Assembly (NCBI RefSeq): GCF_016185115.1
Contig: NZ_JACPOF010000004.1
Location: forward strand, 117,979 to 181,978
DNA length: 64,000 bases
Reading direction: 5' to 3'
Source: Polaromonas sp.
Lineage (GTDB): Bacteria > Pseudomonadota > Gammaproteobacteria > Burkholderiales > Burkholderiaceae_C
Below the pieces are notes generated by a model that saw nothing but the letters and a program-made list of their open reading frames with translations, searched no databases and was not told where the DNA came from. Shown here piece by piece: positions 1 through 64,000 of this stretch (positions are counted from its first letter, which is position 1; every line of letters starts with the position of its first letter). The translations under genes were made by a program, and so were the position numbers.

Positions 1-17
1 CTTCTTCGCAAGCAGGG

Positions 18-102
18 GCCGCGGAACTGGCTTCGCCAGGCCGCAGGCGCAGCGGCCCCCTCGGGGGGCAGGGAGCTACACGAAGTGAGCGACCGTGGGG
101 GC
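18..102 (+). repeat. Dispersed GC-rich intergenic repeat (family 2), copy 1
   Basis: A block with nested small hairpins (CTGGCTTCGCCAG, then GGCCCCCTCGGGGGGC) ending in ACGAAGTGAGCGACCGTGGGGGC-like sequence. A nearly identical block lies at 49101-49185, a shorter one at 22248-22326, and a rearranged inverted one at 14926-15098. It sits just upstream of carA. Immediately after it is a TATAAT hexamer at 107-112 that could serve as a -10 box, but I see no convincing -35. Confidence 0.8.
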
Positions 103-245
103 GATATATAATCAAGGGCTTTTCAAAACACAGCTTCGCCCGAGCGCATACAAAGCAAACACCCTTACAAAAGCAGCCCGAAGACTCTCGTTTGAGAAGT
201 TTCTTGTGCACGCTTGGGCGGACCGTAACCAAACCGGAGAACCCA

Positions 246-1428
246 GTGCTTTTGTCTCTACAGGGGAGCCACACCCAACCCCCGCACGCCATACTGGCGC
301 TTGCAGACGGCACGGTCTTTATCGGCAATTCGATTGGAGCCGCCGGCTCCACCGTCGGTGAGGTGGTGTTCAACACCGCCATGACCGGTTATCAGGAAAT
401 CCTCACGGATCCGAGTTACTGCCAGCAGATCGTTACCCTTACATATCCCCATATCGGCAACTACGGCATCAATGCTGAAGACGTTGAAGCCAGCAAGGTG
501 TTTGCCGCCGGCCTGATCATCAAGGACCTGCCTTTGCTGGCATCCAATTTCCGATCGACCATGACCCTGTCCGAATACCTGGTCAAGGAAAACACTGTGG
601 CGATTGCGGGCATAGATACCCGCCAGCTGACCCGCCTCTTGCGTACCAATGGCGCCCAGAATGGCTGCATCCTGGCTCTGGCGCAAGGTGAGGCCATGAG
701 CCAGGCGGCCATTGAGAAAGCCGTCGCTGCCGCGCGCGCTGCGCCAAGCATGGCTGGGCTTGACCTGGCCAAAGTCGTCTCTGTCAAACAAACCTATGAG
801 TGGACCCAGACCGAGTGGAAGCTGGGCTCGGGTTACGGCGTGCAGATCACACCCAAATTTCACGTCGTAGCATTTGACTTCGGCGTGAAGAAGAACATCC
901 TCCGCATGATGGCTGAACGCGGTGCACGCATCACGGTTGTGCCCGCGCAGACGCCTGCGGCCGATGTGCTCAAGCTCAAGCCAGATGGCATTTTCCTGGC
1001 CAATGGGCCGGGTGATCCCGAACCTTGCGATTATGCGATTGCCGCCGCGCGTGAACTGATTGAAACCGGCATCCCGACCTTCGGTATTTGCCTGGGGCAC
1101 CAGATCATGGCGCTGGCCAGCGGTGCAAAGACCTTCAAAATGAAGTTTGGCCACCACGGCGCCAACCACCCGGTCAAGGATCTGGACAACGGCCGTGTCA
1201 GCATCACCAGCCAGAACCATGGTTTTGCAGTCGATGAAAAAAGCCTGCCGGCCAACCTGAGGCCTACGCACATCAGCCTGTTTGACGGCACGCTCCAGGG
1301 GCTGGCCCGTACCGACAAGCCGGCGTTCTGCTTTCAGGGGCACCCTGAGGCATCGCCCGGCCCGCATGACATTTCGTATTTGTTTGACCGTTTCACCGCG
1401 CTGATGGAACAGGCCCTGGAGAAGAAGA

Positions 1429-1436
<8 letters not shown>
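246..1436 (+). CDS. carA: Carbamoyl-phosphate synthase small (glutaminase) subunit
   Basis: Hydrolyses glutamine and channels ammonia to CarB for carbamoyl phosphate, the cytoplasmic precursor of pyrimidines and arginine. The 396-residue protein has the N-terminal CPSase small-chain domain ([16 protein letters not shown]) and a C-terminal class I glutamine amidotransferase domain with nucleophile C282 in GICLGHQ and H366/E368 in GHPEAS. I chose the GTG at 246 because GGAGA lies 5 bases upstream and the protein then starts V-L-L-S-L, as in relatives; an upstream in-frame TTG at 192 would add 18 residues that do not look conserved. It overlaps carB by 8 bases, indicating translational coupling. 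Confidence 0.97.
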
Positions 1437-4659
<3,223 letters not shown>

Positions 4660-4710
4660 CGCCCGTATGACGTGAGTCATTTGGATTAAAATTGAGGCAG
4701 ATTAGAAACG

Positions 4711-4745
4711 CCGCCGCCAGGTGACTGGTGGCGGTTTCGCTTTTT
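4711..4745 (+). terminator. Hairpin plus T-rich tract between carB and greA
   Basis: CCGCCGCCAG at 4711-4720 pairs with CTGGTGGCGG at 4725-4734 (one G-T wobble) around a GTGA loop, followed by TTTCGCTTTTT. It fits a rho-independent terminator of carAB or a leader attenuator of greA; its T-rich end runs into the greA ribosome-binding site (AGGAG, 4747-4751). Confidence 0.7.
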
Positions 4746-4759
4746 CAGGAGCAGAAAAC

Positions 4760-5236
4760 ATGGCAACCATACCCATCACCAAACGCGGCGCTGAAAAGCT
4801 CAAGGCCGAGTTGCACCAGCTCAAGACGGTAGAGCGCCCAACGGTTATCAATCTGATCTCGGAAGCGCGCGCCCAGGGCGACCTGAGCGAGAACGCCGAA
4901 TACGATGCCGCCAAGGACAAGCAGGGTTTTGTCGAAGGGCGTATCCAGGAAATCGAGGGCAAGTTGTCTGCCGCGCAGATCATCGACCCGTCGGAGCTCG
5001 ACGCGGGCGGCAAGGTTGTCTTTGGTTCCACCATCGAGCTGGAAGATGAAGATACCGGCGACAAGGTCACCTACCAGATCGTGGGCGAGGACGAGGCCGA
5101 CATCAAGTTCGGCCGGGTCAACATCAGCTCGCCGATTGCGCGTGCGCTGATTGGCAAGGACGAGGGTGACACCGCCGAGGTTCAAGCCCCGGGCGGCATC
5201 AAGCGCTACGAAATCATTGCGGTGATGTACATCTAA
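4760..5236 (+). CDS. greA: Transcription elongation factor GreA
   Basis: Rescues backtracked RNA polymerase by stimulating cleavage of the nascent RNA 3' end. The 158-residue length is exactly that of GreA: an N-terminal coiled coil with the acidic tip ([17 protein letters not shown], about residues 41-57) and a C-terminal FKBP-like domain ([14 protein letters not shown]). The ATG at 4760 is preceded by AGGAG with 8-base spacing; an in-frame upstream GTG at 4721 lies in the loop of the preceding hairpin and is rejected. The DUF4149 gene follows after 2 bases, so the two are probably co-transcribed. Confidence 0.97.
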
Positions 5237-5238
5237 AG

Positions 5239-5685
5239 ATGCGCCGGAGTTTGCCCATCATCGCCGCCGCCCTCTGGTGGGGCAGCCTGACTACCCTGGG
5301 CTTTCTCGTCGTTCCCATGCTGTTCGCCAATCTGGCCACGCCGGCGATGGCGGGCGCCATGGCTGCCAAACTCTTTAGCGCCCAGACCTGGGTCAGCATC
5401 GCCTGCGGCTTTCTGCTGTTGCTGGCGCTGAACAGGAAAGATCCTGACACGGGCGCGCTGAAGGTGCCGACGGTGATGAAATTCATCGTTGCCGGCCTTT
5501 TGCTGGCTGCGCTGGTCGAATTCGGCGTGTCGCCGCGCATCGTCAGTGCGCGTTCTGATGGCAGCAACCTCAAGCTCTGGCACGGGCTGGGGACGGCCAT
5601 GTATGTGCTGCAGTGGTTGTGCGCAGGCGCCACGCTCTGGCTGCTATCCCGCTCCTCACCTCAGGCGGCATCCAGCCAGTCCTGA
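5239..5685 (+). CDS. DUF4149-family small integral membrane protein
   Basis: A 148-residue hydrophobic protein with four predicted membrane segments (about 5-25, 45-65, 80-97 and 115-137) and the GFLVVPMLFANL signature near the start, matching the DUF4149/TMEM205-like group. Function is unknown. It starts 2 bases after the greA stop, an arrangement I recall from other Comamonadaceae. Family assignment is from recognition of the sequence pattern. Confidence 0.8.
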   Translation: MRRSLPIIAAALWWGSLTTLGFLVVPMLFANLATPAMAGAMAAKLFSAQTWVSIACGFLLLLALNRKDPDTGALKVPTVMKFIVAGLLLAALVEFGVSPRIVSARSDGSNLKLWHGLGTAMYVLQWLCAGATLWLLSRSSPQAASSQS

Positions 5686-5729
5686 AACGCGTATCCCATG
5701 ACGGATTGGCACGAATTTTAATGCTTCGT

Positions 5730-5910
5730 GCTATTTAATTTATAGCTGCTCACGTGCGTATTTAAAGGGCTGCAGCCCGATTTGGTGCCTGAAAATGGCT
5801 TTTTGGGGCCTTTTTTTCAGGTTTTCGAGCCTGCCCAGCCTTCAAATTGGCAAAATGTTAATACCCAACTTAACATTTTCTCAATTTTTAACGTATACGT
5901 TAAAAATTGA
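5730..5910 (+). repeat. TTAAC-palindrome intergenic element, copy A
   Basis: Starts with a conserved core (GCTATTTAATTTATAGCTGC, then CACGTGCGTATTT, a GGGCTGCAGCCC hairpin and TGGTGCCTGAAAA) and ends with two AT-rich inverted repeats: AAAATGTTAA/TTAACATTTT (5852-5861, 5870-5879) and a perfect 30-base palindrome centred on GTATAC (5881-5910). It fills the gap between the convergent DUF4149 gene and folD, with the palindromic end 20 bases from the folD stop. Related copies are at 20758-20935, 44845-45040 and 60363-60509 (inverted). Confidence 0.85.
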
Positions 5911-5930
5911 GCCTCTGGGTATCTGAAGGC

Positions 5931-6785
5931 TCAGGCAGCGGCTTCGCGTTCGGCAGCTTCCAGCGTGTTGACCAGCAGCATGGTGATGGTCATGGGGCCC
6001 ACGCCGCCTGGTACGGGTGTGATGTAGCCGGCAACCTCGCTGACACCTTCGAAGTCCACATCACCGCAGAGCTTGCCTTCGTCGTTGCGGTTCATGCCCA
6101 CGTCGATCACCACCGCACCAGGTTTGACCATGTCGGCGGTCAGTACGTTGCGCTTGCCGACAGCCGCAACAATCACGTCCGCCTGCAGCGTCATGGCCTT
6201 GAGGTCTTTGGTCGCACTGTGGCAAATTGTGACGGTGGCACTTTTCTGCAGCAGCATGAGCGCCATGGGTTTGCCGACGATGTTGCTGCGGCCAATCACC
6301 ACCGCGTGTTTGCCTTTCAGGTCGTAGCCAATGCTCTCCAGCATCTTCATGCAGCCGTAAGGCGTGCAGGGCCAGAAGCCTGGCTGGCCCACCATCAGCG
6401 CGCCGGCGCTGGCGACGTGAAAGCCGTCCACGTCCTTGGCGGGTGAAATCGATTCGATGACTTTCTGCGCGTCTATATGTGCCGGCAGAGGTAATTGCAC
6501 CAGGATGCCGTGGATGGCCGGGTCGTTGTTCAGCGCATCAACGCGGGCCAGCAGGTCGGCTTCGCTGAGGGTGGCGGGGTACTGTTCAAGTACAGAGTGA
6601 AGTCCATTGTCCTGGCAGGCCTTGACCTTGTTGCGCACATACACCTGGCTGGCAGGGTTTTCGCCGACCAGCACCACGGCCAGGCCGGGTGTGATGCCCT
6701 TGGCACGCAGGGCGGCCGCACGCTGGGCGACTTCGGTACGCATTTGTTTTGAAAGGGCGTTGCCGTCAATGAGTTGGGCGGTCAT
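5931..6785 (-). CDS. folD: Bifunctional methylenetetrahydrofolate dehydrogenase/cyclohydrolase
   Basis: Interconverts 5,10-methylene-, methenyl- and 10-formyl-tetrahydrofolate in one-carbon metabolism (cytoplasm, NADP-dependent). The 284-residue protein shows the family signatures: [13 protein letters not shown] carrying the catalytic Y and [10 protein letters not shown], the [16 protein letters not shown] dinucleotide loop, and the C-terminal [12 protein letters not shown] start at the ATG at 6785 (MTAQLIDG), which has AGGAA about 12 bases upstream; an in-frame TTG at 6797 sits on top of that site and is less likely. It lies downstream of a terminator ending the two-component operon, so it probably has its own promoter. 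Confidence 0.96.
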
Positions 6786-6801
6786 GTTGTTGATCAATTC
6801 C

Positions 6802-6839
6802 TGAAATGAAAACGCCCGCAGCTATCGGGGCTACGGGCG
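6802..6839 (-). terminator. Rho-independent terminator of the two-component operon
   Basis: On the minus strand CGCCCGTAGC (6839-6830) pairs with GCTGCGGGCG (6822-6813) around a 7-base loop, followed by TTTTCATTT. It separates the response-regulator gene from folD. Confidence 0.8.
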
Positions 6840-6870
6840 CGTGGCGCTTTAAAAACGGGCAGGCCGTGTG

Positions 6871-7497
6871 TCAGGCCTTTGGTGCGTTGCTTCCAAGTGC
6901 GATCTTGAGCAGGTCGGCCACTGTGTTGGCGTTGAGCTTTTCCATGATGTTGGCGCGGTGCGCCTCTACCGTCTTGATGCTGATGCCGAGGTCGTCAGCG
7001 ATCTGCTTGTTCAGGCGGCCGGCGACGATGCGCTCCAGCACCTGCGTTTCGCGCAATGTCAGCTTGGCCAGAAGGGCGTCGCGGCTGGCTGACTGCTGGA
7101 AGTCGCTGAAGGCTTCCTTGGCCTGCTCCAGCATGCGTTCGACCAGGTTGACCAGGGCTTCTTCCTGGAAGGGCTTCTGGATGAAGTCCATCGCACCCTT
7201 TTTCATGGTGTTCACCGCCATGGGCACGTCGCCGTGGCCAGTGATGAACACGATGGGCAGGGGGGACTTGCGTTCAACCAGCCTGTCCTGCAGTTCAAGG
7301 CCGGTCATGCCGCCCATGCGGATGTCCACGATCAGGCAGGCGACTTCGCGCGGGTCGTAGCGTGAGAGAAAGGTTTCAGCGGAGTCATAGCAGCGGACCC
7401 GGTAGTCCTTGCCTTCAAGCAGCCACTGCAGGGAGTCGCGTACGCCCTCGTCATCATCAACGACGTAGACCGTGCCTTTTTTGGGGATCAAGCTCAT
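6871..7497 (-). CDS. FixJ/NarL-type response regulator
   Basis: A 208-residue receiver plus LuxR-type DNA-binding protein. The receiver (about 8-125) has the acidic pair D14-D15, phosphoacceptor D58 in LIVDIRM, T in FITGHGD, and K in QKPF. The C-terminal HTH reads LTLRETQVLERIVAGRLNKQIADDLGISIKTVEAHRANIMEKL. The FixJ/TodT/DctR-like linker suggests an activator phosphorylated by the kinase encoded 32 bases upstream. The signal and target are unknown; divergence of the operon from aceE makes the pyruvate dehydrogenase promoter a reasonable target (inference). Confidence 0.92.
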   Translation of the reverse strand: MSLIPKKGTVYVVDDDEGVRDSLQWLLEGKDYRVRCYDSAETFLSRYDPREVACLIVDIRMGGMTGLELQDRLVERKSPLPIVFITGHGDVPMAVNTMKKGAMDFIQKPFQEEALVNLVERMLEQAKEAFSDFQQSASRDALLAKLTLRETQVLERIVAGRLNKQIADDLGISIKTVEAHRANIMEKLNANTVADLLKIALGSNAPKA

Positions 7498-7529
7498 GCC
7501 AAACTTTCTCTGTGAGTTGCTGAATGAAG

Positions 7530-10088
7530 TCAGGTCAGTGCTACGTTATCGGTAGCAGGGGGCAGCGGTGAAAGCAGGGGTGTAACGGGAATCCAGAAGG
7601 TAAACCGGCAGCCCACAACTTCCTCGCCATTGTAGAGGTTCTCGGCCTCCATCCGGCCCTGGTGGGACTCGACAATGCTGCGGCACAACTTCAGGCCTAT
7701 GCCCATGCCTTCCGCCTTGGTGGAATAAAAGGCTTCATAGAGCCGGCCCATCACTTCGGGCGACAGGCCGCGGCCAGAATCCAGCACCGAGAACTCGACC
7801 ACGGCCTGGTCCTCGATGTGTTTGGGCACCACCCTCATTTCAACGCTGCGCCTTGCCGGTGGCAGGTGGGCCTGCTCAATGGACTCCGCCCCGTTTTTCA
7901 TCAGGTTGATGAGGACCTGCTCGATCAGGATGGGGTCCACCATCACCTCGGGCAGTCGCGCCGCAATGTAGTGCGACAGCCGCACGTTGTGGCGGCGCAG
8001 TTCGATGTCGGCCAGCTCCATGGCGTTGTTGACCATGGTGCCCACGTCAGACAGCGTGCGGTTGGGCTCGCTGCGTTTGACGAACGCACGTATGCGCTGG
8101 ATGATCTGGCCGGCGCGGTGCGCCTGTTTTGCGGTTTTTTCAAGCGCACCCAGCAGGTCTTCATTGCTGATCTGCTGGCTCTTGATGCGCGACACCATGC
8201 CATTGCAATAGTTGTTGATGGCCGTGAGCGGCTGGTTCAGTTCATGCGCCACGCTGGAAGCCATCTCGCCCATGGTGATGAGGCGGCTGGCGTTTTGCGC
8301 GCGTTCGTTCTGCAGGGCGGCCTGCTCCTCGGCATGGCGGCGCGGGGTGATGTCCGTGGCGATCACCATCTGGGCCAGGCGGCCGTCCACCCAGGTCAGG
8401 TAGCGCGAGCGCACTTCCAGCCATTTGCCGAGCTCAGGCACAAATATTTCGGCGTTTTCTGTCTGCGCGTCTGTCAGCGTGTCGGTAGGGAAACCCGCCA
8501 GGCCATCGACGGCATCCAGTGCATCGTCGGTGGGCGCCGTTGCAGGCACACCGGCCTGGGCGATCAGGTTCATGTGGCCGGACACCTCACCGCCAAACCA
8601 TGAGCGGTAAAGCTTGTTGGCAAACAGCAGCTCTTCGCTGCCCAGAGGCGCCACGGACACGGCAGCGTCCAGCCCTTCAAGCACGGTGGTGAAGCGTTCA
8701 TAAGACGCTGTCAGTTCATCACGAATGCGCCTCGGTTCGGTGATGTCGGTCATGGACGTCATCCAGCCGGTTTGCTGGCCGCGCGGGTCTATCAGCGGTG
8801 AGACATAAAGACGCGCATCGAAAACCTGGCCGTTCTTGCGCTTGACCTTGACCTCAAAACCCGACGGCGGCGTGCGGCCGTTCAGTTCGTCATTGAGGCG
8901 CGCCATCAGCGTGTCGATCTCTGCTTCCGGCCAGTGCGGAAAGGGAGGCGTACAGCCGACCAGTTCCGCTTCGGTCAGGCCCGTCATCTGGCAGAAGGCC
9001 GGGTTGACGTAGGTGATGCGGCCCTGCAGGTCCAGCACACGCATGCCGGTCAGCATGGAGTTTTCCATCGCCCGCCGGAAGTTCGTTTCGGTGATGAGCG
9101 CCTGCTGGGCCTGCACGCGCCTGCGCGTGTGGCGCCAGGTGCCCAGCAGCATCCACACAGTGATGGCGCTCAGGGCACTTACCAGCCAGAAAAAGCCGCT
9201 GCCTACAACACCCAGTGAGGTTCTGTAGCCCTGGGCCCTGATGAGCAGCCCATTGCCCACGGGAGACACAGGTATCTCGTATTCAGCGGCATCGTCTGAC
9301 CAGGGCAGCAGCCTGGCAGCCGGATTGCGCGGCGGGGGCATGTTGCCCGCCAGCACGCGATTTTTATCGTCCACCAGCATGAACGCGTATTTGGCGGTGA
9401 CTTCAGTCGGTACGCCAAAACGGAGCAGCCCGTCAATGGAGTACTCGCCCATGATCACGCCATCGAACTTTCCCTGGCTGTCGAGCGGAACCACGATCTG
9501 CAATACCGGTGCGTTGTAGCCGCTGCTGTCGTTCGGATTCAGTGGGCGCGAGTACACGGGCTGACGCAGGTCGCGGGCCAGGCCATAGGTACCGTCCGTT
9601 TCGCCGGCCTTCAATTGCTCGCCGGCGACCCTGACCTGCGCGACGTTGGCGCTGGCGGATACATACAAACCCACGACCTTGCGCTTTGAATCCACCCAGG
9701 TCACCGCCAGCAGTTCCGGGTACTGGTTGACCAGCGACTCCGCCTGCAGGATGAACTCTTCGCGGTCGATTTCCTTGTTGGAGATGTCGCGCCCTATGCG
9801 CATCAGCTGCTCCTGCCGCTCCAGCAGGCGCAGGCGCAGGCGTTGCTGGGCATATTCAACGTCGCGCCTGACGGCCTGGCGTTCGCGGTCTATTTCCTCA
9901 ATGCGCAGGTAGCCAAAAGCAGCGATGACGGCGGCCAGAAAAAGAATGACCGCCAGCAGGGGGCCCAGTGTGATGAACCGGTCCTGCCGCGAGGGCGATT
10001 GTTTGCGCCACCAGTGACTCCACCACGCTGGTGATGCTGCTGACGGAAGCAGGGCGGTTGGCGGCAGTGGCGGAAGGGGGGTGGACAC
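7530..10088 (-). CDS. Membrane-bound PAS sensor histidine kinase
   Basis: An 852-residue kinase: proline-rich cytoplasmic N terminus, membrane segment at about 39-62, a periplasmic sensor region to about 290 (CHASE/dCache-like, not assigned), second membrane segment at about 296-320, two PAS domains (from about 335 and 460), a HisKA domain with phosphoacceptor H615 in SSVAHELNQPL, and a HATPase domain (N box LINLMKNGAESI, GRGLSPEVMGRLYEAFYSTK, GMGIGLKLCRSIVE). Its output is the adjacent response regulator. The start is a GTG without a strong ribosome-binding site, so the N terminus is uncertain. The organisation resembles FixL/DctB-type kinases. Confidence 0.93.
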   Translation of the reverse strand: MSTPLPPLPPTALLPSAASPAWWSHWWRKQSPSRQDRFITLGPLLAVILFLAAVIAAFGYLRIEEIDRERQAVRRDVEYAQQRLRLRLLERQEQLMRIGRDISNKEIDREEFILQAESLVNQYPELLAVTWVDSKRKVVGLYVSASANVAQVRVAGEQLKAGETDGTYGLARDLRQPVYSRPLNPNDSSGYNAPVLQIVVPLDSQGKFDGVIMGEYSIDGLLRFGVPTEVTAKYAFMLVDDKNRVLAGNMPPPRNPAARLLPWSDDAAEYEIPVSPVGNGLLIRAQGYRTSLGVVGSGFFWLVSALSAITVWMLLGTWRHTRRRVQAQQALITETNFRRAMENSMLTGMRVLDLQGRITYVNPAFCQMTGLTEAELVGCTPPFPHWPEAEIDTLMARLNDELNGRTPPSGFEVKVKRKNGQVFDARLYVSPLIDPRGQQTGWMTSMTDITEPRRIRDELTASYERFTTVLEGLDAAVSVAPLGSEELLFANKLYRSWFGGEVSGHMNLIAQAGVPATAPTDDALDAVDGLAGFPTDTLTDAQTENAEIFVPELGKWLEVRSRYLTWVDGRLAQMVIATDITPRRHAEEQAALQNERAQNASRLITMGEMASSVAHELNQPLTAINNYCNGMVSRIKSQQISNEDLLGALEKTAKQAHRAGQIIQRIRAFVKRSEPNRTLSDVGTMVNNAMELADIELRRHNVRLSHYIAARLPEVMVDPILIEQVLINLMKNGAESIEQAHLPPARRSVEMRVVPKHIEDQAVVEFSVLDSGRGLSPEVMGRLYEAFYSTKAEGMGIGLKLCRSIVESHQGRMEAENLYNGEEVVGCRFTFWIPVTPLLSPLPPATDNVALT

Positions 10089-10343
10089 GCCAGCAGTTTA
10101 AGTGAGATGTCTGCTGCAGGGGTGTATCCCCCTCTGGCCTTGAGCATTACGAATTACATTACGCCGCTTTTTAAATTTCTTAATATGAAATCAAAAAGCA
10201 CAATTTGAAATTTGGCAAATATTGTGGGAAACTGGAGACTTGAATCCAAATTGGGTTAAAACTCGTTTGGAGACAAGCTTTGCGCCCGGGCAGGCTGAAG
10301 CCGTAACGGGTTAAACCACAGAGTATTCAAGCAGGAGACAAAC
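10089..10343. promoter_or_regulatory. Divergent promoter region between the kinase gene and aceE
   Basis: A 255-base AT-rich gap holding promoters for both directions. An inverted repeat CACAAT (10199-10204)/ATTGTG (10221-10226) with a 16-base spacer could be an operator, and CAGGAGACAAAC just before 10344 is the aceE ribosome-binding site. I cannot assign the start points of transcription. Confidence 0.45.
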
Positions 10344-13076
10344 ATGGCCGCCAACCCTAGCAATGCAGGTGACAGCCTGAACGCCGCCGCGAACGACGCG
10401 CTGGACAAGGACACCCAGGAAACCCGCGAGTGGATGGACGCGCTGTCCGCCGTCATCGAGAGCGAAGGCCCTGAACGCGCCCACTTCCTGCTCGAACAAC
10501 TCCTGGAACATGCCCGCCAGAAAAGCATAGACATGCCTTTCTCGGCCAACACGGCTTACGTCAACACGATTGAGGCAGACCAGGAAGCACGCGCGCCCGG
10601 CAACCTTGAAATCGAAGGGCGCCTTCGCGCCTACATGCGCTGGAATGCCATGGCCATGGTGGTCAAGGCCAACCGCCTGCACCCTGCCGACGGCGGTGAC
10701 CTTGGCGGCCACATCGGTTCTTTCGCGTCGCTGGCCAGCCTGTTTGGCGCAGGCTTCAACCACTTCTGGCATGCCGAGAGTGAAAACCACGGCGGCGACT
10801 GCCTCTACATACAGGGCCATGTGTCACCAGGCGTTTATGCGCGTGCATACCTTGAAGGCCGGCTGACTGAAGAGCAGTTGCTCAACTTCCGCCAGGAAGT
10901 CGATGGCAAGGGCCTGTCGAGCTACCCACACCCCAAACTCATGCCCGAGTTCTGGCAGTTCCCCACGGTCTCCATGGGTCTCGGCCCGCTGATGGCGATT
11001 TACCAGGCGCGCTTCCTCAAGTACCTGCACGCACGCGGCATTGCCAACACCGAAAACCGCAAGGTCTGGGTGTTCTGCGGCGACGGCGAGATGGACGAAG
11101 TCGAATCCATGGGTGCGATTGGTCTCGCCGCGCGTGAAAAGCTCGACAACCTCGTGTTCGTCATCAACTGCAACCTGCAGCGCCTTGACGGTCCGGTGCG
11201 TGGCAACGGCAAGATCATCCAGGAGCTGGAAGGCGAGTTCCGTGGCGCTGGCTGGAACGTCATCAAACTCATCTGGGGCAGTGGCTGGGACCCCCTGCTG
11301 GCCCGTGACAAGGATGGCATCCTGAAGAAAATCATGATGGACACCCCCGATGGCGACTACCAGGCCATGAAGGCCAATGATGGTGCCTACGTGCGCAAAC
11401 ATTTCTTCGGCCAGCACCCCAAGGCCCTTGAGATGGTAGCGCACATGAGCGATGAGGAAATTTTTGACCTGCGCCGTGGTGGTCACGACTCCAAGAAAGT
11501 CTACGCCGCTTTCCACTCGGCGGTTAACCACAAAGACCAGCCGACGGTGCTCCTGATCAAGACCGTCAAGGGTTTTGGCATGGGCAAGATTGGCGAAGGC
11601 AAAAACAACGTTCACCAGACCAAAAAACTGTCGGACGAGGATATCAAGGCCTTCCGTGACCGCTTCAATGTTCCCATTCCCGACAGCCAGCTGGCCGACA
11701 TTCCGTTTTACAAGCCAGCAGACGACACCCCTGAAATGCAATACCTGCACGAGCGCCGCAAGGCACTCGGGGGTTACCTGCCGCATCGCCGCACCAAGGC
11801 CGATGAAAGCTTCACCGTGCCTGCGCTTGACACCTTCAAGTCGGTGATGGAGCCCACGCCTGAAGGGCGCGAAATTTCGACCACACAGGCCTATGTTCGC
11901 TTTTTGACACAGCTGCTGCGCGACCAGGCCCTGGGCCCGCGCGTCGTGCCCATCCTGGTGGATGAAGCACGTACCTTCGGCATGGAAGGCCTGTTCCGCC
12001 AGATCGGCATCTACAACCCTGCCGGCCAGCAGTACACCCCGGTCGACAAAGACCAGGTCATGTACTACAAGGAAGACACCAAGGGCCAGATCCTGCAGGA
12101 AGGCATCAACGAAGCCGGCGGCATGAGCAGCTGGATTGCCGCTGCCACCAGCTACAGCACCAGCAACCGCATCATGGTGCCGTTTTATGTGTATTACTCG
12201 ATGTTCGGCTTCCAGCGCATTGGCGATCTGGCCTGGGCTGCGGGTGACATGCAGGCGCGCGGCTTCCTGCTGGGCGGCACCTCCGGCCGTACCACGCTCA
12301 ATGGTGAAGGCCTGCAGCATGAAGACGGCCACAGCCACATCCTGGCCAACACCATCCCCAACTGCGTGAGCTACGACCCGACCTTTGCGCACGAAGTCGG
12401 CGTCATCCTGCACCACGGCCTCAAGCGCATGGTCGAGCGCCAGGACAACGTCTTCTACTACCTGACGCTGCTGAACGAAAACTACGCCATGCCCGGCTTG
12501 CAGCCCGGCACCGAAGAGCAGATCATCAAGGGCATGTACCTGTGCAAGCATGGCCCGGCCCTGGCAGCCAAGGCACCCACGGTGCAACTGCTGGGCAGCG
12601 GCACCATCCTCCGCGAAAGCATCGCTGCGCAGGAACTGCTTGAAAAAGACTGGGGTGTTTCAGCAGGCGTCTGGAGCTGCCCGAGCTTCAACGAACTGAC
12701 CCGCGACGGCCAGGACGCCGACCGCTGGAACCTGCTGCACCCGACAGACACGCCACGCGTGCCTTTCGTGACGCAGCAGCTGTCGACAACGACCGGCCCG
12801 GTGGTAGCATCGACAGACTACATGAAGGCATATACGGATCAAATCCGCCCCTTCATACCCAAGGGCCGCACCTACAAAGTATTGGGCACCGACGGGTTTG
12901 GCCGAAGCGACTTCCGCAGCAAGCTGCGCGAGCACTTCGAGATCAACCGCCACTACATCGTACTGGCCGCGTTGAAGGCCCTGAGCGAAGACGGCACGGT
13001 GCCGGTCGCCAGGGTTGCTGAAGCCATCAAGAAATACGGCATACAGACCGACAAGATCAACCCTCTTTACGCTTGA
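10344..13076 (+). CDS. aceE: Pyruvate dehydrogenase E1 component, homodimeric type
   Basis: Decarboxylates pyruvate with thiamine diphosphate and acetylates the lipoyl groups of AceF, feeding the TCA cycle. The 910-residue length is typical of the homodimeric bacterial enzyme. The ThDP motif is clear: GDGEMDE followed by LVFVINCNLQRLDG. HEDGHSH and SLYxTSGRTTL-like transketolase features (LLGGTSGRTTLNGEGLQHED) mark the central domain. The ATG is preceded by CAGGAG. It is the first gene of the aceE-aceF-BPH-lpdA cluster and is divergent from the two-component system. Confidence 0.97.
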   Translation: MAANPSNAGDSLNAAANDALDKDTQETREWMDALSAVIESEGPERAHFLLEQLLEHARQKSIDMPFSANTAYVNTIEADQEARAPGNLEIEGRLRAYMRWNAMAMVVKANRLHPADGGDLGGHIGSFASLASLFGAGFNHFWHAESENHGGDCLYIQGHVSPGVYARAYLEGRLTEEQLLNFRQEVDGKGLSSYPHPKLMPEFWQFPTVSMGLGPLMAIYQARFLKYLHARGIANTENRKVWVFCGDGEMDEVESMGAIGLAAREKLDNLVFVINCNLQRLDGPVRGNGKIIQELEGEFRGAGWNVIKLIWGSGWDPLLARDKDGILKKIMMDTPDGDYQAMKANDGAYVRKHFFGQHPKALEMVAHMSDEEIFDLRRGGHDSKKVYAAFHSAVNHKDQPTVLLIKTVKGFGMGKIGEGKNNVHQTKKLSDEDIKAFRDRFNVPIPDSQLADIPFYKPADDTPEMQYLHERRKALGGYLPHRRTKADESFTVPALDTFKSVMEPTPEGREISTTQAYVRFLTQLLRDQALGPRVVPILVDEARTFGMEGLFRQIGIYNPAGQQYTPVDKDQVMYYKEDTKGQILQEGINEAGGMSSWIAAATSYSTSNRIMVPFYVYYSMFGFQRIGDLAWAAGDMQARGFLLGGTSGRTTLNGEGLQHEDGHSHILANTIPNCVSYDPTFAHEVGVILHHGLKRMVERQDNVFYYLTLLNENYAMPGLQPGTEEQIIKGMYLCKHGPALAAKAPTVQLLGSGTILRESIAAQELLEKDWGVSAGVWSCPSFNELTRDGQDADRWNLLHPTDTPRVPFVTQQLSTTTGPVVASTDYMKAYTDQIRPFIPKGRTYKVLGTDGFGRSDFRSKLREHFEINRHYIVLAALKALSEDGTVPVARVAEAIKKYGIQTDKINPLYA

Positions 13077-13141
13077 AGCAGAGCGGAGACAAACCTTGAA
13101 CCCACACACTCATATTCATTCGCTGCCCCCAGCGGGGGCGC

Positions 13142-13174
13142 ATGCCTCCTTTCAGGCGGCTCGGCAGGAGGCAT
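13142..13174 (+). promoter_or_regulatory. Hairpin sequestering the aceF ribosome-binding site
   Basis: ATGCCTCCT at 13142-13150 is perfectly complementary to AGGAGGCAT at 13166-13174, with a 15-base loop. The downstream arm contains the AGGAG used by aceF (ATG at 13178). The structure would mask the Shine-Dalgarno sequence in RNA. A second small hairpin, GCCCCCAGCGGGGGC, lies just upstream at 13126-13140. Confidence 0.6.
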
Positions 13175-13177
13175 AAC

Positions 13178-14923
13178 ATGGCATTGGTAGACATTCAGGT
13201 TCCGGATATTGGCGATTTTGATGAGGTCACGGTCATCGAGTTGCTGGTCAAGCCGGGCGACACCATCAAGGCAGACCAGTCGCTGCTGACGGTCGAGTCG
13301 GACAAGGCGTCGATGGAAATCCCGTCCTCACAGGCGGGCGTCGTCAGGGAGATCAAGGTAAAACTCGGTGACAAGGTCAAGCAAGGATCTCTCGTACTTG
13401 TGCTTGAAAGCACAAGCGCGAGCTCCTTGCCAGGAGCAGTGGGCTCTCCCTCTCCCCAACCCTCCCCCCAGGGGGAGGGCGCAAAACCAGCTCAGGCAGC
13501 CCCGGCACCTGCTTCCGCCGCCGCAGCCGCTCCAGCTCCGGCCGCTCCCGCGGCCATAGCACCCGCGCCCGCAGCAGCACCCGCCGCAAAGTCAGGCCCG
13601 ATCGAAGTACGCATCCCCGACATTGGTGATTTCAAGGACGTCACCGTCATTGAAGTGCTGGTCAAGCCCGGCGATACCATCAAGGCCGAGCAGTCCCTGG
13701 TGACCGTCGAGTCCGACAAGGCCTCGATGGAGATTCCTTCCTCGTCGGCCGGCGTGCTCAAAGAGCTCAAGGTCAAGATGGGCGACAAGGTCAACATCGG
13801 TGACCTGCTGGCCATACTTGAAGGCACTTCAGCCGCAGCACCTGCTGCCGCAGCGCCATTGGCTGCAACGGCAACAGCTCCCGCGCCGGCACCTGCCGCG
13901 CAGGCTGCACCTGCTCCCACGCCGGCCCAGGCATCTGCACCGGCTGCCTCACTGCCTGCGCACGAACCCACGGCCGCGCCCACCGGCAGCCTGCCGCATG
14001 CATCACCCTCTGTGCGCAAGTTCGCGCGTGAGCTCGGTGTGCCACTGTCAGAGGTCAAAGGTGCGGGCCCCAAAGGCCGCATCACGGTTGAAGACGTTCA
14101 GGCCTTTACCAAGTCCGTCATGGACGGCAGCACCCGCACCCAGGCGCAGGCCGCAAAAGCACCTGCATCCACAGGCGGTGGCGGCGCAGGTCTCGATTTG
14201 CTGCCATGGCCCAAGGTCGACTTCACCAAGTTCGGTCCGGTCGAGCGCAAGGATATGTCGCGCATCAAGAAGATCAGCGGCGCCAACCTGCACCGCAACT
14301 GGGTGATGATTCCGCACGTCGTCAACCACGACGATGCCGACATCACCGAGCTCGAAAACTTCCGCGTGCTGATGAACAAGGAGAATGAGAAAGCCGGCAT
14401 CAAGATCACCATGCTGGCCTTCCTCATCAAGGCCTCGGTTGCTGCGCTGAAGAAGTTCCCAGAGTTCAATGCCTCGCTCGACGGCGACCAGCTGGTGCTC
14501 AAGCAGTACTACAACGTTGCTTTTGCCGCAGACACCCCGAACGGCCTCGTTGTGCCCGTCATCAAGGACGCCGACAAGAAGGGCATTGTGCAGATCTCGC
14601 AGGAGATGGGCGAACTCGCCAAGAAAGCGCGCGATGGCAAATTGAGCCCTGGCGACATGCAGGGTGCCTGCTTCACCATCTCTTCGCTGGGCGGCATTGG
14701 TGGGCGTTATTTCTCGCCCATCATCAATGCACCTGAAGTCGCCATCCTCGGCGTCTGCAAGAGCCAGATGGAGCCGGTGTGGGACGGCAAGGCTTTCCAG
14801 CCGCGCCTGATGCTGCCGATGTCGCTGAGCTGGGACCATCGCGTGATCGACGGTGCCTCTGCCGCGCGCTTCAATGCCTACCTCGGACAAATCCTCGGAG
14901 ATTTCCGCCGGGTACTGCTGTAA
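13178..14923 (+). CDS. aceF: Dihydrolipoamide acetyltransferase (PDH E2 core), two lipoyl domains
   Basis: Core of the pyruvate dehydrogenase complex; transfers acetyl groups from lipoamide to CoA. Of 581 residues, lipoyl domain 1 spans about 2-80 and lipoyl domain 2 about 140-218 (each with the lipoylated lysine in DKASMEIP), followed by an Ala/Pro linker, a peripheral-subunit-binding domain (about 273-310, SVRKFARELGVPLSEV) and the catalytic domain (about 355-581) with H554 and D558 in DHRVIDG. The start at 13178 is set by AGGAG and by conservation from MALVDIQVPDIG. The first linker carries SPSPQPSPQGEGA, the translation of a palindromic repeat (see separate entry). Confidence 0.97.
   Translation: MALVDIQVPDIGDFDEVTVIELLVKPGDTIKADQSLLTVESDKASMEIPSSQAGVVREIKVKLGDKVKQGSLVLVLESTSASSLPGAVGSPSPQPSPQGEGAKPAQAAPAPASAAAAAPAPAAPAAIAPAPAAAPAAKSGPIEVRIPDIGDFKDVTVIEVLVKPGDTIKAEQSLVTVESDKASMEIPSSSAGVLKELKVKMGDKVNIGDLLAILEGTSAAAPAAAAPLAATATAPAPAPAAQAAPAPTPAQASAPAASLPAHEPTAAPTGSLPHASPSVRKFARELGVPLSEVKGAGPKGRITVEDVQAFTKSVMDGSTRTQAQAAKAPASTGGGGAGLDLLPWPKVDFTKFGPVERKDMSRIKKISGANLHRNWVMIPHVVNHDDADITELENFRVLMNKENEKAGIKITMLAFLIKASVAALKKFPEFNASLDGDQLVLKQYYNVAFAADTPNGLVVPVIKDADKKGIVQISQEMGELAKKARDGKLSPGDMQGACFTISSLGGIGGRYFSPIINAPEVAILGVCKSQMEPVWDGKAFQPRLMLPMSLSWDHRVIDGASAARFNAYLGQILGDFRRVLL
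13442..13482. repeat. Palindromic repeat translated inside the aceF linker
   Basis: CCCTCCCCC (13460-13468) and GGGGGAGGG (13471-13479) form a perfect inverted repeat preceded by CTCTCCCCAAC. Read in frame it gives SPSPQPSPQGEG, a peptide I recognise as the translation of a widespread proteobacterial intergenic repeat. It lies in the flexible linker between the two lipoyl domains, where an in-frame insertion is tolerable. Confidence 0.7.
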
Positions 14924-14925
14924 AT

Positions 14926-15098
14926 ATGGCCCCCACGCTTTTCACTTCGTGTAATGCGCGAGGCCTTGCAGGCCGCGGTTCGCGAGACGCTTCACCTCTG
15001 TCGCCCCTCCAAACCTGCGCAGGCAGGTTTGGAGCCGCGGGCTCCAGCCCCTCGGGGGCTGTGCTTGCTTGGGGCGGCCCTGCGCTGCGCACTGCACC
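14926..15098. repeat. Rearranged family 2 repeat with strong hairpin between aceF and BPH
   Basis: GCCCCCACG...TCACTTCGTGTA at 14929-14955 is the reverse complement of the end of the family 2 repeat, and GGCGGCCCTGCGCTGCGC near 15073-15090 is another fragment. In between, CTCCAAACCTGC (15007-15018) and GCAGGTTTGGAG (15023-15034) form a perfect 12-base-pair stem with a GCAG loop. There is no T-run, so it looks more like an RNA processing or stabilising structure than a terminator. Confidence 0.65.
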
Positions 15099-15689
15099 AT
15101 GACAACGCTGGTAGTCGTAAAAAAAGCAGGGCAGGTCGCCATTGCAGCGGACACGCTGGTGACCTTTGGGGACACCAGCCTGGGCCACCGGTTTGAAGCC
15201 AACAGCAAGATATTCAAGGTCGACACGCCCGCTGGCATCAGCTATGTGGGCATGGCTGGCACCGTCGCGCATTTCCCGGCGCTGCGCAAGGCCATGGCTG
15301 CGTTGCCGAAAGATCAGCTCAAGCTGGGTTCGCGCGATGAAGTCTTCGACACCTTCATCAAGCTGCACCCGCTGCTCAAGGACACCTTCTTCCTGCAGAC
15401 CAAGGAAGACGACAACGACCCCTATGAGTCCAGCCAGTTCACGACGGTGATTGCCAATGCCAGCGGCATTTTTGGCCTCTACAGCTACCGCGAAGTCTTT
15501 GAGTTCAAGGAGTTCTGGGGCATAGGCTCTGGACGCAGCTTCGCGCTGGGTGCCATGCATGCCGCCTGGGACAAATCAAAAACCGCACGCGAGGTCGCCA
15601 TCGCCGGCATGAACGCCGGCTGCGAGTTCGATAAAAATTCCGCCGGGCCGGTGGAAGTGTTCACCCTCAAATTGAAAGCCTCCAAATGA
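15099..15689 (+). CDS. Betaproteobacterial proteasome homologue (BPH), HslV-like Ntn-hydrolase
   Basis: A 196-residue proteasome-fold peptidase. After Met removal the protein starts [18 protein letters not shown], giving Thr1 as nucleophile, D17, and K36 in NSKIF as the counterpart of proteasomal K33; [13 protein letters not shown] matches the region around the catalytic serine. It resembles the BPH family described in betaproteobacteria, distinct from HslV (no hslU here) and Anbu. The ATG at 15099 is chosen because it places Thr next to Met; the longer in-frame GTG start at 15069 would bury it. The stop overlaps the lpdA start by 4 bases (ATGA). No ATPase partner is visible in the window. 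Confidence 0.85.
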
Positions 15690-17542
15690 GCGCATCCCTT
15701 ATCGACATCAAGGTGCCTGACATCGGCGACTTCGACGAAGTGACCGTCATCGAATTGCTGGTCAAGCCCGGCGACAGCATCAAGGCCGACCAGAGCCTGA
15801 TCACCGTGGAAAGCGACAAGGCTTCCATGGAGATTCCCTCGTCCTCCGCCGGCGTGGTGAAAGAGATCAAGGTCAAGCTCGGCGACAAGGTCAAGCAAGG
15901 ATCGGTCGTTCTGTCGATTGAGGCATCTGGCGCAGCTGCTGCGGCAGCGCCCGCAGCACCAGCTTCTGCACCCGCAGCAGCCAAACCTGCATCTGCACCG
16001 GCTCCGGCCGCAGCTCCCGCACCTGCTGCTGCTCCAACGGCCTCAAGCTTTGCCGGTACAGCCGATCTCGAATGCGATGTGCTCGTCCTGGGCGCAGGCC
16101 CGGGCGGCTATTCGGCTGCGTTCCGCGCAGCCGACCTCGGCCTCAAGGTCGTGCTGGTGGAGCGTTACGCCACCCTGGGCGGCGTCTGCCTCAACGTCGG
16201 TTGCATTCCGTCCAAGGCGCTGCTGCATGTGGCTGCCGTGATGGACGAGGTCAAGCATTTCGAAAGCCTGGGCGTGAGCTTTGCAGAGCCGGTTGTCGAC
16301 ATCAACAAGCTGCGCACCCATAAAGAAAAAGTCGTCGGCAAACTCACTGGCGGACTGACCGCCATGGCCAAGATGCGCAAGGTCACCGTCGTGCGCGGCC
16401 TCGGTCAGTTCGTCGGCTCGCATCACCTGCAGGTTGAGGAAACCTCAGGCACTGCACAGGAGAAGTCGGGCAAGAAGCAGACCATCGCCTTCAAGAACTG
16501 CATCATCGCCGCTGGTTCGCAGGCCGTGCGCCTGCCTTTCATGCCGGATGATCCACGCGTGGTCGATTCCACCGGCGCGCTCGCGCTGAAGGAAGTCCCC
16601 AAGCGCATGCTGATCCTGGGCGGCGGCATCATCGGGCTTGAAATGGGCACCGTGTATTCCACCCTGGGTGCGCGGCTCGATGTGGTTGAAATGATGGACG
16701 GCCTCATGCAGGGCGCCGACCGCGACCTGGTCAAAATCTGGCAAAAGATGAATGCGCCGCGTTTTGACAACATCATGCTGAAGACCAAAACCGTGGGTGC
16801 CAAGGCGACTGCGGCCGGTATTGAAGTGACGTTTGAAGCGGCAGAGGCTGGCGGTACCGCGCCTGCACCGCAAACCTATGACCTCGTGCTGCAGGCGGTG
16901 GGCCGTACACCTAACGGAAAAAAGCTCGCCGCAGACAAGGCCGGCATCACGGTCAGCGACCGCGGTTTCATTCCGGTCGATATCCAGATGCGTACCAACG
17001 TGCCGCACATCTTTGCCATCGGCGACATCGTCGGCCAGCCCATGCTGGCGCACAAGGCCGTGCACGAAGCGCATGTGGCCGCTGAAGTGATTGCCGGTGA
17101 ACTGCAAGGCAACAAGGAGCTCGCCAGTGCCGCCTTCAATGCACGTGTGATTCCAAGCGTCGCCTACACCGACCCTGAAGTGGCATGGGTGGGCCTCACA
17201 GAAGACCAGGCCAGGGCACAGGGCATCAAGGTCAAAAAGGGCCTGTTCCCATGGACGGCATCCGGCCGCGCAATCGCCAATGGCCGCGACGAAGGTTTCA
17301 CCAAGCTGCTGTTCGACGACAGCGAAGAAGCCCATGGCCACGGCAAGATTCTGGGCGGCGGCATTGTCGGCACCCACGCCGGCGACATGATTGGCGAGAT
17401 CGCGCTGGCGATCGAGATGGGTGCTGACGCCGTTGACATTGGCAAGACCATTCACCCGCATCCGACGCTGGGCGAGAGCATTGGCATGGCGGCGGAAGTG
17501 GCGCATGGCTCATGTACGGATCTGCCGCCTGCGCGCAAATAG
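15686..17542 (+). CDS. lpdA: Dihydrolipoamide dehydrogenase with N-terminal lipoyl domain
   Basis: E3 of the pyruvate dehydrogenase complex; reoxidises dihydrolipoamide with FAD and NAD+. The 618 residues comprise a lipoyl domain (about 3-80, DKASMEIP), an Ala/Pro-rich linker to about 125, and a flavoprotein disulfide reductase with redox pair C168/C173 in [13 protein letters not shown], a Rossmann NAD loop ([18 protein letters not shown]) and the C-terminal interface HPHPTLGES. The lipoyl fusion is known from other betaproteobacterial enzymes. Its lipoyl domain is closely similar to that of AceF. It starts within the BPH stop codon and ends before a bidirectional terminator. Confidence 0.96.
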
Positions 17543-17563
17543 CCAATTGCTACAAACTCAGTA

Positions 17564-17596
17564 AAAAGCCTGAACCTTCACCGGTTCGGGTTTTTT
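17564..17596. terminator. Bidirectional rho-independent terminator
   Basis: CCTGAACC (17569-17576) pairs with GGTTCGGG (17583-17590) around a 6-base loop. It is followed by T6 on the plus strand and, read on the minus strand, by GGCTTTTT. It serves lpdA on one side and the alpha/beta hydrolase gene on the other. Confidence 0.88.
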
Positions 17597-17626
17597 GCAA
17601 TCGGTCTCGCTGAGGTGTTGAAAATG

Positions 17627-18436
17627 TCAGCCGCCCCCAATTGAGCGAATGTGGTGTTCTATGGCGTGCGTCAAGTCTGGCGCGTGCGTTGCCACCATGA
17701 AATGGTTCGCACCTTCCAGTGTCATGAATCGCGCCTGAGGCAGGTGGTCCACAAGCAGCTGGTTGCACCGCTGCATGGCCATATGGCTCAGCCCGCCGCA
17801 CACCACAAGTGTGGGTACTTTCAGGGTGTCAAGGTCTGCGGGTTTGATGGAGTCTGCATAGCCGGTTTTCCAGTCAAGGATATTGGTTGGCGTGTAGCCG
17901 ACCAGCTTTTCCTGCAACGCAGGGGGATAGGCATCAAAAGTTCCGGCCTCGCCATAAAAATCGATGACGTGACGTACCGCCTTCTGATTGCCACTTTCCC
18001 ACTCAGTCATGTAACGGCCTGTCATGGTGTGGACTTCCTGGTTCAGGGCAGATTCGCCGCCCAGACCCAGCAGATTGAAAGCCGTCGGCTCCAGCAGTGT
18101 CATGCTCAATAATTTCGGATTGCGACGTGTGGCAAATGCCAAAGCGACCCAGGCACCAAATGAGTGAGCCACCAGGTGCACAGGAGTACCGGCTGTTTCC
18201 AGAACAGCTTCGAGAACGTCCATCTCATCCTCAATGTGGGTGCCTCCAGGTCTGCGGCGTTCCTGGGTTTTTCCATAGCCAGACAAACTGGTGGTGACGG
18301 TGCGATAACGTTCAGACAGGGGCGTACTGATATTGCGCCATGAAGATCCGGTGGAGAACGAGCCCGGCACAAAAACGATGGCCTGTCCATGACCGGTTTC
18401 CTGATATTCCACCGTAGCCTGGGGATGTGCGGTCAT
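17627..18436 (-). CDS. Alpha/beta hydrolase
   Basis: A 269-residue cytoplasmic alpha/beta-fold hydrolase. The oxyanion region is FVPGSFSTGSSW, the nucleophile elbow is A-H-S92-F-G, and the C-terminal histidine is in EGANHFMV; an acidic residue lies in the LVVCGG strand region. The substrate cannot be read from the sequence; closest in style to generic esterases/haloperoxidase-like enzymes. It follows the DUF2917 gene by about 15 bases on the same strand, both downstream of the hydrolase-LuxR regulator, so it is likely a target of that regulator. Confidence 0.85.
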   Translation of the reverse strand: MTAHPQATVEYQETGHGQAIVFVPGSFSTGSSWRNISTPLSERYRTVTTSLSGYGKTQERRRPGGTHIEDEMDVLEAVLETAGTPVHLVAHSFGAWVALAFATRRNPKLLSMTLLEPTAFNLLGLGGESALNQEVHTMTGRYMTEWESGNQKAVRHVIDFYGEAGTFDAYPPALQEKLVGYTPTNILDWKTGYADSIKPADLDTLKVPTLVVCGGLSHMAMQRCNQLLVDHLPQARFMTLEGANHFMVATHAPDLTHAIEHHIRSIGGG

Positions 18437-18451
18437 GATGCCAGTTCCTTT

Positions 18452-18814
18452 TCAAAGGGTGCAGGGCGGGTGAATCAGCCGGACGCGCGCCGTATCCAGG
18501 GCCTGAATCAAGGTACGCTGATTGCGGTCCACATTGAAGCTGTGCCCGGCGGCAAGAATCACATCGCGCATTTCACCATCCAGCGTAACCCAGACAGAGC
18601 CTTCAAGGCATTCAATGGTGATTCCCAACGCCTGTTTGATCTCCAGAATCCTGTTCGTGGCCAGTTCCTGAATGCCGGGGCGTGTGCCGGTGTCCTGTCC
18701 GCTCTGACATATGCCGCTGAAGGCGTTCGTGCGTAACCACCTGCCGATAGAACGGCTGTCGTGAATGGCGCTGTTGATGGCTGTCTGTATGGCTGCATGT
18801 ATGGCGATGTTCAT
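18452..18814 (-). CDS. DUF2917 domain protein
   Basis: A 120-residue protein whose second half, ECLEGSVWVTLDGEMRDVILAAGHSF, matches the DUF2917 pattern (a small cupin-like beta module common in Burkholderiales). The start at 18814 is set by GGAG six bases upstream; a longer in-frame start at 18859 would add 15 residues. It is the first gene downstream of the inverted repeat at 18884-18926 and is probably co-transcribed with the hydrolase gene. Function unknown. Confidence 0.75.
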   Translation of the reverse strand: MNIAIHAAIQTAINSAIHDSRSIGRWLRTNAFSGICQSGQDTGTRPGIQELATNRILEIKQALGITIECLEGSVWVTLDGEMRDVILAAGHSFNVDRNQRTLIQALDTARVRLIHPPCTL

Positions 18815-18883
18815 GACCTTCTCCGCTGGTGTTGCTGATGGAGAAAGTATGGTTTTCACAGCCCGGCCGCGCCAGTGTGCGTA

Positions 18884-18926
18884 CTACGGTAAGTGTTCAT
18901 CCTGACTACGGCAGTGCTTACCGTAG
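18884..18926. promoter_or_regulatory. Candidate operator: 10-base inverted repeat
   Basis: CTACGGTAAG (18884-18893) and CTTACCGTAG (18917-18926) are perfect inverted repeats separated by 23 bases; a third half-site, CTACGGCAG, begins at 18905 between them. The array lies between the hydrolase-LuxR regulator gene and the DUF2917/hydrolase pair, about 70 bases upstream of the DUF2917 start, where an activator or repressor site is expected. Assignment to the neighbouring regulator is inference. Confidence 0.6.
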
Positions 18927-18959
18927 CCGACGGCCGGAGCCCGGGTCAGCCCTGTAACG

Positions 18960-20015
18960 TCAGCCGTCAAGCAGGCTGAGAGCCCCTGCGCGATGCACGG
19001 CCTCGGCCCGGGTCGAGCAGCCCAGTGCCTTCATGGCGCCTGACATATGCATCTCTACGGTGCGAGGGCTCAGATTGAGGGCTTTGGCCACTTCCTTGTC
19101 TGTACGTCCGTGGGCCACGGCGCGCAGGACTTCGGTTTGTCTCAGGGTGAGTTGGGGTGAAGGGCCGGTCCTGCCCAGAAAGGTGCCGAGTTCAGCCTCA
19201 AAAACCTGCATGGCTGGTTCGGTGGACAGAAGGATGTGGCCCTGAGCCTCCAGCGCCACAAAGCGGGCACCGGGGATCAGCGACGCCATCTTGCGCCCCT
19301 GTTCAAAACCGATCATTTCATCTTTTCGGCAATGAAAAACCAGTGTGGGCACGTTCACTTGCGCGCAGAGATCCCTCACGTTGATGGAGAAATTTTTTCG
19401 CAGGTACGCCGTCGCCATCTCTGCCGTCATGGACAACTGCATGCGTTCTTCCATTTCACGCTGCTGCTCAGGGGTTGCGTTGCCGAGCAACTGGGCTACG
19501 AACAGTTTGCGAAAGATTGACCTGGGGCTGTTCCAGCCTACTTCGGCGCTTTTTATAACCAGCTCAGCCTCATCAATGGCTTTTTGACTGACGTTTGGCG
19601 TGCTGAAAACAGACGTTGCAAAGCCGCTGAGCAGAATCAGGTGAGACACCTGGTCCGGATGGCGCACGGCATAGGCGACTGAAATCGCTGCGCCCATGGA
19701 CATGCCCAGCAACGCAAACTTCTTCACCCCCCTGGACGCTACGACGGCTTCCAGGTCATTGACCGCGTCTTCAAAGGTCAGCGAAGGCACCTTGCGATCC
19801 GAAAGACCGCAGCCTCGCGAGTCGTAACGCACGAAGGAAAAGCCCCGGCTGAGCGCACGTATGTAAGCCTGAGGCTCTTCATGACGGGCATCACAATCAA
19901 GGTGGCTAAGCCAGGTTCCGGCCCGAACCACGGGGAAGCCGGTGCCCGTAGATGTGCTTGCTATCTTCACGCCGTCTGCACTTGTGCAAAAGCGTATGTC
20001 TTGTTGCAGTGTCAT
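18960..20015 (-). CDS. Alpha/beta hydrolase-LuxR fusion transcriptional regulator
   Basis: A 351-residue protein with an alpha/beta-hydrolase domain (about 1-280; nucleophile S106 in LLGMSMGAA, acid in HCRKDEMIG, histidine in EAQGHILLS) fused to a C-terminal LuxR-type HTH (about 285-345; LTLRQTEVLRAVAHGRTDKEVAKALNLSPRTVEMHMS). The hydrolase domain keeps its triad and could act as ligand sensor or as an enzyme controlling DNA binding. It resembles hydrolase-type receptors such as RsbQ in logic only. A DUF2917 gene and another hydrolase lie downstream on the same strand with an inverted repeat between. Confidence 0.88.
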   Translation of the reverse strand: MTLQQDIRFCTSADGVKIASTSTGTGFPVVRAGTWLSHLDCDARHEEPQAYIRALSRGFSFVRYDSRGCGLSDRKVPSLTFEDAVNDLEAVVASRGVKKFALLGMSMGAAISVAYAVRHPDQVSHLILLSGFATSVFSTPNVSQKAIDEAELVIKSAEVGWNSPRSIFRKLFVAQLLGNATPEQQREMEERMQLSMTAEMATAYLRKNFSINVRDLCAQVNVPTLVFHCRKDEMIGFEQGRKMASLIPGARFVALEAQGHILLSTEPAMQVFEAELGTFLGRTGPSPQLTLRQTEVLRAVAHGRTDKEVAKALNLSPRTVEMHMSGAMKALGCSTRAEAVHRAGALSLLDG

Positions 20016-20183
20016 TTGGAACCCGCGGGCTTCGGAATGGTCAGTTTACTTGAGCCGGGGTTGGAATGGCATGTACGGGTATGCTGTGCACGCTGCCACG
20101 AAAGCCCATCGGTCGCTGCCGGTTGACGCGCCCCTCGCGCAGGCCGGCCGTATCACCCCTTACCTCATTAAAAGGATACTGAA

Positions 20184-20666
20184 GTGGATGTCATTCTTCT
20201 GGATTTGCCCGGCGTCGCCGGAGAGTGCCTGTTGACGGGGTATGAGGACAGGATCGAATGCCTGTCATACAGCCATGCGGTTGCAATGCAGATGACCGGC
20301 GATGTCTCCAGCAAGGAGCGTACATCCGGCAGGCCAAACGTGCAGGACTTCACCCTCTCGAAATACATGGACGGGTCCTCGCCCGTGCTCAACCAGTACT
20401 GCTGTGAGGGCCGGCAGATCGGCGACGGTACGGTCACGGTTGGGCGCAACGAGTCCGGCACGTTCATGCCCTTGATCGTCTATACGCTCAAGGACGTGAT
20501 GATCTCCAGTGTCAGTGCAGCGTCCTCTGGCGGCGACAAGCCTGCAGAGACGATCACGCTCAACTTCACGGCTATCCAGTGGAATTACACAGCGCAGAAA
20601 GCGGATTCGGCGCTGGCAGGTGCGGCCGTCGGCAAGTGGGACATGAAGACCAACAGCCCGGCCTGA
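20184..20666 (+). CDS. hcp: Hcp-family type VI secretion tube protein (orphan)
   Basis: A 160-residue Hcp-like protein, the hexameric ring that builds the inner tube of type VI secretion systems and can carry effectors. Family features include GECLLTGYEDRIECLSYSH at the N terminus, the long loop, DFTLSKYMDGSSPVL and the C-terminal ETITLNFTAIQWNYT. Start is a GTG with AAGGA about 7 bases upstream. No other T6SS gene occurs within the window, so it is an orphan that may work with a distant main cluster. Confidence 0.88.
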   Translation: MDVILLDLPGVAGECLLTGYEDRIECLSYSHAVAMQMTGDVSSKERTSGRPNVQDFTLSKYMDGSSPVLNQYCCEGRQIGDGTVTVGRNESGTFMPLIVYTLKDVMISSVSAASSGGDKPAETITLNFTAIQWNYTAQKADSALAGAAVGKWDMKTNSPA

Positions 20667-20757
20667 GCGCTTGATCCGCCTCCTGCACGCAATAGGTGGC
20701 TTCTGTGGCGTCAGGGCGTGGCCGGGGCACCAAACGTGACAGTGAAGGGTGGATTTT

Positions 20758-20935
20758 GCTATTTAAATGATAGCTGCTCACGTGCGTGTTTATTGGCCCG
20801 AGGGCCGATTTGATGCCTGAAAACAGGTCTTTTCAGGCATTTTGGCGAGCTTTTTTGACCTTGAAGAGCTTCAGGAAGGGCCTTGTTGATAATTTTTAAT
20901 GTATACGTCAAATTTTTGCCGTATGCATTAAATCC
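20758..20935 (+). repeat. TTAAC-palindrome intergenic element, copy B
   Basis: Core GCTATTTAAATGATAGCTGC, CACGTGCGTGTTTATTGG and TTTGATGCCTGAAAACAGG, followed by an imperfect palindrome centred on GTATAC (about 20890-20917). It lies between convergent hcp and soxA, with the AT-rich end about 20 bases from the soxA stop. Same family as copies A, C and D. Confidence 0.8.
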
Positions 20936-20956
20936 GGCGATTCAGGTACTTCTGGC

Positions 20957-21718
20957 TCAGGGCCTGACCCCCGGTGCCTCCATCACCATGCCGGTGGCAC
21001 GCGCAGCCAGGTAGACCTCCAGTTCGACCAGTTCACTCGAACCATAAGCAAACAGTTCTGCGCGCACGCCACTCATGCAGTTGCGCAGGCGGCGCTGAAG
21101 CGAGCCCATGGTTTGCCATTCAAGCCTGTACACGGGGTAGCCGTTGGGATGGGCCTGCGGAATGATGCTGCTGCCCAGCCGCCCGCCGGCGTTGCTGTCG
21201 TGGCACTGCGCGCATGAGAGATTGAGCTGGCCCATTCGCTGCATGAAGCGCTGCTCGCCCAGTTGCCTGAAGGGCTCCAGCCGTTTGTCTGCAGCTGGTG
21301 TCATGGGCAGACCGCGTGACTGCAGGGCAATGTAGCTCTCGAGGCTGAGCAGGTCTTGCGACTCAAAGCGCAGCGGGTCGGCCTGCTGGTGTTTCTGGCG
21401 GCAGATGTTGATGCGCTGGCTGAGCGTGACGGGCCGTTTGAGCACTTCGTCGAACGCCGGGTAGCGCGCCGCCACACCCTTCATGGAGCTGGATGCCGCC
21501 GCGTGGCAGGTGACGCAAGCCTTGCCACTCAGGCCCGCCGCTTTTTGCCACAGCGCCTCGCCGTCCTTCACCCACAGCATGCCGGGGTTGAGCGCATCGT
21601 CTTTCTGCATGGCCTGCGTTGAGGCGCCCATGAATTCGGAGCCCTGGCGGCGGGTGTCTGCAGGTTGGGCGAAGGCCGGGTTTGCCAGCGCCAGCAAAAG
21701 GAGGGCAAACCGGATCAT
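20957..21718 (-). CDS. soxA: SoxA, diheme c-type cytochrome subunit
   Basis: Periplasmic subunit of SoxXA, which in sulfur oxidation couples thiosulfate to the SoxY cysteine. The 253 residues show a signal peptide (MIRFALLLLALANPAFA), two heme sites, C68-V-T-C71-H72 and C169-A-Q-C172-H173, and C214 in LRNCMSG, at the place of the cysteine persulfide heme ligand. Start at 21718 puts the signal peptide first; the longer frame upstream only translates an intergenic repeat. Last gene of the iorAB-soxXYZA cluster; a repeat-filled 186-base gap separates it from soxZ. Confidence 0.9.
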   Translation of the reverse strand: MIRFALLLLALANPAFAQPADTRRQGSEFMGASTQAMQKDDALNPGMLWVKDGEALWQKAAGLSGKACVTCHAAASSSMKGVAARYPAFDEVLKRPVTLSQRINICRQKHQQADPLRFESQDLLSLESYIALQSRGLPMTPAADKRLEPFRQLGEQRFMQRMGQLNLSCAQCHDSNAGGRLGSSIIPQAHPNGYPVYRLEWQTMGSLQRRLRNCMSGVRAELFAYGSSELVELEVYLAARATGMVMEAPGVRP

Positions 21719-21748
21719 CGTATTGGCGTCTGTTTCGGAAAGTCTGTC

Positions 21749-21870
21749 ATTGCGGGCTTGACCCGCAATCCATGCACCCGCATTGGAATGCACGCGCCGC
21801 CGGGGATGGATCCCCCCGGGTCGTGGCCCGGGGCAGGCTCCTCAAGTCCGGGATGACAGCCGGGGAGGGG
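21749..21870. repeat. REP-like hairpin repeats between soxZ and soxA
   Basis: ATTGCGGG (21749-21756)/CCCGCAAT (21762-21769) forms a hairpin in the widespread GTCATTGCGGGCTTGACCC style of repeat, and CCCCGGG (21814-21820)/CCCGGGG (21827-21833) a second one, followed by a TCCGGGATGACA motif. The spread of such hairpins inside operons is often linked to mRNA stability (known); here it would separate soxA from soxXYZ. Confidence 0.7.
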
Positions 21871-21904
21871 CGAAGACATGTGGGATGACAGGCGGGCCGC
21901 GTGC

Positions 21905-22228
21905 TCATGCCGTGACGGTGATGGCCACAGTCTCGGTTTGCGTGAAGCCGTTGTCGCCTTCCCAGTTCAGCACAAAGTTGCCGCTTTCCGTGGCCGTGGT
22001 GTAGAAGGCGATGTAGGGGTTGGCCGAAATGGCGGAGAACAGTTCGGCGCTGAAAACCTGCTCGCCGTTGTACTTGCAGGTGAAGGCCTGGATGATGTTG
22101 CGCGGCAGGGTCTTGCCGTTGTCGTCGGGGCGAAAGCCGGTTTCCATGGGGTGACCTATGGTGGCGCGAATCTCTATGATCTCGCCGCGCTTTGCGGTTG
22201 CCGGGATGTTGATGAGGGTGCGTGCCAT
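21905..22228 (-). CDS. soxZ: SoxZ, sulfur carrier complex subunit
   Basis: Partner of SoxY in the SoxYZ carrier. The 107-residue protein begins MARTLINIPATAKRGEIIEIRATIGHPMETG, very typical of SoxZ, and ends in the immunoglobulin-like strands FVLNWEGDNGFTQTETVAITV. No signal peptide; it is expected to be exported together with SoxY by the Tat route. Start at 22228 is chosen by family conservation; upstream in-frame residues come from a repeat. Between soxY and soxZ lies a family 2 repeat of about 80 bases. Confidence 0.93.
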   Translation of the reverse strand: MARTLINIPATAKRGEIIEIRATIGHPMETGFRPDDNGKTLPRNIIQAFTCKYNGEQVFSAELFSAISANPYIAFYTTATESGNFVLNWEGDNGFTQTETVAITVTA

Positions 22229-22247
22229 GTCAATTCCCGAAGAATGC

Positions 22248-22326
22248 GCGCAGCGAAGGGCCGCCCCGAGCAAGCAACGGCCCCCCCGGGGGGCAGAGAA
22301 CTACACGCAGTGAGTGAACGTGGGGG
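22248..22326 (-). repeat. Dispersed GC-rich repeat (family 2), copy inside the sox operon
   Basis: GGGCCGCCCCGAGCAAGCAACGG, CCCCCCCGGGGGGC and CTACACGCAGTGAGTGAACGTGGGGGC match the end of the repeat at 18-102 and 49101-49185. It fills the soxY-soxZ spacer. Orientation given is that of the operon; the repeat itself reads on the plus strand. Confidence 0.75.
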
Positions 22327-22331
22327 CTCAT

Positions 22332-22799
22332 TTATGCTTCCCCTTCTATACATGCGACGACCGTCACGATCACGTCTACCGAATGAGACCAGTAACTGCC
22401 ATCGCTCATCTGCGCCACCGCGACCAGCTTCTGCGTGGCAGCCAGCCGCATGCGGGTCGTCACGCTGGCCTTGCCGGCACGCGGGCCGAGTACAAACCTG
22501 GCGACGTCGCGCTGCGGATTTTTCTCGTTGAAGATGGCAATGCTTTTGACATGGTCTGCAGCCGTCATGGGGCTGGCCACGGTCACAGTGATGGGGACGA
22601 CGTTGCCGTTGTCCACCAGCTCGGCGATGTCGATGTGGACCCTGCCTGCCTTGATGGGCGCGCGCGATGTGTAGTTGGCAATCGCAACTTCCAGGTCGCC
22701 TGCAGCCGCCAGGGCAGGGCGCAGCACCACACTGGCGCCCAGTGCGGCGGCACCGGCCAGTACATAGCGGCGAGTGTGATTTGAAGCTTTGCTGTTCAT
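22332..22799 (-). CDS. soxY: SoxY-like sulfur carrier protein with atypical C terminus
   Basis: A 155-residue SoxY-family protein: twin-arginine-type signal (HTRRYVLAGAAALGASVVL), then the Ig-like SoxY domain (HIDIAELVDNGNVVPITVTVASPMTAADHV). In classical SoxY the chain ends in GGCGG and the cysteine carries the sulfur substrate; here it ends VVACIEGEA, so a single cysteine (C150) is kept but the glycines are not. The gene starts 1 base after the soxX stop and precedes soxZ. Whether C150 still serves as carrier is open. Confidence 0.87.
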   Translation of the reverse strand: MNSKASNHTRRYVLAGAAALGASVVLRPALAAAGDLEVAIANYTSRAPIKAGRVHIDIAELVDNGNVVPITVTVASPMTAADHVKSIAIFNEKNPQRDVARFVLGPRAGKASVTTRMRLAATQKLVAVAQMSDGSYWSHSVDVIVTVVACIEGEA

Positions 22800-22800
22800 G

Positions 22801-23256
22801 TCAATTCTTCAGCGTCCGTAAAAAAGCCAGCACGTCTTCTATCTGCTGTGCATTGAGTATGCTCTGCCCGCGAAATGCCGGGGCTACGCGATTGAAGCCG
22901 TCACTGCGAAGGTAGGCCGGCATGATGCTTTGCGGGTTCAGGCGCGTGGCGTCGACCAGCCGCAGGCGCAACTGGCCTTCAGACCAGCGAGAACCAGCAC
23001 CCGACAGATCGGGTGCCAGGTTGCCCTGAAAGCGCTCTTCAGGAAAGGGGCCGGTGTGGCAGAGCAGGCAAAGCCCTACCTGCCGGTTGGCGACGATGGC
23101 ACGCCCGCGCGCGGCGTCACCGAGCGAAGCTGTAAGGGGTACGGGGATGGTGTCACCGACGATGGCCGGTGAGATGTTTGCAGGCTGCGCCGTGGCTGTC
23201 ATCAGCGGAAGCCAGAAGGCAACCGCAAAAACGGCCAGGCACAACCGCGGCCTCAT
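22801..23256 (-). CDS. soxX: SoxX, monoheme c-type cytochrome subunit
   Basis: Partner of SoxA. The 151-residue protein has a signal peptide ([21 protein letters not shown], cleavage likely after ATA), one heme site, C63-L-L-C66-H67, and M112 in SIMPAYLR as the expected axial ligand. The ATG at 23256 overlaps the stop of the molybdenum hydroxylase gene by 4 bases, giving tight coupling of sox to that gene; a longer upstream frame runs antisense-like through the hydroxylase 3' end and is rejected. Confidence 0.9.
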   Translation of the reverse strand: MRPRLCLAVFAVAFWLPLMTATAQPANISPAIVGDTIPVPLTASLGDAARGRAIVANRQVGLCLLCHTGPFPEERFQGNLAPDLSGAGSRWSEGQLRLRLVDATRLNPQSIMPAYLRSDGFNRVAPAFRGQSILNAQQIEDVLAFLRTLKN

Positions 23257-25439
23257 GCCTTTTTGAGGCTGGTGTTTTTCAGCGGCAGGTCGCGTACGCG
23301 TTTGCCCGTTGCCGCAAAAATGGCATTGAGCACGGCCGGCGCCGCCACGGCAATGGTGGGCTCGCCCACACCGCCCCAGAAGCCGCCTGAAGCAACGATG
23401 ACCGTTTCGACCTTGGGCATTTCGTCCATCTTCATGACCTGATAGGTGTTGAAGTTGGTCTGCTCTATCTTGCCGTCTTTCACCGTGCACTCACCATACA
23501 GCGCAGCCGACAGGCCGTATACAAACGAGCCTTCAACCTGCGCCTCGATCTGCTGCGGATTCACGGCGTAACCGCAGTCGGTCGCTGCCACGATGCGGTG
23601 GATCTTGAGCTTGCCCTCGGGGTTGACGGACACCTCGGCCACCGCAGCAACATAACTGCCGAAGCCCATGGTCTGCGCAATGCCCTGGAAGTGCCCCGCG
23701 GGCAATGGCTTGCCCCAGCCCGCGCGCTCGGCCGCAGCGTTGAGAACGGCCAGATGCTTGGGGTGGTTGGCCATCATCTTGCGGCGCAGGGCCAGCGGGT
23801 CCTGCTTTGTGGCGAGCGCGATTTCGTCCATGAAGGACTCGAGGTAGATCGCGTTCTGGTTCAGGTTCACGCCGCGCCAGAAGCCGGGCGGCACATGCGT
23901 GTTGCGCATGGCGTGGTCTACCAGCAGGTTGGGGAAGGTGTAGCCGATGGAGGCCTCCGGGCCGGGCGCGTTCAGGCCCTGGAAGACGGCAGGGTCCTTG
24001 CCGTTCACGACAGCCTGTGGAATGGCGCTGGCCAGGATGGACTGGCCAGAGATGCGCATGTGCAGTCCGGTGATGTTGCCCTGGTCATCAAGGCCCGCGG
24101 TCATCTTGCACTGGGTGACCGGGTGGTAACGGCCCTGGGTCATGTCTTCTTCACGCGTCCAGATCAGCTTGACGGGCGTGCCTGGCATCTGTTTGGCGAT
24201 GCGCACAGCTTGCGTCACGTAATCGGTAAAACTGCGCCGGCCAAAACCGCCACCAAGGTGCATGCGGTACACATCGCACTGGGTCTGACGCAGTTCGGCC
24301 GCTTCAGAGCATGCCGCCAGAGCAGCCTCTGCGTTCTGGGTCGGCGCCCAGACTTCGCAGCGCTCGGGTGTCCATTTGGCCGTGGCATTCATGGGCTCCA
24401 TGGGCGCATGGTTCTGGAAGGGGTAGGAATACACCGCCTCGATCTTGCGTGCGCTTGACGCGATGGCGGCGCGCGCATCACCGTTTGAATTGCCGACCGC
24501 GCCTTCAGGGGCGTCCAGCCCGGCTTTCAGAATGGCGGCGATGCTTTCGCTGGAGACTTTTTCGCTGGAGCCGTTGTCCCAGACGATGGGCATGGCATCA
24601 AGTGCACTTTTGGCACGCCACCAGGTGTCAGCCACCACGGCTACGGCGGTATCGCCGACGCGCACCACCTTCTTGATACCAGCACGCTTTTCAATGGCGG
24701 ACGCATCAAAACTTTTGAGCTTGCCGCCGAAGACGGGGCATTCCTTGATCGCTGCGTTGAGCATGCCGGGAAGCACGACATCCATGCCGTAGACCTGCTT
24801 GCCCGTGACCTTGTCGGCGGTGTCCAGCCGCGCCAGGCGTTTGCCGGCCAGCTTCCAGTCCTTGACGTCCTTGACCTTGATGGTGGCCACGTCGGGCGGC
24901 GTCAGTTTGCCTGCCGCAACTGCCACTTTGCCGTAGGTCGTCTTGCGGCCGCTAGGCGTGTGGGTGATGACGCCATTGGTCACGGTGCAGTCGGCAGGGG
25001 AGGCCTTCCAGCCGTCGGCTGCAGCCTGCACCAGCATCATCTTTGCAGCTGCGCCGCCCTTGCGCATGTAGTCGTGCGACTGGCGCACGCCACGGCTGCC
25101 CACGGTACCGAAGTCGCCCCAGATGCGTTTGCGTGCCAGGCTCTGGCCCGGCGTCGGGTACTCGGTTTTGACTTTCGCCCAGTTGCAGTCGAGCTCTTCA
25201 GCTACCAGTTGCGCCAGGCCTGTCAGCGTGCCCTGGCCCATTTCAACGCGACCTATGCGGATGATGACGGTTTCATCAGGCTTGACGACGACCCAGGCAT
25301 TGACCTCGGGTGGCATCGCGTCCTGGGCATTGGCAGAGCCTGCAAAAGGGATGTGAAGGGCGACGACCAGGCCTGCGCCTGCCGTGCTGCCGAGGAAACC
25401 GCGGCGCGAGACTTTGGGGGATGACAGAACGGCGCTCAT
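23253..25439 (-). CDS. Xanthine-dehydrogenase-family molybdopterin subunit (IorB-like)
   Basis: A 728-residue molybdenum hydroxylase large subunit of the isoquinoline 1-oxidoreductase beta type. A twin-arginine signal ([18 protein letters not shown]) indicates export. Family motifs include [57 protein letters not shown] and [19 protein letters not shown], whose glutamate is the expected catalytic residue. Members hydroxylate N-heterocycles or aldehydes; the substrate here is unknown. It overlaps the 2Fe-2S subunit and soxX by 4 bases each. Confidence 0.92.
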
Positions 25440-25939
25440 GCGACGCTCCCGTCTGTGTGGGTGATGGCGAGCCCCGCACTCTTGGTACTGCCGCCTTGCG
25501 CCACCGACTTGATGGCGGCGCGAACCCGGTTGTAGCTGCCGCAGCGGCATATGTTGGTGATGCTCTGGTCAATCTGTTCGTCAGTGGGTTTCGGCGTGGT
25601 TTTCAGCAGCGCCGCGGCGGCCATGACCATGCCGCACTGGCAAAAGCCGCATTGCGGAACGTCCAGCGCTACCCAGGCTTTTTGTACCGGGTGCGAGCCA
25701 TTGGGTGAGAGGCCTTCGATGGTGACGACCTTGTCCTTGGCGTCGACCGTTGATGCGGGGCGCACGCAACTGCGGGTGGGCACGCCGTTGATATGCACGG
25801 TGCAGGCACCGCATTGGGCGATGCCGCAGCCGTATTTTGTGCCGGTCAGGCCGAGTTGCTCACGTATCACCCACAGCAGTGGGGTGTCTTCTTCTGCTTC
25901 GTACTGGCGGACTTTTCCGTTGACATTCAGTTGTGCCAT
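25436..25939 (-). CDS. 2Fe-2S subunit of the molybdenum hydroxylase (IorA-like)
   Basis: A 167-residue small subunit with two 2Fe-2S clusters: plant-type C38/C43/C46/C58 and the C-terminal helical-domain cluster C97/C100/C131/C133 (QCGFCQCGM and CRCGSYNRV). It passes electrons from the molybdenum subunit to an acceptor. It has no signal peptide and would be exported with its partner. First gene of the operon, with GAGGAG upstream of the ATG. Downstream cytochromes could be its electron acceptors (inference). Confidence 0.93.
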
Positions 25940-26040
25940 TGCTGGGCTCCTCTTGGGGAAATTTCAAAGTGGGGTATGCCGCCGAATATCGTAGTCGCCG
26001 CAGGTGACAAACGGAGGCGGATTAACCCTTGGCATCGAAC

Positions 26041-26100
26041 CAGGTATCAGTTGGTTCAAGCGGGTATCAGGTTATTGCAGCAGGTATCACTCGGGATATG
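26041..26100. promoter_or_regulatory. Three 20-base-spaced GGTATCA direct repeats
   Basis: GGTATCA occurs at 26043-26049, 26063-26069 and 26083-26089, each within a 20-base unit beginning CRGGTATCA. The exact two-helical-turn spacing suggests binding of a regulator on one face of the DNA. They lie about 105-155 bases upstream of the first gene of the molybdenum hydroxylase-sox operon (minus strand) and just past the stop of the glycosyltransferase gene. Confidence 0.55.
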
Positions 26101-26112
26101 GTGATCGTCGAT

Positions 26113-27015
26113 TCAGCTCACGCTGGCCATGGCGGCGAGCATGTGTGCCTGCCAGCGCTGTACTGAAAACTGCTTCCTCAAGAGTGCCTGCGCAGCGACG
26201 GCCATGGCCTGTCGCCTGTCCGCATCATTCAACAGCGACTGGCAGAGCGAAGGCAGTTCAGCCAGCGCGCCGGTAGCAAGGTGTTCACCCGGGGTGATGC
26301 CGTGCGGCGCCAGGCCATCGGAGGTTTGGCTCACGACCACGGTGCCTGCCGCCCAGGCCTCCAGTGTGCGGAACTGGTCGAAATAGGTGTGCTGCGGGTC
26401 GGCGTGAATGGTCAGCGCGATGCGGGCGTGCCGCAGGCGCTCTTCCCTGGCCTTGCCCCACAGGCCGGCCCAGACAAATTCGGCCTTCACGCCGCTGGCC
26501 CTGAAAAGCGCTTCGGCCTCTTCTCGAGGCGGCGAAGGGTGGCCGATGAACAGCACGTCGCTGGTTCGCGCCGATTCGGGCCCGGGCGCGCGTATGTGTA
26601 TGTCTGCAATCAGATAGGGCAGCTGCGAGACCGCCAGCGATGGGTAGTGCAGGCGCAGGTAGTCTTCAATCGGCTGGTCCATCGCCAGCACGGCGTCGAG
26701 CCTTGGGGCGAAGGCATCGAAGAGCCCGGCCTTGTAGCCATGTACGGTGGCCTGCGGGTTGCGTGTCAGGGGGTCCAGCATCCAGAGGACGTTTTTGCCA
26801 CGCGGCAGCCCGTGTTTGCCGAATCTTTCGAAAGCGTAGATGCCGACGACCAGCAGATTGATGTCTGCTGCACCCACGTCGGGCAGCACACCCTGCTTTT
26901 CGGTACCGAGGTCTACGTACTCGACCTCATGGCCGGCGGCCAGCAATACACCCATCCAGATCCGGCAAGCCTTGCCGAAGAGGTTGTCTATGTCTGTGTA
27001 GATGTGGATTTTCAA
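26113..27015 (-). CDS. Glycosyltransferase, CgeB-like/GT4-type
   Basis: A 300-residue GT-B-fold glycosyltransferase: N-terminal MKIHIYTDIDNLFGKACRIWMG, and a C-terminal donor half with HARIALTIHADPQHTYFDQFRTLEAWAAGTVVVSQTSD, the usual E-containing nucleotide-sugar site of CgeB-like enzymes. Acceptor and donor are unknown. It is divergent from the two-partner secretion pair, separated by about 400 bases, so a role in glycosylating the exoprotein or a cell-surface glycan is possible but unproven. Confidence 0.75.
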   Translation of the reverse strand: MKIHIYTDIDNLFGKACRIWMGVLLAAGHEVEYVDLGTEKQGVLPDVGAADINLLVVGIYAFERFGKHGLPRGKNVLWMLDPLTRNPQATVHGYKAGLFDAFAPRLDAVLAMDQPIEDYLRLHYPSLAVSQLPYLIADIHIRAPGPESARTSDVLFIGHPSPPREEAEALFRASGVKAEFVWAGLWGKAREERLRHARIALTIHADPQHTYFDQFRTLEAWAAGTVVVSQTSDGLAPHGITPGEHLATGALAELPSLCQSLLNDADRRQAMAVAAQALLRKQFSVQRWQAHMLAAMASVS

Positions 27016-27414
27016 GATCAGTGCCGGGATGCCAAGGCTCCACTTTGTCAGGCGCTGACAAGCAGTGTCATAACAAGGCGGATATTTTTTGAAACAAAAA
27101 GAAACTGATGTATTTTTCTCAAGACGCCTTTGATGCTTAGTGATGCCGCCAGGAGATAAGCCATAAGTGTTTGTGTTTGCTCCAAATTAAGACCGAATAG
27201 TTCAATTAATTCACGTTATGGGGGGCAAATCCAAATTGATAGCCTGTCAGGAAATGTAATGCGTGCGATACCCCTCTTTCCATTTTTGAAACAGCTTCCA
27301 TACTTTGGTTGCCACATGGGGTTTGACTAAATTATTTATAAGTGCTGGGGTTCTTCATAACTGTCAACCACGATTCGTAGGCGCTCATCGTCCACATTTG
27401 TTTTCAGGGCAGTC
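27016..27414. promoter_or_regulatory. AT-rich divergent intergenic region
   Basis: About 400 bases between the glycosyltransferase gene and tpsB, clearly more AT-rich than its surroundings. It must hold both promoters. I found no convincing ORF, terminator or repeat. Its size is large for this compact chromosome. Confidence 0.4.
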
Positions 27415-29130
27415 ATGAAACATATCGGGTTGTGGTTGAAGTCGAAGGTCTTTTGCAGCCATTTGTGGCTCCTGCTGGCTTTGCATGCAGGCGTGCCTGC
27501 GGTGCGGGCCCAGACCGTCCCGCCCCCGTCTGTCGATCCGGGGCGCCTGCGCGAGCGAATCGATTTGCCGCCCGAAACCGGGCGCCCGCTCGAGCAGCGG
27601 GAGACGGATCTCCCCCAGGGGCGGGGGGTGCCGGAATCGATGAAGTCCATGCGGGTGACCCTGAAAACCATACGCATTGAAGGTGCAACTGCCTTGCCTG
27701 GCGACGTGCTGCAGGTGAAGGCGGACAGCTACATCGGGCGCGAGATTTCCGGTAGTGACATTCTTGAACTGGCATCTTTGCTGACCGCCATGTATCGCAA
27801 TGCGGGGTACATCCTCTCAATGGTTGTCGTGCCGCCCCAGTCGCTGGAGTCCGGCCTGCTGACCCTGAACGTTGTCGAGGGCTATATCGTGCAGGTGACA
27901 GTTCGCGCGGATGAAGGTGTCAGTGAACACGTCAGGGCAAGCCTTGCAGAAGCTGGCGAGAAGATCAGGGCATCGCGCCCGCTCAATGCCGCTGTGCTTG
28001 AGCGCTATTTGCTGATCGCCAACGATTTTCCGGGAATCACGCTGCGCAGTGTGCTGGCACCGTCCCGGGAGCCCGGTGCGGCTGACCTCACCCTGGTCGC
28101 AGCGCTCAACAAGGCAGAGGGTTTTTTATCCTTGGACAAATACGGATCCAGGTATCTGGGGCCGGTACAGCTGACGTTGGGTGCGACGGCAAACCAGGTG
28201 CTGGGCGTCAATGACCAGTGGCGTTTTGTGGCTGCCGGCACCGGTAATTCCGAAATGGCTTATGCCCAGGTTTCGTATGGCCAGGTGCTCAATGCCGAAG
28301 GCCTCAGGCTGACGGCCTCCATTTCCAGCGCACGCACCCGGCCGGGCGATTCGCTCAAGGCGTTTGCCGTCCACGGAATCGCAGACACGCTCTCGCTGGG
28401 CCTGAGTTATCCGCTTCTGAGAACGCGCAACGAAAGCCTGCTTGCGCGTGCGGCCTATGAGCATTCTGATATTCATACGGACATCCTTGGCGCCCGCGTG
28501 GTTGAAGACCGCATCCGGGCCTTGCGGCTTGGCCTGAGCTGGCGTGTGCTGGACCGTCTGGATGGGCAGAACACACTGGAGCTTGATTTCAGCCAGGGCC
28601 TGGGTGGCACGCAGTCGTCGGACCTGCTCAAGAGCCGCGTGGGCGCTGACGGCGTTTTCAGCAAACTCACATTCGACTATGAGCGCTCGCAGCCGCTGGG
28701 TCCCCACAGCTCAATCGTCGCGGGTATAGGGGGGCAATGGTCCAACACGCCGCTGCTCTCGTCAGAGCAGTACGCGCTGGGCGGACGCCGCTTCGGGCGC
28801 GCCTATGAACCTGCCGAACTCACGGGTGAACGCGCGCTTGCATTGCGTGTAGAGCCACGTTACGTGGATGAGATCAACACTGCGGGCCTGCGTTCTTACC
28901 AGCTCTTCGGTTTTTATGACATCGGCAGGGTCTGGAAGCTCGGCACGCCCACACCCGGATTGCCAGCCAGCCCGAGCCTTGCATCGGCGGGGTTTGGGGT
29001 ACGGCTGTTCTTTGTGAAAAACATGTTTGCCGTGATTGAAGCTGCCTGGCCGCTTACCAGGGCGCTGGCCGGCAACCCTGCCGGTGGCAAGGCAGCACGC
29101 CTGCTGGCTTCAGTGGTGCTGAGGTTCTGA
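27415..29130 (+). CDS. Two-partner secretion outer-membrane transporter (TpsB, ShlB/FhaC family)
   Basis: Exports the exoprotein encoded next door across the outer membrane. The 571 residues comprise a signal peptide (cleavage near VRAQ), a Pro-rich N-terminal plug-helix region (RERIDLPPETGRP), two POTRA domains (KTIRIEGATALPGDVL; YILSMVVVPPQSLESGLLTLNVVEGYI) and a C-terminal 16-strand barrel with ALGGRRFGRAYEPAELTGERALALRVE, ending LRF with the C-terminal phenylalanine used as Bam signal. Followed after 40 bases by tpsA. Confidence 0.92.
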   Translation: MKHIGLWLKSKVFCSHLWLLLALHAGVPAVRAQTVPPPSVDPGRLRERIDLPPETGRPLEQRETDLPQGRGVPESMKSMRVTLKTIRIEGATALPGDVLQVKADSYIGREISGSDILELASLLTAMYRNAGYILSMVVVPPQSLESGLLTLNVVEGYIVQVTVRADEGVSEHVRASLAEAGEKIRASRPLNAAVLERYLLIANDFPGITLRSVLAPSREPGAADLTLVAALNKAEGFLSLDKYGSRYLGPVQLTLGATANQVLGVNDQWRFVAAGTGNSEMAYAQVSYGQVLNAEGLRLTASISSARTRPGDSLKAFAVHGIADTLSLGLSYPLLRTRNESLLARAAYEHSDIHTDILGARVVEDRIRALRLGLSWRVLDRLDGQNTLELDFSQGLGGTQSSDLLKSRVGADGVFSKLTFDYERSQPLGPHSSIVAGIGGQWSNTPLLSSEQYALGGRRFGRAYEPAELTGERALALRVEPRYVDEINTAGLRSYQLFGFYDIGRVWKLGTPTPGLPASPSLASAGFGVRLFFVKNMFAVIEAAWPLTRALAGNPAGGKAARLLASVVLRF

Positions 29131-29170
29131 ACCGTCAGCCCGGTGTGCAACGGAATTTGAGAGGTGCCCC

Positions 29171-32100
29171 ATGCATAACGACTCCTGTCTGGCTGTAAAA
29201 CATGGACGAATTTATGGATGTGTTCACGCACACGCTGGTGGACCTGTACGTCAGCAACACGCGCCATGGCGCAATCGGCTTTTCATGCTCAAAGCCTTGC
29301 CTGCAGCAGCAGCGCTGGTGTTCGCGCCGCCGGGGTGGTCCATTGATGGCGCGGCGGGACTGCCGCAAAACGGCACTGTGTTTTCCGGTGCTGCCAGTGG
29401 GTCGGTGTCGGGAAACCAGCTGACCATCAATCAGTCCACCGACCGCGCCGTGATTGACTGGGGATCGTTCAGCATTGATCTGGGAAAGGCTGTGCAGTTT
29501 GTCCAGCCCAATGCCGCTGCCGCGGTGCTTAATCGTGTGGCAGCCGGGCTGAATGCTTCCGCGATCATGGGTAGCTTGTCTGCCAACGGCACCGTGATGC
29601 TGATGAACCCGAACGGCGTGATGTTCGGCGCCAATTCCGTGGTGAACGTGGCCTCGCTCATTGCCACGACGGGCAATATCGATGTCAACCACTTCATCAA
29701 TACTGGCGGCGCACGGATCACAGGCGCTACCGGCAGTATCAACAACAAGGGCACGTTGACAGCCCAGGGGGCGGGTCTGGTGGCGCTGGTCGCGCCTTCG
29801 GTGACCAACCAGGGCAGTATCGTTGCAACGGGAGGAACCATCTCGCTTGCCGGGTCGACCGCTGCCACCGTGTCGCTCAATGCGGGCCTCTATGAGTTTG
29901 TCGTTCCGGCCGGCGCATCGGGCGTGGCCGTGGGCAATGAGGCGGGTGGCAGCCTCAACGGCGCGACCATACTGCTGGGAGTGGGGGACGCCGCGGATCT
30001 GCTGTCCGGTGTGATCAACCTGGAGGGTGTGCAGCAGGCCAGCAATGCCATCAGGGTGAATGCCCATTCGGTCCAATTGAAGTCGGCGTTGCAGGCACCT
30101 GCCGTGACCGGCAGTTCCGCAACCATCAATGTCTCGGGTGCAGGGCGTATCCAGGACGGTGTGAACATCGTCAAATCAGGTGGATCGGTCAACGTCGCCG
30201 CTGGTACTTATGTTCAGCCTGCCACGCTGAAAATTGACAGGAGCCTGACGCTGAGCGGCGCGGGGCAGGGCGCCACCATCATCGACGCGCAGGGCGTGAC
30301 CAACTACGGCATTCAGGTTACCGGCGACAACGTCACGCTGAAGGATTTCACGCTGTATGGCCCGAGTGCCGACGTCGCCTCTTCCTACGGGATCAAGGTG
30401 GCGCCGTCTGGCGGCACCCCGGCACGACTGCACGATTTTTCGATCAGCAATGTGACGATTCGCGGCTCAGGCCGGGCGGAGCTCGACCTCAACGGCGTGG
30501 TCGGCGCGCTGATCGACCATGTGACGGCCGATGGCGCGCCCGTGGGCAATGCCGCAGGCAGCACCGCCGGCGCCGGCATACAGATCACGGACAGCGCAAA
30601 TGTCACGATCAGCAACTCCACCACGCGCAACAACACGTGGGGGGGGCTGGCGCTGTATCAGGCCAACCGTTCCCACGACCAGCAGGTCAACAACATCACG
30701 GTGACGGGCAACAATACCTTCAACGAATTCAACCCGGTCTACCTGCAGGATGAGTCGGCCACCCGCGATTTCGGCACGCTCAGTATTGCCGGCTTTGACC
30801 ATGCGGTGCGCAACGGTTCATCGACCAACAGCAATTTCCAGTACACATGGCTGCAGGCGTCCCGCCAGAGTGCGTTTGACTTTGCGGTCAACCTGGGGTC
30901 TTCGGCATCGAGTTATATCCAGGGCTGGAACGGCGCGCAGACAACGCAGAACTTCCGGGTCGGCACAGGGCACCTGCTGGCTGGCGGTGACCAGGCCATG
31001 GCTATAGGCGCTGCCGTTGGCGCGGCAGGCGCGGGCGCTTCCGTTGATGTGTATGCGGGGACTTACGCAGAGCAACTGGTGCTCAACAAGACCGGGCTCA
31101 CACTGACCGGGCATGAAGGGGCCAAACTGCTTGTGCCGGATGCTGCAGAAGTCAACGGGATCGCCGTCGCTGCCAACAACGTAACCGTCACGGGCATGGA
31201 GATCGCCGGGCCGGTGACCCAGTCTTACCTCACCTATGCATGGGGCAACAACCGCAGCCGGGGCATTGCTGTGGGTAACGGCATCACCGGATTCACACTC
31301 AGCAACAACAACATACATGATGTGCGCAACGGCATCCTGATCGATGGCCGCAATACCGGCAGCGTGACGGGTAACCGCATCGAAAACACCAAGAGCGCCA
31401 TATCCGTGCAATACACCGACGGCACTGGCATCGCCATGTCGGGGAATACCCAGGGCCCCATCGGCAACGAGTGGGGGTTGAACCTGCACCTGAACGGGCA
31501 CATGGCTGGATCTAACCCTGACCCTGTCTCGAACAGCACGCCCATAGCCGCTGCGCCCACATTGGCATGGCAGCAGGCCTTGCTGGCGCTGTCGTCTGCC
31601 AACAGTGGCTGGGGAGTACAGGATCAGGGCTATACGTCGTCAAACCGCACGCAGGCCAATGTGGCCACGACAGGGGCGGGTAACAACCAGGGCAGCCTGC
31701 TGACGCCGCTGGACACCATACAAGGCGGTATCGATGCCGTGGTAACGGGCGGTGTAGTGCGCGTGGCCGGCGGCACCTACATCCAGCCAGCCACCCTGAC
31801 GATCAACAAAAGCCTGACGCTCTCGGGGGCCGGGCAGGATGCTACCGTCATCGACGCTCGCGCCATCCTCAACAACTATGGCATCAAGGTGAGTGCTGAC
31901 AATGTCTCGCTGAAAGGGTTCACGCTCTATGGCCCTTCAGCCAATGTCGCGGCATCCTACGGTATCAAGGTGGCGCCGGTGGGCGACGCGTCGGCAAGAC
32001 TGCACAACTTCTCCATCAGCAATGTCACCAGCCGGGGCGCCGGGCGGGCCGAACTGGATCTCAATGGCGTGGATGGTGCCGTCATAGACCACGTAATAGC

Positions 32101-33838
32101 CAACGGCGCGCCAGTCGGCAATGACGCGGGCAGTACCGCGGGTGCTGGCATACAGATCACGGACAGCGCAAATGTCACGATCAGCAACTCGACCACGCGC
32201 AACAACATTTGGGGCGGCCTGGCGCTATACCAGTCCAACCGCTACTACAACCAGCAGACCGGCAACATCACGGTGGCGGCAAACAACCAGTTCACCGAAC
32301 TGAACCCCGTCTTCATGCAGGATGAGTCGGTCAGCCAGAATTTCGGCGCATTCAATATTTCCGGTTTTGACTTTGCAGTGCGCAATTCCGCCCTGACCGA
32401 CAACAACGACCAGTACACGTGGCTGCAGGCTTCCCGACAGCAGGCCATTGATTACGCCGTCAACCTGAACAGCGCTGGGTCAAGTTATGTGCAGGGCTGG
32501 AACGGGGCGTTACCCACGCAGGATTTCCAGGTTGGTGTGGGTAGCCTGGCCGGTGGCGGCACGCGTGCCCTGCTTGTTGCCGCTGCGCTTGACCATGCGG
32601 GTGCCGGTGCCAGCATTCGCATCGCCGCGGGCACTTATGCGGAGAATGTGGTGGTCAACAATCCCTATAACCTTTACTTCAACGGCTCCACCGTTCACGG
32701 CCTGACGCTCAATGCAGGTGCCGCCGGCAGTGGGCTTGCCGGCGCTGTTACAGCAGATACCGCTTCAGGCATCTTGCTGAACGCCCCCATCCGCCTTCTG
32801 GGTGACACCACGCTGGCGACCCTGGGTGCCGACATCACGCTCAACGGGGATATCCAGAACGTCGGCGCCACGGCTTACGGGCTTCGCCTGATCGCCGGCA
32901 CGGGCGGCACCCGGGGTAATGTCCATATGGTGACCGGTGGCACGGCCGCCAATGCGCTGGGCAGCTTTGAAGTCTCGTCCAACCAGTTCAGCCTGCTTGA
33001 TACCCTGTGGGTCAAGGGCTACAAAATCGATGCCCTGGGCAGCGTGGCACTGAGCAACCACACCTTGCGCGGGCAGGATTCCTCTGCGGCCAACACCCTG
33101 AATGCGGGCGGCGACATCACCGGCGCGACCGTCAGCCAGGGCAGCGTGGTCATCACCAGCAGCGGCAACATTGCCGCCAATGTCACGGCAAGCGATGTTG
33201 CCATCAGCGCCGGCGGTGACATCTCGGGCACCACCAACAGCCTGGGCGCCGTGCAGATGACCAGTGGTGGGGACATATCCGGCAGCGTTTCGGGCAGTAC
33301 GGTAGTGGTGCAGGCACAGGGCGACCTGAACCTCGCCGTGGTGGCATCCAGCTCGGCATCCCTGGCGGGTGATACGGTTGTGGTCAATGTTGTTGCGCCT
33401 GTCGTTGCTGTGGCGGCGGTGGGTGATGCGCAGGTGTCAGGCTCGTCGTCGCAGATGACCGTCAATGCACCCAGCGGCAGTGTCAGGGGCAGCTTCGGTC
33501 AGGTGACCAACTCGGGAGGTGGCCTCGTCAATGTCAATGGCAAACCCCAGGGCAACGCGCAACTCTCGTCGAATTCCGACAACAGCCGCGTCATGCCCGC
33601 CGGCAATGCGCTGGCAGATAACGCAGGGGGTGACGAAATTCAGGGTGTTCAGCTGGCACAGGCTGGCGTCCTGATGTCGCAATCCGATGGCGGCGGCATC
33701 ATCCTGATGTCGCCCGGCGCTGCGGGCGAGGCCTTGAGCAACGGACAGTCTGTGGAGCTTGATCTGTCGCCGCGCAATTCACCGGCCGAATCGTCGTCTG
33801 GCAAGTCTTCAGGCGAAAAGGAGTCCGACCGGGAGTAG
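29171..33838 (+). CDS. TpsA exoprotein, filamentous-haemagglutinin/HMW-like adhesin
   Basis: A 1555-residue secreted beta-helix protein. After an extended N-terminal targeting region (hydrophobic core at MLKALPAAAALVF) comes the TPS secretion domain (about 60-300) with the hallmark NPNGVMFG and FVQPNAAAAVLNRV. The body is parallel beta-helix with two copies of a roughly 305-residue unit (about 335-640 and 857-1160). The C-terminal third is Ser/Gly/Asp-rich filament repeat. No toxin domain is evident, pointing to an adhesin. Start is the first ATG after GAGG; an internal ATG at 29285 is an alternative. Confidence 0.9.
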   Translation: MHNDSCLAVKHGRIYGCVHAHAGGPVRQQHAPWRNRLFMLKALPAAAALVFAPPGWSIDGAAGLPQNGTVFSGAASGSVSGNQLTINQSTDRAVIDWGSFSIDLGKAVQFVQPNAAAAVLNRVAAGLNASAIMGSLSANGTVMLMNPNGVMFGANSVVNVASLIATTGNIDVNHFINTGGARITGATGSINNKGTLTAQGAGLVALVAPSVTNQGSIVATGGTISLAGSTAATVSLNAGLYEFVVPAGASGVAVGNEAGGSLNGATILLGVGDAADLLSGVINLEGVQQASNAIRVNAHSVQLKSALQAPAVTGSSATINVSGAGRIQDGVNIVKSGGSVNVAAGTYVQPATLKIDRSLTLSGAGQGATIIDAQGVTNYGIQVTGDNVTLKDFTLYGPSADVASSYGIKVAPSGGTPARLHDFSISNVTIRGSGRAELDLNGVVGALIDHVTADGAPVGNAAGSTAGAGIQITDSANVTISNSTTRNNTWGGLALYQANRSHDQQVNNITVTGNNTFNEFNPVYLQDESATRDFGTLSIAGFDHAVRNGSSTNSNFQYTWLQASRQSAFDFAVNLGSSASSYIQGWNGAQTTQNFRVGTGHLLAGGDQAMAIGAAVGAAGAGASVDVYAGTYAEQLVLNKTGLTLTGHEGAKLLVPDAAEVNGIAVAANNVTVTGMEIAGPVTQSYLTYAWGNNRSRGIAVGNGITGFTLSNNNIHDVRNGILIDGRNTGSVTGNRIENTKSAISVQYTDGTGIAMSGNTQGPIGNEWGLNLHLNGHMAGSNPDPVSNSTPIAAAPTLAWQQALLALSSANSGWGVQDQGYTSSNRTQANVATTGAGNNQGSLLTPLDTIQGGIDAVVTGGVVRVAGGTYIQPATLTINKSLTLSGAGQDATVIDARAILNNYGIKVSADNVSLKGFTLYGPSANVAASYGIKVAPVGDASARLHNFSISNVTSRGAGRAELDLNGVDGAVIDHVIANGAPVGNDAGSTAGAGIQITDSANVTISNSTTRNNIWGGLALYQSNRYYNQQTGNITVAANNQFTELNPVFMQDESVSQNFGAFNISGFDFAVRNSALTDNNDQYTWLQASRQQAIDYAVNLNSAGSSYVQGWNGALPTQDFQVGVGSLAGGGTRALLVAAALDHAGAGASIRIAAGTYAENVVVNNPYNLYFNGSTVHGLTLNAGAAGSGLAGAVTADTASGILLNAPIRLLGDTTLATLGADITLNGDIQNVGATAYGLRLIAGTGGTRGNVHMVTGGTAANALGSFEVSSNQFSLLDTLWVKGYKIDALGSVALSNHTLRGQDSSAANTLNAGGDITGATVSQGSVVITSSGNIAANVTASDVAISAGGDISGTTNSLGAVQMTSGGDISGSVSGSTVVVQAQGDLNLAVVASSSASLAGDTVVVNVVAPVVAVAAVGDAQVSGSSSQMTVNAPSGSVRGSFGQVTNSGGGLVNVNGKPQGNAQLSSNSDNSRVMPAGNALADNAGGDEIQGVQLAQAGVLMSQSDGGGIILMSPGAAGEALSNGQSVELDLSPRNSPAESSSGKSSGEKESDRE
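30173..31090 (+). repeat. Internal duplication in tpsA, unit 1
   Basis: Encodes GGSVNVAAGTYVQPATLKID through ASVDVYAGTYAEQLVLN. A 44-base stretch (30575-30618) is identical to 32147-32190 in unit 2, an offset of 1572 bases, and protein identity remains high along the unit. Confidence 0.85.
31739..32650 (+). repeat. Internal duplication in tpsA, unit 2
   Basis: Encodes GGVVRVAGGTYIQPATLTIN through ASIRIAAGTYAENVVVN, parallel to unit 1. The spacer between the units (31091-31738) is a different beta-helix segment followed by a Gly/Asn-rich turn. Confidence 0.85.
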
Positions 33839-33924
33839 GTCGCATCGCAGCGACGCAGTCAGGCAGTGGGGGCGAAGATGTCGAGGCGCTTGCCTCTGAC
33901 AGATAGATACGGCCAGGGAAGGCT

Positions 33925-33948
33925 GGAAAAGGCGCGCTTATTGCGCCT
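33925..33948 (-). terminator. Terminator overlapping the NlpC/P60 stop codon
   Basis: On the minus strand AGGCGC (33948-33943) and GCGCCT (33935-33930) form a stem whose 7-base loop contains the TAA stop (33940-33938); TTTTCC follows. The terminator is therefore embedded in the last codons of the gene. Confidence 0.7.
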
Positions 33949-34648
33949 GGATCATGTACTGGTTGAGCTGCTGTACCGCAGGCGTATTGGCCTGGAGCAA
34001 GGGAGCCCTGGCGCCCAGGGCATTCGCGTTGACGGCGCTGACCTGGGCTTGTGCCTGTACAGCTGCAGTGGCGCGCATGTCGCGGGCCTGGGCTGGCTGG
34101 CCGTCCTGGCCAGAGACGCGACGTGCGCCGTCAAAACGGCGGTTCCAGTAGGCAACCGACATGCTCTCGACACGAACTTCAGCGCCGGGCTTGGGTGAGT
34201 GGATGAACTTGCCTTCGCCGACATAGATGCCGACATGGCTGAAGGCGCGGCGCATGGTGTTGAAAAAGACCAGGTCGCCGGGTTGCAGTTCGTTTCGTTC
34301 AATGTTCTGGGTGGCGGCGGCCTGCTGCTCGGCCTTGCGGGGCAGGATCAGGCCAATGCTTTGTTCATAGATGGCGCGGACAAAGCCGCTGCAGTCAAAA
34401 CCCGTGTCGGCATTGTTGCCGCCGCGGCGGTAAGGCACGCCCAGGAAACCCATGGCGTTGACCACCAACTCTGACGCCTTGTTGCTGACCGTCTGGCCGG
34501 CACGCTCAATGTGCGCCATCAAGCCCTTGTCGGCCAGCAGTTTATCGATGTCATCAGCGGAACCAGCAGGGGCTGCATGGGCTCTGACAGCAAACAGCAT
34601 GGCAGAAGCAAAGAGCAGGAAAGCCAAAAGGGGGGCTGTGATACGCAT
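33938..34648 (-). CDS. NlpC/P60 (C40) cell-wall peptidase
   Basis: A 236-residue exported peptidoglycan peptidase. Signal peptide MRITAPLLAFLLFASAMLFAVRAHA; the NlpC/P60 domain (about 60-180) has catalytic C86 in FDCSGF, histidine in AFSHVGIYVG and a second polar residue in KFIHSPKPG. A Gln/Ala-rich C-terminal tail (VQAQAQVSAVNANAL) follows the domain. It likely cleaves stem-peptide bonds during wall remodelling, as for Spr/MepS-type enzymes; specificity is not readable. Convergent with tpsA. Confidence 0.9.
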   Translation of the reverse strand: MRITAPLLAFLLFASAMLFAVRAHAAPAGSADDIDKLLADKGLMAHIERAGQTVSNKASELVVNAMGFLGVPYRRGGNNADTGFDCSGFVRAIYEQSIGLILPRKAEQQAAATQNIERNELQPGDLVFFNTMRRAFSHVGIYVGEGKFIHSPKPGAEVRVESMSVAYWNRRFDGARRVSGQDGQPAQARDMRATAAVQAQAQVSAVNANALGARAPLLQANTPAVQQLNQYMIQAQ

Positions 34649-34827
34649 GGCAGGCAGGATACTTGAAGGAATGGTCCTACGTCAACCTTAAGTTGTTTCT
34701 TGATAGCACCGCCAAATCATTGATTTGTAACGATTTATAGCGTGTCTTGTCTTGGTGCTCTTTAATTAGCCTCCAAATCGTTCAAAAATGAGTTCTAAAG
34801 TATTCATACATTAAGGGGTCAGTCTTG

Positions 34828-36021
34828 ATGACGCTTTTCCCATCCCTTTTCGGGGCTCCCAATTCGGTCTTGGGCCATGCCTGTCGTAAATACTCCGCTA
34901 TTTTTTTGGTAGCGGCGCTGATGGCGGCCCCTGTGTCATGGGCGCAGGGCGTCAAACCAGAGACAGTGGCCACCGGCCTGCAAAACCCCTGGGCTGTGGC
35001 TTTTCTGCCGGACGGCAGGTTTCTGGTTACGGAGCGCGCAGGCCGCCTGCGGGTCGTTGAAGCCGGCGGCAAGATTGGTGAGCCTGTGGCGGGCCTGCCT
35101 GCGATAGCTGCAGGCGGGCAGGGCGGTTTGCTCGATGTGATCCTTGATTCGGACTTTGCTGCCAACCGCAGCCTGTATTTCTGCTTTTCAGAGCCCGGGC
35201 CGGGCAATACCAACAGTACGGCGCTGGCGCGGGCAGCCCTGAGCGCTGATAACAGCAGGCTGGACAACGTGAAAATCATCTTCAGCCAGAAGCCCAAGAC
35301 TGCCAGTTCGGCGCACTTCGGTTGCCGTATCGTTGAAAGCCGTTCGCCAGGTATCAATGCCAGGCCCGACGGCAAACTCTTTTTGACCACAGGCGAACGC
35401 TTCTCGCGCAAGGAAGACGCCCAGACCCTGAACAACCACCACGGCAAGTTGATACGCATCAATAAAGACGGCACTGTGCCTTCGGACAACCCCTTTGTCG
35501 GCAAGGCAGGTGCGCTGCCCGAGATATGGAGTTATGGCCACCGTAACATGCAGGGCCTGGCGATGGCGCCTGACGGCACGCTCTGGGAGAACGAACACGG
35601 CCCGCAAGGCGGCGACGAGATCAACCTGCCAAGGGCCGGCGCCAATTACGGCTGGCCTGTCATCACCTACGGCGAGAACTACGGCGGCGGCAAGATAGGC
35701 GAGGGCATTACCAGCAAGCCCGGCATGGAGCAGCCGCTGCATTACTGGACGCCGTCCATCGCCCCGTCGGGCATGGCCTTTCTGACCAGCGACAAATACG
35801 GCAAGGCCTGGCAGGGCAACCTGTTTGTCGGTTCGCTCAAGTTCGCCTACCTTGACCGCATCGAGCTGGCGGCCCCCTATAGCGGAAAGGTGGTTCGGGA
35901 AAGCAAACTCATCAGCGAAGTCGGCGAGCGTATACGTGATGTGCGTCAGGGGCCCGACGGCCTGCTCTATGTGCTGACAGACAACAGCAATGGCAAGCTC
36001 ATTCGCCTGCTGCCGCAGTAA
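34828..36021 (+). CDS. PQQ-dependent soluble aldose sugar dehydrogenase (YliI/Asd-like)
   Basis: A 397-residue periplasmic beta-propeller of the soluble glucose/sorbosone dehydrogenase family. Signal peptide ends near VSWAQG. Recognisable motifs are TGLQNPWAVAFLPDGRFLVTER, SAHFGCR with the likely catalytic histidine, TTGERFSRKEDAQTLNNHHGK, SYGHRNMQGLA and ENEHGPQGGDEIN. In relatives PQQ and calcium oxidise aldoses at C1. I start at the ATG at 34828 with AAGGGG nine bases upstream; an adjacent TTG is possible. Confidence 0.9.
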   Translation: MTLFPSLFGAPNSVLGHACRKYSAIFLVAALMAAPVSWAQGVKPETVATGLQNPWAVAFLPDGRFLVTERAGRLRVVEAGGKIGEPVAGLPAIAAGGQGGLLDVILDSDFAANRSLYFCFSEPGPGNTNSTALARAALSADNSRLDNVKIIFSQKPKTASSAHFGCRIVESRSPGINARPDGKLFLTTGERFSRKEDAQTLNNHHGKLIRINKDGTVPSDNPFVGKAGALPEIWSYGHRNMQGLAMAPDGTLWENEHGPQGGDEINLPRAGANYGWPVITYGENYGGGKIGEGITSKPGMEQPLHYWTPSIAPSGMAFLTSDKYGKAWQGNLFVGSLKFAYLDRIELAAPYSGKVVRESKLISEVGERIRDVRQGPDGLLYVLTDNSNGKLIRLLPQ

Positions 36022-36041
36022 GCGCGGCAGCTTCCGTCACA

Positions 36042-36383
36042 TCAGGCGCAGGTTCGGGTGGTGCGGCCGGGCATGAATGTGCTGATGGCTTGACGCAGCC
36101 AGTCCATCAGCTTCACTGGTGCTTCAACCCTGCAGATGTGCACCGTGCTCCCGCCTGCGGCTGCAGTCAGCGTGACCCAGCCACTTTGCTCAGGCAGCCA
36201 GACTTCGCCTTCAGCCAGCGTGGCCTGAGGACGAAAAACCTGACCACCCAGCCAGCGCGGCGAGCCCGTCAGTTTCAACCCGCCAGCAGTGCTGGTAATG
36301 GCGCTGTCGGCATGGAGGTAAACGAACAGCGATTCACCGGCCCTGATCTGGATGGCAGGATCGCGATCTGGTGTGGCTTGCAT
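36042..36383 (-). CDS. Small protein of unknown function divergent from a MocR regulator
   Basis: A 113-residue protein without signal peptide or membrane segment. Centre IRAGESLFVYLHADSAITSTAGGLKLTGSPRWL and EGEVWLPEQSGWVTLTA resemble the small beta-rich DUF2917-like proteins of Burkholderiales, but I cannot assign it firmly. It shares a divergent, operator-rich promoter with the MocR gene, so it is probably one of its targets. Confidence 0.65.
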   Translation of the reverse strand: MQATPDRDPAIQIRAGESLFVYLHADSAITSTAGGLKLTGSPRWLGGQVFRPQATLAEGEVWLPEQSGWVTLTAAAGGSTVHICRVEAPVKLMDWLRQAISTFMPGRTTRTCA

Positions 36384-36440
36384 GACTGAACTCCTTTTGA
36401 TTGCAAGGCCTTCAGCTTAAAAATAAAGGCGCTTTCAAAA

Positions 36441-36527
36441 CAGACACACGCAGCTGCGATCTGTACCGGTACAGACAGGATTTACCCCATCTGTTATGGT
36501 CTGTTTTCGGCTGATCTGTGACTGTCT
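36441..36527. promoter_or_regulatory. Cluster of TCTGT sites, candidate MocR operator
   Basis: A perfect 16-base palindrome TCTGTACCGGTACAGA lies at 36461-36476, with further TCTGT at 36490-36494, 36500-36504 and 36515-36519 and ACAGA at 36441-36445. MocR-type regulators are known to bind mixed direct and inverted repeats near their own divergent promoter; that pattern is what is seen here. Confidence 0.65.
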
Positions 36528-36557
36528 GGCGCGGGCATCAAGCCGGATGATTCGAAC

Positions 36558-38021
36558 ATGCAAGCCATGGAACAACCGCTTTACCTCAAGGTCTCCAGCC
36601 ACTACAGGCAAGCCATCCAGTCGGGTGTGCTGACGCCCGGCCAGCGCATGCCGTCGGTACGCGACCTCACGCGGCTGCACCAGGTCAGCCTGTCTACTGC
36701 CGCACTGGCATGCCACACGCTGGAAGATGAGGGCCTGCTGGAAGCGCGGCCGCGTTCCGGCTACTTTGTGCTGCGCAGGCGCCGTGCCGATTTGCAGCCG
36801 CTGAGCGAGCCTGAGCCGGGCAGGGCGCTGGACCCTGCGCAGTACGTCGGCATCCATGACAGGGTGTCTGACTACGTGGCCAAATGCGACCTTCACCCGC
36901 TGGTCGCCAATCTTGCAGCGGCTTATGGTTCGCCCGACATGTATCCGTCGGAAGCCTTGAAGAACGCCGCCACGCGTGCGTTGCGCCAGCACCCGCAACT
37001 GCTGGTAAGCGCGGTTGATTCGCCCCGCGACTCACCGCTGAGGGCCGTACTCGCCAGGCGCGCACTTGAAGCCGGCATGCAGCTCGCGGCAGAAGACATC
37101 GTCGTCACACACGGATGCATAGAAGCGCTGAACATTGCATTGCGTGCGGTGAGCCAGCCGGGCGATACCATCGCCGTCGAATCACCCACCTATTACGGCC
37201 TGCTGCAGGTTCTTGAAAGCCTGGGCCTGCGTGCGCTTGAAATTCCGACCAGCCCCAGCACCGGCATTTCCATAGAGGCGCTGGACCTGGCCTTCCAGAC
37301 CCACGACAGCATCAGGGCCGTGGTGGTGATGCCCAATTTTCATAACCCGCTGGGCTGCGTGATGCCTGATAAGGACAAGGCCAGGCTGGTCGCGCTCTGT
37401 GAACGCCAGCAGGTGGCATTGATTGAAGACGACACCTACGGCGCGCTTGGTCACGACGATGTGCCGCGCAAGGCAGCCAAAGCCTGGGACACAACCGGCA
37501 ATGTCATTTATTGCGCGTCGCTTCGCAAGACGCTGGCGCCCGGCCTGCGCCTGGGCTGGATGACCGGCGGCCGCTGGCAGGCGCGCATACAGATGCTGAA
37601 GTACGCGCAGAGTCGATCGAACGAAGCGCTGGCCCAGATGTCGGTGGCGCAGTTCATGGCCTCCAGCGCCTATGACAGGCACCTGGTGCGCCTGCGCCGC
37701 ATGCTCAACGCGCAGCGCGAGCAGATGGCCGAGGCGATTGCGAAGTATTTTCCTGCGGGTACGCGTTTGAATGTACCGGGCGGCAGCATGCTGCTCTGGG
37801 TCGAGATGCCTGCGGGCACCTCTGCACAGGCGGTGTTTGATGCGGCCCTGCTGCAGGGCATACGCGTGGCTCCCGGCACCATGTTTTCAAACTCAAGCCG
37901 GTTTGACCACTACCTTCGCATCAGCTGCGGCTTTCCGTTCTCACACCAGATAGATGAGGCGCTGCGAAAGCTGGCAGACATTGTGGTCGCAAGCGCGCCT
38001 CCTGCGGGACATGTCGTTTGA
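36558..38021 (+). CDS. MocR/PdxR-type regulator (GntR HTH fused to aminotransferase domain)
   Basis: A 487-residue regulator with an N-terminal GntR winged helix (about 5-72; GVLTPGQRMPSVRDLTRLHQVSLSTAALA) and a C-terminal fold-type I aminotransferase-like domain with the PLP lysine K324 in SLRKTLAPGLRLGWM and DDTYGAL. Such proteins use PLP or an amino-compound adduct as effector. Divergent from a small gene over a TCTGT-rich operator. Start ATG at 36558; MEQPLYLKV three codons later is equally possible. Confidence 0.92.
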   Translation: MQAMEQPLYLKVSSHYRQAIQSGVLTPGQRMPSVRDLTRLHQVSLSTAALACHTLEDEGLLEARPRSGYFVLRRRRADLQPLSEPEPGRALDPAQYVGIHDRVSDYVAKCDLHPLVANLAAAYGSPDMYPSEALKNAATRALRQHPQLLVSAVDSPRDSPLRAVLARRALEAGMQLAAEDIVVTHGCIEALNIALRAVSQPGDTIAVESPTYYGLLQVLESLGLRALEIPTSPSTGISIEALDLAFQTHDSIRAVVVMPNFHNPLGCVMPDKDKARLVALCERQQVALIEDDTYGALGHDDVPRKAAKAWDTTGNVIYCASLRKTLAPGLRLGWMTGGRWQARIQMLKYAQSRSNEALAQMSVAQFMASSAYDRHLVRLRRMLNAQREQMAEAIAKYFPAGTRLNVPGGSMLLWVEMPAGTSAQAVFDAALLQGIRVAPGTMFSNSSRFDHYLRISCGFPFSHQIDEALRKLADIVVASAPPAGHVV

Positions 38022-38037
38022 GTAGGCGGGGTAAGGC

Positions 38038-39222
38038 TCAGAACAAACCGTTTTGCACCTGCGCCAGTGGCGTTGCACCCGGCACCTGCCTGTCGCTTAT
38101 GCGCGGCAGCACGCGGATGCGGTTGTTGACGACGCCGGTGACCATGTCGCGCAACATCTCTTCAAGCTGCGCAAGAATGGTGGCCGAGCCGACATCGCAG
38201 GGGTCGATCTCGACAATCGCGATCTGGAACTGCAGCTCCGATCCTTTCAGGCCCCATTCACCCGCGCGCAGGCCGTTGGCCAGGATGCGCGTGGCGATCT
38301 GGTTGGCCGTGCCCTCGGCAATGCCTTCGGCCATGATGGCAAAGCGGTTGCCTGACAGCCGTGCCGCCGAATCCTGCGAGCGCAGTGAACCGGCAATCGC
38401 GCGGGATGCGGCCAGCAGCACGGCTTCGTTGTTGTCCATGCCGCGGTCGCGCACGATCTGCTCTATGTTGTCGGCGCGCGCCAGCAACACGGCGCAGGTA
38501 TAACCCATGGAGCGCGAGCGGATCAGCGCGCCGTCCATGCGGTCGAAAAACACGCGTGGCATGGCCAGGCCGGTGAGCGGGTCCGTGCGCTCGCGGGCTT
38601 CCACGCGCAGGGCGTTTTCAGCACTGAGCCGGCTCAGCCACACCATGCCCAGATAGGTTGCTGCTGCATAAAAAGCCAGCGCCGCCAGGCCTTGCGCCTG
38701 CAGTTGCTCGGTCCATGTCGAATTGAGATGGGCGGTGCGCAGCAGGTGCTGTACGACCAGCGCCACTTGCCCGGCGGCGATCCAGACAATCCAGGGGCCG
38801 CTCTGGCTCCAGGCCCGAATCAGGTACCAGCTGGCCAGCAGAGCCCACGGAATCGCCAGCAGGCCCATCTGCCTTTGATTCAACAGGCCGAAAGCCTGGG
38901 CCGGCACCATGACGGCAATAAAGACCATGGCCAGGTACTGCATGGCTTTGGCAGGCCGGGCGATGGCGCCCGTAGAGCCGGTCGCCACGCACAGCGCCAT
39001 GGTAGCCAGTGCCAGTTGCACGGCCCACATGGCAGAGGCAGAAGCCGGGTAATCCTGCCCGAGCAGGTGGGCGCCCAGTGCACCTGCGATGGCGGCAGAG
39101 TGCCACCACAGCATGTGCTCGTCGTAGGCATGGCCGATGATGAGCCCCAGCAAGACCACCAGCACGCAGATCCCGGCGAAGGCGCCGCTGGTGTAAATCC
39201 AGAAATCAGGAAAGTTAGGCAT
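38038..39222 (-). CDS. Membrane GGDEF-domain protein with degenerate active site
   Basis: A 394-residue protein with six or seven N-terminal membrane segments (about 8-200), a short linker (RVEARERTDPLTGLAMPRVFFDRM) and a GGDEF-type domain to about 370. The signature is SGNRF instead of GGDEF, so diguanylate cyclase activity is unlikely; it may bind GTP or c-di-GMP or act by protein contact. Start at 39222 (MPNFPDFW). Convergent with the MocR gene, separated by 16 bases. Confidence 0.85.
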   Translation of the reverse strand: MPNFPDFWIYTSGAFAGICVLVVLLGLIIGHAYDEHMLWWHSAAIAGALGAHLLGQDYPASASAMWAVQLALATMALCVATGSTGAIARPAKAMQYLAMVFIAVMVPAQAFGLLNQRQMGLLAIPWALLASWYLIRAWSQSGPWIVWIAAGQVALVVQHLLRTAHLNSTWTEQLQAQGLAALAFYAAATYLGMVWLSRLSAENALRVEARERTDPLTGLAMPRVFFDRMDGALIRSRSMGYTCAVLLARADNIEQIVRDRGMDNNEAVLLAASRAIAGSLRSQDSAARLSGNRFAIMAEGIAEGTANQIATRILANGLRAGEWGLKGSELQFQIAIVEIDPCDVGSATILAQLEEMLRDMVTGVVNNRIRVLPRISDRQVPGATPLAQVQNGLF

Positions 39223-39361
39223 CAATCGATGATGTCGCAGCGGGCACAAGCGTGTTTACACTGCGCGCCTTCTGTTCGGTTGTTATGTGTCGTCTTTTTA
39301 TGTGTCGTGTTTTCCGACCATACACCACCGGATACAGGCAAGTCCAGCCCCTGCAAACGGA

Positions 39362-39391
39362 AACAGGGGCTTCTGGTGAGGAAGCCCCTGT
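39362..39391 (-). terminator. Terminator downstream of the glycine-zipper gene
   Basis: ACAGGGGCTTC (39363-39373) and GAAGCCCCTGT (39381-39391) form a perfect 11-base-pair stem. On the minus strand it is followed by TTTCCGTTT. It lies about 40 bases past the stop of the gene at 39429. Confidence 0.75.
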
Positions 39392-39428
39392 CTGGTGCCT
39401 TCCCAGGCACTTGTTCAATCTTTGCAGC

Positions 39429-40505
39429 TTACTGGTTTGCGACCAGCAGGTTGTTTTCGATGCGGACCTTGTCACCGACCTTGAAGGCGGGCGCCGTCGG
39501 GTAGGTCACGGTCTGTGTGCCGCCGCTTTCGAACCGGGTCACCACTTCGAAGTGGGTGTTCTTGCGCACGTTCTTTTCAATCTCGCGGCCAGCCAGGGCA
39601 CCGCCGACTGCGCCCAGGACCTGTGCAGCGGTACGGCCATTGCCGTTACCTATCTGGCTGCCCAGCACAACGCCGGCCAGGCCGCCGCCGATCAGGCCCA
39701 CATAGCTGCCGTCGCCCTTGACTTCAATGGTGTTGATGGCTTCGACCGTACCGCAATTCGGGCAGATTCGTGCAGGCACATTCGAAGGGCGGACAGCGCC
39801 GGTGGCTACAAGCGATTCGCGCAGTACGGTGTCTGCCTGCTTGTTGTCGAGACGCAGGTTGGCGGTCACGCGTGAAGCGGCGGTGATGCGGTCACGTGCC
39901 TTGATGGTGTAGCTGCCTTCATATTTGCCGGCAGTTGTTTCATTCAGGAATATCTTGCCCTGCATGCCATTGAGGCGTGCGCTGGCCCGGCCACCGGGCG
40001 TGCCCATCAGCGTGAAGAACAGTTCCGAGCCCGGCTCGATGCGGCTGGTGGGTGCCACGGTAAAGCTCTGGATGCGCGGTGCGGTGCCGGTTGGCACGCT
40101 GCCGGTGCGTGAGCGCCATGGGGCGCCGGCCAGCAGTGATTCGTCAAGCACCGTGGTGGCGACCTGGTTGCCCAGGCGCAGATTGGCTGTCACCAGGCTC
40201 TGTGCCGACAGGCGGTCGGAGGTGCGTATGGTGTAGGAGCCCACATAAACGCCGGGCTCGATTTCGGGCAGAAGATACTGGGCGTTGATGCCTTCGATGC
40301 TGATGCGCGTATCGGCGCCTGCGGTGCCGTAAAGCGTGAAGACCATTTCGCTGCCCGGGCTGAGGCGTTCGACCTGCTTGACGTCAAAGCCGGTGATGAC
40401 GGGCGCGGCGTATTGCTGCGCGGAAGCCGTTTGGGGAATGAACGCGAGCTGGCTGAAAGCCAGCGCCGCGAACAGCATGTTCAGAATTTTTTGGCGAAGG
40501 GTCAT
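39429..40505 (-). CDS. Exported protein with two Ig-like repeats and a SlyB-type glycine zipper
   Basis: A 358-residue protein with a signal peptide (MTLRQKILNMLFAALAFSQLAF, cleavage near ASAQ), two homologous beta-rich repeats (about 34-125 and 143-235, both with PGSELFFTL.G and GSYTI...DR..A.S.VTANLRL), a CPNC pair, and a glycine-zipper segment (about 265-312; GLIGGGLAGVVLGSQIG and LGAVGGALAGREIE) as in the 17-kDa/SlyB outer-membrane family. It probably associates with the outer membrane; no lipobox cysteine is seen. Function unknown. Confidence 0.8.
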   Translation of the reverse strand: MTLRQKILNMLFAALAFSQLAFIPQTASAQQYAAPVITGFDVKQVERLSPGSEMVFTLYGTAGADTRISIEGINAQYLLPEIEPGVYVGSYTIRTSDRLSAQSLVTANLRLGNQVATTVLDESLLAGAPWRSRTGSVPTGTAPRIQSFTVAPTSRIEPGSELFFTLMGTPGGRASARLNGMQGKIFLNETTAGKYEGSYTIKARDRITAASRVTANLRLDNKQADTVLRESLVATGAVRPSNVPARICPNCGTVEAINTIEVKGDGSYVGLIGGGLAGVVLGSQIGNGNGRTAAQVLGAVGGALAGREIEKNVRKNTHFEVVTRFESGGTQTVTYPTAPAFKVGDKVRIENNLLVANQ

Positions 40506-40724
40506 GAGAGTGTCTCCTGGGGTAATGCGGCGGTTATGGGGTGATATATCCAGTGCTGGTATTTCCGCCGCTCACTTCGCAACGCGCCATGCTGCGCACT
40601 GTTGACCGGTTTTTCGCAGTCGGGCAGTTGGCCTACAAGCGGGGCTCCCACACGCCCGCCAAAAGCGCCCCGACGGCCCTGCGCGGCATGGCGGGCCGGT
40701 ACTGCCATTCGTTATCATGGCCGC

Positions 40725-41528
40725 ATGGTGACCATGCAATCATGGCGGGAACTGCTGACCCGCGGCAACCGCACAGTGAAAATCTGGCTGACAGAGTGGT
40801 GGCGGCTTGCGCATCTGGGCGCGTTGTTGCTGCTGCTGGCCTTGTCGCCGTCGAGCTATAAACGTGCCGACAGGTTGGTGATGGCCCGTCACATTTACGA
40901 CAACACCGCACCCATCCTGACCGGTTTCACCGTTCTCTGCGCGTTGATCAGCCTTGTGCTCACGCGCATCGTCACCACCACTGCGCTCACCTATGGCCTG
41001 ACGCAATATTCACTGCAGGTCATCATTCGTGTGCTGGTGCTTGAACTCATTCCGCTCACCGCCGCGTTGTTCGTGGCCTTGCGTTGCACCATCCCTGACG
41101 GCGCAGAACTGGCCGAGATGAAGTCGCGCGGTGACCTTGTGAAGCTGCGCAGCAATGGCATTGACCCGATTCACCGTGAAGTGCTGCCGCGTGTGGTGTC
41201 CGGCATTTTTTCGACCATCACGCTGGCTGTGCTCAGTTGTGTGGTCGCACTGATGGTGGCCTACATCACCATTTACGGTGGCAACCTGGCGGGCTGGGCC
41301 GCCTATACGCGTCTGTTCGGTCAGGTGTTCAACCCGGCCGTCACGCTGATCTTTGTGCTCAAGACTTTTTTCTTTGCGCTGGCCGTGTCGCTGATACCCA
41401 TGGCTTCGGCCCTGTACGGCCTGGCCGAAAGCAATACCCGCACCAGTGCAGAGATGCGCGGTCTGGTGCGCATGTTTGCCGTGATTTTGCTGATAGAGGT
41501 TCTATCACTTGTTGGTAATTACTACTGA
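40725..41528 (+). CDS. MlaE-family ABC transporter permease
   Basis: A 267-residue inner-membrane permease of the MlaE/YrbE family, which with an MCE protein moves phospholipids or hydrophobic compounds between the membranes. Several membrane segments (about 27-45, 65-90, 100-125, 160-185, 205-235, 245-265) and the family's LVLELIPLTAALFVALR segment are present. The start is uncertain (ATG at 40725 or 40734; no good ribosome-binding site). The MCE gene follows after 24 bases. No mlaF-like ATPase gene is in the window. Confidence 0.85.
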   Translation: MVTMQSWRELLTRGNRTVKIWLTEWWRLAHLGALLLLLALSPSSYKRADRLVMARHIYDNTAPILTGFTVLCALISLVLTRIVTTTALTYGLTQYSLQVIIRVLVLELIPLTAALFVALRCTIPDGAELAEMKSRGDLVKLRSNGIDPIHREVLPRVVSGIFSTITLAVLSCVVALMVAYITIYGGNLAGWAAYTRLFGQVFNPAVTLIFVLKTFFFALAVSLIPMASALYGLAESNTRTSAEMRGLVRMFAVILLIEVLSLVGNYY

Positions 41529-41552
41529 TATTTCCGGAAAAAGACCCCACCC

Positions 41553-42536
41553 ATGAGTGAAACCCCCGACAAACACCTGGCGCCCGCGCCGGGTGAAACC
41601 GCGCCGCTCAACGAGCACCTGGAGTTCAAGGCCGTGTTGCTGCTGATCTTCATGGTGGCGCTCATTGCCTGCTCCGCGCTGTACGTCATGTATGCCCGTG
41701 GTGTGTTTGAAAGCACGCAGCGGCTGGTGCTGATTTCGGAAGATTCGGAAGGCGTGGTGGCCGGCATGAACCTGACCTTCTCGGGTTTCCCCATAGGCCG
41801 TGTGCGCAACATCGAGCTGGCCGAAGACGGCAAGGCGCGCATCAATATCGATGTCGCCACCAAGGATGCGCACTGGCTGCGCAAATCCAGCGTGTTCACC
41901 ATGGTGCGCGGGCTGGTGGGCGGCACCAACATTCGCGCCTACACCGGCCTGCTGACCGATGCCCCGCTCGAAGACGGCGCGGTGCGCACCGTGCTGCAGG
42001 GTGATGCGGCAGCTGAGGTGCCCAAGCTGATCGCTTCCGCCAAAGACCTGATCGAGAGTGTCAGCACGCTTGTCAGCAGTGACGGCTCTCTGGGTGCCAG
42101 CCTGGCCAACCTGCAGGTACTGACCACGCGGCTTAACGGCACGGGTGGCGCCATGTCGGTGTTGCTGGGTGGCGAGGCTGAAGCCAAAAAACTGCAGGCC
42201 ACCCTGGACCGCAGCAACGCGCTGCTCACCAAACTCGACACACTCGCTGCCAAAACCGACGTGCAGGTGTTTGGCGACAAGGGCGTGATGCCCGAGACGC
42301 GTGCCACGGTGGCGCAGCTCAACGCGCTGCTGGGCGAGGCCCGCACCAGCCTGAAGAAGGTCGATGCCGTGCTGGTCGATGCGCAGGCGGTAACGTCCAA
42401 CGCGCGTGAAGCGACAAACGACCTGGGCAGCCTGCGCGGTGAGGTCGAGGCCAGCCTGCGCAAGGTCGACGGCCTCATCAACGAGATCAACCGCAAATGG
42501 CCCTTCAAACGCGATACCGAGGTGAAGCTGCCATGA
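41553..42536 (+). CDS. MlaD/MCE-family lipid transport protein
   Basis: A 327-residue periplasmic protein anchored by one N-terminal membrane helix (about 26-49). The MCE domain (about 55-130) contains LVLISEDSEGVVAGMNLTFSGFPIGRVRNIELAEDGKARINIDV. The rest is largely helical (about 155-320), suggesting a longer needle-like MCE protein closer to LetB/PqiB or Mce than to short MlaD. Lies between the permease and a lipoprotein that starts in its stop codon (ATGA). Confidence 0.88.
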   Translation: MSETPDKHLAPAPGETAPLNEHLEFKAVLLLIFMVALIACSALYVMYARGVFESTQRLVLISEDSEGVVAGMNLTFSGFPIGRVRNIELAEDGKARINIDVATKDAHWLRKSSVFTMVRGLVGGTNIRAYTGLLTDAPLEDGAVRTVLQGDAAAEVPKLIASAKDLIESVSTLVSSDGSLGASLANLQVLTTRLNGTGGAMSVLLGGEAEAKKLQATLDRSNALLTKLDTLAAKTDVQVFGDKGVMPETRATVAQLNALLGEARTSLKKVDAVLVDAQAVTSNAREATNDLGSLRGEVEASLRKVDGLINEINRKWPFKRDTEVKLP

Positions 42537-43186
42537 AAACCTCATCTGCTTTTCTGACGGCGATCGCCTGTGCTGCGCTCACCGCATGTTCGTCCGGCCC
42601 CAAAACGCCTGACTGGCAACTAGAAGCCAAGGGTTCGACGGACCGCGCCGTGGCTGCTTACCTTGAAGGCAACACAAGGGTCGAAGCCGTCGAGTTCGCC
42701 CGCGCCCGCAATGAAATCTCCAGCACCGGCAATATTGATCTGATAGCTAAAGTCGAATTGCTGCGCTGCGCCACCCGCGTCGCCAGCCTGGTGTTTGAGC
42801 CTTGCACTGGTTTTGAAAAACTCAGGCAGGATGCCGCGCCCGCCGAGCGCGCCTATGCCGACTACCTGATGGGCACCCTGAGCCCCCAAAATGCAGCGCT
42901 ACTTCCGGAGTCCCAACGCTCGCCCGGTGCTGATGCAGAACCCCTGTCAAAACTCGTCGCAGCCGGCGCCAGGTTTCGCGCAGGCAATGCCAGCCCGGCA
43001 TTGATTCAGCAGGCCGTAGACACCGCCTCAGCCCAGGGCTGGCGCAGGCCGCTGCTCGCCTGGCTGGGGGTGCAGGCGTCGCTGGCGGAGAAGGCAGGGG
43101 ATTTAACGGAAGCTGCGCGTTTGAAGCGGCGTATGGAACTGACGGCTAATGAGGTGAAGCCACCGGCTGGTGTCGCAAAACCATGA
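42533..43186 (+). CDS. Lipoprotein of the MCE transport operon
   Basis: A 217-residue predicted lipoprotein: signal MKTSSAFLTAIACAALTACSS with lipobox cysteine C19. The mature protein is helical and TPR-like (AYLEGNTRVEAVEFARARNEI, AYADYLMGTLSPQ, EAARLKRRMEL). It starts at the ATG overlapping the MCE stop, and its own stop overlaps the next gene. By position it may link the transporter to the outer membrane, as PqiC does, but the sequence is not clearly PqiC-like. Confidence 0.75.
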   Translation: MKTSSAFLTAIACAALTACSSGPKTPDWQLEAKGSTDRAVAAYLEGNTRVEAVEFARARNEISSTGNIDLIAKVELLRCATRVASLVFEPCTGFEKLRQDAAPAERAYADYLMGTLSPQNAALLPESQRSPGADAEPLSKLVAAGARFRAGNASPALIQQAVDTASAQGWRRPLLAWLGVQASLAEKAGDLTEAARLKRRMELTANEVKPPAGVAKP

Positions 43187-43455
43187 GTTCCTGGCTTCCT
43201 CTTGGTGCGTCTTTTGTTTGTGCCTGGCTCGCCTATGACGCATGGCGACTTGCGTGGGGCGATACAAACATACCTGAGGTTTTAAACGCGGAGTGGCAGG
43301 GGGTAAACGTCAGCGGGGTTCCGCTTCAAGAGCTCGAAAAGCGCAGGCCGTGGACGCGCCGGAACGGGTTTGGTGACTTGAGTGGTGCTGTGTGGCTTTG
43401 GGCAGTTCTTGCTTTGGTGTTCTTGAGTGGTTCAATCTTTGGATTTCTTTACTAG
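43183..43455 (+). CDS. Small membrane protein at the end of the MCE operon
   Basis: A 90-residue protein with hydrophobic segments at about 4-22 and 65-88. The middle (TNIPEVLNAEWQGVNVSGVPLQELEKRRPWTRRNG) is polar. The ATG overlaps the lipoprotein stop by 4 bases, so it is co-translated with the transporter genes. Not recognised. Confidence 0.6.
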   Translation: MSSWLPLGASFVCAWLAYDAWRLAWGDTNIPEVLNAEWQGVNVSGVPLQELEKRRPWTRRNGFGDLSGAVWLWAVLALVFLSGSIFGFLY

Positions 43456-43552
43456 CACTGTTCCGCAGTTGGCCTTGCCGCGCATGCCGCCTTGACCTGC
43501 CGAGGCAGAAATACCTCTCAGCTCTTTGTTAATCCTGCACTTTGTAGTCCCG

Positions 43553-44821
43553 ATGACCTCCTCCCCCCGCCAAATTTCCCCCCTCACCATAGCCCTCGCG
43601 GGCATGATCGCCTTAGCCACCGCCATGGGCATTGGCCGCTTTGCCTTCACCCCCGTGATGCCCATGATGCTGCACGATGGGGTAATAAACCTGCTGGGTG
43701 CGAGCTGGCTGGCGACGGCCAACTACATCGGCTACCTGTTCGGCGCGCTGATCTGCACTTTCCAGCCGCTGATCTGGCGGCGCTTTCCTTCGCTGCCGCA
43801 GGTGGGCGCGTCGAGCTGGGTGCGTGCGGGGCTGGTCGCTACTGCGCTGCTGACGCTGGGCATGTCATTGAACCTGCCAGGCATCTGGCCGCTGCTGCGT
43901 TTTCTGGCTGGGGTTGCGAGTGCTTTTGTGTTTCTGTTCACCTCGGGCTGGTGCCTGGGTCAACTGGCGCGGCATGGCGCCAGCGGGCTGGGCGGTGTGA
44001 TGTATGCCGGGCCGGGTGCGGGCATCATGCTCAGCGGGCTGATGTGCAGCGGCATGGTGGCGCTGCAGTGGCATGCCGCGACGGCCTGGGTCATCCTGGG
44101 GGTGATGGCGTCGATTTTGACCAGCATAGTCTGGCGCACCTTTCACGCCAGCAATGAAAAACCCATTGACCCGATTGCCGCCGCCGTGCCTTCAGCCGCC
44201 GCAGGCGTGGTACCCGCCAAAGTGCGCGCCAGCCGCAGCCAGATGCTGGTGCTGGCACTGGCCTACGGCCTGGCGGGGCTGGGCTACATCGTTACCGCCA
44301 CCTTTCTGCCTGTGATTGCGCGTCAGGCGCTGCCGGGTTCGCCTTTTCTTGACATGTTCTGGCCCATGCTGGGGCTGGGTGTGATGGTGGGTGCGCTGCT
44401 GTCCACGCGCGTGCCGCTCACGGGTGACCTTCGTTATCTGCTGGCGGGCTGCTACTTCATCCAGGCGCTGTCGATTGGCATCAGCCTGTGGTCACCGACC
44501 CTGCCGGGGTTTGTAATTGGCAGCTTTGTCCTCGGCATACCGTTCACGGCGCTGACCTTTTTTGCAATGCAGGAGGTACGCCGCCTGAGGCCCGACACCG
44601 CCACCAGCTATATGGGCCTGCTGACGGCGGTCTATGGCGTGGGGCAGATTGCCGGCCCGCCCATGGTGGCGGTCATGCTCCGCCGCACGGCCACGGTAGA
44701 GGCGGGCTTCACGCTGTCGCTGGAGATCGCCGCCGGCGCGCTGGTGCTGGGCGCGCTGATCTACCTGTGGATGACGCGCATGTGGCCCATGAATCCCGAG
44801 AGGCCCCGCAGGGCTGCCTGA
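43553..44821 (+). CDS. YbfB/YjiJ-family MFS transporter
   Basis: A 422-residue major facilitator with about 12 membrane segments. The start region ALAGMIALATAMGIGRFAFTPVMPMM and the WLATANYIGYLFGAL segment identify the YbfB/YjiJ branch; the substrate is unknown. I start at the ATG at 43553; an in-frame TTG at 43526 would add nine residues. Gene is followed by copy C of the TTAAC-palindrome element and convergent with feoB. Confidence 0.87.
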   Translation: MTSSPRQISPLTIALAGMIALATAMGIGRFAFTPVMPMMLHDGVINLLGASWLATANYIGYLFGALICTFQPLIWRRFPSLPQVGASSWVRAGLVATALLTLGMSLNLPGIWPLLRFLAGVASAFVFLFTSGWCLGQLARHGASGLGGVMYAGPGAGIMLSGLMCSGMVALQWHAATAWVILGVMASILTSIVWRTFHASNEKPIDPIAAAVPSAAAGVVPAKVRASRSQMLVLALAYGLAGLGYIVTATFLPVIARQALPGSPFLDMFWPMLGLGVMVGALLSTRVPLTGDLRYLLAGCYFIQALSIGISLWSPTLPGFVIGSFVLGIPFTALTFFAMQEVRRLRPDTATSYMGLLTAVYGVGQIAGPPMVAVMLRRTATVEAGFTLSLEIAAGALVLGALIYLWMTRMWPMNPERPRRAA

Positions 44822-44844
44822 TCAGGCCAGGCAGCAAAATTTTT

Positions 44845-45040
44845 GCTACTGAATTAATAGCTGCTCACGTATGTATTTATTGGCCTGCAGCCATATTTGG
44901 CACCTAAAAATGGCCTTTTTGGGCCTTTTTGAAACGATTTTGCCGTGCGCCGCGGGCTCAAAACGCCAAAAGTTAATATGGAAGTTAACTTTTTGGTAAA
45001 TTTGAACGTACACGTTAAAAATTTAATGTGTACGTTAAAA
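44845..45040 (+). repeat. TTAAC-palindrome intergenic element, copy C
   Basis: Core GCTACTGAATTAATAGCTGC, CACGTATGTATTTATTGG and CACCTAAAAATGG, then inverted repeats AAAAGTTAA (44968-44976)/TTAACTTTT (44985-44993) and AACGTACAC (45005-45013)/GTGTACGTT (45028-45036). Lies between the convergent MFS gene and feoB; the AT-rich end is about 8 bases from the feoB stop. Confidence 0.85.
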
Positions 45041-45047
45041 ACCACCG

Positions 45048-46949
45048 CTAACCGCCACCCATGGCCAGCGCCACCCGGTAGGTGATGAACGAGGCCAAGT
45101 AGGCCAGCGCGAACAGGTAGCCGGCAATGATGAGCGGCATGCGCCAGCCGCCGGTCTCACGTTTTACGGTGGCCAGCGTCGACAGGCACTGCGGCGCAAA
45201 CACATACCAGGCCAGAAGCGAAAGGGCGGTCGCCAGGCTCCATTGTTGGGCGATGATGGGTTGCAGCGCCTGCGCAGTTTCGTCTGCACCGGCTGACAGC
45301 GCGTACACCGTGCCCAGCGAGCTGACGGCCACTTCGCGCGCCGCCATGCCGGGTACCAGCGCAATGCTGATCTGCCAGTTAAAACCAATCGGTTCGAACA
45401 CCACGGCCAGGCCCTTGCCGAGCTGGCCGGCAATGCTGTATTCAATCGCCGGGCGGTCAGAACCTTCGGGCGCGCCGGGAAAGCTGGCCATAAACCACAG
45501 CGCAATCGTCAGCACCATGATCACGCCGCCCACCCGCTTCATGAAGATGGCCACGCGCTGCCACAGGCCGATGGCGACGTTGCGTATGCTGGGCAGGTGG
45601 TAGTTGGGCAGTTCCATCATCAGCGTGCGTACCTGGCCGCGTGCCGTCAGGCGCTTGAGCACCCAGGCGACGGCCAGCGCACCGACGATGCCGGCCACAT
45701 ACAGCGCAAACAGCACCAGGCCCTGCTGGTTGAAGATACCGATGTCACGTGCAGGAATGAAGGCGGCGATCAGCAGCGCATATACCGGCAGGCGTGCAGA
45801 GCAGGTCATGAGCGGCGCAATCATGATGGTGACCATGCGGTCGCGCGGGTTGGCGATGGTGCGCGTGGCCATGATGCCGGGAATGGCGCAGGCAAAACTC
45901 GACAGCAGCGGGATGAAGGAGCGGCCCGACAGCCCGACGCCGCCCATCAGCCGGTCGAGCAAAAACGCGGCGCGCGGCAGGTAGCCTGATTCTTCAAGCA
46001 CCAGGATGAAAAAGAACAGCACCACGATCTGCGGCAAAAACACCACCACACCGCCGGCGCCGGCAATCACGCCATCGACGATCAGGCTTTTGAGCCAGGC
46101 CATGTTGCCGGTTGAAGGCAACATGTTGCCGACGGCGCTGCCTACCAATTCACTGGCGGCCTTGATGCCGTCCATCGCAGGCGTGGCCCAGCTGAACACC
46201 GCCTGGAAGATCAGAAACAGAACGATGGCCAGCATGACGGGGCCGATGACGGGGTGCAGCACAACGCGGTCAATGCGGTCGCTGGCGGTGTGGGGAATCA
46301 GGCCGTCAAGCCCCAGGCGCTGCAATATGCCGCGCACGGTTTCATGGTCGGCTTCGGTTGCATGGTGCGGCACGTCAGCGATGGTTTCCAGCGTGTCGGC
46401 CGGCCGTTTCCGCAGCTCGGGTTTGTCGAGCAGCAGGCGCAGATCCACATCGCCACCGCCGCGTGTGCCCACGGTGCTCACCACCGGCAGGCCCAGCTCT
46501 TTTGACAGCGCATCGACATCAATCGCCAGGCCGCGGTCACGCGCCAGGTCCTGCATGTTGACGGCCACCACGCAGGGAATACCCAGGCGCTTGACACCCA
46601 GCACCAGGCGCAGGCTGCGCCGCAGGTTGGTGGCATCGACCACACAGACGATGAGGTCGGGGCGCTTTTCGCCTTTGGCGCGGCCGTAGAGCACGTCGTG
46701 CGTCACGCGCTCGTCGGGTGAGCGCGGGCTGAGGCTGTAGGTGCCTGGCAGGTCGAGCACGCGCAGCGTCCTGCCTGCAGGTGTCGTGAATTTGCCTTCC
46801 TTGCGTTCAACGGTCACGCCTGCGTAGTTGGCGACCTTCTGGCGGCTGCCAGTGAGCAGGTTGAAGAGGGCGGTCTTGCCGCAGTTCGGGTTGCCGACCA
46901 GTGCCAGCAGCGGCCCCGACGGGAAAAAATTGACGACAGCCTCTTTCAT
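45048..46949 (-). CDS. feoB: Ferrous iron transporter FeoB
   Basis: Inner-membrane Fe(II) transporter with an N-terminal GTPase. The 633 residues have the G motifs GNPNCGKT (about 19-26), VTVERKEG, DLPGTYS and NMQD, and a membrane part with two FeoB core (Gate) repeats, e.g. LPQIVVLFFFILVLEESGYLPRAAFLLDRLM and RSFIPLLSSFACAIPGIMATR. The start overlaps the feoA stop by 4 bases. Expression is expected to be Fur-controlled via the box at 47308-47326. Confidence 0.96.
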   Translation of the reverse strand: MKEAVVNFFPSGPLLALVGNPNCGKTALFNLLTGSRQKVANYAGVTVERKEGKFTTPAGRTLRVLDLPGTYSLSPRSPDERVTHDVLYGRAKGEKRPDLIVCVVDATNLRRSLRLVLGVKRLGIPCVVAVNMQDLARDRGLAIDVDALSKELGLPVVSTVGTRGGGDVDLRLLLDKPELRKRPADTLETIADVPHHATEADHETVRGILQRLGLDGLIPHTASDRIDRVVLHPVIGPVMLAIVLFLIFQAVFSWATPAMDGIKAASELVGSAVGNMLPSTGNMAWLKSLIVDGVIAGAGGVVVFLPQIVVLFFFILVLEESGYLPRAAFLLDRLMGGVGLSGRSFIPLLSSFACAIPGIMATRTIANPRDRMVTIMIAPLMTCSARLPVYALLIAAFIPARDIGIFNQQGLVLFALYVAGIVGALAVAWVLKRLTARGQVRTLMMELPNYHLPSIRNVAIGLWQRVAIFMKRVGGVIMVLTIALWFMASFPGAPEGSDRPAIEYSIAGQLGKGLAVVFEPIGFNWQISIALVPGMAAREVAVSSLGTVYALSAGADETAQALQPIIAQQWSLATALSLLAWYVFAPQCLSTLATVKRETGGWRMPLIIAGYLFALAYLASFITYRVALAMGGG

Positions 46950-47224
46950 GAGACCGTCCCCGCAGGCAGGGGCCTGATCTGTATGCAGGCGGCCTCATCC
47001 AGGCGCAGTGCAAAGGTCGACAGGCCCACGCGCACGACCAGCGGGTCACCGCCCGGCATGCCGCGCGCCATGATGGCGACACGCTCGCCGGCCAGAAAAC
47101 CGATGTCCTCAAGCTGCAGCGCCCATTCGGGTGTGGCGGCTGGCGCAACAACCTGCCTGACGGTAAAAACCTCGCCGGTGGCGGCATCTGCCAGCGACAG
47201 GGGGGAGGGGTGCGAGGAAGTCAA
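46946..47224 (-). CDS. feoA: FeoA, accessory protein of ferrous iron uptake
   Basis: A 92-residue SH3-like FeoA domain protein; residues 40-90 (LEDIGFLAGERVAIMARGMPGGDPLVVRVGLSTFALRLDEAACIQI) are characteristic. It modulates FeoB from the cytoplasmic side. The N-terminal about 25 residues are less conserved, so a later start is possible. Overlaps feoB by 4 bases. Confidence 0.92.
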   Translation of the reverse strand: MTSSHPSPLSLADAATGEVFTVRQVVAPAATPEWALQLEDIGFLAGERVAIMARGMPGGDPLVVRVGLSTFALRLDEAACIQIRPLPAGTVS

Positions 47225-47307
47225 TTGAAGAAAGCCATTTCGTAAGGGTCAGACTTGCGCCGCATGGTTGGAGCTGTATGAGTGCCGGGCAGGCATGAAT
47301 CTTAAAC

Positions 47308-47326
47308 GATAACGATTCTCATGTAG
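47308..47326 (-). promoter_or_regulatory. Fur box upstream of feoAB
   Basis: GATAACGATTCTCATGTAG matches the GATAATGATTATCATTATC consensus at most positions, including the two central hexamers. It is 84 bases upstream of the feoA start and also upstream of the DUF1566 gene on the other strand. Confidence 0.75.
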
Positions 47327-47454
47327 AACAAGGCCCCGGTATTTCCCCGCCAATCGCTACGTAATACCCGCTAAGTAGCATCCCTCTGGCCGCAGCGTGG
47401 TGATCTCTCTAGCATTGGCAGATCGAAAAAACGGCTTGGCCCGGGGAGACATTG

Positions 47455-47934
47455 ATGCGCTGTTCAGTCACAAAAATATCGGGGTTGTTTTTTGTTCTGG
47501 CGGCTGCTGCGTGCATGCCCGCTGCGGCGCAGGACCGCTATACCGCCTCGCTCGACGGCCAGGAAATCACCGACAGCAAGACCGGCCTGACCTGGCGGCG
47601 TTGCGCCGAAGGCATGAGCTGGAAGAAAACCACCTGCACCGGCAAGGCGTCGTTTGTGAACCAGGCCGATGCGGCAGCGATGGCCAAAGCGGCCGGCGGT
47701 GAATGGCGGTTGCCGGTACTCAAGGAGATGTCCAGCATCGTCGCCGTGCGCGAGGCTGAAGAAGGCAAGGCTGCGATTGACCCTCGCGCGTTTCCGGGCT
47801 CGCCGCTAGGCCGTTTCTGGACGTCCAGCAGCGTGGGCACGGGTTACTTCATGTTTGTGTCATTCACGGAAGGCAGCGCCGGCGAGGGCGCCCGCAATTC
47901 ACCCGGCGCCGTGCGGCTGGTGCGGGGCAAGTAA
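47455..47934 (+). CDS. Exported DUF1566 (Lcl C-terminal) domain protein
   Basis: A 159-residue protein with a signal peptide (cleavage near AAAQ) and a DUF1566 fold: DSKTGLTWRRCAEGMSW, GGEWRLPVLKEMSSIV and RFWTSSSV, the pattern of small lectin-like modules. Start ATG at 47455 with GGGGAGA upstream. Function unknown. It is divergent from feoA and shares the intergenic region with the Fur box. Confidence 0.8.
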   Translation: MRCSVTKISGLFFVLAAAACMPAAAQDRYTASLDGQEITDSKTGLTWRRCAEGMSWKKTTCTGKASFVNQADAAAMAKAAGGEWRLPVLKEMSSIVAVREAEEGKAAIDPRAFPGSPLGRFWTSSSVGTGYFMFVSFTEGSAGEGARNSPGAVRLVRGK

Positions 47935-47947
47935 AGCCCCGTCTGGT

Positions 47948-48985
47948 TTATTCAGCGGCGACCTGAAGCACCAGCTTGCCGAAGTTCTCGCCGTTGAAAA
48001 GCTTGAGCAGCGTTTCGGGGAAGGTGTCCAGCCCGACGACGACGTCCTCCTTGCTCTTCATGGTGCCTGCCTTCAGGTAGCCCGCCATCTCGGCGATGCC
48101 GACGTGGTAACGGTCGGCATAGTCGAACACCACAATGCCCTCCATACGCGCACGATTCACCAGCAGCGACAGGTAGTTGGCCGGGCCCTTGACGGGCGTG
48201 GTGTTGTTGTACTGGCTGATGGCGCCGCAGATGATGATGCGTGCACCGCGCGTGATCTTTGTCAGCACCATGTCAAGAATTTCGCCGCCCACATTGTCGA
48301 AATAAATGTCCACGCCCTTGGGGCAGTGTTCTTTCAGGCCCGCACGCACATCGCCGTTCTTGTAGTCGATGCAGGCATCAAAACCCAGCTCCTTCACCAC
48401 CCAGTCGCACTTGGCCTTGCCGCCCGCAATACCGACCACGCGGCAGCCCTTGAGTTTTGCAATCTGCCCCACGGTCTGGCCGACAGCGCCTGCAGCGCCC
48501 GACACCACCACCGTTTCACCAGCCTTGGGCTGGCCGACCTCCAGCAGGCCGAAGTAACCCGTCATGCCCGGCATACCCAGCACATTGAGCCATGAGGTCA
48601 GGCCCAGGCGCGGGTCGATTTTGAACATGCCGCTGCGCTTGATGCGGTCTTCGGGAATCAACTGGTACTCCTGCACATCCAGCCCTGCATTGACATAATC
48701 GCCCACCTTGAAGTCGGGGTTGTTCGACGCGATGACCTTGCCCACGCCGCCTGCACGCATCACCGCGCCAATTTCGACAGGCGGGATGTAGCTCTTGCCT
48801 TCATTCATCCAGCCGCGCATGGCCGGGTCCAGCGAGAGGTACAGCGTCTTGACCAGCACGCCGCCGGGGCCCGGCTCGGCCACGGGCTCGGTGGTGAAGC
48901 TCCAGTTGGCGCGGGTCGGCAGTCCGCTGGGACGGCTGGCCAGGCGGACCTGGTGGTTGGTAAGGCTGGTGATGGCTGTGCTCAT
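47948..48985 (-). CDS. CurA-like NADPH-dependent oxidoreductase (MDR, zinc-independent)
   Basis: A 345-residue medium-chain reductase of the curcumin reductase/leukotriene B4 dehydrogenase type. Rossmann motif SGAAGAVGQTVGQIAKLKGCRVVGIAGG (only part conserved literally), the YLSLDPAMRGWM substrate-loop signature, and FDNVGGEILDMVL. Such enzymes reduce alkenal/one double bonds with NADPH. Convergent with the DUF1566 gene; physiological substrate unknown. Confidence 0.9.
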   Translation of the reverse strand: MSTAITSLTNHQVRLASRPSGLPTRANWSFTTEPVAEPGPGGVLVKTLYLSLDPAMRGWMNEGKSYIPPVEIGAVMRAGGVGKVIASNNPDFKVGDYVNAGLDVQEYQLIPEDRIKRSGMFKIDPRLGLTSWLNVLGMPGMTGYFGLLEVGQPKAGETVVVSGAAGAVGQTVGQIAKLKGCRVVGIAGGKAKCDWVVKELGFDACIDYKNGDVRAGLKEHCPKGVDIYFDNVGGEILDMVLTKITRGARIIICGAISQYNNTTPVKGPANYLSLLVNRARMEGIVVFDYADRYHVGIAEMAGYLKAGTMKSKEDVVVGLDTFPETLLKLFNGENFGKLVLQVAAE

Positions 48986-49100
48986 GGATGTCTCCCGTGG
49001 TTGGATGGCAGGAGGGCATGGTAGCGGGGAGCGGCAAGGCCTGCAGTCGCGCAGGCGATTGCATGCGCTCCCTCGAAACTCGGGGTATTTGCAAGCTGGA

Positions 49101-49185
49101 GCCGCGGGACCGGCTTTGCCGGACCGCAGGCGGGGCGGCCCCCTCGGGGGGCAGGGAACGACACGAAGTGCGCGACCGTGGGGGC
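49101..49185 (+). repeat. Dispersed GC-rich repeat (family 2), full-length copy
   Basis: GCCGCGGGACCGGCTTTGCC onward closely matches 18-102 along its whole length, with the same two hairpins and the same ACGAAGTG...GACCGTGGGGGC end. It lies 15 bases upstream of the maleylacetoacetate isomerase start. Confidence 0.85.
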
Positions 49186-49199
49186 TGTATGCTTATGTC

Positions 49200-49838
49200 A
49201 TGAAACTTCACAACTACTTCCGCTCGTCGTCTTCGTACCGTGTGCGTATCGCCATGGAACTCAAAGGCCTCAAGTACGACTACGTTCCCGTGCACATCGC
49301 CAAAGGCGAGCACAAGCAGGAACCCTATGCCTCGATTTCTGCCGACACGCTGGTGCCGCTGCTGGAAGTCGACGGCCAGAAACTGTCGCAGTCACTGGCC
49401 ATCATTGAATACCTCGACGAGAAACACCCCACGCCCGCGTTGTTGCCGGCAGATGCCGTGGGCCGTGCCAAGGTGCGTGCACTGGCACAGTCGATTGCCT
49501 GCGAGCTGCACCCCATCAACAACCTGCGCGTGCTGAAGTATCTGTCGCAGGTTCTCAAGCTCGATGACGAGGCCAAAAACACCTGGTACCGCCACTGGTG
49601 CCGCGAGGGCCTTGAAGCGTTTGAGCGCCAGCTGGCACAGTTGCCCAGATCAACCTACTGCTATGGCGACACGCCGACCCTGGCTGACTGCTGCCTGGTG
49701 CCGCAGATCTTCAACGCCCAGCGCTTCAAGGTCAACTTTGACGGCCTGCCGCGTACCATGGCGGCGTATGAGGCGGGCATGGCATTGCCAGCGGTACAAA
49801 AAGCGCAGCCTTCTGCCTGCCCTGACTTTGAAAGTTGA
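49200..49838 (+). CDS. maiA: Maleylacetoacetate isomerase (zeta-class GST)
   Basis: Glutathione-dependent cis-trans isomerase of tyrosine/homogentisate or gentisate breakdown. The 212 residues begin MKLHNYFRSSSSYRVRIAMELKGL, carrying the SSSxRVRIA glutathione-activating motif of the zeta class; QSLAIIEYLDE and PTLADCCLVPQIFNAQRF follow. Start ATG at 49200 directly after a family 2 repeat. The next gene begins within its end (11-base overlap). No homogentisate or gentisate dioxygenase gene is nearby. Confidence 0.92.
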   Translation: MKLHNYFRSSSSYRVRIAMELKGLKYDYVPVHIAKGEHKQEPYASISADTLVPLLEVDGQKLSQSLAIIEYLDEKHPTPALLPADAVGRAKVRALAQSIACELHPINNLRVLKYLSQVLKLDDEAKNTWYRHWCREGLEAFERQLAQLPRSTYCYGDTPTLADCCLVPQIFNAQRFKVNFDGLPRTMAAYEAGMALPAVQKAQPSACPDFES

Positions 49839-50631
49839 CTGGTTAATTCCCGACTGGCCCGCGCCTTCAAACGTGAAGGCGCTGTTCACCACGCGCAACG
49901 GCGGCGTATCTGTGACCCCATGGGATAGCTTGAATCTCGGTGACCATGTGGGTGATGACGCGGCCAGCGTCCAGGCCAACCGGACCCTGTTGCAACGGGC
50001 CTGCGGCGCACACGCGGTATTCCTGAAACAGGTTCATGGCATCGATGTCCTGAAGCTCGATGCCGCCACGCCAGATGGCAGCCAGGCAGATGCGTGTGTC
50101 ACGACACAAGTCGGCATCGCTTGCACCATCATGGTGGCCGACTGCCTGCCCGTGCTGCTCACCACGCAGGACGGCATCGCAGTCGCAGCCGCACATGCGG
50201 GCTGGCGCGGGCTGGCGGGTGTGGCGGCCGGTGGGCACAGGGGCGTGCTGGAATCGGCGTTTGCATCGCTGTCCGCGGCGACTGCTCGGGCATCAGCTTC
50301 AAAGGTCATCGCCTGGCTGGGTCCGTGCATAGGACCGACCGCATTTGAAGTCGGGGCTGAAGTCAGGCTTGCGTTTGAAGCGGGCCAGCCCGGGGCCGGG
50401 CGCTTTTTTGTACCTGTTGCGCCTGGCAAATACCTGGTCGACCTTGCGGGGCTTGCGCGGCACAGGCTGCAGGCGCTCGGTGTTTCGCAGGTCTATGGCA
50501 ATGACGGTTCTGATGCCTGGTGTACTGTGCTGAACCCCGATAAATACTTTTCGCACCGGCGCGATGCTGGCGTCGATGGAAATGGGTTTGGGACTACCGG
50601 GCGGATGGGGGCGCTGGTCTGGATGGAGTGA
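49828..50631 (+). CDS. pgeF: YfiH/PgeF-family purine nucleoside phosphorylase / peptidoglycan editing factor
   Basis: A 267-residue protein of the YfiH (DUF152, Cu-oxidase_4) family. The metal and active-site signatures are VHG (KQVHGIDV), VADCLPVLL, AAHAGWRGLA, WLGPCIGPTAFEVG and the C-terminal FSHRRD. Family members are reported as PgeF, removing aberrant serine from muropeptides, and as purine phosphorylase/adenosine deaminase. The TTG start is inferred from conservation of KVDWLIPDWPAP and overlaps maiA; the ribosome-binding site is weak. Confidence 0.88.
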   Translation: MKVDWLIPDWPAPSNVKALFTTRNGGVSVTPWDSLNLGDHVGDDAASVQANRTLLQRACGAHAVFLKQVHGIDVLKLDAATPDGSQADACVTTQVGIACTIMVADCLPVLLTTQDGIAVAAAHAGWRGLAGVAAGGHRGVLESAFASLSAATARASASKVIAWLGPCIGPTAFEVGAEVRLAFEAGQPGAGRFFVPVAPGKYLVDLAGLARHRLQALGVSQVYGNDGSDAWCTVLNPDKYFSHRRDAGVDGNGFGTTGRMGALVWME

Positions 50632-50945
50632 GTTCCCGAAAACCAGCTTTCTGCAAGCCGAACAGGGGCTTTCCTGGCCTGTTCCGGAGATCAAAAGCCT
50701 GCTGATTTTCAGGTCATGCCGCTTTGACCCTTGCGCATGCAGGGAATTTCCGACCCTGTACAGGTATCTGGACCGCAGCGATAAAGGGGGTTTTCCCCTG
50801 TGGTTCCGGGGCTATTGAGGCCGGGATTTAAATCAGTTCCTGACCAAAGTCCTGCCGCTCCCCGCATACAATCGGGGGTTACGTTTGGGGCTCTTTGAAC
50901 AGTCCCGTTTTCACTCTGTCAGTTCACCAATCCGTGGAGTTTGCC
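50632..50945. other. Intergenic region before yajC-secD-secF
   Basis: About 310 bases without a convincing gene. It contains a small GGGG/CCCC hairpin (about 50786-50798) and TACAAT near 50869 that could be a -10 element for the sec operon. The open frames here have no support from codon pattern or family. Confidence 0.35.
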
Positions 50946-51287
50946 GTGTTTATTTCTTCCGCTTTTGCCCAGACCGCCCCTGCCGCCGCTGGTGGCAGCG
51001 ACATGATGTCTTCGCTCACGGGCATGCTGCCGCTGGTGCTGATGTTTGTGGTGCTGTATTTTGTGATGATTCGCCCGCAGATGAAGAAGCAGAAAGAGCA
51101 CCGCGCCATGATAGACGCGCTGGCCAAGGGCGATGAAGTGGCCACCGCAGGCGGCCTGCTGGGCAAAGTCACCAAGCTGGGCGATGCCTACCTGTCGCTT
51201 GAACTGGCCCCCGGCGTTGAAGTTCAGCTGCAGCGCAGCGCCATCGTGCAGGTTTTGCCCAAGGGCGCCATCGCCACGGCCAAGTAA
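50946..51287 (+). CDS. yajC: Preprotein translocase subunit YajC
   Basis: A 113-residue accessory subunit of SecDF-YajC. One membrane helix (MLPLVLMFVVLYFVMIRPQ, about 27-45) is followed by the family's KKQKEHRAMIDALAKGDEVATAGGLLGKVTKLGDAYLSLEL. The GTG at 50946 is chosen because GGAG lies six bases upstream and the length fits the family; an upstream in-frame start would add 17 residues. Confidence 0.95.
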   Translation: MFISSAFAQTAPAAAGGSDMMSSLTGMLPLVLMFVVLYFVMIRPQMKKQKEHRAMIDALAKGDEVATAGGLLGKVTKLGDAYLSLELAPGVEVQLQRSAIVQVLPKGAIATAK

Positions 51288-51353
51288 GCTGGCTGGCAAG
51301 GGGCTGCCGGCGACGCATCGCGTTGACGGCGCGGCCCCCGCAGCAATAACAGG

Positions 51354-51396
51354 AAACGCCGGCCAGCCGTCGCGACAAGCGGGGCCGACGGCGTTT
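51354..51396 (+). promoter_or_regulatory. Large hairpin between yajC and secD
   Basis: AAACGCCG (51354-51361) pairs with CGGCGTTT (51389-51396), continued inward by GCC/GGC with a bulge; TTGCCGGATTTTT follows. It could be a weak terminator or a processing structure inside the yajC-secD-secF operon. Confidence 0.5.
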
Positions 51397-51450
51397 TGCC
51401 GGATTTTTCACCTTTCAGTCCTCTGATCAGTTCACCAGGAACAGCCGCCC

Positions 51451-53355
51451 ATGAATCGCTACCCGGTCTGGAAATACATCATCATCGCGGTCGCGTTGCT
51501 GGTTGCAATCCTCTACACCCTGCCCAACTTCTTCGGTGAAGCGCCGGCCGTGCAGGTCTCCAGCGGCAAGTCCATCGTCAAGCTGGATGCCAGCACCTCG
51601 GTGCGCGTGGAGCAGATACTCAAGGACGCGGGCGTGAAGGCCGATGCGGTGACCTTTGACGGCAATTCGGTCAAGGCGCGTTTCAGCGACACGGACACCC
51701 AGCTCAAGGCCAGGGATGCGGTGCAGAAGGCGCTGATTCCCGACCCGGCCGATCCGGCTTACATCGTGGCGCTGAACCTGCTTTCGCGCTCACCGGCCTG
51801 GCTGACGGCACTGCACGCCTCGCCCATGTACCTGGGGCTTGACCTGCGCGGTGGTGTGCATTTCATGCTGCAGGTGGACATGCAAGCTGCGCTGACGAAG
51901 AAGGCGGAGTCGCTGGCTGGTGACTTGCGCCTGTCGCTGCGCGAAAAGAACATTCGTCACTCGGGCATCAACCGCAGCGCGCAGACGATTGAAATCCGCT
52001 TTCGCGACACGCAAACGCTGACGGCGACCAAAAACCTGATTCAGGACCAGTTCCCTGACCTGCAGACGACCGATGCACCAGACGGTGCCGAGTTCAGGAT
52101 GGTGGCGGTCATCAAGCCGGAAGCGGCCCGCCGCATTCAGGACCAGGCGCTCAAGCAGAACATGGTCACGCTGCACAACCGCATCAATGAACTGGGTGTG
52201 GCCGAACCTGTGATCCAGCAGCAGGGCCTGGACCGTATCGTGGTGCAACTGCCCGGTGTGCAGGACACCGCCAAGGCTAAGGACATCCTGGGCCGTACCG
52301 CTACGCTGGAAATGCGCCTGGTGGATGAGTCGAGCGAAGGCCGCGCCGCCGAAACAAACACCGGCCCTGTGCCTTTTGGGTCGGAGCGCTACCTTGAGCG
52401 TGACGGCCGTCCCGTCATCGTCAAGAAGCAGGTGGTCATCACGGGTGAAAGCCTGACCGATGCCCAGCCCGGCTTTGACTCCCAGAACCAGGCGCCCAAG
52501 GTTGACCTGACGGTGGACGCCAAGGGCGGCCGCATCATGCGCGACATCAGCCGCGAAAACCTGAAAAAACGCATGGCCATCGTGCTGTTTGAAAAGGGCA
52601 GGGGCGAGGTGCTGACCGCGCCCGTGATTCAGGGCGAACTGGGCAACCGCTTCCAGATCTCAGGCTCGATGAGCGTGACGGAAGCCAATGACCTCGCCCT
52701 GCTGCTGCGCGCCGGCTCGCTGGCCGCACCCATGGAAATCATTGAAGAACGCACCATTGGCCCGACGCTGGGTGCCGAGAACATCTCCAAGGGCTTTCAC
52801 AGTGTGGCCTGGGGCTTCACGGTCATCGTGATCTTCATGGCGCTGTATTACATGCTGTTCGGCCTGTTCTCGGGCATTGCGCTGGCCGTCAATCTGTTGC
52901 TGCTGGTGGCCATCCTGTCGATGTTGCAGGCGACCCTGACCCTGCCCGGCATGGCGGCCATGGCGCTGGCACTGGGTATGGCGATTGACTCGAACGTGCT
53001 GATCAATGAGCGGGTGCGGGAAGAGTTGCGAAGCGGTGCGTCGCCGCAAGCGGCCATCAATGCGGGCTACGAACGTGCCTGGGCGACGATTCTGGACTCG
53101 AACATCACCACCCTGATTGCCGGTCTGGCGTTGCTGGCCTTTGGTTCAGGCCCGGTTCGTGGCTTTGCCGTGGTGCACTGCATAGGCATTTTGACCAGCA
53201 TGTTCTCGGCCGTGTTCTTCTCGCGTGGGCTGGTGAATTTCTGGTACGGGCGGCAGAAAAAACTCAAATCCGTGTCGATTGGCACGGTCTGGCGCGGCGC
53301 GGAAACTGCAGAGCCTGCATCGCCTGAATCCAAACCCCGCATCTCCGCGAAATAA
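51451..53355 (+). CDS. secD: Protein translocase subunit SecD
   Basis: Uses the proton gradient to complete protein export. The 634 residues have an N-terminal helix, a large periplasmic P1 region (LGLDLRGGVHFMLQVD start; NRINELGVAEPVIQQQG) and six membrane segments, with GPTLGAENISKGFHSVAWG and ALGMAIDSNVLINERVREEL, the conserved proton-pathway helices. ATG at 51451. secF follows after 19 bases. Confidence 0.97.
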   Translation: MNRYPVWKYIIIAVALLVAILYTLPNFFGEAPAVQVSSGKSIVKLDASTSVRVEQILKDAGVKADAVTFDGNSVKARFSDTDTQLKARDAVQKALIPDPADPAYIVALNLLSRSPAWLTALHASPMYLGLDLRGGVHFMLQVDMQAALTKKAESLAGDLRLSLREKNIRHSGINRSAQTIEIRFRDTQTLTATKNLIQDQFPDLQTTDAPDGAEFRMVAVIKPEAARRIQDQALKQNMVTLHNRINELGVAEPVIQQQGLDRIVVQLPGVQDTAKAKDILGRTATLEMRLVDESSEGRAAETNTGPVPFGSERYLERDGRPVIVKKQVVITGESLTDAQPGFDSQNQAPKVDLTVDAKGGRIMRDISRENLKKRMAIVLFEKGRGEVLTAPVIQGELGNRFQISGSMSVTEANDLALLLRAGSLAAPMEIIEERTIGPTLGAENISKGFHSVAWGFTVIVIFMALYYMLFGLFSGIALAVNLLLLVAILSMLQATLTLPGMAAMALALGMAIDSNVLINERVREELRSGASPQAAINAGYERAWATILDSNITTLIAGLALLAFGSGPVRGFAVVHCIGILTSMFSAVFFSRGLVNFWYGRQKKLKSVSIGTVWRGAETAEPASPESKPRISAK

Positions 53356-53374
53356 CTGGCAGGACACACAAGTC

Positions 53375-54331
53375 ATGGAATTCTTCAAAATTCGCAAAGA
53401 CATTCCGTTCATGCGGCATGCGCTGATATTCAACGTCATCTCGTTTGTGACGTTTGCGCTGGCGGTTTTCTTCCTGTTCTCGCGCGGGCTTCACCTGTCA
53501 GTGGAGTTCACGGGCGGCACGGTGATGGAAGTCGCTTACCAGCAGGCGCCCGATGTGGAAAAGCTGCGCACAACGGTGTCCGGCCTGGGTTTTACTGATG
53601 TGCAGGTACAGAACTTCGGTACCTCGCGCGACGTGATGATCCGCCTGCCGGCCCAGAAGGGCGTCAGCACGGCCCAGCAGAGCGACAAGGTCATCACGGC
53701 CCTGAAAGCGATTGACCCGCAGGTCGTGCTCAAGCGCACCGAGTTTGTCGGTCCTCAGGTCGGGGAGGAACTGGCCCACGATGGTCTCAAGGCCCTTGGC
53801 ATGGTGGTGCTGGGCATCATGGTTTACCTGGCGTTTCGCTTCGAGTGGAAATACGCCGTGGCGGCCATCATCGCCAATTTGCATGACGTGATCATCATCC
53901 TTGGCTTTTTTGCCTTCTTCCAGTGGGAGTTTTCGCTCTCTGTGCTGGCCGCCGTGCTGGCAGTGCTGGGCTACTCGGTGAACGAATCTGTGGTTATTTT
54001 TGACCGGATTCGTGAAAACTTCCGCCGTTATCGCAAGATGGGTACGACAGCGATCATTGACAACGCCATCACGTCAACCATCAGCCGTACCATCATCACC
54101 CATGGCTCCACGCAGATCATGGTGCTGTCGATGCTGCTCTTTGGCGGGCCGACGCTGTTTTACTTTGCGCTGGCGTTGACGATCGGGATTTTGTTTGGTA
54201 TTTACTCTTCGGTGTTTGTGGCAGCTGCCATCGCCATGTGGCTGGGCATCAAACGGGAAGACCTCATCAAGACCAGCGTGGTGAAAAAAGATGAGGATCC
54301 TAACGACCCGAACGCGGGTGCCACGGTGTAA
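53375..54331 (+). CDS. secF: Protein translocase subunit SecF
   Basis: Partner of SecD. The 318 residues show FTGGTVMEVAYQQAPD, LKRTEFVGPQVGEELAHDGLKALGMVV, and VNESVVIFDRIRENFRRYRK, all SecF signatures, with six membrane helices. Start at 53375 (MEFFKIRKDIPFMRHAL) is set by family conservation; the longer frame runs through the secD 3' end. Confidence 0.97.
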   Translation: MEFFKIRKDIPFMRHALIFNVISFVTFALAVFFLFSRGLHLSVEFTGGTVMEVAYQQAPDVEKLRTTVSGLGFTDVQVQNFGTSRDVMIRLPAQKGVSTAQQSDKVITALKAIDPQVVLKRTEFVGPQVGEELAHDGLKALGMVVLGIMVYLAFRFEWKYAVAAIIANLHDVIIILGFFAFFQWEFSLSVLAAVLAVLGYSVNESVVIFDRIRENFRRYRKMGTTAIIDNAITSTISRTIITHGSTQIMVLSMLLFGGPTLFYFALALTIGILFGIYSSVFVAAAIAMWLGIKREDLIKTSVVKKDEDPNDPNAGATV

Positions 54332-54368
54332 GCTGCATACCAATTAACTAAATAGCTTTCTTAAGTTT

Positions 54369-56846
54369 GTGGCTGCGAATAACAAGAACAATCTTCTGGC
54401 CGTGGAGGTTCGCGAATTTTTCGCGGAGCAGGCCAGTGTTGTCCTGCCGCAATTGGCCCAGGATATTGCCACCAGGCTGTCTGAACTGATCGACCAACCG
54501 GCAAGCGCCCCTGAAATGCAGGAGCGCCGTGACGCTTGGATGACCTTCAAGTCCGCCAGCGCTGCCTGGGTGGCAGGCACCACCAGTGCCTGGAAAAAGG
54601 CGCAGCAGGCGCCTGTTGCGTCCGAATCATTCAGGTCGCTGCTGGACACCGGCAAGTTCGAACTCATGGGCAATGAAGTCATGGAAGACAAGATATTGTC
54701 TTCCCGGCTGGCCTTGCGTCTGCTGGACTTCGCCAGTTGGGAGCTCAATGACCTCAGGCTGCGCATACAAAGCCTGGAGGGGGTTTCCGAACTCCAGAAG
54801 AACGATGTACTCAGGCCGGAGGTGCTGGCTGAAAAACTGGTAGCCCAGTGGACTGCAGTCCAGCTTACCCGTGAAACCTGGATGATGGTCCAGGACCTGA
54901 TCCAGTCGCGGCTTGCTGAGCACCTGCTGGAGGCTTATCACCAGGCCAATGAGTTTCTGGTCAGCCGGGGCGTGATGGCCGAGATAGACCTTCGCCCGCT
55001 TGTCAAGCGTACCGGTACGACCACCCACAACCCCTCTGGCAGTACACGCGCGGCCGCGCTTGCATCGCCCAAGGCTGCGGTCAGGGCGGGAGCTTCCGCT
55101 CAGGGCAACACGAGGTCAGGAGACATGGGCGGCGGTGGCGGTACTGGCCCGGGCGGTGGCACAGGTGGTGGTGGTGGTGGTGGTGGTGGTGGTGGTGGTG
55201 GTGGTGGTGGCACTGGCACTGGCACTGGCACTGGCACTGGCACTGGCACTGGCGGTGGCGGTGGCGGTGGCGGTGGCGGTGGCGGTGGTTGGGGATTCGG
55301 CGGAAAGAACAATACGTTTGACGAAACCCGCATGCAGACGAACACCTCGCCGCTGGCCAGGACCAAAATGCGTGCGCAAGGCGTTATGGGTCAACTCAAG
55401 CGCATGCTTTCGAGTCAGGTGGAGGGGTTTGACGACACGAGGCCCGTACAGGCTTCTCCCAGGCTGGCCCAGGCCTTTGTGGGGTTGCAGTCGTCGGAGG
55501 CTGAACGCACCATGCTTGCCGACGACATGCCCGGGCAGATCTATGACGCGGCGCATGTGGATCAGGCAGCCGGCGTTTTGCGCCAGCGCACCAGCGTGCT
55601 CAAGCAGGCTGCTTCCACCTCGGCCGAAAAGGCCACGATTGAAATTGTGGCGCTGATGTTTCAGAGCATCCTCGCAGAGGACCGCATCCCGCCCGCCATA
55701 CGTGTCTGGTTTGCAAGGCTGCAGATGCCCGTGTTGCGGGTGGCGATTTCGGAGCCCGAATTCTTCGGCACCATGCAGCACCCTGCGCGCCAGCTCATTG
55801 ACCGCATGGGTTCCTGCGTTCTGGGCTTTGATGCCGGGGTATCAGGCAGTGCGATCGAGATAGAGATCAAACGCATCGTGCAGGTGATCGAGCAGTATCC
55901 GGAAACCGGCAGGCGGGTTTTTCAGCTTGTCTATGACGAGTTCCAGAAATTTCTCTCGAAATTTCTTTCGGAACAGGGCAGTGCGGCGCGCGTGGTGAGC
56001 GTCGCCCAGCAGGTCGAGCAAAAAGAGACCATGGCCATCCAGTACACGATTGAGTTGCGCAAAATGCTCAACGACATGCCGGTGCGCGATGAAATCCGTG
56101 AATTCCTTTTCAAGGTCTGGGCCGAGGTGCTGGCGCTGGCAGCCATGCGCAAGGGGCCGCAACATGAAGAAACCATCACCCTCAAACGTGCGGCGGCTGA
56201 TCTGGTCTGGGCCGCCAGCGCGAAACCCAATCGTGTGGATCGCGCCAAGGTTATTTCCGACCTGCCCAAGTTGCTGCAGTTGCTTCGTATCGGCATGACG
56301 ATGCTGGGCCTGGATGTGAATACGCAGGACGGCCACATCAAGACCATCAGCGATACGCTGGCCGATGCCTTCATGTCCAAGACCGATGCGATTTCAGGCG
56401 AACGCATCGAAACCATGGCCAAGCGCCTGGCAAATCTGGAAGACTACCTCTCTGACGAGGACGTTGGCGACCTGCCCCTGGACACCGAAAGCCTGGTCAT
56501 GATGATAGGCATAGATGCGTCTGATATTCAGGTCATCACTGATGGCGGCAGCCAGCCCACCGAGGCCATGCGTGCCTGGGCGCAGGAGCTTGAATTGGGC
56601 GCCTGGTTCATGCTGGATCACAACGGCAAAACAACGCATGTCCAGTTCGCCTGGCGCAGTGACAGAAAACAGTTGCACCTGTTTGCATCGTCGGATGGGC
56701 GCAATTTCCTGATCCAGGCACGCCGCCTGGCGGCTTACCTGCAGGCCGGGCTGCTGGTACCGACGGAAGATGAGGCGCTAACCGTGCGTGCCACGCGTGA
56801 TGCGCTGGCCAAAATTGATGCAAATCCGGAGCGTTTGCTGAACTAG
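54369..56846 (+). CDS. DUF1631-family protein with Gly/Thr microsatellite
   Basis: An 825-residue cytoplasmic, mostly helical protein that I match to the betaproteobacterial DUF1631 family (ELMGNEVMEDKILSSRLALRLLDFASWELNDL; PIRVWFARLQMPVLRVAISEPEFF-like segment with HPARQLIDRMGS). Function unknown. Residues about 250-315 are almost pure glycine with Gly-Thr dipeptides, encoded by GGT and GGCACT tandem repeats. The GTG start has no clear ribosome-binding site. It follows secF by 37 bases. Confidence 0.8.
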   Translation: MAANNKNNLLAVEVREFFAEQASVVLPQLAQDIATRLSELIDQPASAPEMQERRDAWMTFKSASAAWVAGTTSAWKKAQQAPVASESFRSLLDTGKFELMGNEVMEDKILSSRLALRLLDFASWELNDLRLRIQSLEGVSELQKNDVLRPEVLAEKLVAQWTAVQLTRETWMMVQDLIQSRLAEHLLEAYHQANEFLVSRGVMAEIDLRPLVKRTGTTTHNPSGSTRAAALASPKAAVRAGASAQGNTRSGDMGGGGGTGPGGGTGGGGGGGGGGGGGGGGTGTGTGTGTGTGTGGGGGGGGGGGGGWGFGGKNNTFDETRMQTNTSPLARTKMRAQGVMGQLKRMLSSQVEGFDDTRPVQASPRLAQAFVGLQSSEAERTMLADDMPGQIYDAAHVDQAAGVLRQRTSVLKQAASTSAEKATIEIVALMFQSILAEDRIPPAIRVWFARLQMPVLRVAISEPEFFGTMQHPARQLIDRMGSCVLGFDAGVSGSAIEIEIKRIVQVIEQYPETGRRVFQLVYDEFQKFLSKFLSEQGSAARVVSVAQQVEQKETMAIQYTIELRKMLNDMPVRDEIREFLFKVWAEVLALAAMRKGPQHEETITLKRAAADLVWAASAKPNRVDRAKVISDLPKLLQLLRIGMTMLGLDVNTQDGHIKTISDTLADAFMSKTDAISGERIETMAKRLANLEDYLSDEDVGDLPLDTESLVMMIGIDASDIQVITDGGSQPTEAMRAWAQELELGAWFMLDHNGKTTHVQFAWRSDRKQLHLFASSDGRNFLIQARRLAAYLQAGLLVPTEDEALTVRATRDALAKIDANPERLLN
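55164..55289 (+). repeat. In-frame microsatellite (GGT)n-(GGCACT)n-(GGCGGT)n
   Basis: A run of GGT triplets (55164-55208) passes into GGCACT hexamers (to about 55250) and then GGCGGT hexamers (to about 55289). All units are multiples of three, so length changes keep the frame and only alter a glycine-rich linker in the DUF1631 protein. Confidence 0.9.
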
Positions 56847-56889
56847 GGCAGGGCAGTTGCCCCGCGCCAGGCTTGCGGTGCGTTGCTAT

Positions 56890-57405
56890 TCAGTGGGCGA
56901 TCCGCTGCTCGGTGTCATCGCACAGTTCATCCAGCACCAGTGCATCGGGCTCTTCGCCAAAGCTCCAGTACACCATCAGAACGATGATCTTGAGATCGTC
57001 CAGACTCAGCGGGTCGCCGGGCGCGGCCATGGCCCGGTCAAGGACAATCTCCCGCATGTGTGGAGGCAGAACGCCTGATGATTCCAGGAAGCTCACAAAA
57101 CCCAGCGATTCGGCACCCAGGTGTTCCTGTTCGGTGACGGAGTAAATCCGCAGGCTGTCGCTTGATTGTGCCTGCACGCCCTGGTTGGCATGCCGGGTGT
57201 TGTGGGGACTTGCCGATTCTTCGGGCGGCAGGCAAATCTGTGTACTTTGTGCCGCGGTGTTCAGGCCATCAAGCCAGACCAGCGCTGCCTGAATTTCTTC
57301 GGCTTCAAACCCGGCTGCAGTGAGCTTGCGGCCCAGATGGTGAAGTTCGGGGCAAGCGTCACCTTGCCAGTAATTTTCGTAGACGTACACCAGTACTTCA
57401 AACAT
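56890..57405 (-). CDS. smg: Smg/DUF494 family protein
   Basis: A 171-residue protein beginning MFEVLVYVYENYW, typical of Smg (DUF494), with LGRKLTAAGFEAEEIQAALVWL and the C-terminal LKIIVLMVYWSFGEEPDALVLDEL. Usually found near dprA and topA, with no settled function. Here it stands alone between a DUF1631 gene and gtrA. Start at 57405 chosen by family conservation. Confidence 0.9.
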   Translation of the reverse strand: MFEVLVYVYENYWQGDACPELHHLGRKLTAAGFEAEEIQAALVWLDGLNTAAQSTQICLPPEESASPHNTRHANQGVQAQSSDSLRIYSVTEQEHLGAESLGFVSFLESSGVLPPHMREIVLDRAMAAPGDPLSLDDLKIIVLMVYWSFGEEPDALVLDELCDDTEQRIAH

Positions 57406-57519
57406 GCTTTCAATATAACGCAGATAGGCCATGCCATGTCAATCTGGATGCGCGGTTTTTTGGCGCCGATGCCCGGACCGTCTTGTTAAAATCATGGGTT
57501 AACCAAACATCGGGGCGCA

Positions 57520-57885
57520 ATGGTCTTTTTCTGGTACACACTGGCGGGTGGCATCGCAACCGCTGTGCATTACGCCGTGTTGCTGATCCTGGTGGAGGCA
57601 TTTGGTCTGGCGCCTTCGCCTTCAGCGGTGGTGGGCGCACTTTGCGGGGCTGCTGTGTCCTATGTCGTCAATCGCCACCTGACTTTCCCGGGTGCCGCAG
57701 TGCGTCACCAGTTGGCGGTTCCAAAGTTTCTTGCCGTCGCGGTTGTCGGTGCATTGATCAACGGCGCGCTGGTGTGGGCCGGTGTGCACTGGCTCGGCTG
57801 GCATTACCTTCTGGCGCAGGCCGTGGCAACGTTGCTGGTGCTTGGCCTGACCTATCGACTTAACCGTTCCTGGACTTTTGCCTGA
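57520..57885 (+). CDS. gtrA: GtrA-family flippase-like membrane protein
   Basis: A 121-residue protein with four membrane segments and the GtrA signatures YTLAGGIATAVHYAVLLILVE, SYVVNRHLTF and LGLTYRLNRSWTF. GtrA proteins are thought to flip undecaprenyl-phosphate sugars. ATG at 57520; its stop overlaps the glycosyltransferase start by one base (TGATGA). Confidence 0.92.
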   Translation: MVFFWYTLAGGIATAVHYAVLLILVEAFGLAPSPSAVVGALCGAAVSYVVNRHLTFPGAAVRHQLAVPKFLAVAVVGALINGALVWAGVHWLGWHYLLAQAVATLLVLGLTYRLNRSWTFA

Positions 57886-58916
57886 TGAATCCAACTCCTG
57901 AAGTCCCCGGTACTGTGGCCCCTCAAGCGTCTTGCGCGCTCAGCATCGTTGTGCCGGCCTACAACGAGGAAGACGTGCTGCCCATCTTTCATCGCCGGCT
58001 GGCTTCCGCGCTTGAAGGCATTGAGGGCGGCTGGGAAGTGATTTACGTCAATGACGGAAGCAAGGATGGCACCCTGCACATACTGAAGGAGTTGCAGGCG
58101 GCTGACCCGCGCGCAGGCTTTGCTTCATTGAGCCGCAACTTCGGCAAGGAATCAGCCATGAGTGCGGGCCTCAAGCTGGCCCGCGGTGATGCGGTGGTGT
58201 TGATCGATGCTGACCTGCAGGACCCCCCAGAACTGATCCCGGACATGGTCAAGACCTGGCGGCAGGGCGCGGACATGGTCAACATGCGCCGCAAGACGCG
58301 CGATGGCGAAACCTGGTTCAAGAAGTTTTCAGCCCACTGTTTTTACCGATTCATCAACTGGCTTTCAGAGGTGCCTATTCCTGAGGATGTGGGCGACTTC
58401 CGTCTGCTCAGCCGGCGCGCTGTGGAGGCGCTCAACGAGTTGCCCGAAAGCAACCGCTTCATGAAGGGCCTGTTTGCATGGGTCGGCTACAAACAGGTCA
58501 TCATTGAATATGACCGCCACTCCCGCGCGGCTGGCACCACCAAATTCCCCTATTTCAAGCTGCTCAATTTTGCGATTGAAGGCATCACCGGCTTTTCAGT
58601 AGTGCCGCTCAGGCTGGCCAGCTATGCGGGTTTTCTGACTGCATTTGCCGCATTCATCTATGCGCTGGTATTGTTTATCCGGATCATCACCGTGGGTGAG
58701 TCGGTCAAGGGCTTTCCGACCCTGATCCTGACCATCCTCATCCTGGGCGGCCTGCAGCTGATGGCCATGGGCATCATTGGCGAATACCTGGGCCGGCTGT
58801 TCATGGAGAGCAAGCGTAGACCCCTCTACCTTCTGGATGAATACCATCCTGCGGCCCTGCAAACCAGTGCAGTACGTCCGTCCGCATCCGCTACCCCATT
58901 GCCGGTCAACGCATGA
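57885..58916 (+). CDS. gtrB: GtrB-like polyprenyl-phosphate glycosyltransferase (GT2)
   Basis: A 343-residue GT2 enzyme that charges undecaprenyl phosphate with a sugar. N-terminal catalytic domain (LSIVVPAYNEEDVLPIF; VYVNDGSKDGT; metal-binding VVLIDADLQDPPELI; RKTRDGETWFKKF) and two C-terminal membrane segments (about 235-260 and 268-292), as in GtrB/ArnC. It is flanked by overlaps with gtrA (1 base) and the GT39 gene (4 bases). Confidence 0.93.
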   Translation: MNPTPEVPGTVAPQASCALSIVVPAYNEEDVLPIFHRRLASALEGIEGGWEVIYVNDGSKDGTLHILKELQAADPRAGFASLSRNFGKESAMSAGLKLARGDAVVLIDADLQDPPELIPDMVKTWRQGADMVNMRRKTRDGETWFKKFSAHCFYRFINWLSEVPIPEDVGDFRLLSRRAVEALNELPESNRFMKGLFAWVGYKQVIIEYDRHSRAAGTTKFPYFKLLNFAIEGITGFSVVPLRLASYAGFLTAFAAFIYALVLFIRIITVGESVKGFPTLILTILILGGLQLMAMGIIGEYLGRLFMESKRRPLYLLDEYHPAALQTSAVRPSASATPLPVNA

Positions 58917-60361
58917 ACCTGAAGATTGAAAAAAAGACCGGCGCGCTGGTCGTCTGGACGCTGGCCATCGTCGCCTTGCTGCGGCTGCTGACACTGGGCA
59001 TGTATCCGCTGACGGACACGACGGAGGCGCGTTATGCGGAAGTCGCGCGAAAGATGGTCGAGCTGAACGACTGGATCACGCCGTGGTACGACTACGGCGT
59101 GCCGTTCTGGGCCAAGCCGCCGCTGTCTACCTGGCTCACGGCTGCCAGCCTCAAGATTTTTGGCTTCAACGAGTTTGCAGCGCGCCTGCCGTACTTCTTG
59201 CTGGCCGTGCTGATCGCCTGGCTGGTCTGGGACTGGGCGCGCCGCCGGTCAAAACGCGAAGCGCTGCTCGCTGTTGCGGTGATGAGCGGCACCATGCTGT
59301 ATTTCATTGCCTCGGCTGCGGTGATGACCGACATGGCCCTGGTTCTGGGTACCACGCTGGCCATGCGCGGCTTTTGGGCTGCGTTTGAGCGCCCTGATGC
59401 CCCACGCCCCAAAGAGGGCTGGCTGCTTTTTATCGGTCTTGGCCTGGGCCTGCTGGCCAAGGGGCCGATCGCGCTGGTGCTGGCCGGCATCCCCATCTTT
59501 TTGTGGACGGTCTTTACCGGCAACATCGTCAACGCCTGGAAACGCTTGCCGTGGATACGCGGCATCCTCTTGATGCTGGCGATTGCCGTGCCCTGGTACT
59601 GGATGGCCGAGCAGCGCACGCCAGGTTTCTGGGAATATTTTTTCATTGGGGAACACTGGAAGCGTTTCACCGTCACTGGCTGGGCTGGCGACAAATACGG
59701 CACGGCACACGCTACGGCACGCGGCGCCATCTGGCTGCTGGCGCTGGCGGCCTGCCTGCCTTGGACCTTGCTGCTGCCACTGCTGGCCATTGGGCGCAAA
59801 AAGGCCCTGGCACAGTCGGGGCAGCCTGTTCCAGCTTCGACGAAAAACTGGCGCCTGTACCTGCTGGCCTGGTCCATTGCGCCTTGCCTGTTCTTCACCA
59901 TGTCCGGCAACATCCTCTGGACCTATGTGCTGCCGGCCTTGCCCGCGCTGGCCCTGCTGGCCGCCGGCTGGCTGGCTGGCGACGTGCGCACGCGCTGGGT
60001 TGATGTGTTTGTGTCTGTGGGCGTGGTGGTCATGGCCGCGCTGATTGCCGCATTCTTTATCAACCAGCAGCGCGTTGACAGCTGGAAGACGGCCAAAGCT
60101 GCGGTTGCAGCCTATGAGCTTCGCAAAACCGGCGCGCAGCCCTTGCTGTTCATGGGTGACCTGCCTTATTCCGCATCGTTCTACACACAGGGCAAGGCCA
60201 AAGCTGTGGCCGGCAATACCGAACTGGCCGCCCGTGTGAAGCAGGGCAGTGTGTTTGTGGCGCTCAATCCTGATCAGGTGAAAGAACTATCGCCTGAATT
60301 GATGGGTTTGCTGAGGTTGCAGGCAACTTCAGGAGCCTACAACCTGTACGCCACCCCTTGA
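58913..60361 (+). CDS. Glycosyltransferase family 39 (ArnT-like) membrane protein
   Basis: A 482-residue multi-spanning transferase of the PMT/ArnT type. DTTEARYAEVARKMVELNDWITPWYDYGVPFWAKPPLSTWLTA contains the acidic first-loop catalytic motif (E in TEARYAE) and the W-KPPL motif. It would transfer a lipid-linked sugar, supplied by the GtrB-like enzyme and flipped by GtrA, to a periplasmic acceptor such as lipid A or surface polysaccharide (inference). Starts in the GtrB stop codon. Confidence 0.9.
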   Translation: MNLKIEKKTGALVVWTLAIVALLRLLTLGMYPLTDTTEARYAEVARKMVELNDWITPWYDYGVPFWAKPPLSTWLTAASLKIFGFNEFAARLPYFLLAVLIAWLVWDWARRRSKREALLAVAVMSGTMLYFIASAAVMTDMALVLGTTLAMRGFWAAFERPDAPRPKEGWLLFIGLGLGLLAKGPIALVLAGIPIFLWTVFTGNIVNAWKRLPWIRGILLMLAIAVPWYWMAEQRTPGFWEYFFIGEHWKRFTVTGWAGDKYGTAHATARGAIWLLALAACLPWTLLLPLLAIGRKKALAQSGQPVPASTKNWRLYLLAWSIAPCLFFTMSGNILWTYVLPALPALALLAAGWLAGDVRTRWVDVFVSVGVVVMAALIAAFFINQQRVDSWKTAKAAVAAYELRKTGAQPLLFMGDLPYSASFYTQGKAKAVAGNTELAARVKQGSVFVALNPDQVKELSPELMGLLRLQATSGAYNLYATP

Positions 60362-60362
60362 T

Positions 60363-60509
60363 TTGTTAACTTATAAGTTAACAAGTGGCCGGAATTGGGT
60401 TTCCGGCCTGCCCAAAAGCCGCCGGAAACCGCTAAAAGGCCCGTTTTCAGGCATCAAATATGGCTGCAGCCCTTTAAATACGTGCGTGGGCAGCTACTGA
60501 ATTTATAGC
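60363..60509 (-). repeat. TTAAC-palindrome intergenic element, copy D (inverted)
   Basis: Begins with a perfect 22-base palindrome centred on TTATAA (60363-60384: two TTGTTAACTTA half-sites), one base after the preceding stop codon, and runs on the minus strand to GCTATAAATTCAGTAGCTGC, with CCACGCACGTATTTAAAGGG and TTTGATGCCTGAAAACGGG. Unlike the other copies it lies between tandem genes. Confidence 0.85.
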
Positions 60510-60523
60510 AAATACGGAACCCC

Positions 60524-60805
60524 ATGATTGTTCGCTTCAACATAGACACTGCCGGCCAGGACCAGTTCGATTACCGCGTGACCCACGAGGGGGAAGAACT
60601 GTACGGTGATGCCGGGCTGGACAGCCTGGAGCAGTGCATTACCGCGGCACTTGAGGGCCTTGGCAGTGACGCCGTCGCGGCAGAAGTCGCCTACCAGGGG
60701 ATCATCAGCGGCACCTATGCGCTGGCCTCGCTGGCGTTGATGTCGGCACAAATTGCAGAGCACGCGGTCCAGACTACGGCTGCGATTGAAGAGGTGTTGC
60801 GCTAG
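60524..60805 (+). CDS. Small conserved-looking protein of unknown function
   Basis: A 93-residue acidic protein without signal or membrane segment, starting MIVRFNIDTAGQDQFDYRVTHEGEELYG and ending in an Ala-rich helix (SAQIAEHAVQTTAAIEEVLR). The ATG follows directly after element D. Codon use fits the host. Not recognised. Confidence 0.6.
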   Translation: MIVRFNIDTAGQDQFDYRVTHEGEELYGDAGLDSLEQCITAALEGLGSDAVAAEVAYQGIISGTYALASLALMSAQIAEHAVQTTAAIEEVLR

Positions 60806-61057
60806 CCTGGCGCTGCGCCTGCTGCAGATTGAAGCCGCCTGCGGGCTTCAAAAACACATTTGCAGCAGATCGAATAAGGTGACGAGCCTTGACATCGCCC
60901 CCGAAAACCTCAAACCCAGTATCCATGCGGGTTCCCAGAGGGGTCCGCTTGGTCAAGTGATACAGTGAAGTGTCACAGTTGAAGCGCAGATGGTAGCAAA
61001 AATAGTAATTCATTGCCTTCAAGAGGCGCAGAAGGCTGATGGTCAAAGGAGGAGCCA

Positions 61058-62038
61058 ATGGAGACGTGGAAAGAGATATGGGGGGCATTCAAGGGCCAAC
61101 TTGCTGATCGTGTTGGAAACCCGTTCGCGGGCGCGTTTCTAATTGCTTGGGTGACTTTAAATTTTCGGTTGCTGGTGGTTCTTTTTTGGGTTGAACCTTA
61201 CAAAGAAAAGTTCAAGTACATCGATCAAGAGTTGTATCCGCATATAGGCTACTGGGCACTGCGCGGTTTCATCCTGCCTGTCGCTTTTGCGTACCTGTAT
61301 TTGCTGACCTACTCTTGGCTCACAACCTGGACGGTGGCGCACTACAGGCGGATGCAGAGCAAAGCGAGTAATGAGATGCGTAAAGCAGCCGGTGCGGCAC
61401 TCATGACTCCTGAGGAAAACGAACGAGCCCTCCAACGCATTGCGAGAGCTGAGGCGAAATGGCATCAGGAACAGGGGGATTTGCGAGCTGAGTTATCGAG
61501 ACAGTCCGAACTTAACAATGCGTTGATATCGGAACTGGAGGCATTGAAGACTAAAGCAGGGAACCAAACAACTCCACTTACAGCTGAAATCGAAAACTCA
61601 GCAATTGAGGAGGGGCGGAGGCCCAGGGACCCAATCACGGGGAGATTTGTCGATGCCTCACAGGGGGCAGTTGTTAAAACTGAAACAGCAAGCCCTCAAA
61701 GTAAAAATGATGTTCTCCCAAACGATTTAACGCCCGAAAGTTTCACCGCACATTTCAAACTTAGTAAACGTCACCCTGCTCTCAAAGGAAGCTTGACTGA
61801 CCATATTTTTAGTCTTGCCACATTGCGCCTCTTGCACACAATCGTTACTGTTGATTCGGCTTCTGAAGACGACCTGGCCTCTTTTCACAACACATCTCAC
61901 CAACATGTTCGACGAATGCTCCAAGAGCTTCAATCGATGAACTTAGTTTGGCCTAGTCCCAGCGGAAAATTTAGCGCATCTGCAGAAGGGGTGGTACTAC
62001 TCCAAGCATTCACTCAAGAGGGAGTTCCCTTGCGCTAG
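61058..62038 (+). CDS. Two-helix membrane protein with coiled coil and winged-helix-like C terminus
   Basis: A 326-residue protein not assignable by me. It has a short N terminus (WKEIWGAFKGQLADRVGNPFAG), membrane helices at about 25-45 and 68-92, a charged coiled coil (about 110-168), a low-complexity linker, and a C-terminal about 85 residues (KGSLTDHIFSLATLRLLHTI...ASFHNTSHQHVRRMLQELQSMNLVWPS) that reads like a winged-helix module. Preceded by AGGAGG. Codon use is more AT-rich than upstream, suggesting transfer. Confidence 0.7.
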   Translation: METWKEIWGAFKGQLADRVGNPFAGAFLIAWVTLNFRLLVVLFWVEPYKEKFKYIDQELYPHIGYWALRGFILPVAFAYLYLLTYSWLTTWTVAHYRRMQSKASNEMRKAAGAALMTPEENERALQRIARAEAKWHQEQGDLRAELSRQSELNNALISELEALKTKAGNQTTPLTAEIENSAIEEGRRPRDPITGRFVDASQGAVVKTETASPQSKNDVLPNDLTPESFTAHFKLSKRHPALKGSLTDHIFSLATLRLLHTIVTVDSASEDDLASFHNTSHQHVRRMLQELQSMNLVWPSPSGKFSASAEGVVLLQAFTQEGVPLR

Positions 62039-62041
62039 GCA

Positions 62042-62371
62042 TCAGCAACCTTTGTAGTTCTTCCGGCCACTCGGGGTGATCGTGTAGGTTCCCCCACGCG
62101 GCCCCGTGTAGCAAGTTGGCTGACCCGGCTGTTTTTGAGGCACCTTGCCTGGGACCGTTTGCATGCCTTGAGAGGCCGCTAAGTTGTTATTTCGATGGCA
62201 GTGGTAGTCGCCAGTCTTGCGGTTTGTGTGGCAACCACTGGCGTCCAGCCCGCCACCGTGAGCGAGGACCTCCAGGGGCAGACCGAAAACCACTAAACAT
62301 AGGGACAAACCACTCTGTGAAAGTATCTTTACCACTCTGCGAAGCAGCGTCTTAGCAGGAGACCTGACCAT
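62042..62371 (-). CDS. YHYH-domain exported protein
   Basis: A 109-residue protein with a hydrophobic signal-like segment (about 20-37) followed by HGGGLDASGCHTNRKTGDYHCHR, the YHYH pattern found in small secreted proteins, and a C-terminal CYTGPRGGTYTITPSGRKNY. Metal or nucleic-acid contact is conceivable given the His/Cys content. It overlaps the upstream gene by 20 bases. Confidence 0.7.
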   Translation of the reverse strand: MVRSPAKTLLRRVVKILSQSGLSLCLVVFGLPLEVLAHGGGLDASGCHTNRKTGDYHCHRNNNLAASQGMQTVPGKVPQKQPGQPTCYTGPRGGTYTITPSGRKNYKGC

Positions 62372-62639
62372 AAGCGCAGCGGCGTTGCTGTGGCTGTGGG
62401 GAAGGTTGATACGCTGGCTGGGGCAGGGGGCGGTAGGGGTCTACAGTGCCCTGCTGGCCCGTGTAGGGGTTCATGTTGCCCTTCGCGCTGTAGTTGTTTG
62501 TGCGGTCGGTGTCAGGGGCGCTGCGGACGTAGGGCTGAACGTATGTTCCATCCTTCCGCACATGTCCCTGAACTCCTACTTGTGCAAACGCTGCACCCGC
62601 AATACACATGCTCAAGATTCCGAAGGCTATTGTTTTCAT
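62352..62639 (-). CDS. Small secreted protein, Pro/Gln-rich
   Basis: A 95-residue protein with signal peptide MKTIAFGILSMCIAGAAFA and the motif VRKDGTYVQPYVRSAPDTDR...NMNPYTGQQGTVDP, which I have seen in other small exported proteins of proteobacteria. The C terminus is Pro/Gln-rich. It overlaps the YHYH gene, so the two are probably coupled. Confidence 0.7.
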   Translation of the reverse strand: MKTIAFGILSMCIAGAAFAQVGVQGHVRKDGTYVQPYVRSAPDTDRTNNYSAKGNMNPYTGQQGTVDPYRPLPQPAYQPSPQPQQRRCAYGQVSC

Positions 62640-62795
62640 TTTGTCTCCTCATATCCCGCCCAAAATGGGGCACCTTCAGTTTGCGCCGCATTGCCCGCTT
62701 ACGGAGAGTATTAACCCTCGAACGCTACTGTCGAAGTAGTAGCCTTTTGGTTAAAAGTTATGTCACAGTCTCAGATATAAATCTTGGAGATAAGC

Positions 62796-63269
62796 ATGAG
62801 AGGAAGATGGCGGAACATAGTTATTTTTTTAGCCCTTGGCGTAATTTCCATAGCTGGACATGCGCAAAAGCTCAATGGAGTGCGCTCTGTGGGTATTTTG
62901 GTAGAGGAGGTAGACCAGGACGCTGCAAGCTGTGGCATTTCAAAAGACGGTATCGATGCCGCGATCAGGATCCCAATATCCAATTCAAGACTTGTCATTT
63001 CCAATAGTCCACCTGGAGTTCCATACGTATATGCCCAGGTGACTGTTTTGAAATTGGGAAACGGTGGATGTGTAGGAAGCATTCATCTCGAATTAAACCG
63101 CTTTGTTTGGCTTGCGCCTGGGGCGCGACAACTTGAGAGCCAGATTGCAGCTGTTTGGGGCAGAAGCAGTGTCGTCGCGGGATTACCTACCAACTTCCCG
63201 AGAATTGCTGGCAATATGATTGAGGACATGACAAAGCTTCTTATTGCAGCGTGGCTGAAAGATAACTAG
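62796..63269 (+). CDS. Exported protein of unknown function
   Basis: A 157-residue protein with a signal peptide (RNIVIFLALGVISIAGHAQ). The mature part starts KLNGVRSVGILVEEVDQDAASCGISKDGIDAAI and has two Cys residues (one in GNGGCVG) that could form a disulfide. The ATG at 62796 has GGAG about seven bases upstream. Low-GC codon use like its neighbours. Not recognised. Confidence 0.65.
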   Translation: MRGRWRNIVIFLALGVISIAGHAQKLNGVRSVGILVEEVDQDAASCGISKDGIDAAIRIPISNSRLVISNSPPGVPYVYAQVTVLKLGNGGCVGSIHLELNRFVWLAPGARQLESQIAAVWGRSSVVAGLPTNFPRIAGNMIEDMTKLLIAAWLKDN

Positions 63270-63393
63270 AGCGAAGTAAGGCGTGCCGAGATCAAATATT
63301 TTGGTGAAAATCTCGGAGAGCCCCCTCGACTCAGACTGGCGGGAAGTTCCCCCCTCTGGCACCCCTCACGTCCTCCCTCAGGCCCTCTCCAGG

Positions 63394-63609
63394 TCAACCT
63401 TCAAGACACGCAGGCCACTCCATCACAAGGGCACACGCAGGACACCTCGCGGTCTCGCTTGGGTCTATCGTGCATGTCGCTTGATGCCTGTCCTTAGCAG
63501 GCGCAGCCTTGAAGGCCTCGTAGCTGATGACCTCAAGGCCTACCGTGTGGCACCGGGGGCACTGAACAGCCTTCAGGGCCTCCGCAGGGTTGAATGATTC
63601 TGTGAACAT
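63394..63609 (-). CDS. Small zinc-ribbon-like protein
   Basis: A 71-residue protein with a CPRC pair (about 17-20) and a CPAC pair (about 56-59), the spacing of a zinc ribbon, plus an extra Cys and His between. AAGGG lies six to eight bases upstream of its ATG. Overlapping frames on the other strand have no such feature. Function unknown. Confidence 0.55.
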   Translation of the reverse strand: MFTESFNPAEALKAVQCPRCHTVGLEVISYEAFKAAPAKDRHQATCTIDPSETARCPACALVMEWPACLEG

Positions 63610-63953
63610 GTGACCCTTATAACCACCTCGGACACCTTTGGGGATGCTCTGGAGTCAACTGAATGCATAGGTGTTTACCCTTCAGGGCATCGTGCGGCAT
63701 TTGTTGGTAACTCTTTGCGGCCCTGAGACCTTCTCGCTGGCGGCTCTTCCGTGTGCGTGCAGGCCTTCAGTGGCGCTGCTTGCGAGGTGGCTGGTTGCAT
63801 CGTTCCGATGGCATCCATACGGTCCCGTGAGGGCCTCGCTATCGAGCTTTTCTCACTTCAATAACCATTCCAACTTTCCCATTTTTATTTGCTTGGAAGC
63901 TGTGCATGATCCGCTTCACTGCCAACCCGGCAGGCAACAAAACGGAGTTAACC
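63610..63953. other. Non-coding stretch near the window end
   Basis: About 340 bases with no convincing ORF, RNA gene or repeat. GC falls toward 63880 (a T-rich CCCATTTTTATTTGCTTGG stretch), where the promoter of the final partial gene may lie. Confidence 0.35.
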
Positions 63954-64000
63954 ATGCTGCTTTCTACCTCTACCTTCCGCCTCGAACTCAATACCCCAGT
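63954..64000 (+). CDS. 5' end of a gene cut by the window edge
   Basis: ATG at 63954 preceded by CGGAG with six bases of spacing; the frame stays open to the window end (MLLSTSTFRLELNTP). An in-frame ATG at 63906 (MIRFTANPAGNKTELT) with GGAAG upstream is an alternative start. Too short to identify. Confidence 0.45.
   Translation, partial: MLLSTSTFRLELNTP

Follow-up and report, generated by a model that had tools for sequence, protein, structure and literature searches.

The window, the whole stretch of 64,000 nucleotides, comes from a Polaromonas sp. genome and carries six consecutive genes on its minus strand (25939-20957) that join a molybdenum hydroxylase to four sox genes. The first encodes the [2Fe-2S] subunit of the hydroxylase (FeS; 25436..25939; Pfam Fer2_2 5.4e-27, Fer2 1.4e-8), and the second its molybdopterin-binding large subunit (MoL; 23253..25439; Pfam MoCoBD_1/2), a xanthine dehydrogenase family protein with a Tat signal. 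They are followed by the monoheme c-type cytochrome SoxX (22801..23256; TIGR04485, 78 bits, cut-off 61), a SoxY variant (22332..22799; TIGR04487, 200.7 bits, cut-off 172), SoxZ (21905..22228; TIGR04490, 90.7 bits, cut-off 76), and the diheme c-type cytochrome SoxA (20957..21718; TIGR04484, 228.8 bits, cut-off 110). Four-base ATGA overlaps link FeS to MoL and MoL to SoxX, the SoxX ATG lying inside the MoL stop; a single base separates SoxX from the SoxY variant, 103 bases separate the latter from SoxZ, and 186 bases separate SoxZ from SoxA, counting SoxA from the ATG at 21718. The sequence-only reading had described this gene order, overlaps linking the first three genes, and a twin-arginine signal on the xanthine-dehydrogenase-family enzyme, and the coordinates, both junctions, and the MoL N-terminus bear it out. 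A promoter consensus scan of the operon gave matches at chance level (1 versus 0.8 expected), and a terminator consensus scan was uninformative (9 matches versus 5.7 expected, sd 3.1).

Both hydroxylase subunits keep their key residues. FeS cysteines 38, 43, 46, 58, 97, 100, 131, and 133 are conserved in 112–113 of 113 aligned relatives; in MoL, Gln69 is present in 115/115, and the twin-arginine RR and Glu693 of GEP are present in all relatives with a residue there (114/114 and 116/116, respectively). The closest solved chain to MoL is 8gy3_C (sequence E 2e-79, profile 6.5e-129), from the Gluconobacter oxydans membrane-bound aldehyde dehydrogenase. The alignment with this large subunit spans residues 8-725 of 728, and the predicted fold of MoL superimposes with a TM of 0.87. 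By these comparisons and its fold model, MoL comes closest to the cytochrome-linked aldehyde dehydrogenases, having the Mo-binding domains, conserved Glu, and 8gy3 fold of that type. The Gluconobacter enzyme, however, brings its own multiheme cytochrome. No gene for such a subunit was seen in the window's locus, which has SoxXA and SoxYZ instead. The known substrates of this molybdenum family are free small molecules, attacked at their C-H bonds; one bound to a protein would be out of the ordinary. The MoLs linked to the SoxY variant form one group in a phylogenetic tree (SH-aLRT 99), apart from a single long branch that falls outside, and this group is separate from three IorB-type paralogues in the window's own genome.

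The most distinctive feature of the sox genes is the carrier arm of SoxY. In place of the canonical GGCGG, the variant, which has a twin-arginine N-terminus, carries ...VACIEGEA. It scores 93.1 bits on the true-SoxY model TIGR04488, below the cut-off of 125, and passes TIGR04487, which NCBIfam names "SoxY-related AACIE arm protein". The arm Cys is kept in 132/132 variant SoxYs read, yet the GG preceding it survives in only 1/132, the replaced arm mostly taking the form x-A-C-x-acid. On a SoxY tree computed without the arm, arm types cluster (5 changes versus 26.4 when shuffled), indicating that the altered arm follows the SoxY lineage linked to MoL. Among the cytochromes, SoxX keeps its CxxCH and Met109 in 106/106 aligned relatives, and SoxA, which aligns to 1h31 chain A (E 1.1e-44), keeps both CxxCH motifs and Cys214 in 102/102 and Cys106 in 101/102. 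With both distal cysteines (Cys106 and Cys214) retained, the pair is, as judged from sequence, a SoxXA with heme cysteines for sulfur ligation. An earlier suggestion that a sulfur-carrying SoxYZ might here serve another chemistry fits the altered arm, and the combination of a redesigned arm with a molybdenum enzyme hints at Sox-like chemistry on another substrate.

The sequence-only reading had also noted that soxB and soxCD are missing. This holds for the locus, which contains neither SoxB nor SoxC, and fails for the genome, where SoxB (G000:C31:31752-33431, 867 bits) and SoxC (C31:26559-27803, 580 bits) share one canonical sox cluster at a distance of about 105 kb. We thus reject the idea of an organism without SoxB/SoxCD. 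The same reading had allowed for a complete sox cluster elsewhere that uses these very subunits. A complete cluster is indeed present, but SoxXYZA is encoded within it a second time, so it does not depend on the subunits of the window, which constitute a parallel set.

Hydroxylase and soxXYZA genes recur together in many environmental bacteria of the Burkholderiales and Alphaproteobacteria, in genera that include Polaromonas, Polynucleobacter, and Bradyrhizobium. We collected 139 loci around SoxY-variant matches, 79 from a sample of 399 Burkholderiales genomes (the order sample) and 60 named loci. All six genes lie within 7 kb of SoxY in 86 of them (38/79 and 48/60), mostly in the window's order. 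The proposed association is therefore a conserved set, not a unique or accidental one; an overlap peculiar to this strain is excluded as far as the set is concerned, while the exact 4-base overlaps vary and are not universal among relatives' loci. Across the order sample, 72/399 genomes carry the SoxY variant or a near SoxY. MoL at 830 bits or above occurs in 45 genomes, 45/45 of them among these 72, a correspondence to be read with two cautions: the threshold was chosen once the scores had been inspected, where they leave a gap, and related genomes are not independent.

SoxB and SoxC are rare in these loci. SoxB lies within 7 kb of SoxY in 2/79 order-sample loci (L178, L180) and 1/60 named loci (L119), and in each of these three the arm is GGCGG; SoxC does so in 2/79 order-sample loci, neither of which has MoL, and in 1/60 named loci, a canonical one. 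Genome-wide, SoxB is found in 53 of the 72 genomes, most of which may thus not use the set independently of canonical Sox. In one genome that carries the complete set (G625), the distance to canonical SoxB is only about 13 kb.

These distributions bear on an inorganic alternative, in which MoL-FeS replaces SoxCD and makes SoxB unnecessary, oxidizing sulfane sulfur on the SoxY variant and releasing the product, a sulfonate or sulfite, with thiosulfate or sulfide as the sulfur source and SoxXA or a flavoprotein as the loader. The set includes SoxXA, most alphaproteobacterial loci add a sulfide-dehydrogenase-type flavoprotein, and the set itself lacks SoxB and SoxC, neither of which was detected anywhere in 16/72 genomes. 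Against this, a SoxC match in 43/72 genomes would make a substitute redundant there, the closest fold is that of an aldehyde dehydrogenase, and sulfur oxidation is not known for the xanthine dehydrogenase family. We regard this alternative as unlikely. The flavoprotein it invokes lies upstream of SoxX in 25 named loci, and in 17 of these a coarse test finds a CxxCH frame between flavoprotein and MoL. Neighbour clustering revealed no further frequent partner besides TctC receptors near 15 loci, which we took for background, and opposite-strand frames, which we took for shadows of known genes.

The reading we favour, with a probability of about 40%, is that the locus encodes a second, dedicated Sox-like periplasmic system in which SoxXA loads a sulfur compound, probably organic, onto the SoxY variant and MoL oxidizes the cargo. 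SoxXA would couple a small sulfur compound oxidatively to the arm Cys; an organic thiol, or some other organic molecule that reacts with thiols, is the most likely candidate. The redesigned arm would withhold the adduct from canonical SoxB/SoxCD and present it to MoL, at whose Mo centre the group on the arm would be oxidized, water supplying the oxygen. The two [2Fe-2S] clusters would relay the electrons to a c-type cytochrome, either SoxX/A or another. The carbon part would leave in oxidized form and the sulfur as sulfide or persulfide, to be taken up by the co-encoded flavocytochrome-c-type sulfide dehydrogenase in most alphaproteobacterial versions and elsewhere by canonical Sox where present. 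In favour of this reading stand the conserved gene set, the kept arm Cys, the intact distal cysteines of SoxA, the likeness of MoL to an aldehyde dehydrogenase, the flavoprotein loci, and the 16 genomes in which SoxB and SoxC both went undetected.

The cargo could instead contain no sulfur: the arm thiol would capture an electrophile such as an aldehyde in hemithioacetal form, MoL would oxidize it, and SoxXA would reset the thiol. The aldehyde dehydrogenase fold would suit such a substrate, and a carbon-metabolism role has been proposed (PMC11237559) for divergent SoxYZ encoded beside alcohol, methanol, or formate dehydrogenases. The intact distal cysteines of SoxA and the sulfide-dehydrogenase-type flavoprotein nevertheless point to sulfur. 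In addition, known relatives require no thiol carrier to oxidize aldehydes, and we consider this variant distinctly improbable.

Incomplete and split sets weigh against the favoured system. Genomes with the SoxY variant contain 16 further MoL regions, each with an FeS-MoL pair whose MoL is 55–67% identical to the window's, and with no soxYZ in the stretch examined around them. One of these (L243) probably belongs with L161, the two being halves of one set divided by a contig break. Orphan pairs of this kind weaken strict MoL-SoxYZ coupling, and we reject the notion that MoL always needs a linked SoxYZ. Conversely, 26/79 order-sample loci have MoL adjoining the SoxY variant and SoxZ without SoxXA. 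SoxA was found elsewhere in 25/25 of these genomes searched and, in the 26th (G414), in two other loci; loci without SoxXA therefore give no reason to call it dispensable, SoxA being present elsewhere in all 26. Of 16 such distant SoxA regions, 14 look canonical-type, meaning that SoxZ, and SoxY where resolved (it is unresolved in L213), is closer to the canonical proteins of the window's genome than to the variants; SoxB adjoins in 3. Of the remaining two, one is a SoxXA pair of the variant type (L223), and the other opens at the start of a contig with SoxZ, SoxA, and SoxX of the canonical type (L224).

Such separations would fit co-regulation alone, in which a dehydrogenase of the usual kind, for aldehydes or heterocycles, is expressed alongside an accessory sulfur-oxidizing set and the two make no contact. 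FeS-MoL pairs and SoxXYZA sets with the variant SoxY do occur apart: six genomes with mid-range MoL (669–757 bits) yielded no SoxY variant at E <= 1e-22, and one genome (G653) has the SoxXYZA part and no MoL match. Yet the set has been kept across two groups of Proteobacteria, split or divergent parts mostly remain within one genome, and the altered arm tracks the MoL-linked lineage, and we judge mere co-regulation very unlikely.

A further possibility is that SoxYZ maintains the enzyme. Charged by SoxXA or the flavoprotein, it would act as a periplasmic sulfane donor restoring the Mo sulfido ligand of exported hydroxylases, not as a substrate carrier. Members of the family have an equatorial sulfur ligand on Mo, according to the abstract of PMC2997495. 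Maintenance would account for the orphan MoL pairs, the complete co-occurrence of high-scoring MoL with the SoxY variant, and the loci that pair MoL with SoxYZ only. However, the three IorB-type paralogues have no SoxYZ in their ~1.5 kb flanks, sulfuration normally precedes export, and an entire sulfur-oxidizing set seems excessive for upkeep, making this role rather unlikely. Returning to cargo oxidation on a carrier, we tentatively extend it to a third Sox branch, in which SoxXA and re-armed SoxYZ would make up a covalent carrier line that delivers organosulfur (or organic) adducts, still bound to the protein, to molybdenum hydroxylases. Within one cell, several such hydroxylases may draw on a single carrier. 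If true, a molybdenum hydroxylase would act on a carrier-bound substrate, and a widespread, unrecognized periplasmic sulfur or organosulfur oxidation would exist in Burkholderiales and Alphaproteobacteria.

Parts of this system already bear NCBI names, while we found no description of the whole in the open literature, an absence that is weak since most subscription journals lie outside that search's reach. It shares SoxXA, SoxZ, and a SoxY with the carrier Cys with canonical Sox (SoxXA-YZ-B-CD, Paracoccus type), but differs in lacking SoxB/SoxCD, in its replaced GGCGG arm, and in the added Mo hydroxylase. The TIGR04487 name is in use on a Methylobacterium plasmid that bears this same set of genes, although the model covers one protein and the genes around it on that plasmid have separate, generic annotations. 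Also close are the quinoprotein-dehydrogenase-associated SoxYZ-like carriers (TIGR04557) and the divergent SoxYZ of symbionts (PMC11237559), which also place an altered-arm SoxYZ beside a non-Sox periplasmic dehydrogenase. Those are fused SoxYZ proteins found with PQQ, methanol, or formate dehydrogenases and SoxH, whereas the window's SoxY variant and SoxZ are unfused and accompany SoxXA and a Mo hydroxylase. These two separate genes score 51.2 and 43.7 bits on TIGR04557, missing its cut-off of 140.

The presence of soxX, soxY, soxZ, and soxA is usually taken as thiosulfate oxidation. The set described here has all four with another arm and redox enzyme, so gene surveys may miscount sulfur oxidizers. 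If the coupling is real, it would add a class of client enzymes to those of SoxYZ, and molybdenum hydroxylases would have a substrate held on a protein. The set is carried by the named strain Polaromonas sp. JS666 and by single-contig genomes of 1.7–2.1 Mb, which makes the question of the substrate testable.

Six genes on the minus strand encode a [2Fe-2S] subunit (FeS; 25939–25436), a Tat-exported molybdopterin large subunit of the xanthine dehydrogenase family (MoL; 25439–23253), SoxX (23256–22801), a SoxY variant with an altered arm, hereafter SoxY* (22799–22332), SoxZ (22228–21905) and SoxA (21718–20957). The open reading frames of the window confirm the positions and order assigned by the sequence-only reading. 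Each product is recognised by Pfam and NCBIfam models, and SoxX, SoxZ and SoxA score above their NCBIfam cut-offs. An ATGA is common to the FeS/MoL and to the MoL/SoxX junctions, 1 base separates SoxX from SoxY*, and the spacing widens to 103 bases after SoxY* and 186 after SoxZ. Four-base overlaps are frequent in relatives, yet not universal: they occur at 31 of 113 FeS/MoL, 38 of 105 SoxX/SoxY and 68 of 102 SoxZ/SoxA junctions, and at 10 of 91 MoL/SoxX junctions when loci with intervening genes are counted. The wide gaps (22229–22331 and 21719–21904) hold GC-rich palindromic sequence resembling dispersed repeats; one piece of each, with up to 3 mismatches allowed, had no second copy inside the window.

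SoxY* fails the true SoxY model (93.1 bits against a cut-off of 125) and passes TIGR04487, the NCBIfam model "SoxY-related AACIE arm protein" (200.7 bits against 172). Its C-terminus reads VTVVACIEGEA, whereas canonical SoxY ends in GGCGG. Sequence counts leave out seven canonical or other-type loci (L119, L120, L138, L139, L170, L178, L180), and 132 of the 133 remaining loci yielded a SoxY (none came from L112). The arm cysteine is kept in 132/132, is preceded by GG in 1/132, and is followed at the second position by an acidic residue in 115/132. On a SoxY tree built without the arm columns (82 rows, few columns, 31 open forks), arm type changes 5 times, compared with 26.4 under shuffled labels.

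No SoxB or SoxCD is encoded in this set. The sequence-only claim of a system without soxB or soxCD thus holds at the locus but not for the genome, where SoxB (867 bits) and SoxC (580 bits) lie in one canonical cluster on the same contig (G000:C31, of which the window is 117979–181978). That cluster, at about 26.5–33.5 kb, comprises an ArsR-like ORF, SoxC, an ORF with two CxxCH motifs that by position would be SoxD, SoxY (GGCGG), SoxZ, SoxA, SoxX and SoxB; the SoxY* set lies at about 138.9–143.9 kb. We rejected the idea that the SoxY* operon is a truncated Sox system, since the separate canonical cluster has its own SoxXYZA; the operon is therefore a second set.

The molybdenum hydroxylase–SoxXYZA set is real and conserved. 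Scanning named genomes for SoxY* gave 60 loci, in genera including Polaromonas, Ramlibacter, Noviherbaspirillum, Polynucleobacter, Bradyrhizobium, Tardiphaga, Microvirga and Methylobacterium. All six genes occur together with a sulfide-dehydrogenase-type flavoprotein within 7 kb in 26 of these loci, and without it in 22. Contig ends truncate seven of the remaining 12 (L062, L070, L086, L088, L095, L103, L105); of the last five, L112 is without its own SoxY frame, MoL is missing from L111 and SoxXA from L108, and L119 and L120 carry the canonical GGCGG. TIGR04487 matched at E ≤ 1e-22 in 72 of 399 genomes sampled from the order (25 above the model cut-off), and its cut-off was passed by 1 of 274 sampled from the class, the window's own. 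From the order sample 79 loci were fetched, the match of genome G482 being left out. The full set is present in 38, of which 2 have the flavoprotein and three (L173, L174, L177) have FeS–MoL divergently oriented; 3 sets are cut at the SoxA end; 26 hold FeS–MoL–SoxY*–SoxZ without SoxXA (FeS is cut off in L121, and the contig ends soon past SoxZ in L175); 8 hold SoxXY*ZA without MoL within 7 kb (SoxC is nearby in 2, and L161 is cut directly before SoxX); and 4 are canonical or other types (L139, L170, L178, L180). Counts pooled over both locus samples are not independent because the samples partly overlap (the MoL of L108 is identical to that of L123). In L131 and L133, which have SoxXY*ZA without MoL, a SoxC-type gene lies ~3.5–5 kb past SoxA on the opposite strand. 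L139, from a same-family genome, and L211, on Sinorhizobium meliloti pSymA, combine SoxYZ, a cytochrome and an oxidoreductase that is either sulfide-dehydrogenase-type or FAD-dependent, with no SoxXA or SoxB in view at either locus.

The flavoprotein (Pfam FCSD_central and FCSD-flav_bind) directly precedes SoxX in 25 of its 26 named-genome loci; in L117 (1982–11067; Alcaligenaceae) it follows SoxA, and two tandem FeS–MoL pairs stand before SoxXYZA. By record title the 25 are alphaproteobacterial except L101. That contig bears the label Candidatus Marinimicrobia, and its MoL falls among those of proteobacteria, possibly through a binning error or transfer. Two alphaproteobacterial loci, L100 and L111, have no flavoprotein. 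By a coarse test, 17 loci have a CxxCH frame in the stretch separating MoL from the flavoprotein; the same test found none there in several Bradyrhizobium loci.

MoL and SoxY* co-occur across genomes. We searched the 399 genomes with MoL, scoring the two best candidates per genome. Where the best match reached at least 830 bits, a line set at a gap in the match list after seeing it, 45 of 45 genomes were among the 72 with SoxY*, as were 21 of 27 at 660–800 bits and 0 of 16 among the lower listed matches; the associated P value of 7e-41 overstates the case because related genomes are not independent. Two of those 16 (L250, L251) have a SoxY-like protein (arm SACYDGT), SoxZ and SoxA adjoining the remoter MoL; these sets fall below the TIGR04487 threshold used, so the family is wider than counted. 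Six of the 72 genomes had no MoL match at threshold (G512, G571, G224, G482, G639, G653). G512 and G571 have the canonical GGCGG arm and G224 has SGCGM beside a flavoprotein, so a few of the 72 do not carry the SoxY* variant. In G639 MoL adjoins SoxY* and is split over two frames; G653 has SoxXY*ZA and no MoL, and counts as a genuine exception provided that its draft is complete. SoxB is more frequent in genomes with SoxY* (53/72) than in those lacking it (132/327). SoxC matched at E ≤ 1e-60 in 43 of the 72 (40 above cut-off), and SoxB and SoxC both went undetected in 16 of the 72, most genomes being drafts.

Several results argue against strict coupling. In 16 of 16 regions selected for having MoL at a distance from the SoxY* match (L228–L243), FeS–MoL stands without soxYZ in the fetched stretch, SoxY* lies elsewhere in the same genome, and MoL is 55–67% identical to that of the window. 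Several hydroxylases possibly share one SoxYZ* carrier; L243, on a short contig, is probably the other half of L161. Regions with weaker MoL matches (L244–L257), some of them cut, have no soxYZ in 12 of 14. Of the 26 genomes whose locus lacks SoxXA, 25 were searched, and each proved to have SoxA elsewhere; 14 of 16 fetched SoxA regions look canonical-type, with SoxB adjoining in three. SoxXA may thus act in trans at such loci, or not at all.

A MoL tree, made by a quick method with three IorB-type paralogues of the window genome as its only outgroup and orphan MoLs left out, joins SoxY*-linked MoLs in one group (SH-aLRT 99), with L137 outside on a long branch. The loci lacking SoxXA include a class (B2, 18 rows) that forms a single group with support 100. 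A second class (B1, 5 rows) has support 99 and branches from within the full sets, so loss or relocation of SoxXA is probable in that class.

Cofactor residues are intact. Among relatives with residues at these positions, MoL keeps the twin-arginine motif in 114/114, Gln69 in 115/115 and Glu693, within GEP, in 116/116; we take Glu693 to be the catalytic Glu of the family. The eight FeS cysteines are kept in 112–113 of 113 relatives, SoxX retains CxxCH and Met109 in 106/106, and SoxA retains both hemes in 102/102 and its distal cysteines in 101/102 and 102/102. Structure 1h31, presumably the SoxA of Rhodovulum, has cysteines, which we take to be heme ligands, at the same aligned places as the window SoxA. 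Among solved chains MoL comes closest to the large subunit of 8gy3, a membrane-bound aldehyde dehydrogenase from Gluconobacter oxydans (sequence 2e-79, profile 6.5e-129). This subunit is also the nearest fold to the AlphaFold model of MoL (mean pLDDT 85.3; TM 0.87), followed by 5g5g (0.62). The Gluconobacter enzyme hands electrons to cytochrome c.

We propose that SoxXA would load the SoxY* arm, whose altered sequence would be kept away from canonical SoxB and SoxCD. MoL would then oxidise the group carried on the arm, electrons would pass to c-type cytochromes, and sulfur would be released as sulfide or persulfide. SoxXA and the flavoprotein suggest a sulfur cargo; we prefer an organic or organosulfur one, because known molybdenum enzymes of the xanthine dehydrogenase type attack carbon and MoL is closest in fold to an aldehyde dehydrogenase.

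Divergent SoxY arms are already known. PMC11237559 places altered arms near genes for DMSO reductase, tetrathionate reductase and alcohol, methanol and formate dehydrogenases, and proposes roles beyond thiosulfate oxidation for divergent SoxY; the main text contains no word starting with "molybd" or "xanthine". In PMC12997753 a fused SoxYZ-like protein is reported from the Pseudomonas ped cluster. No description of the molybdenum hydroxylase–SoxXYZA set was found in the open-access literature searched. Its parts are individually annotated and the system as a whole is apparently undescribed. A Methylobacterium plasmid has NCBI names for a cytochrome, the flavoprotein and all six genes, including "SoxY-related AACIE arm protein". 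On a Neorhizobium galegae plasmid FeS, the flavoprotein and four sox names are annotated; MoL is unnamed there, and is present, reading in two frames.

Just past the operon's 3' end, on the opposite strand, one lone gene (20184–20666, plus) encodes Hcp of type VI secretion. A LuxR-type DNA-binding domain fused to an alpha/beta hydrolase is encoded at 18960–20015 (minus). On the other side of the operon, a two-partner secretion pair (27415–33838, plus) comprises a ShlB/FhaC-type transporter (27415–29130) and a 1555-aa TPS-domain exoprotein with beta-helix matches (29171–33838).
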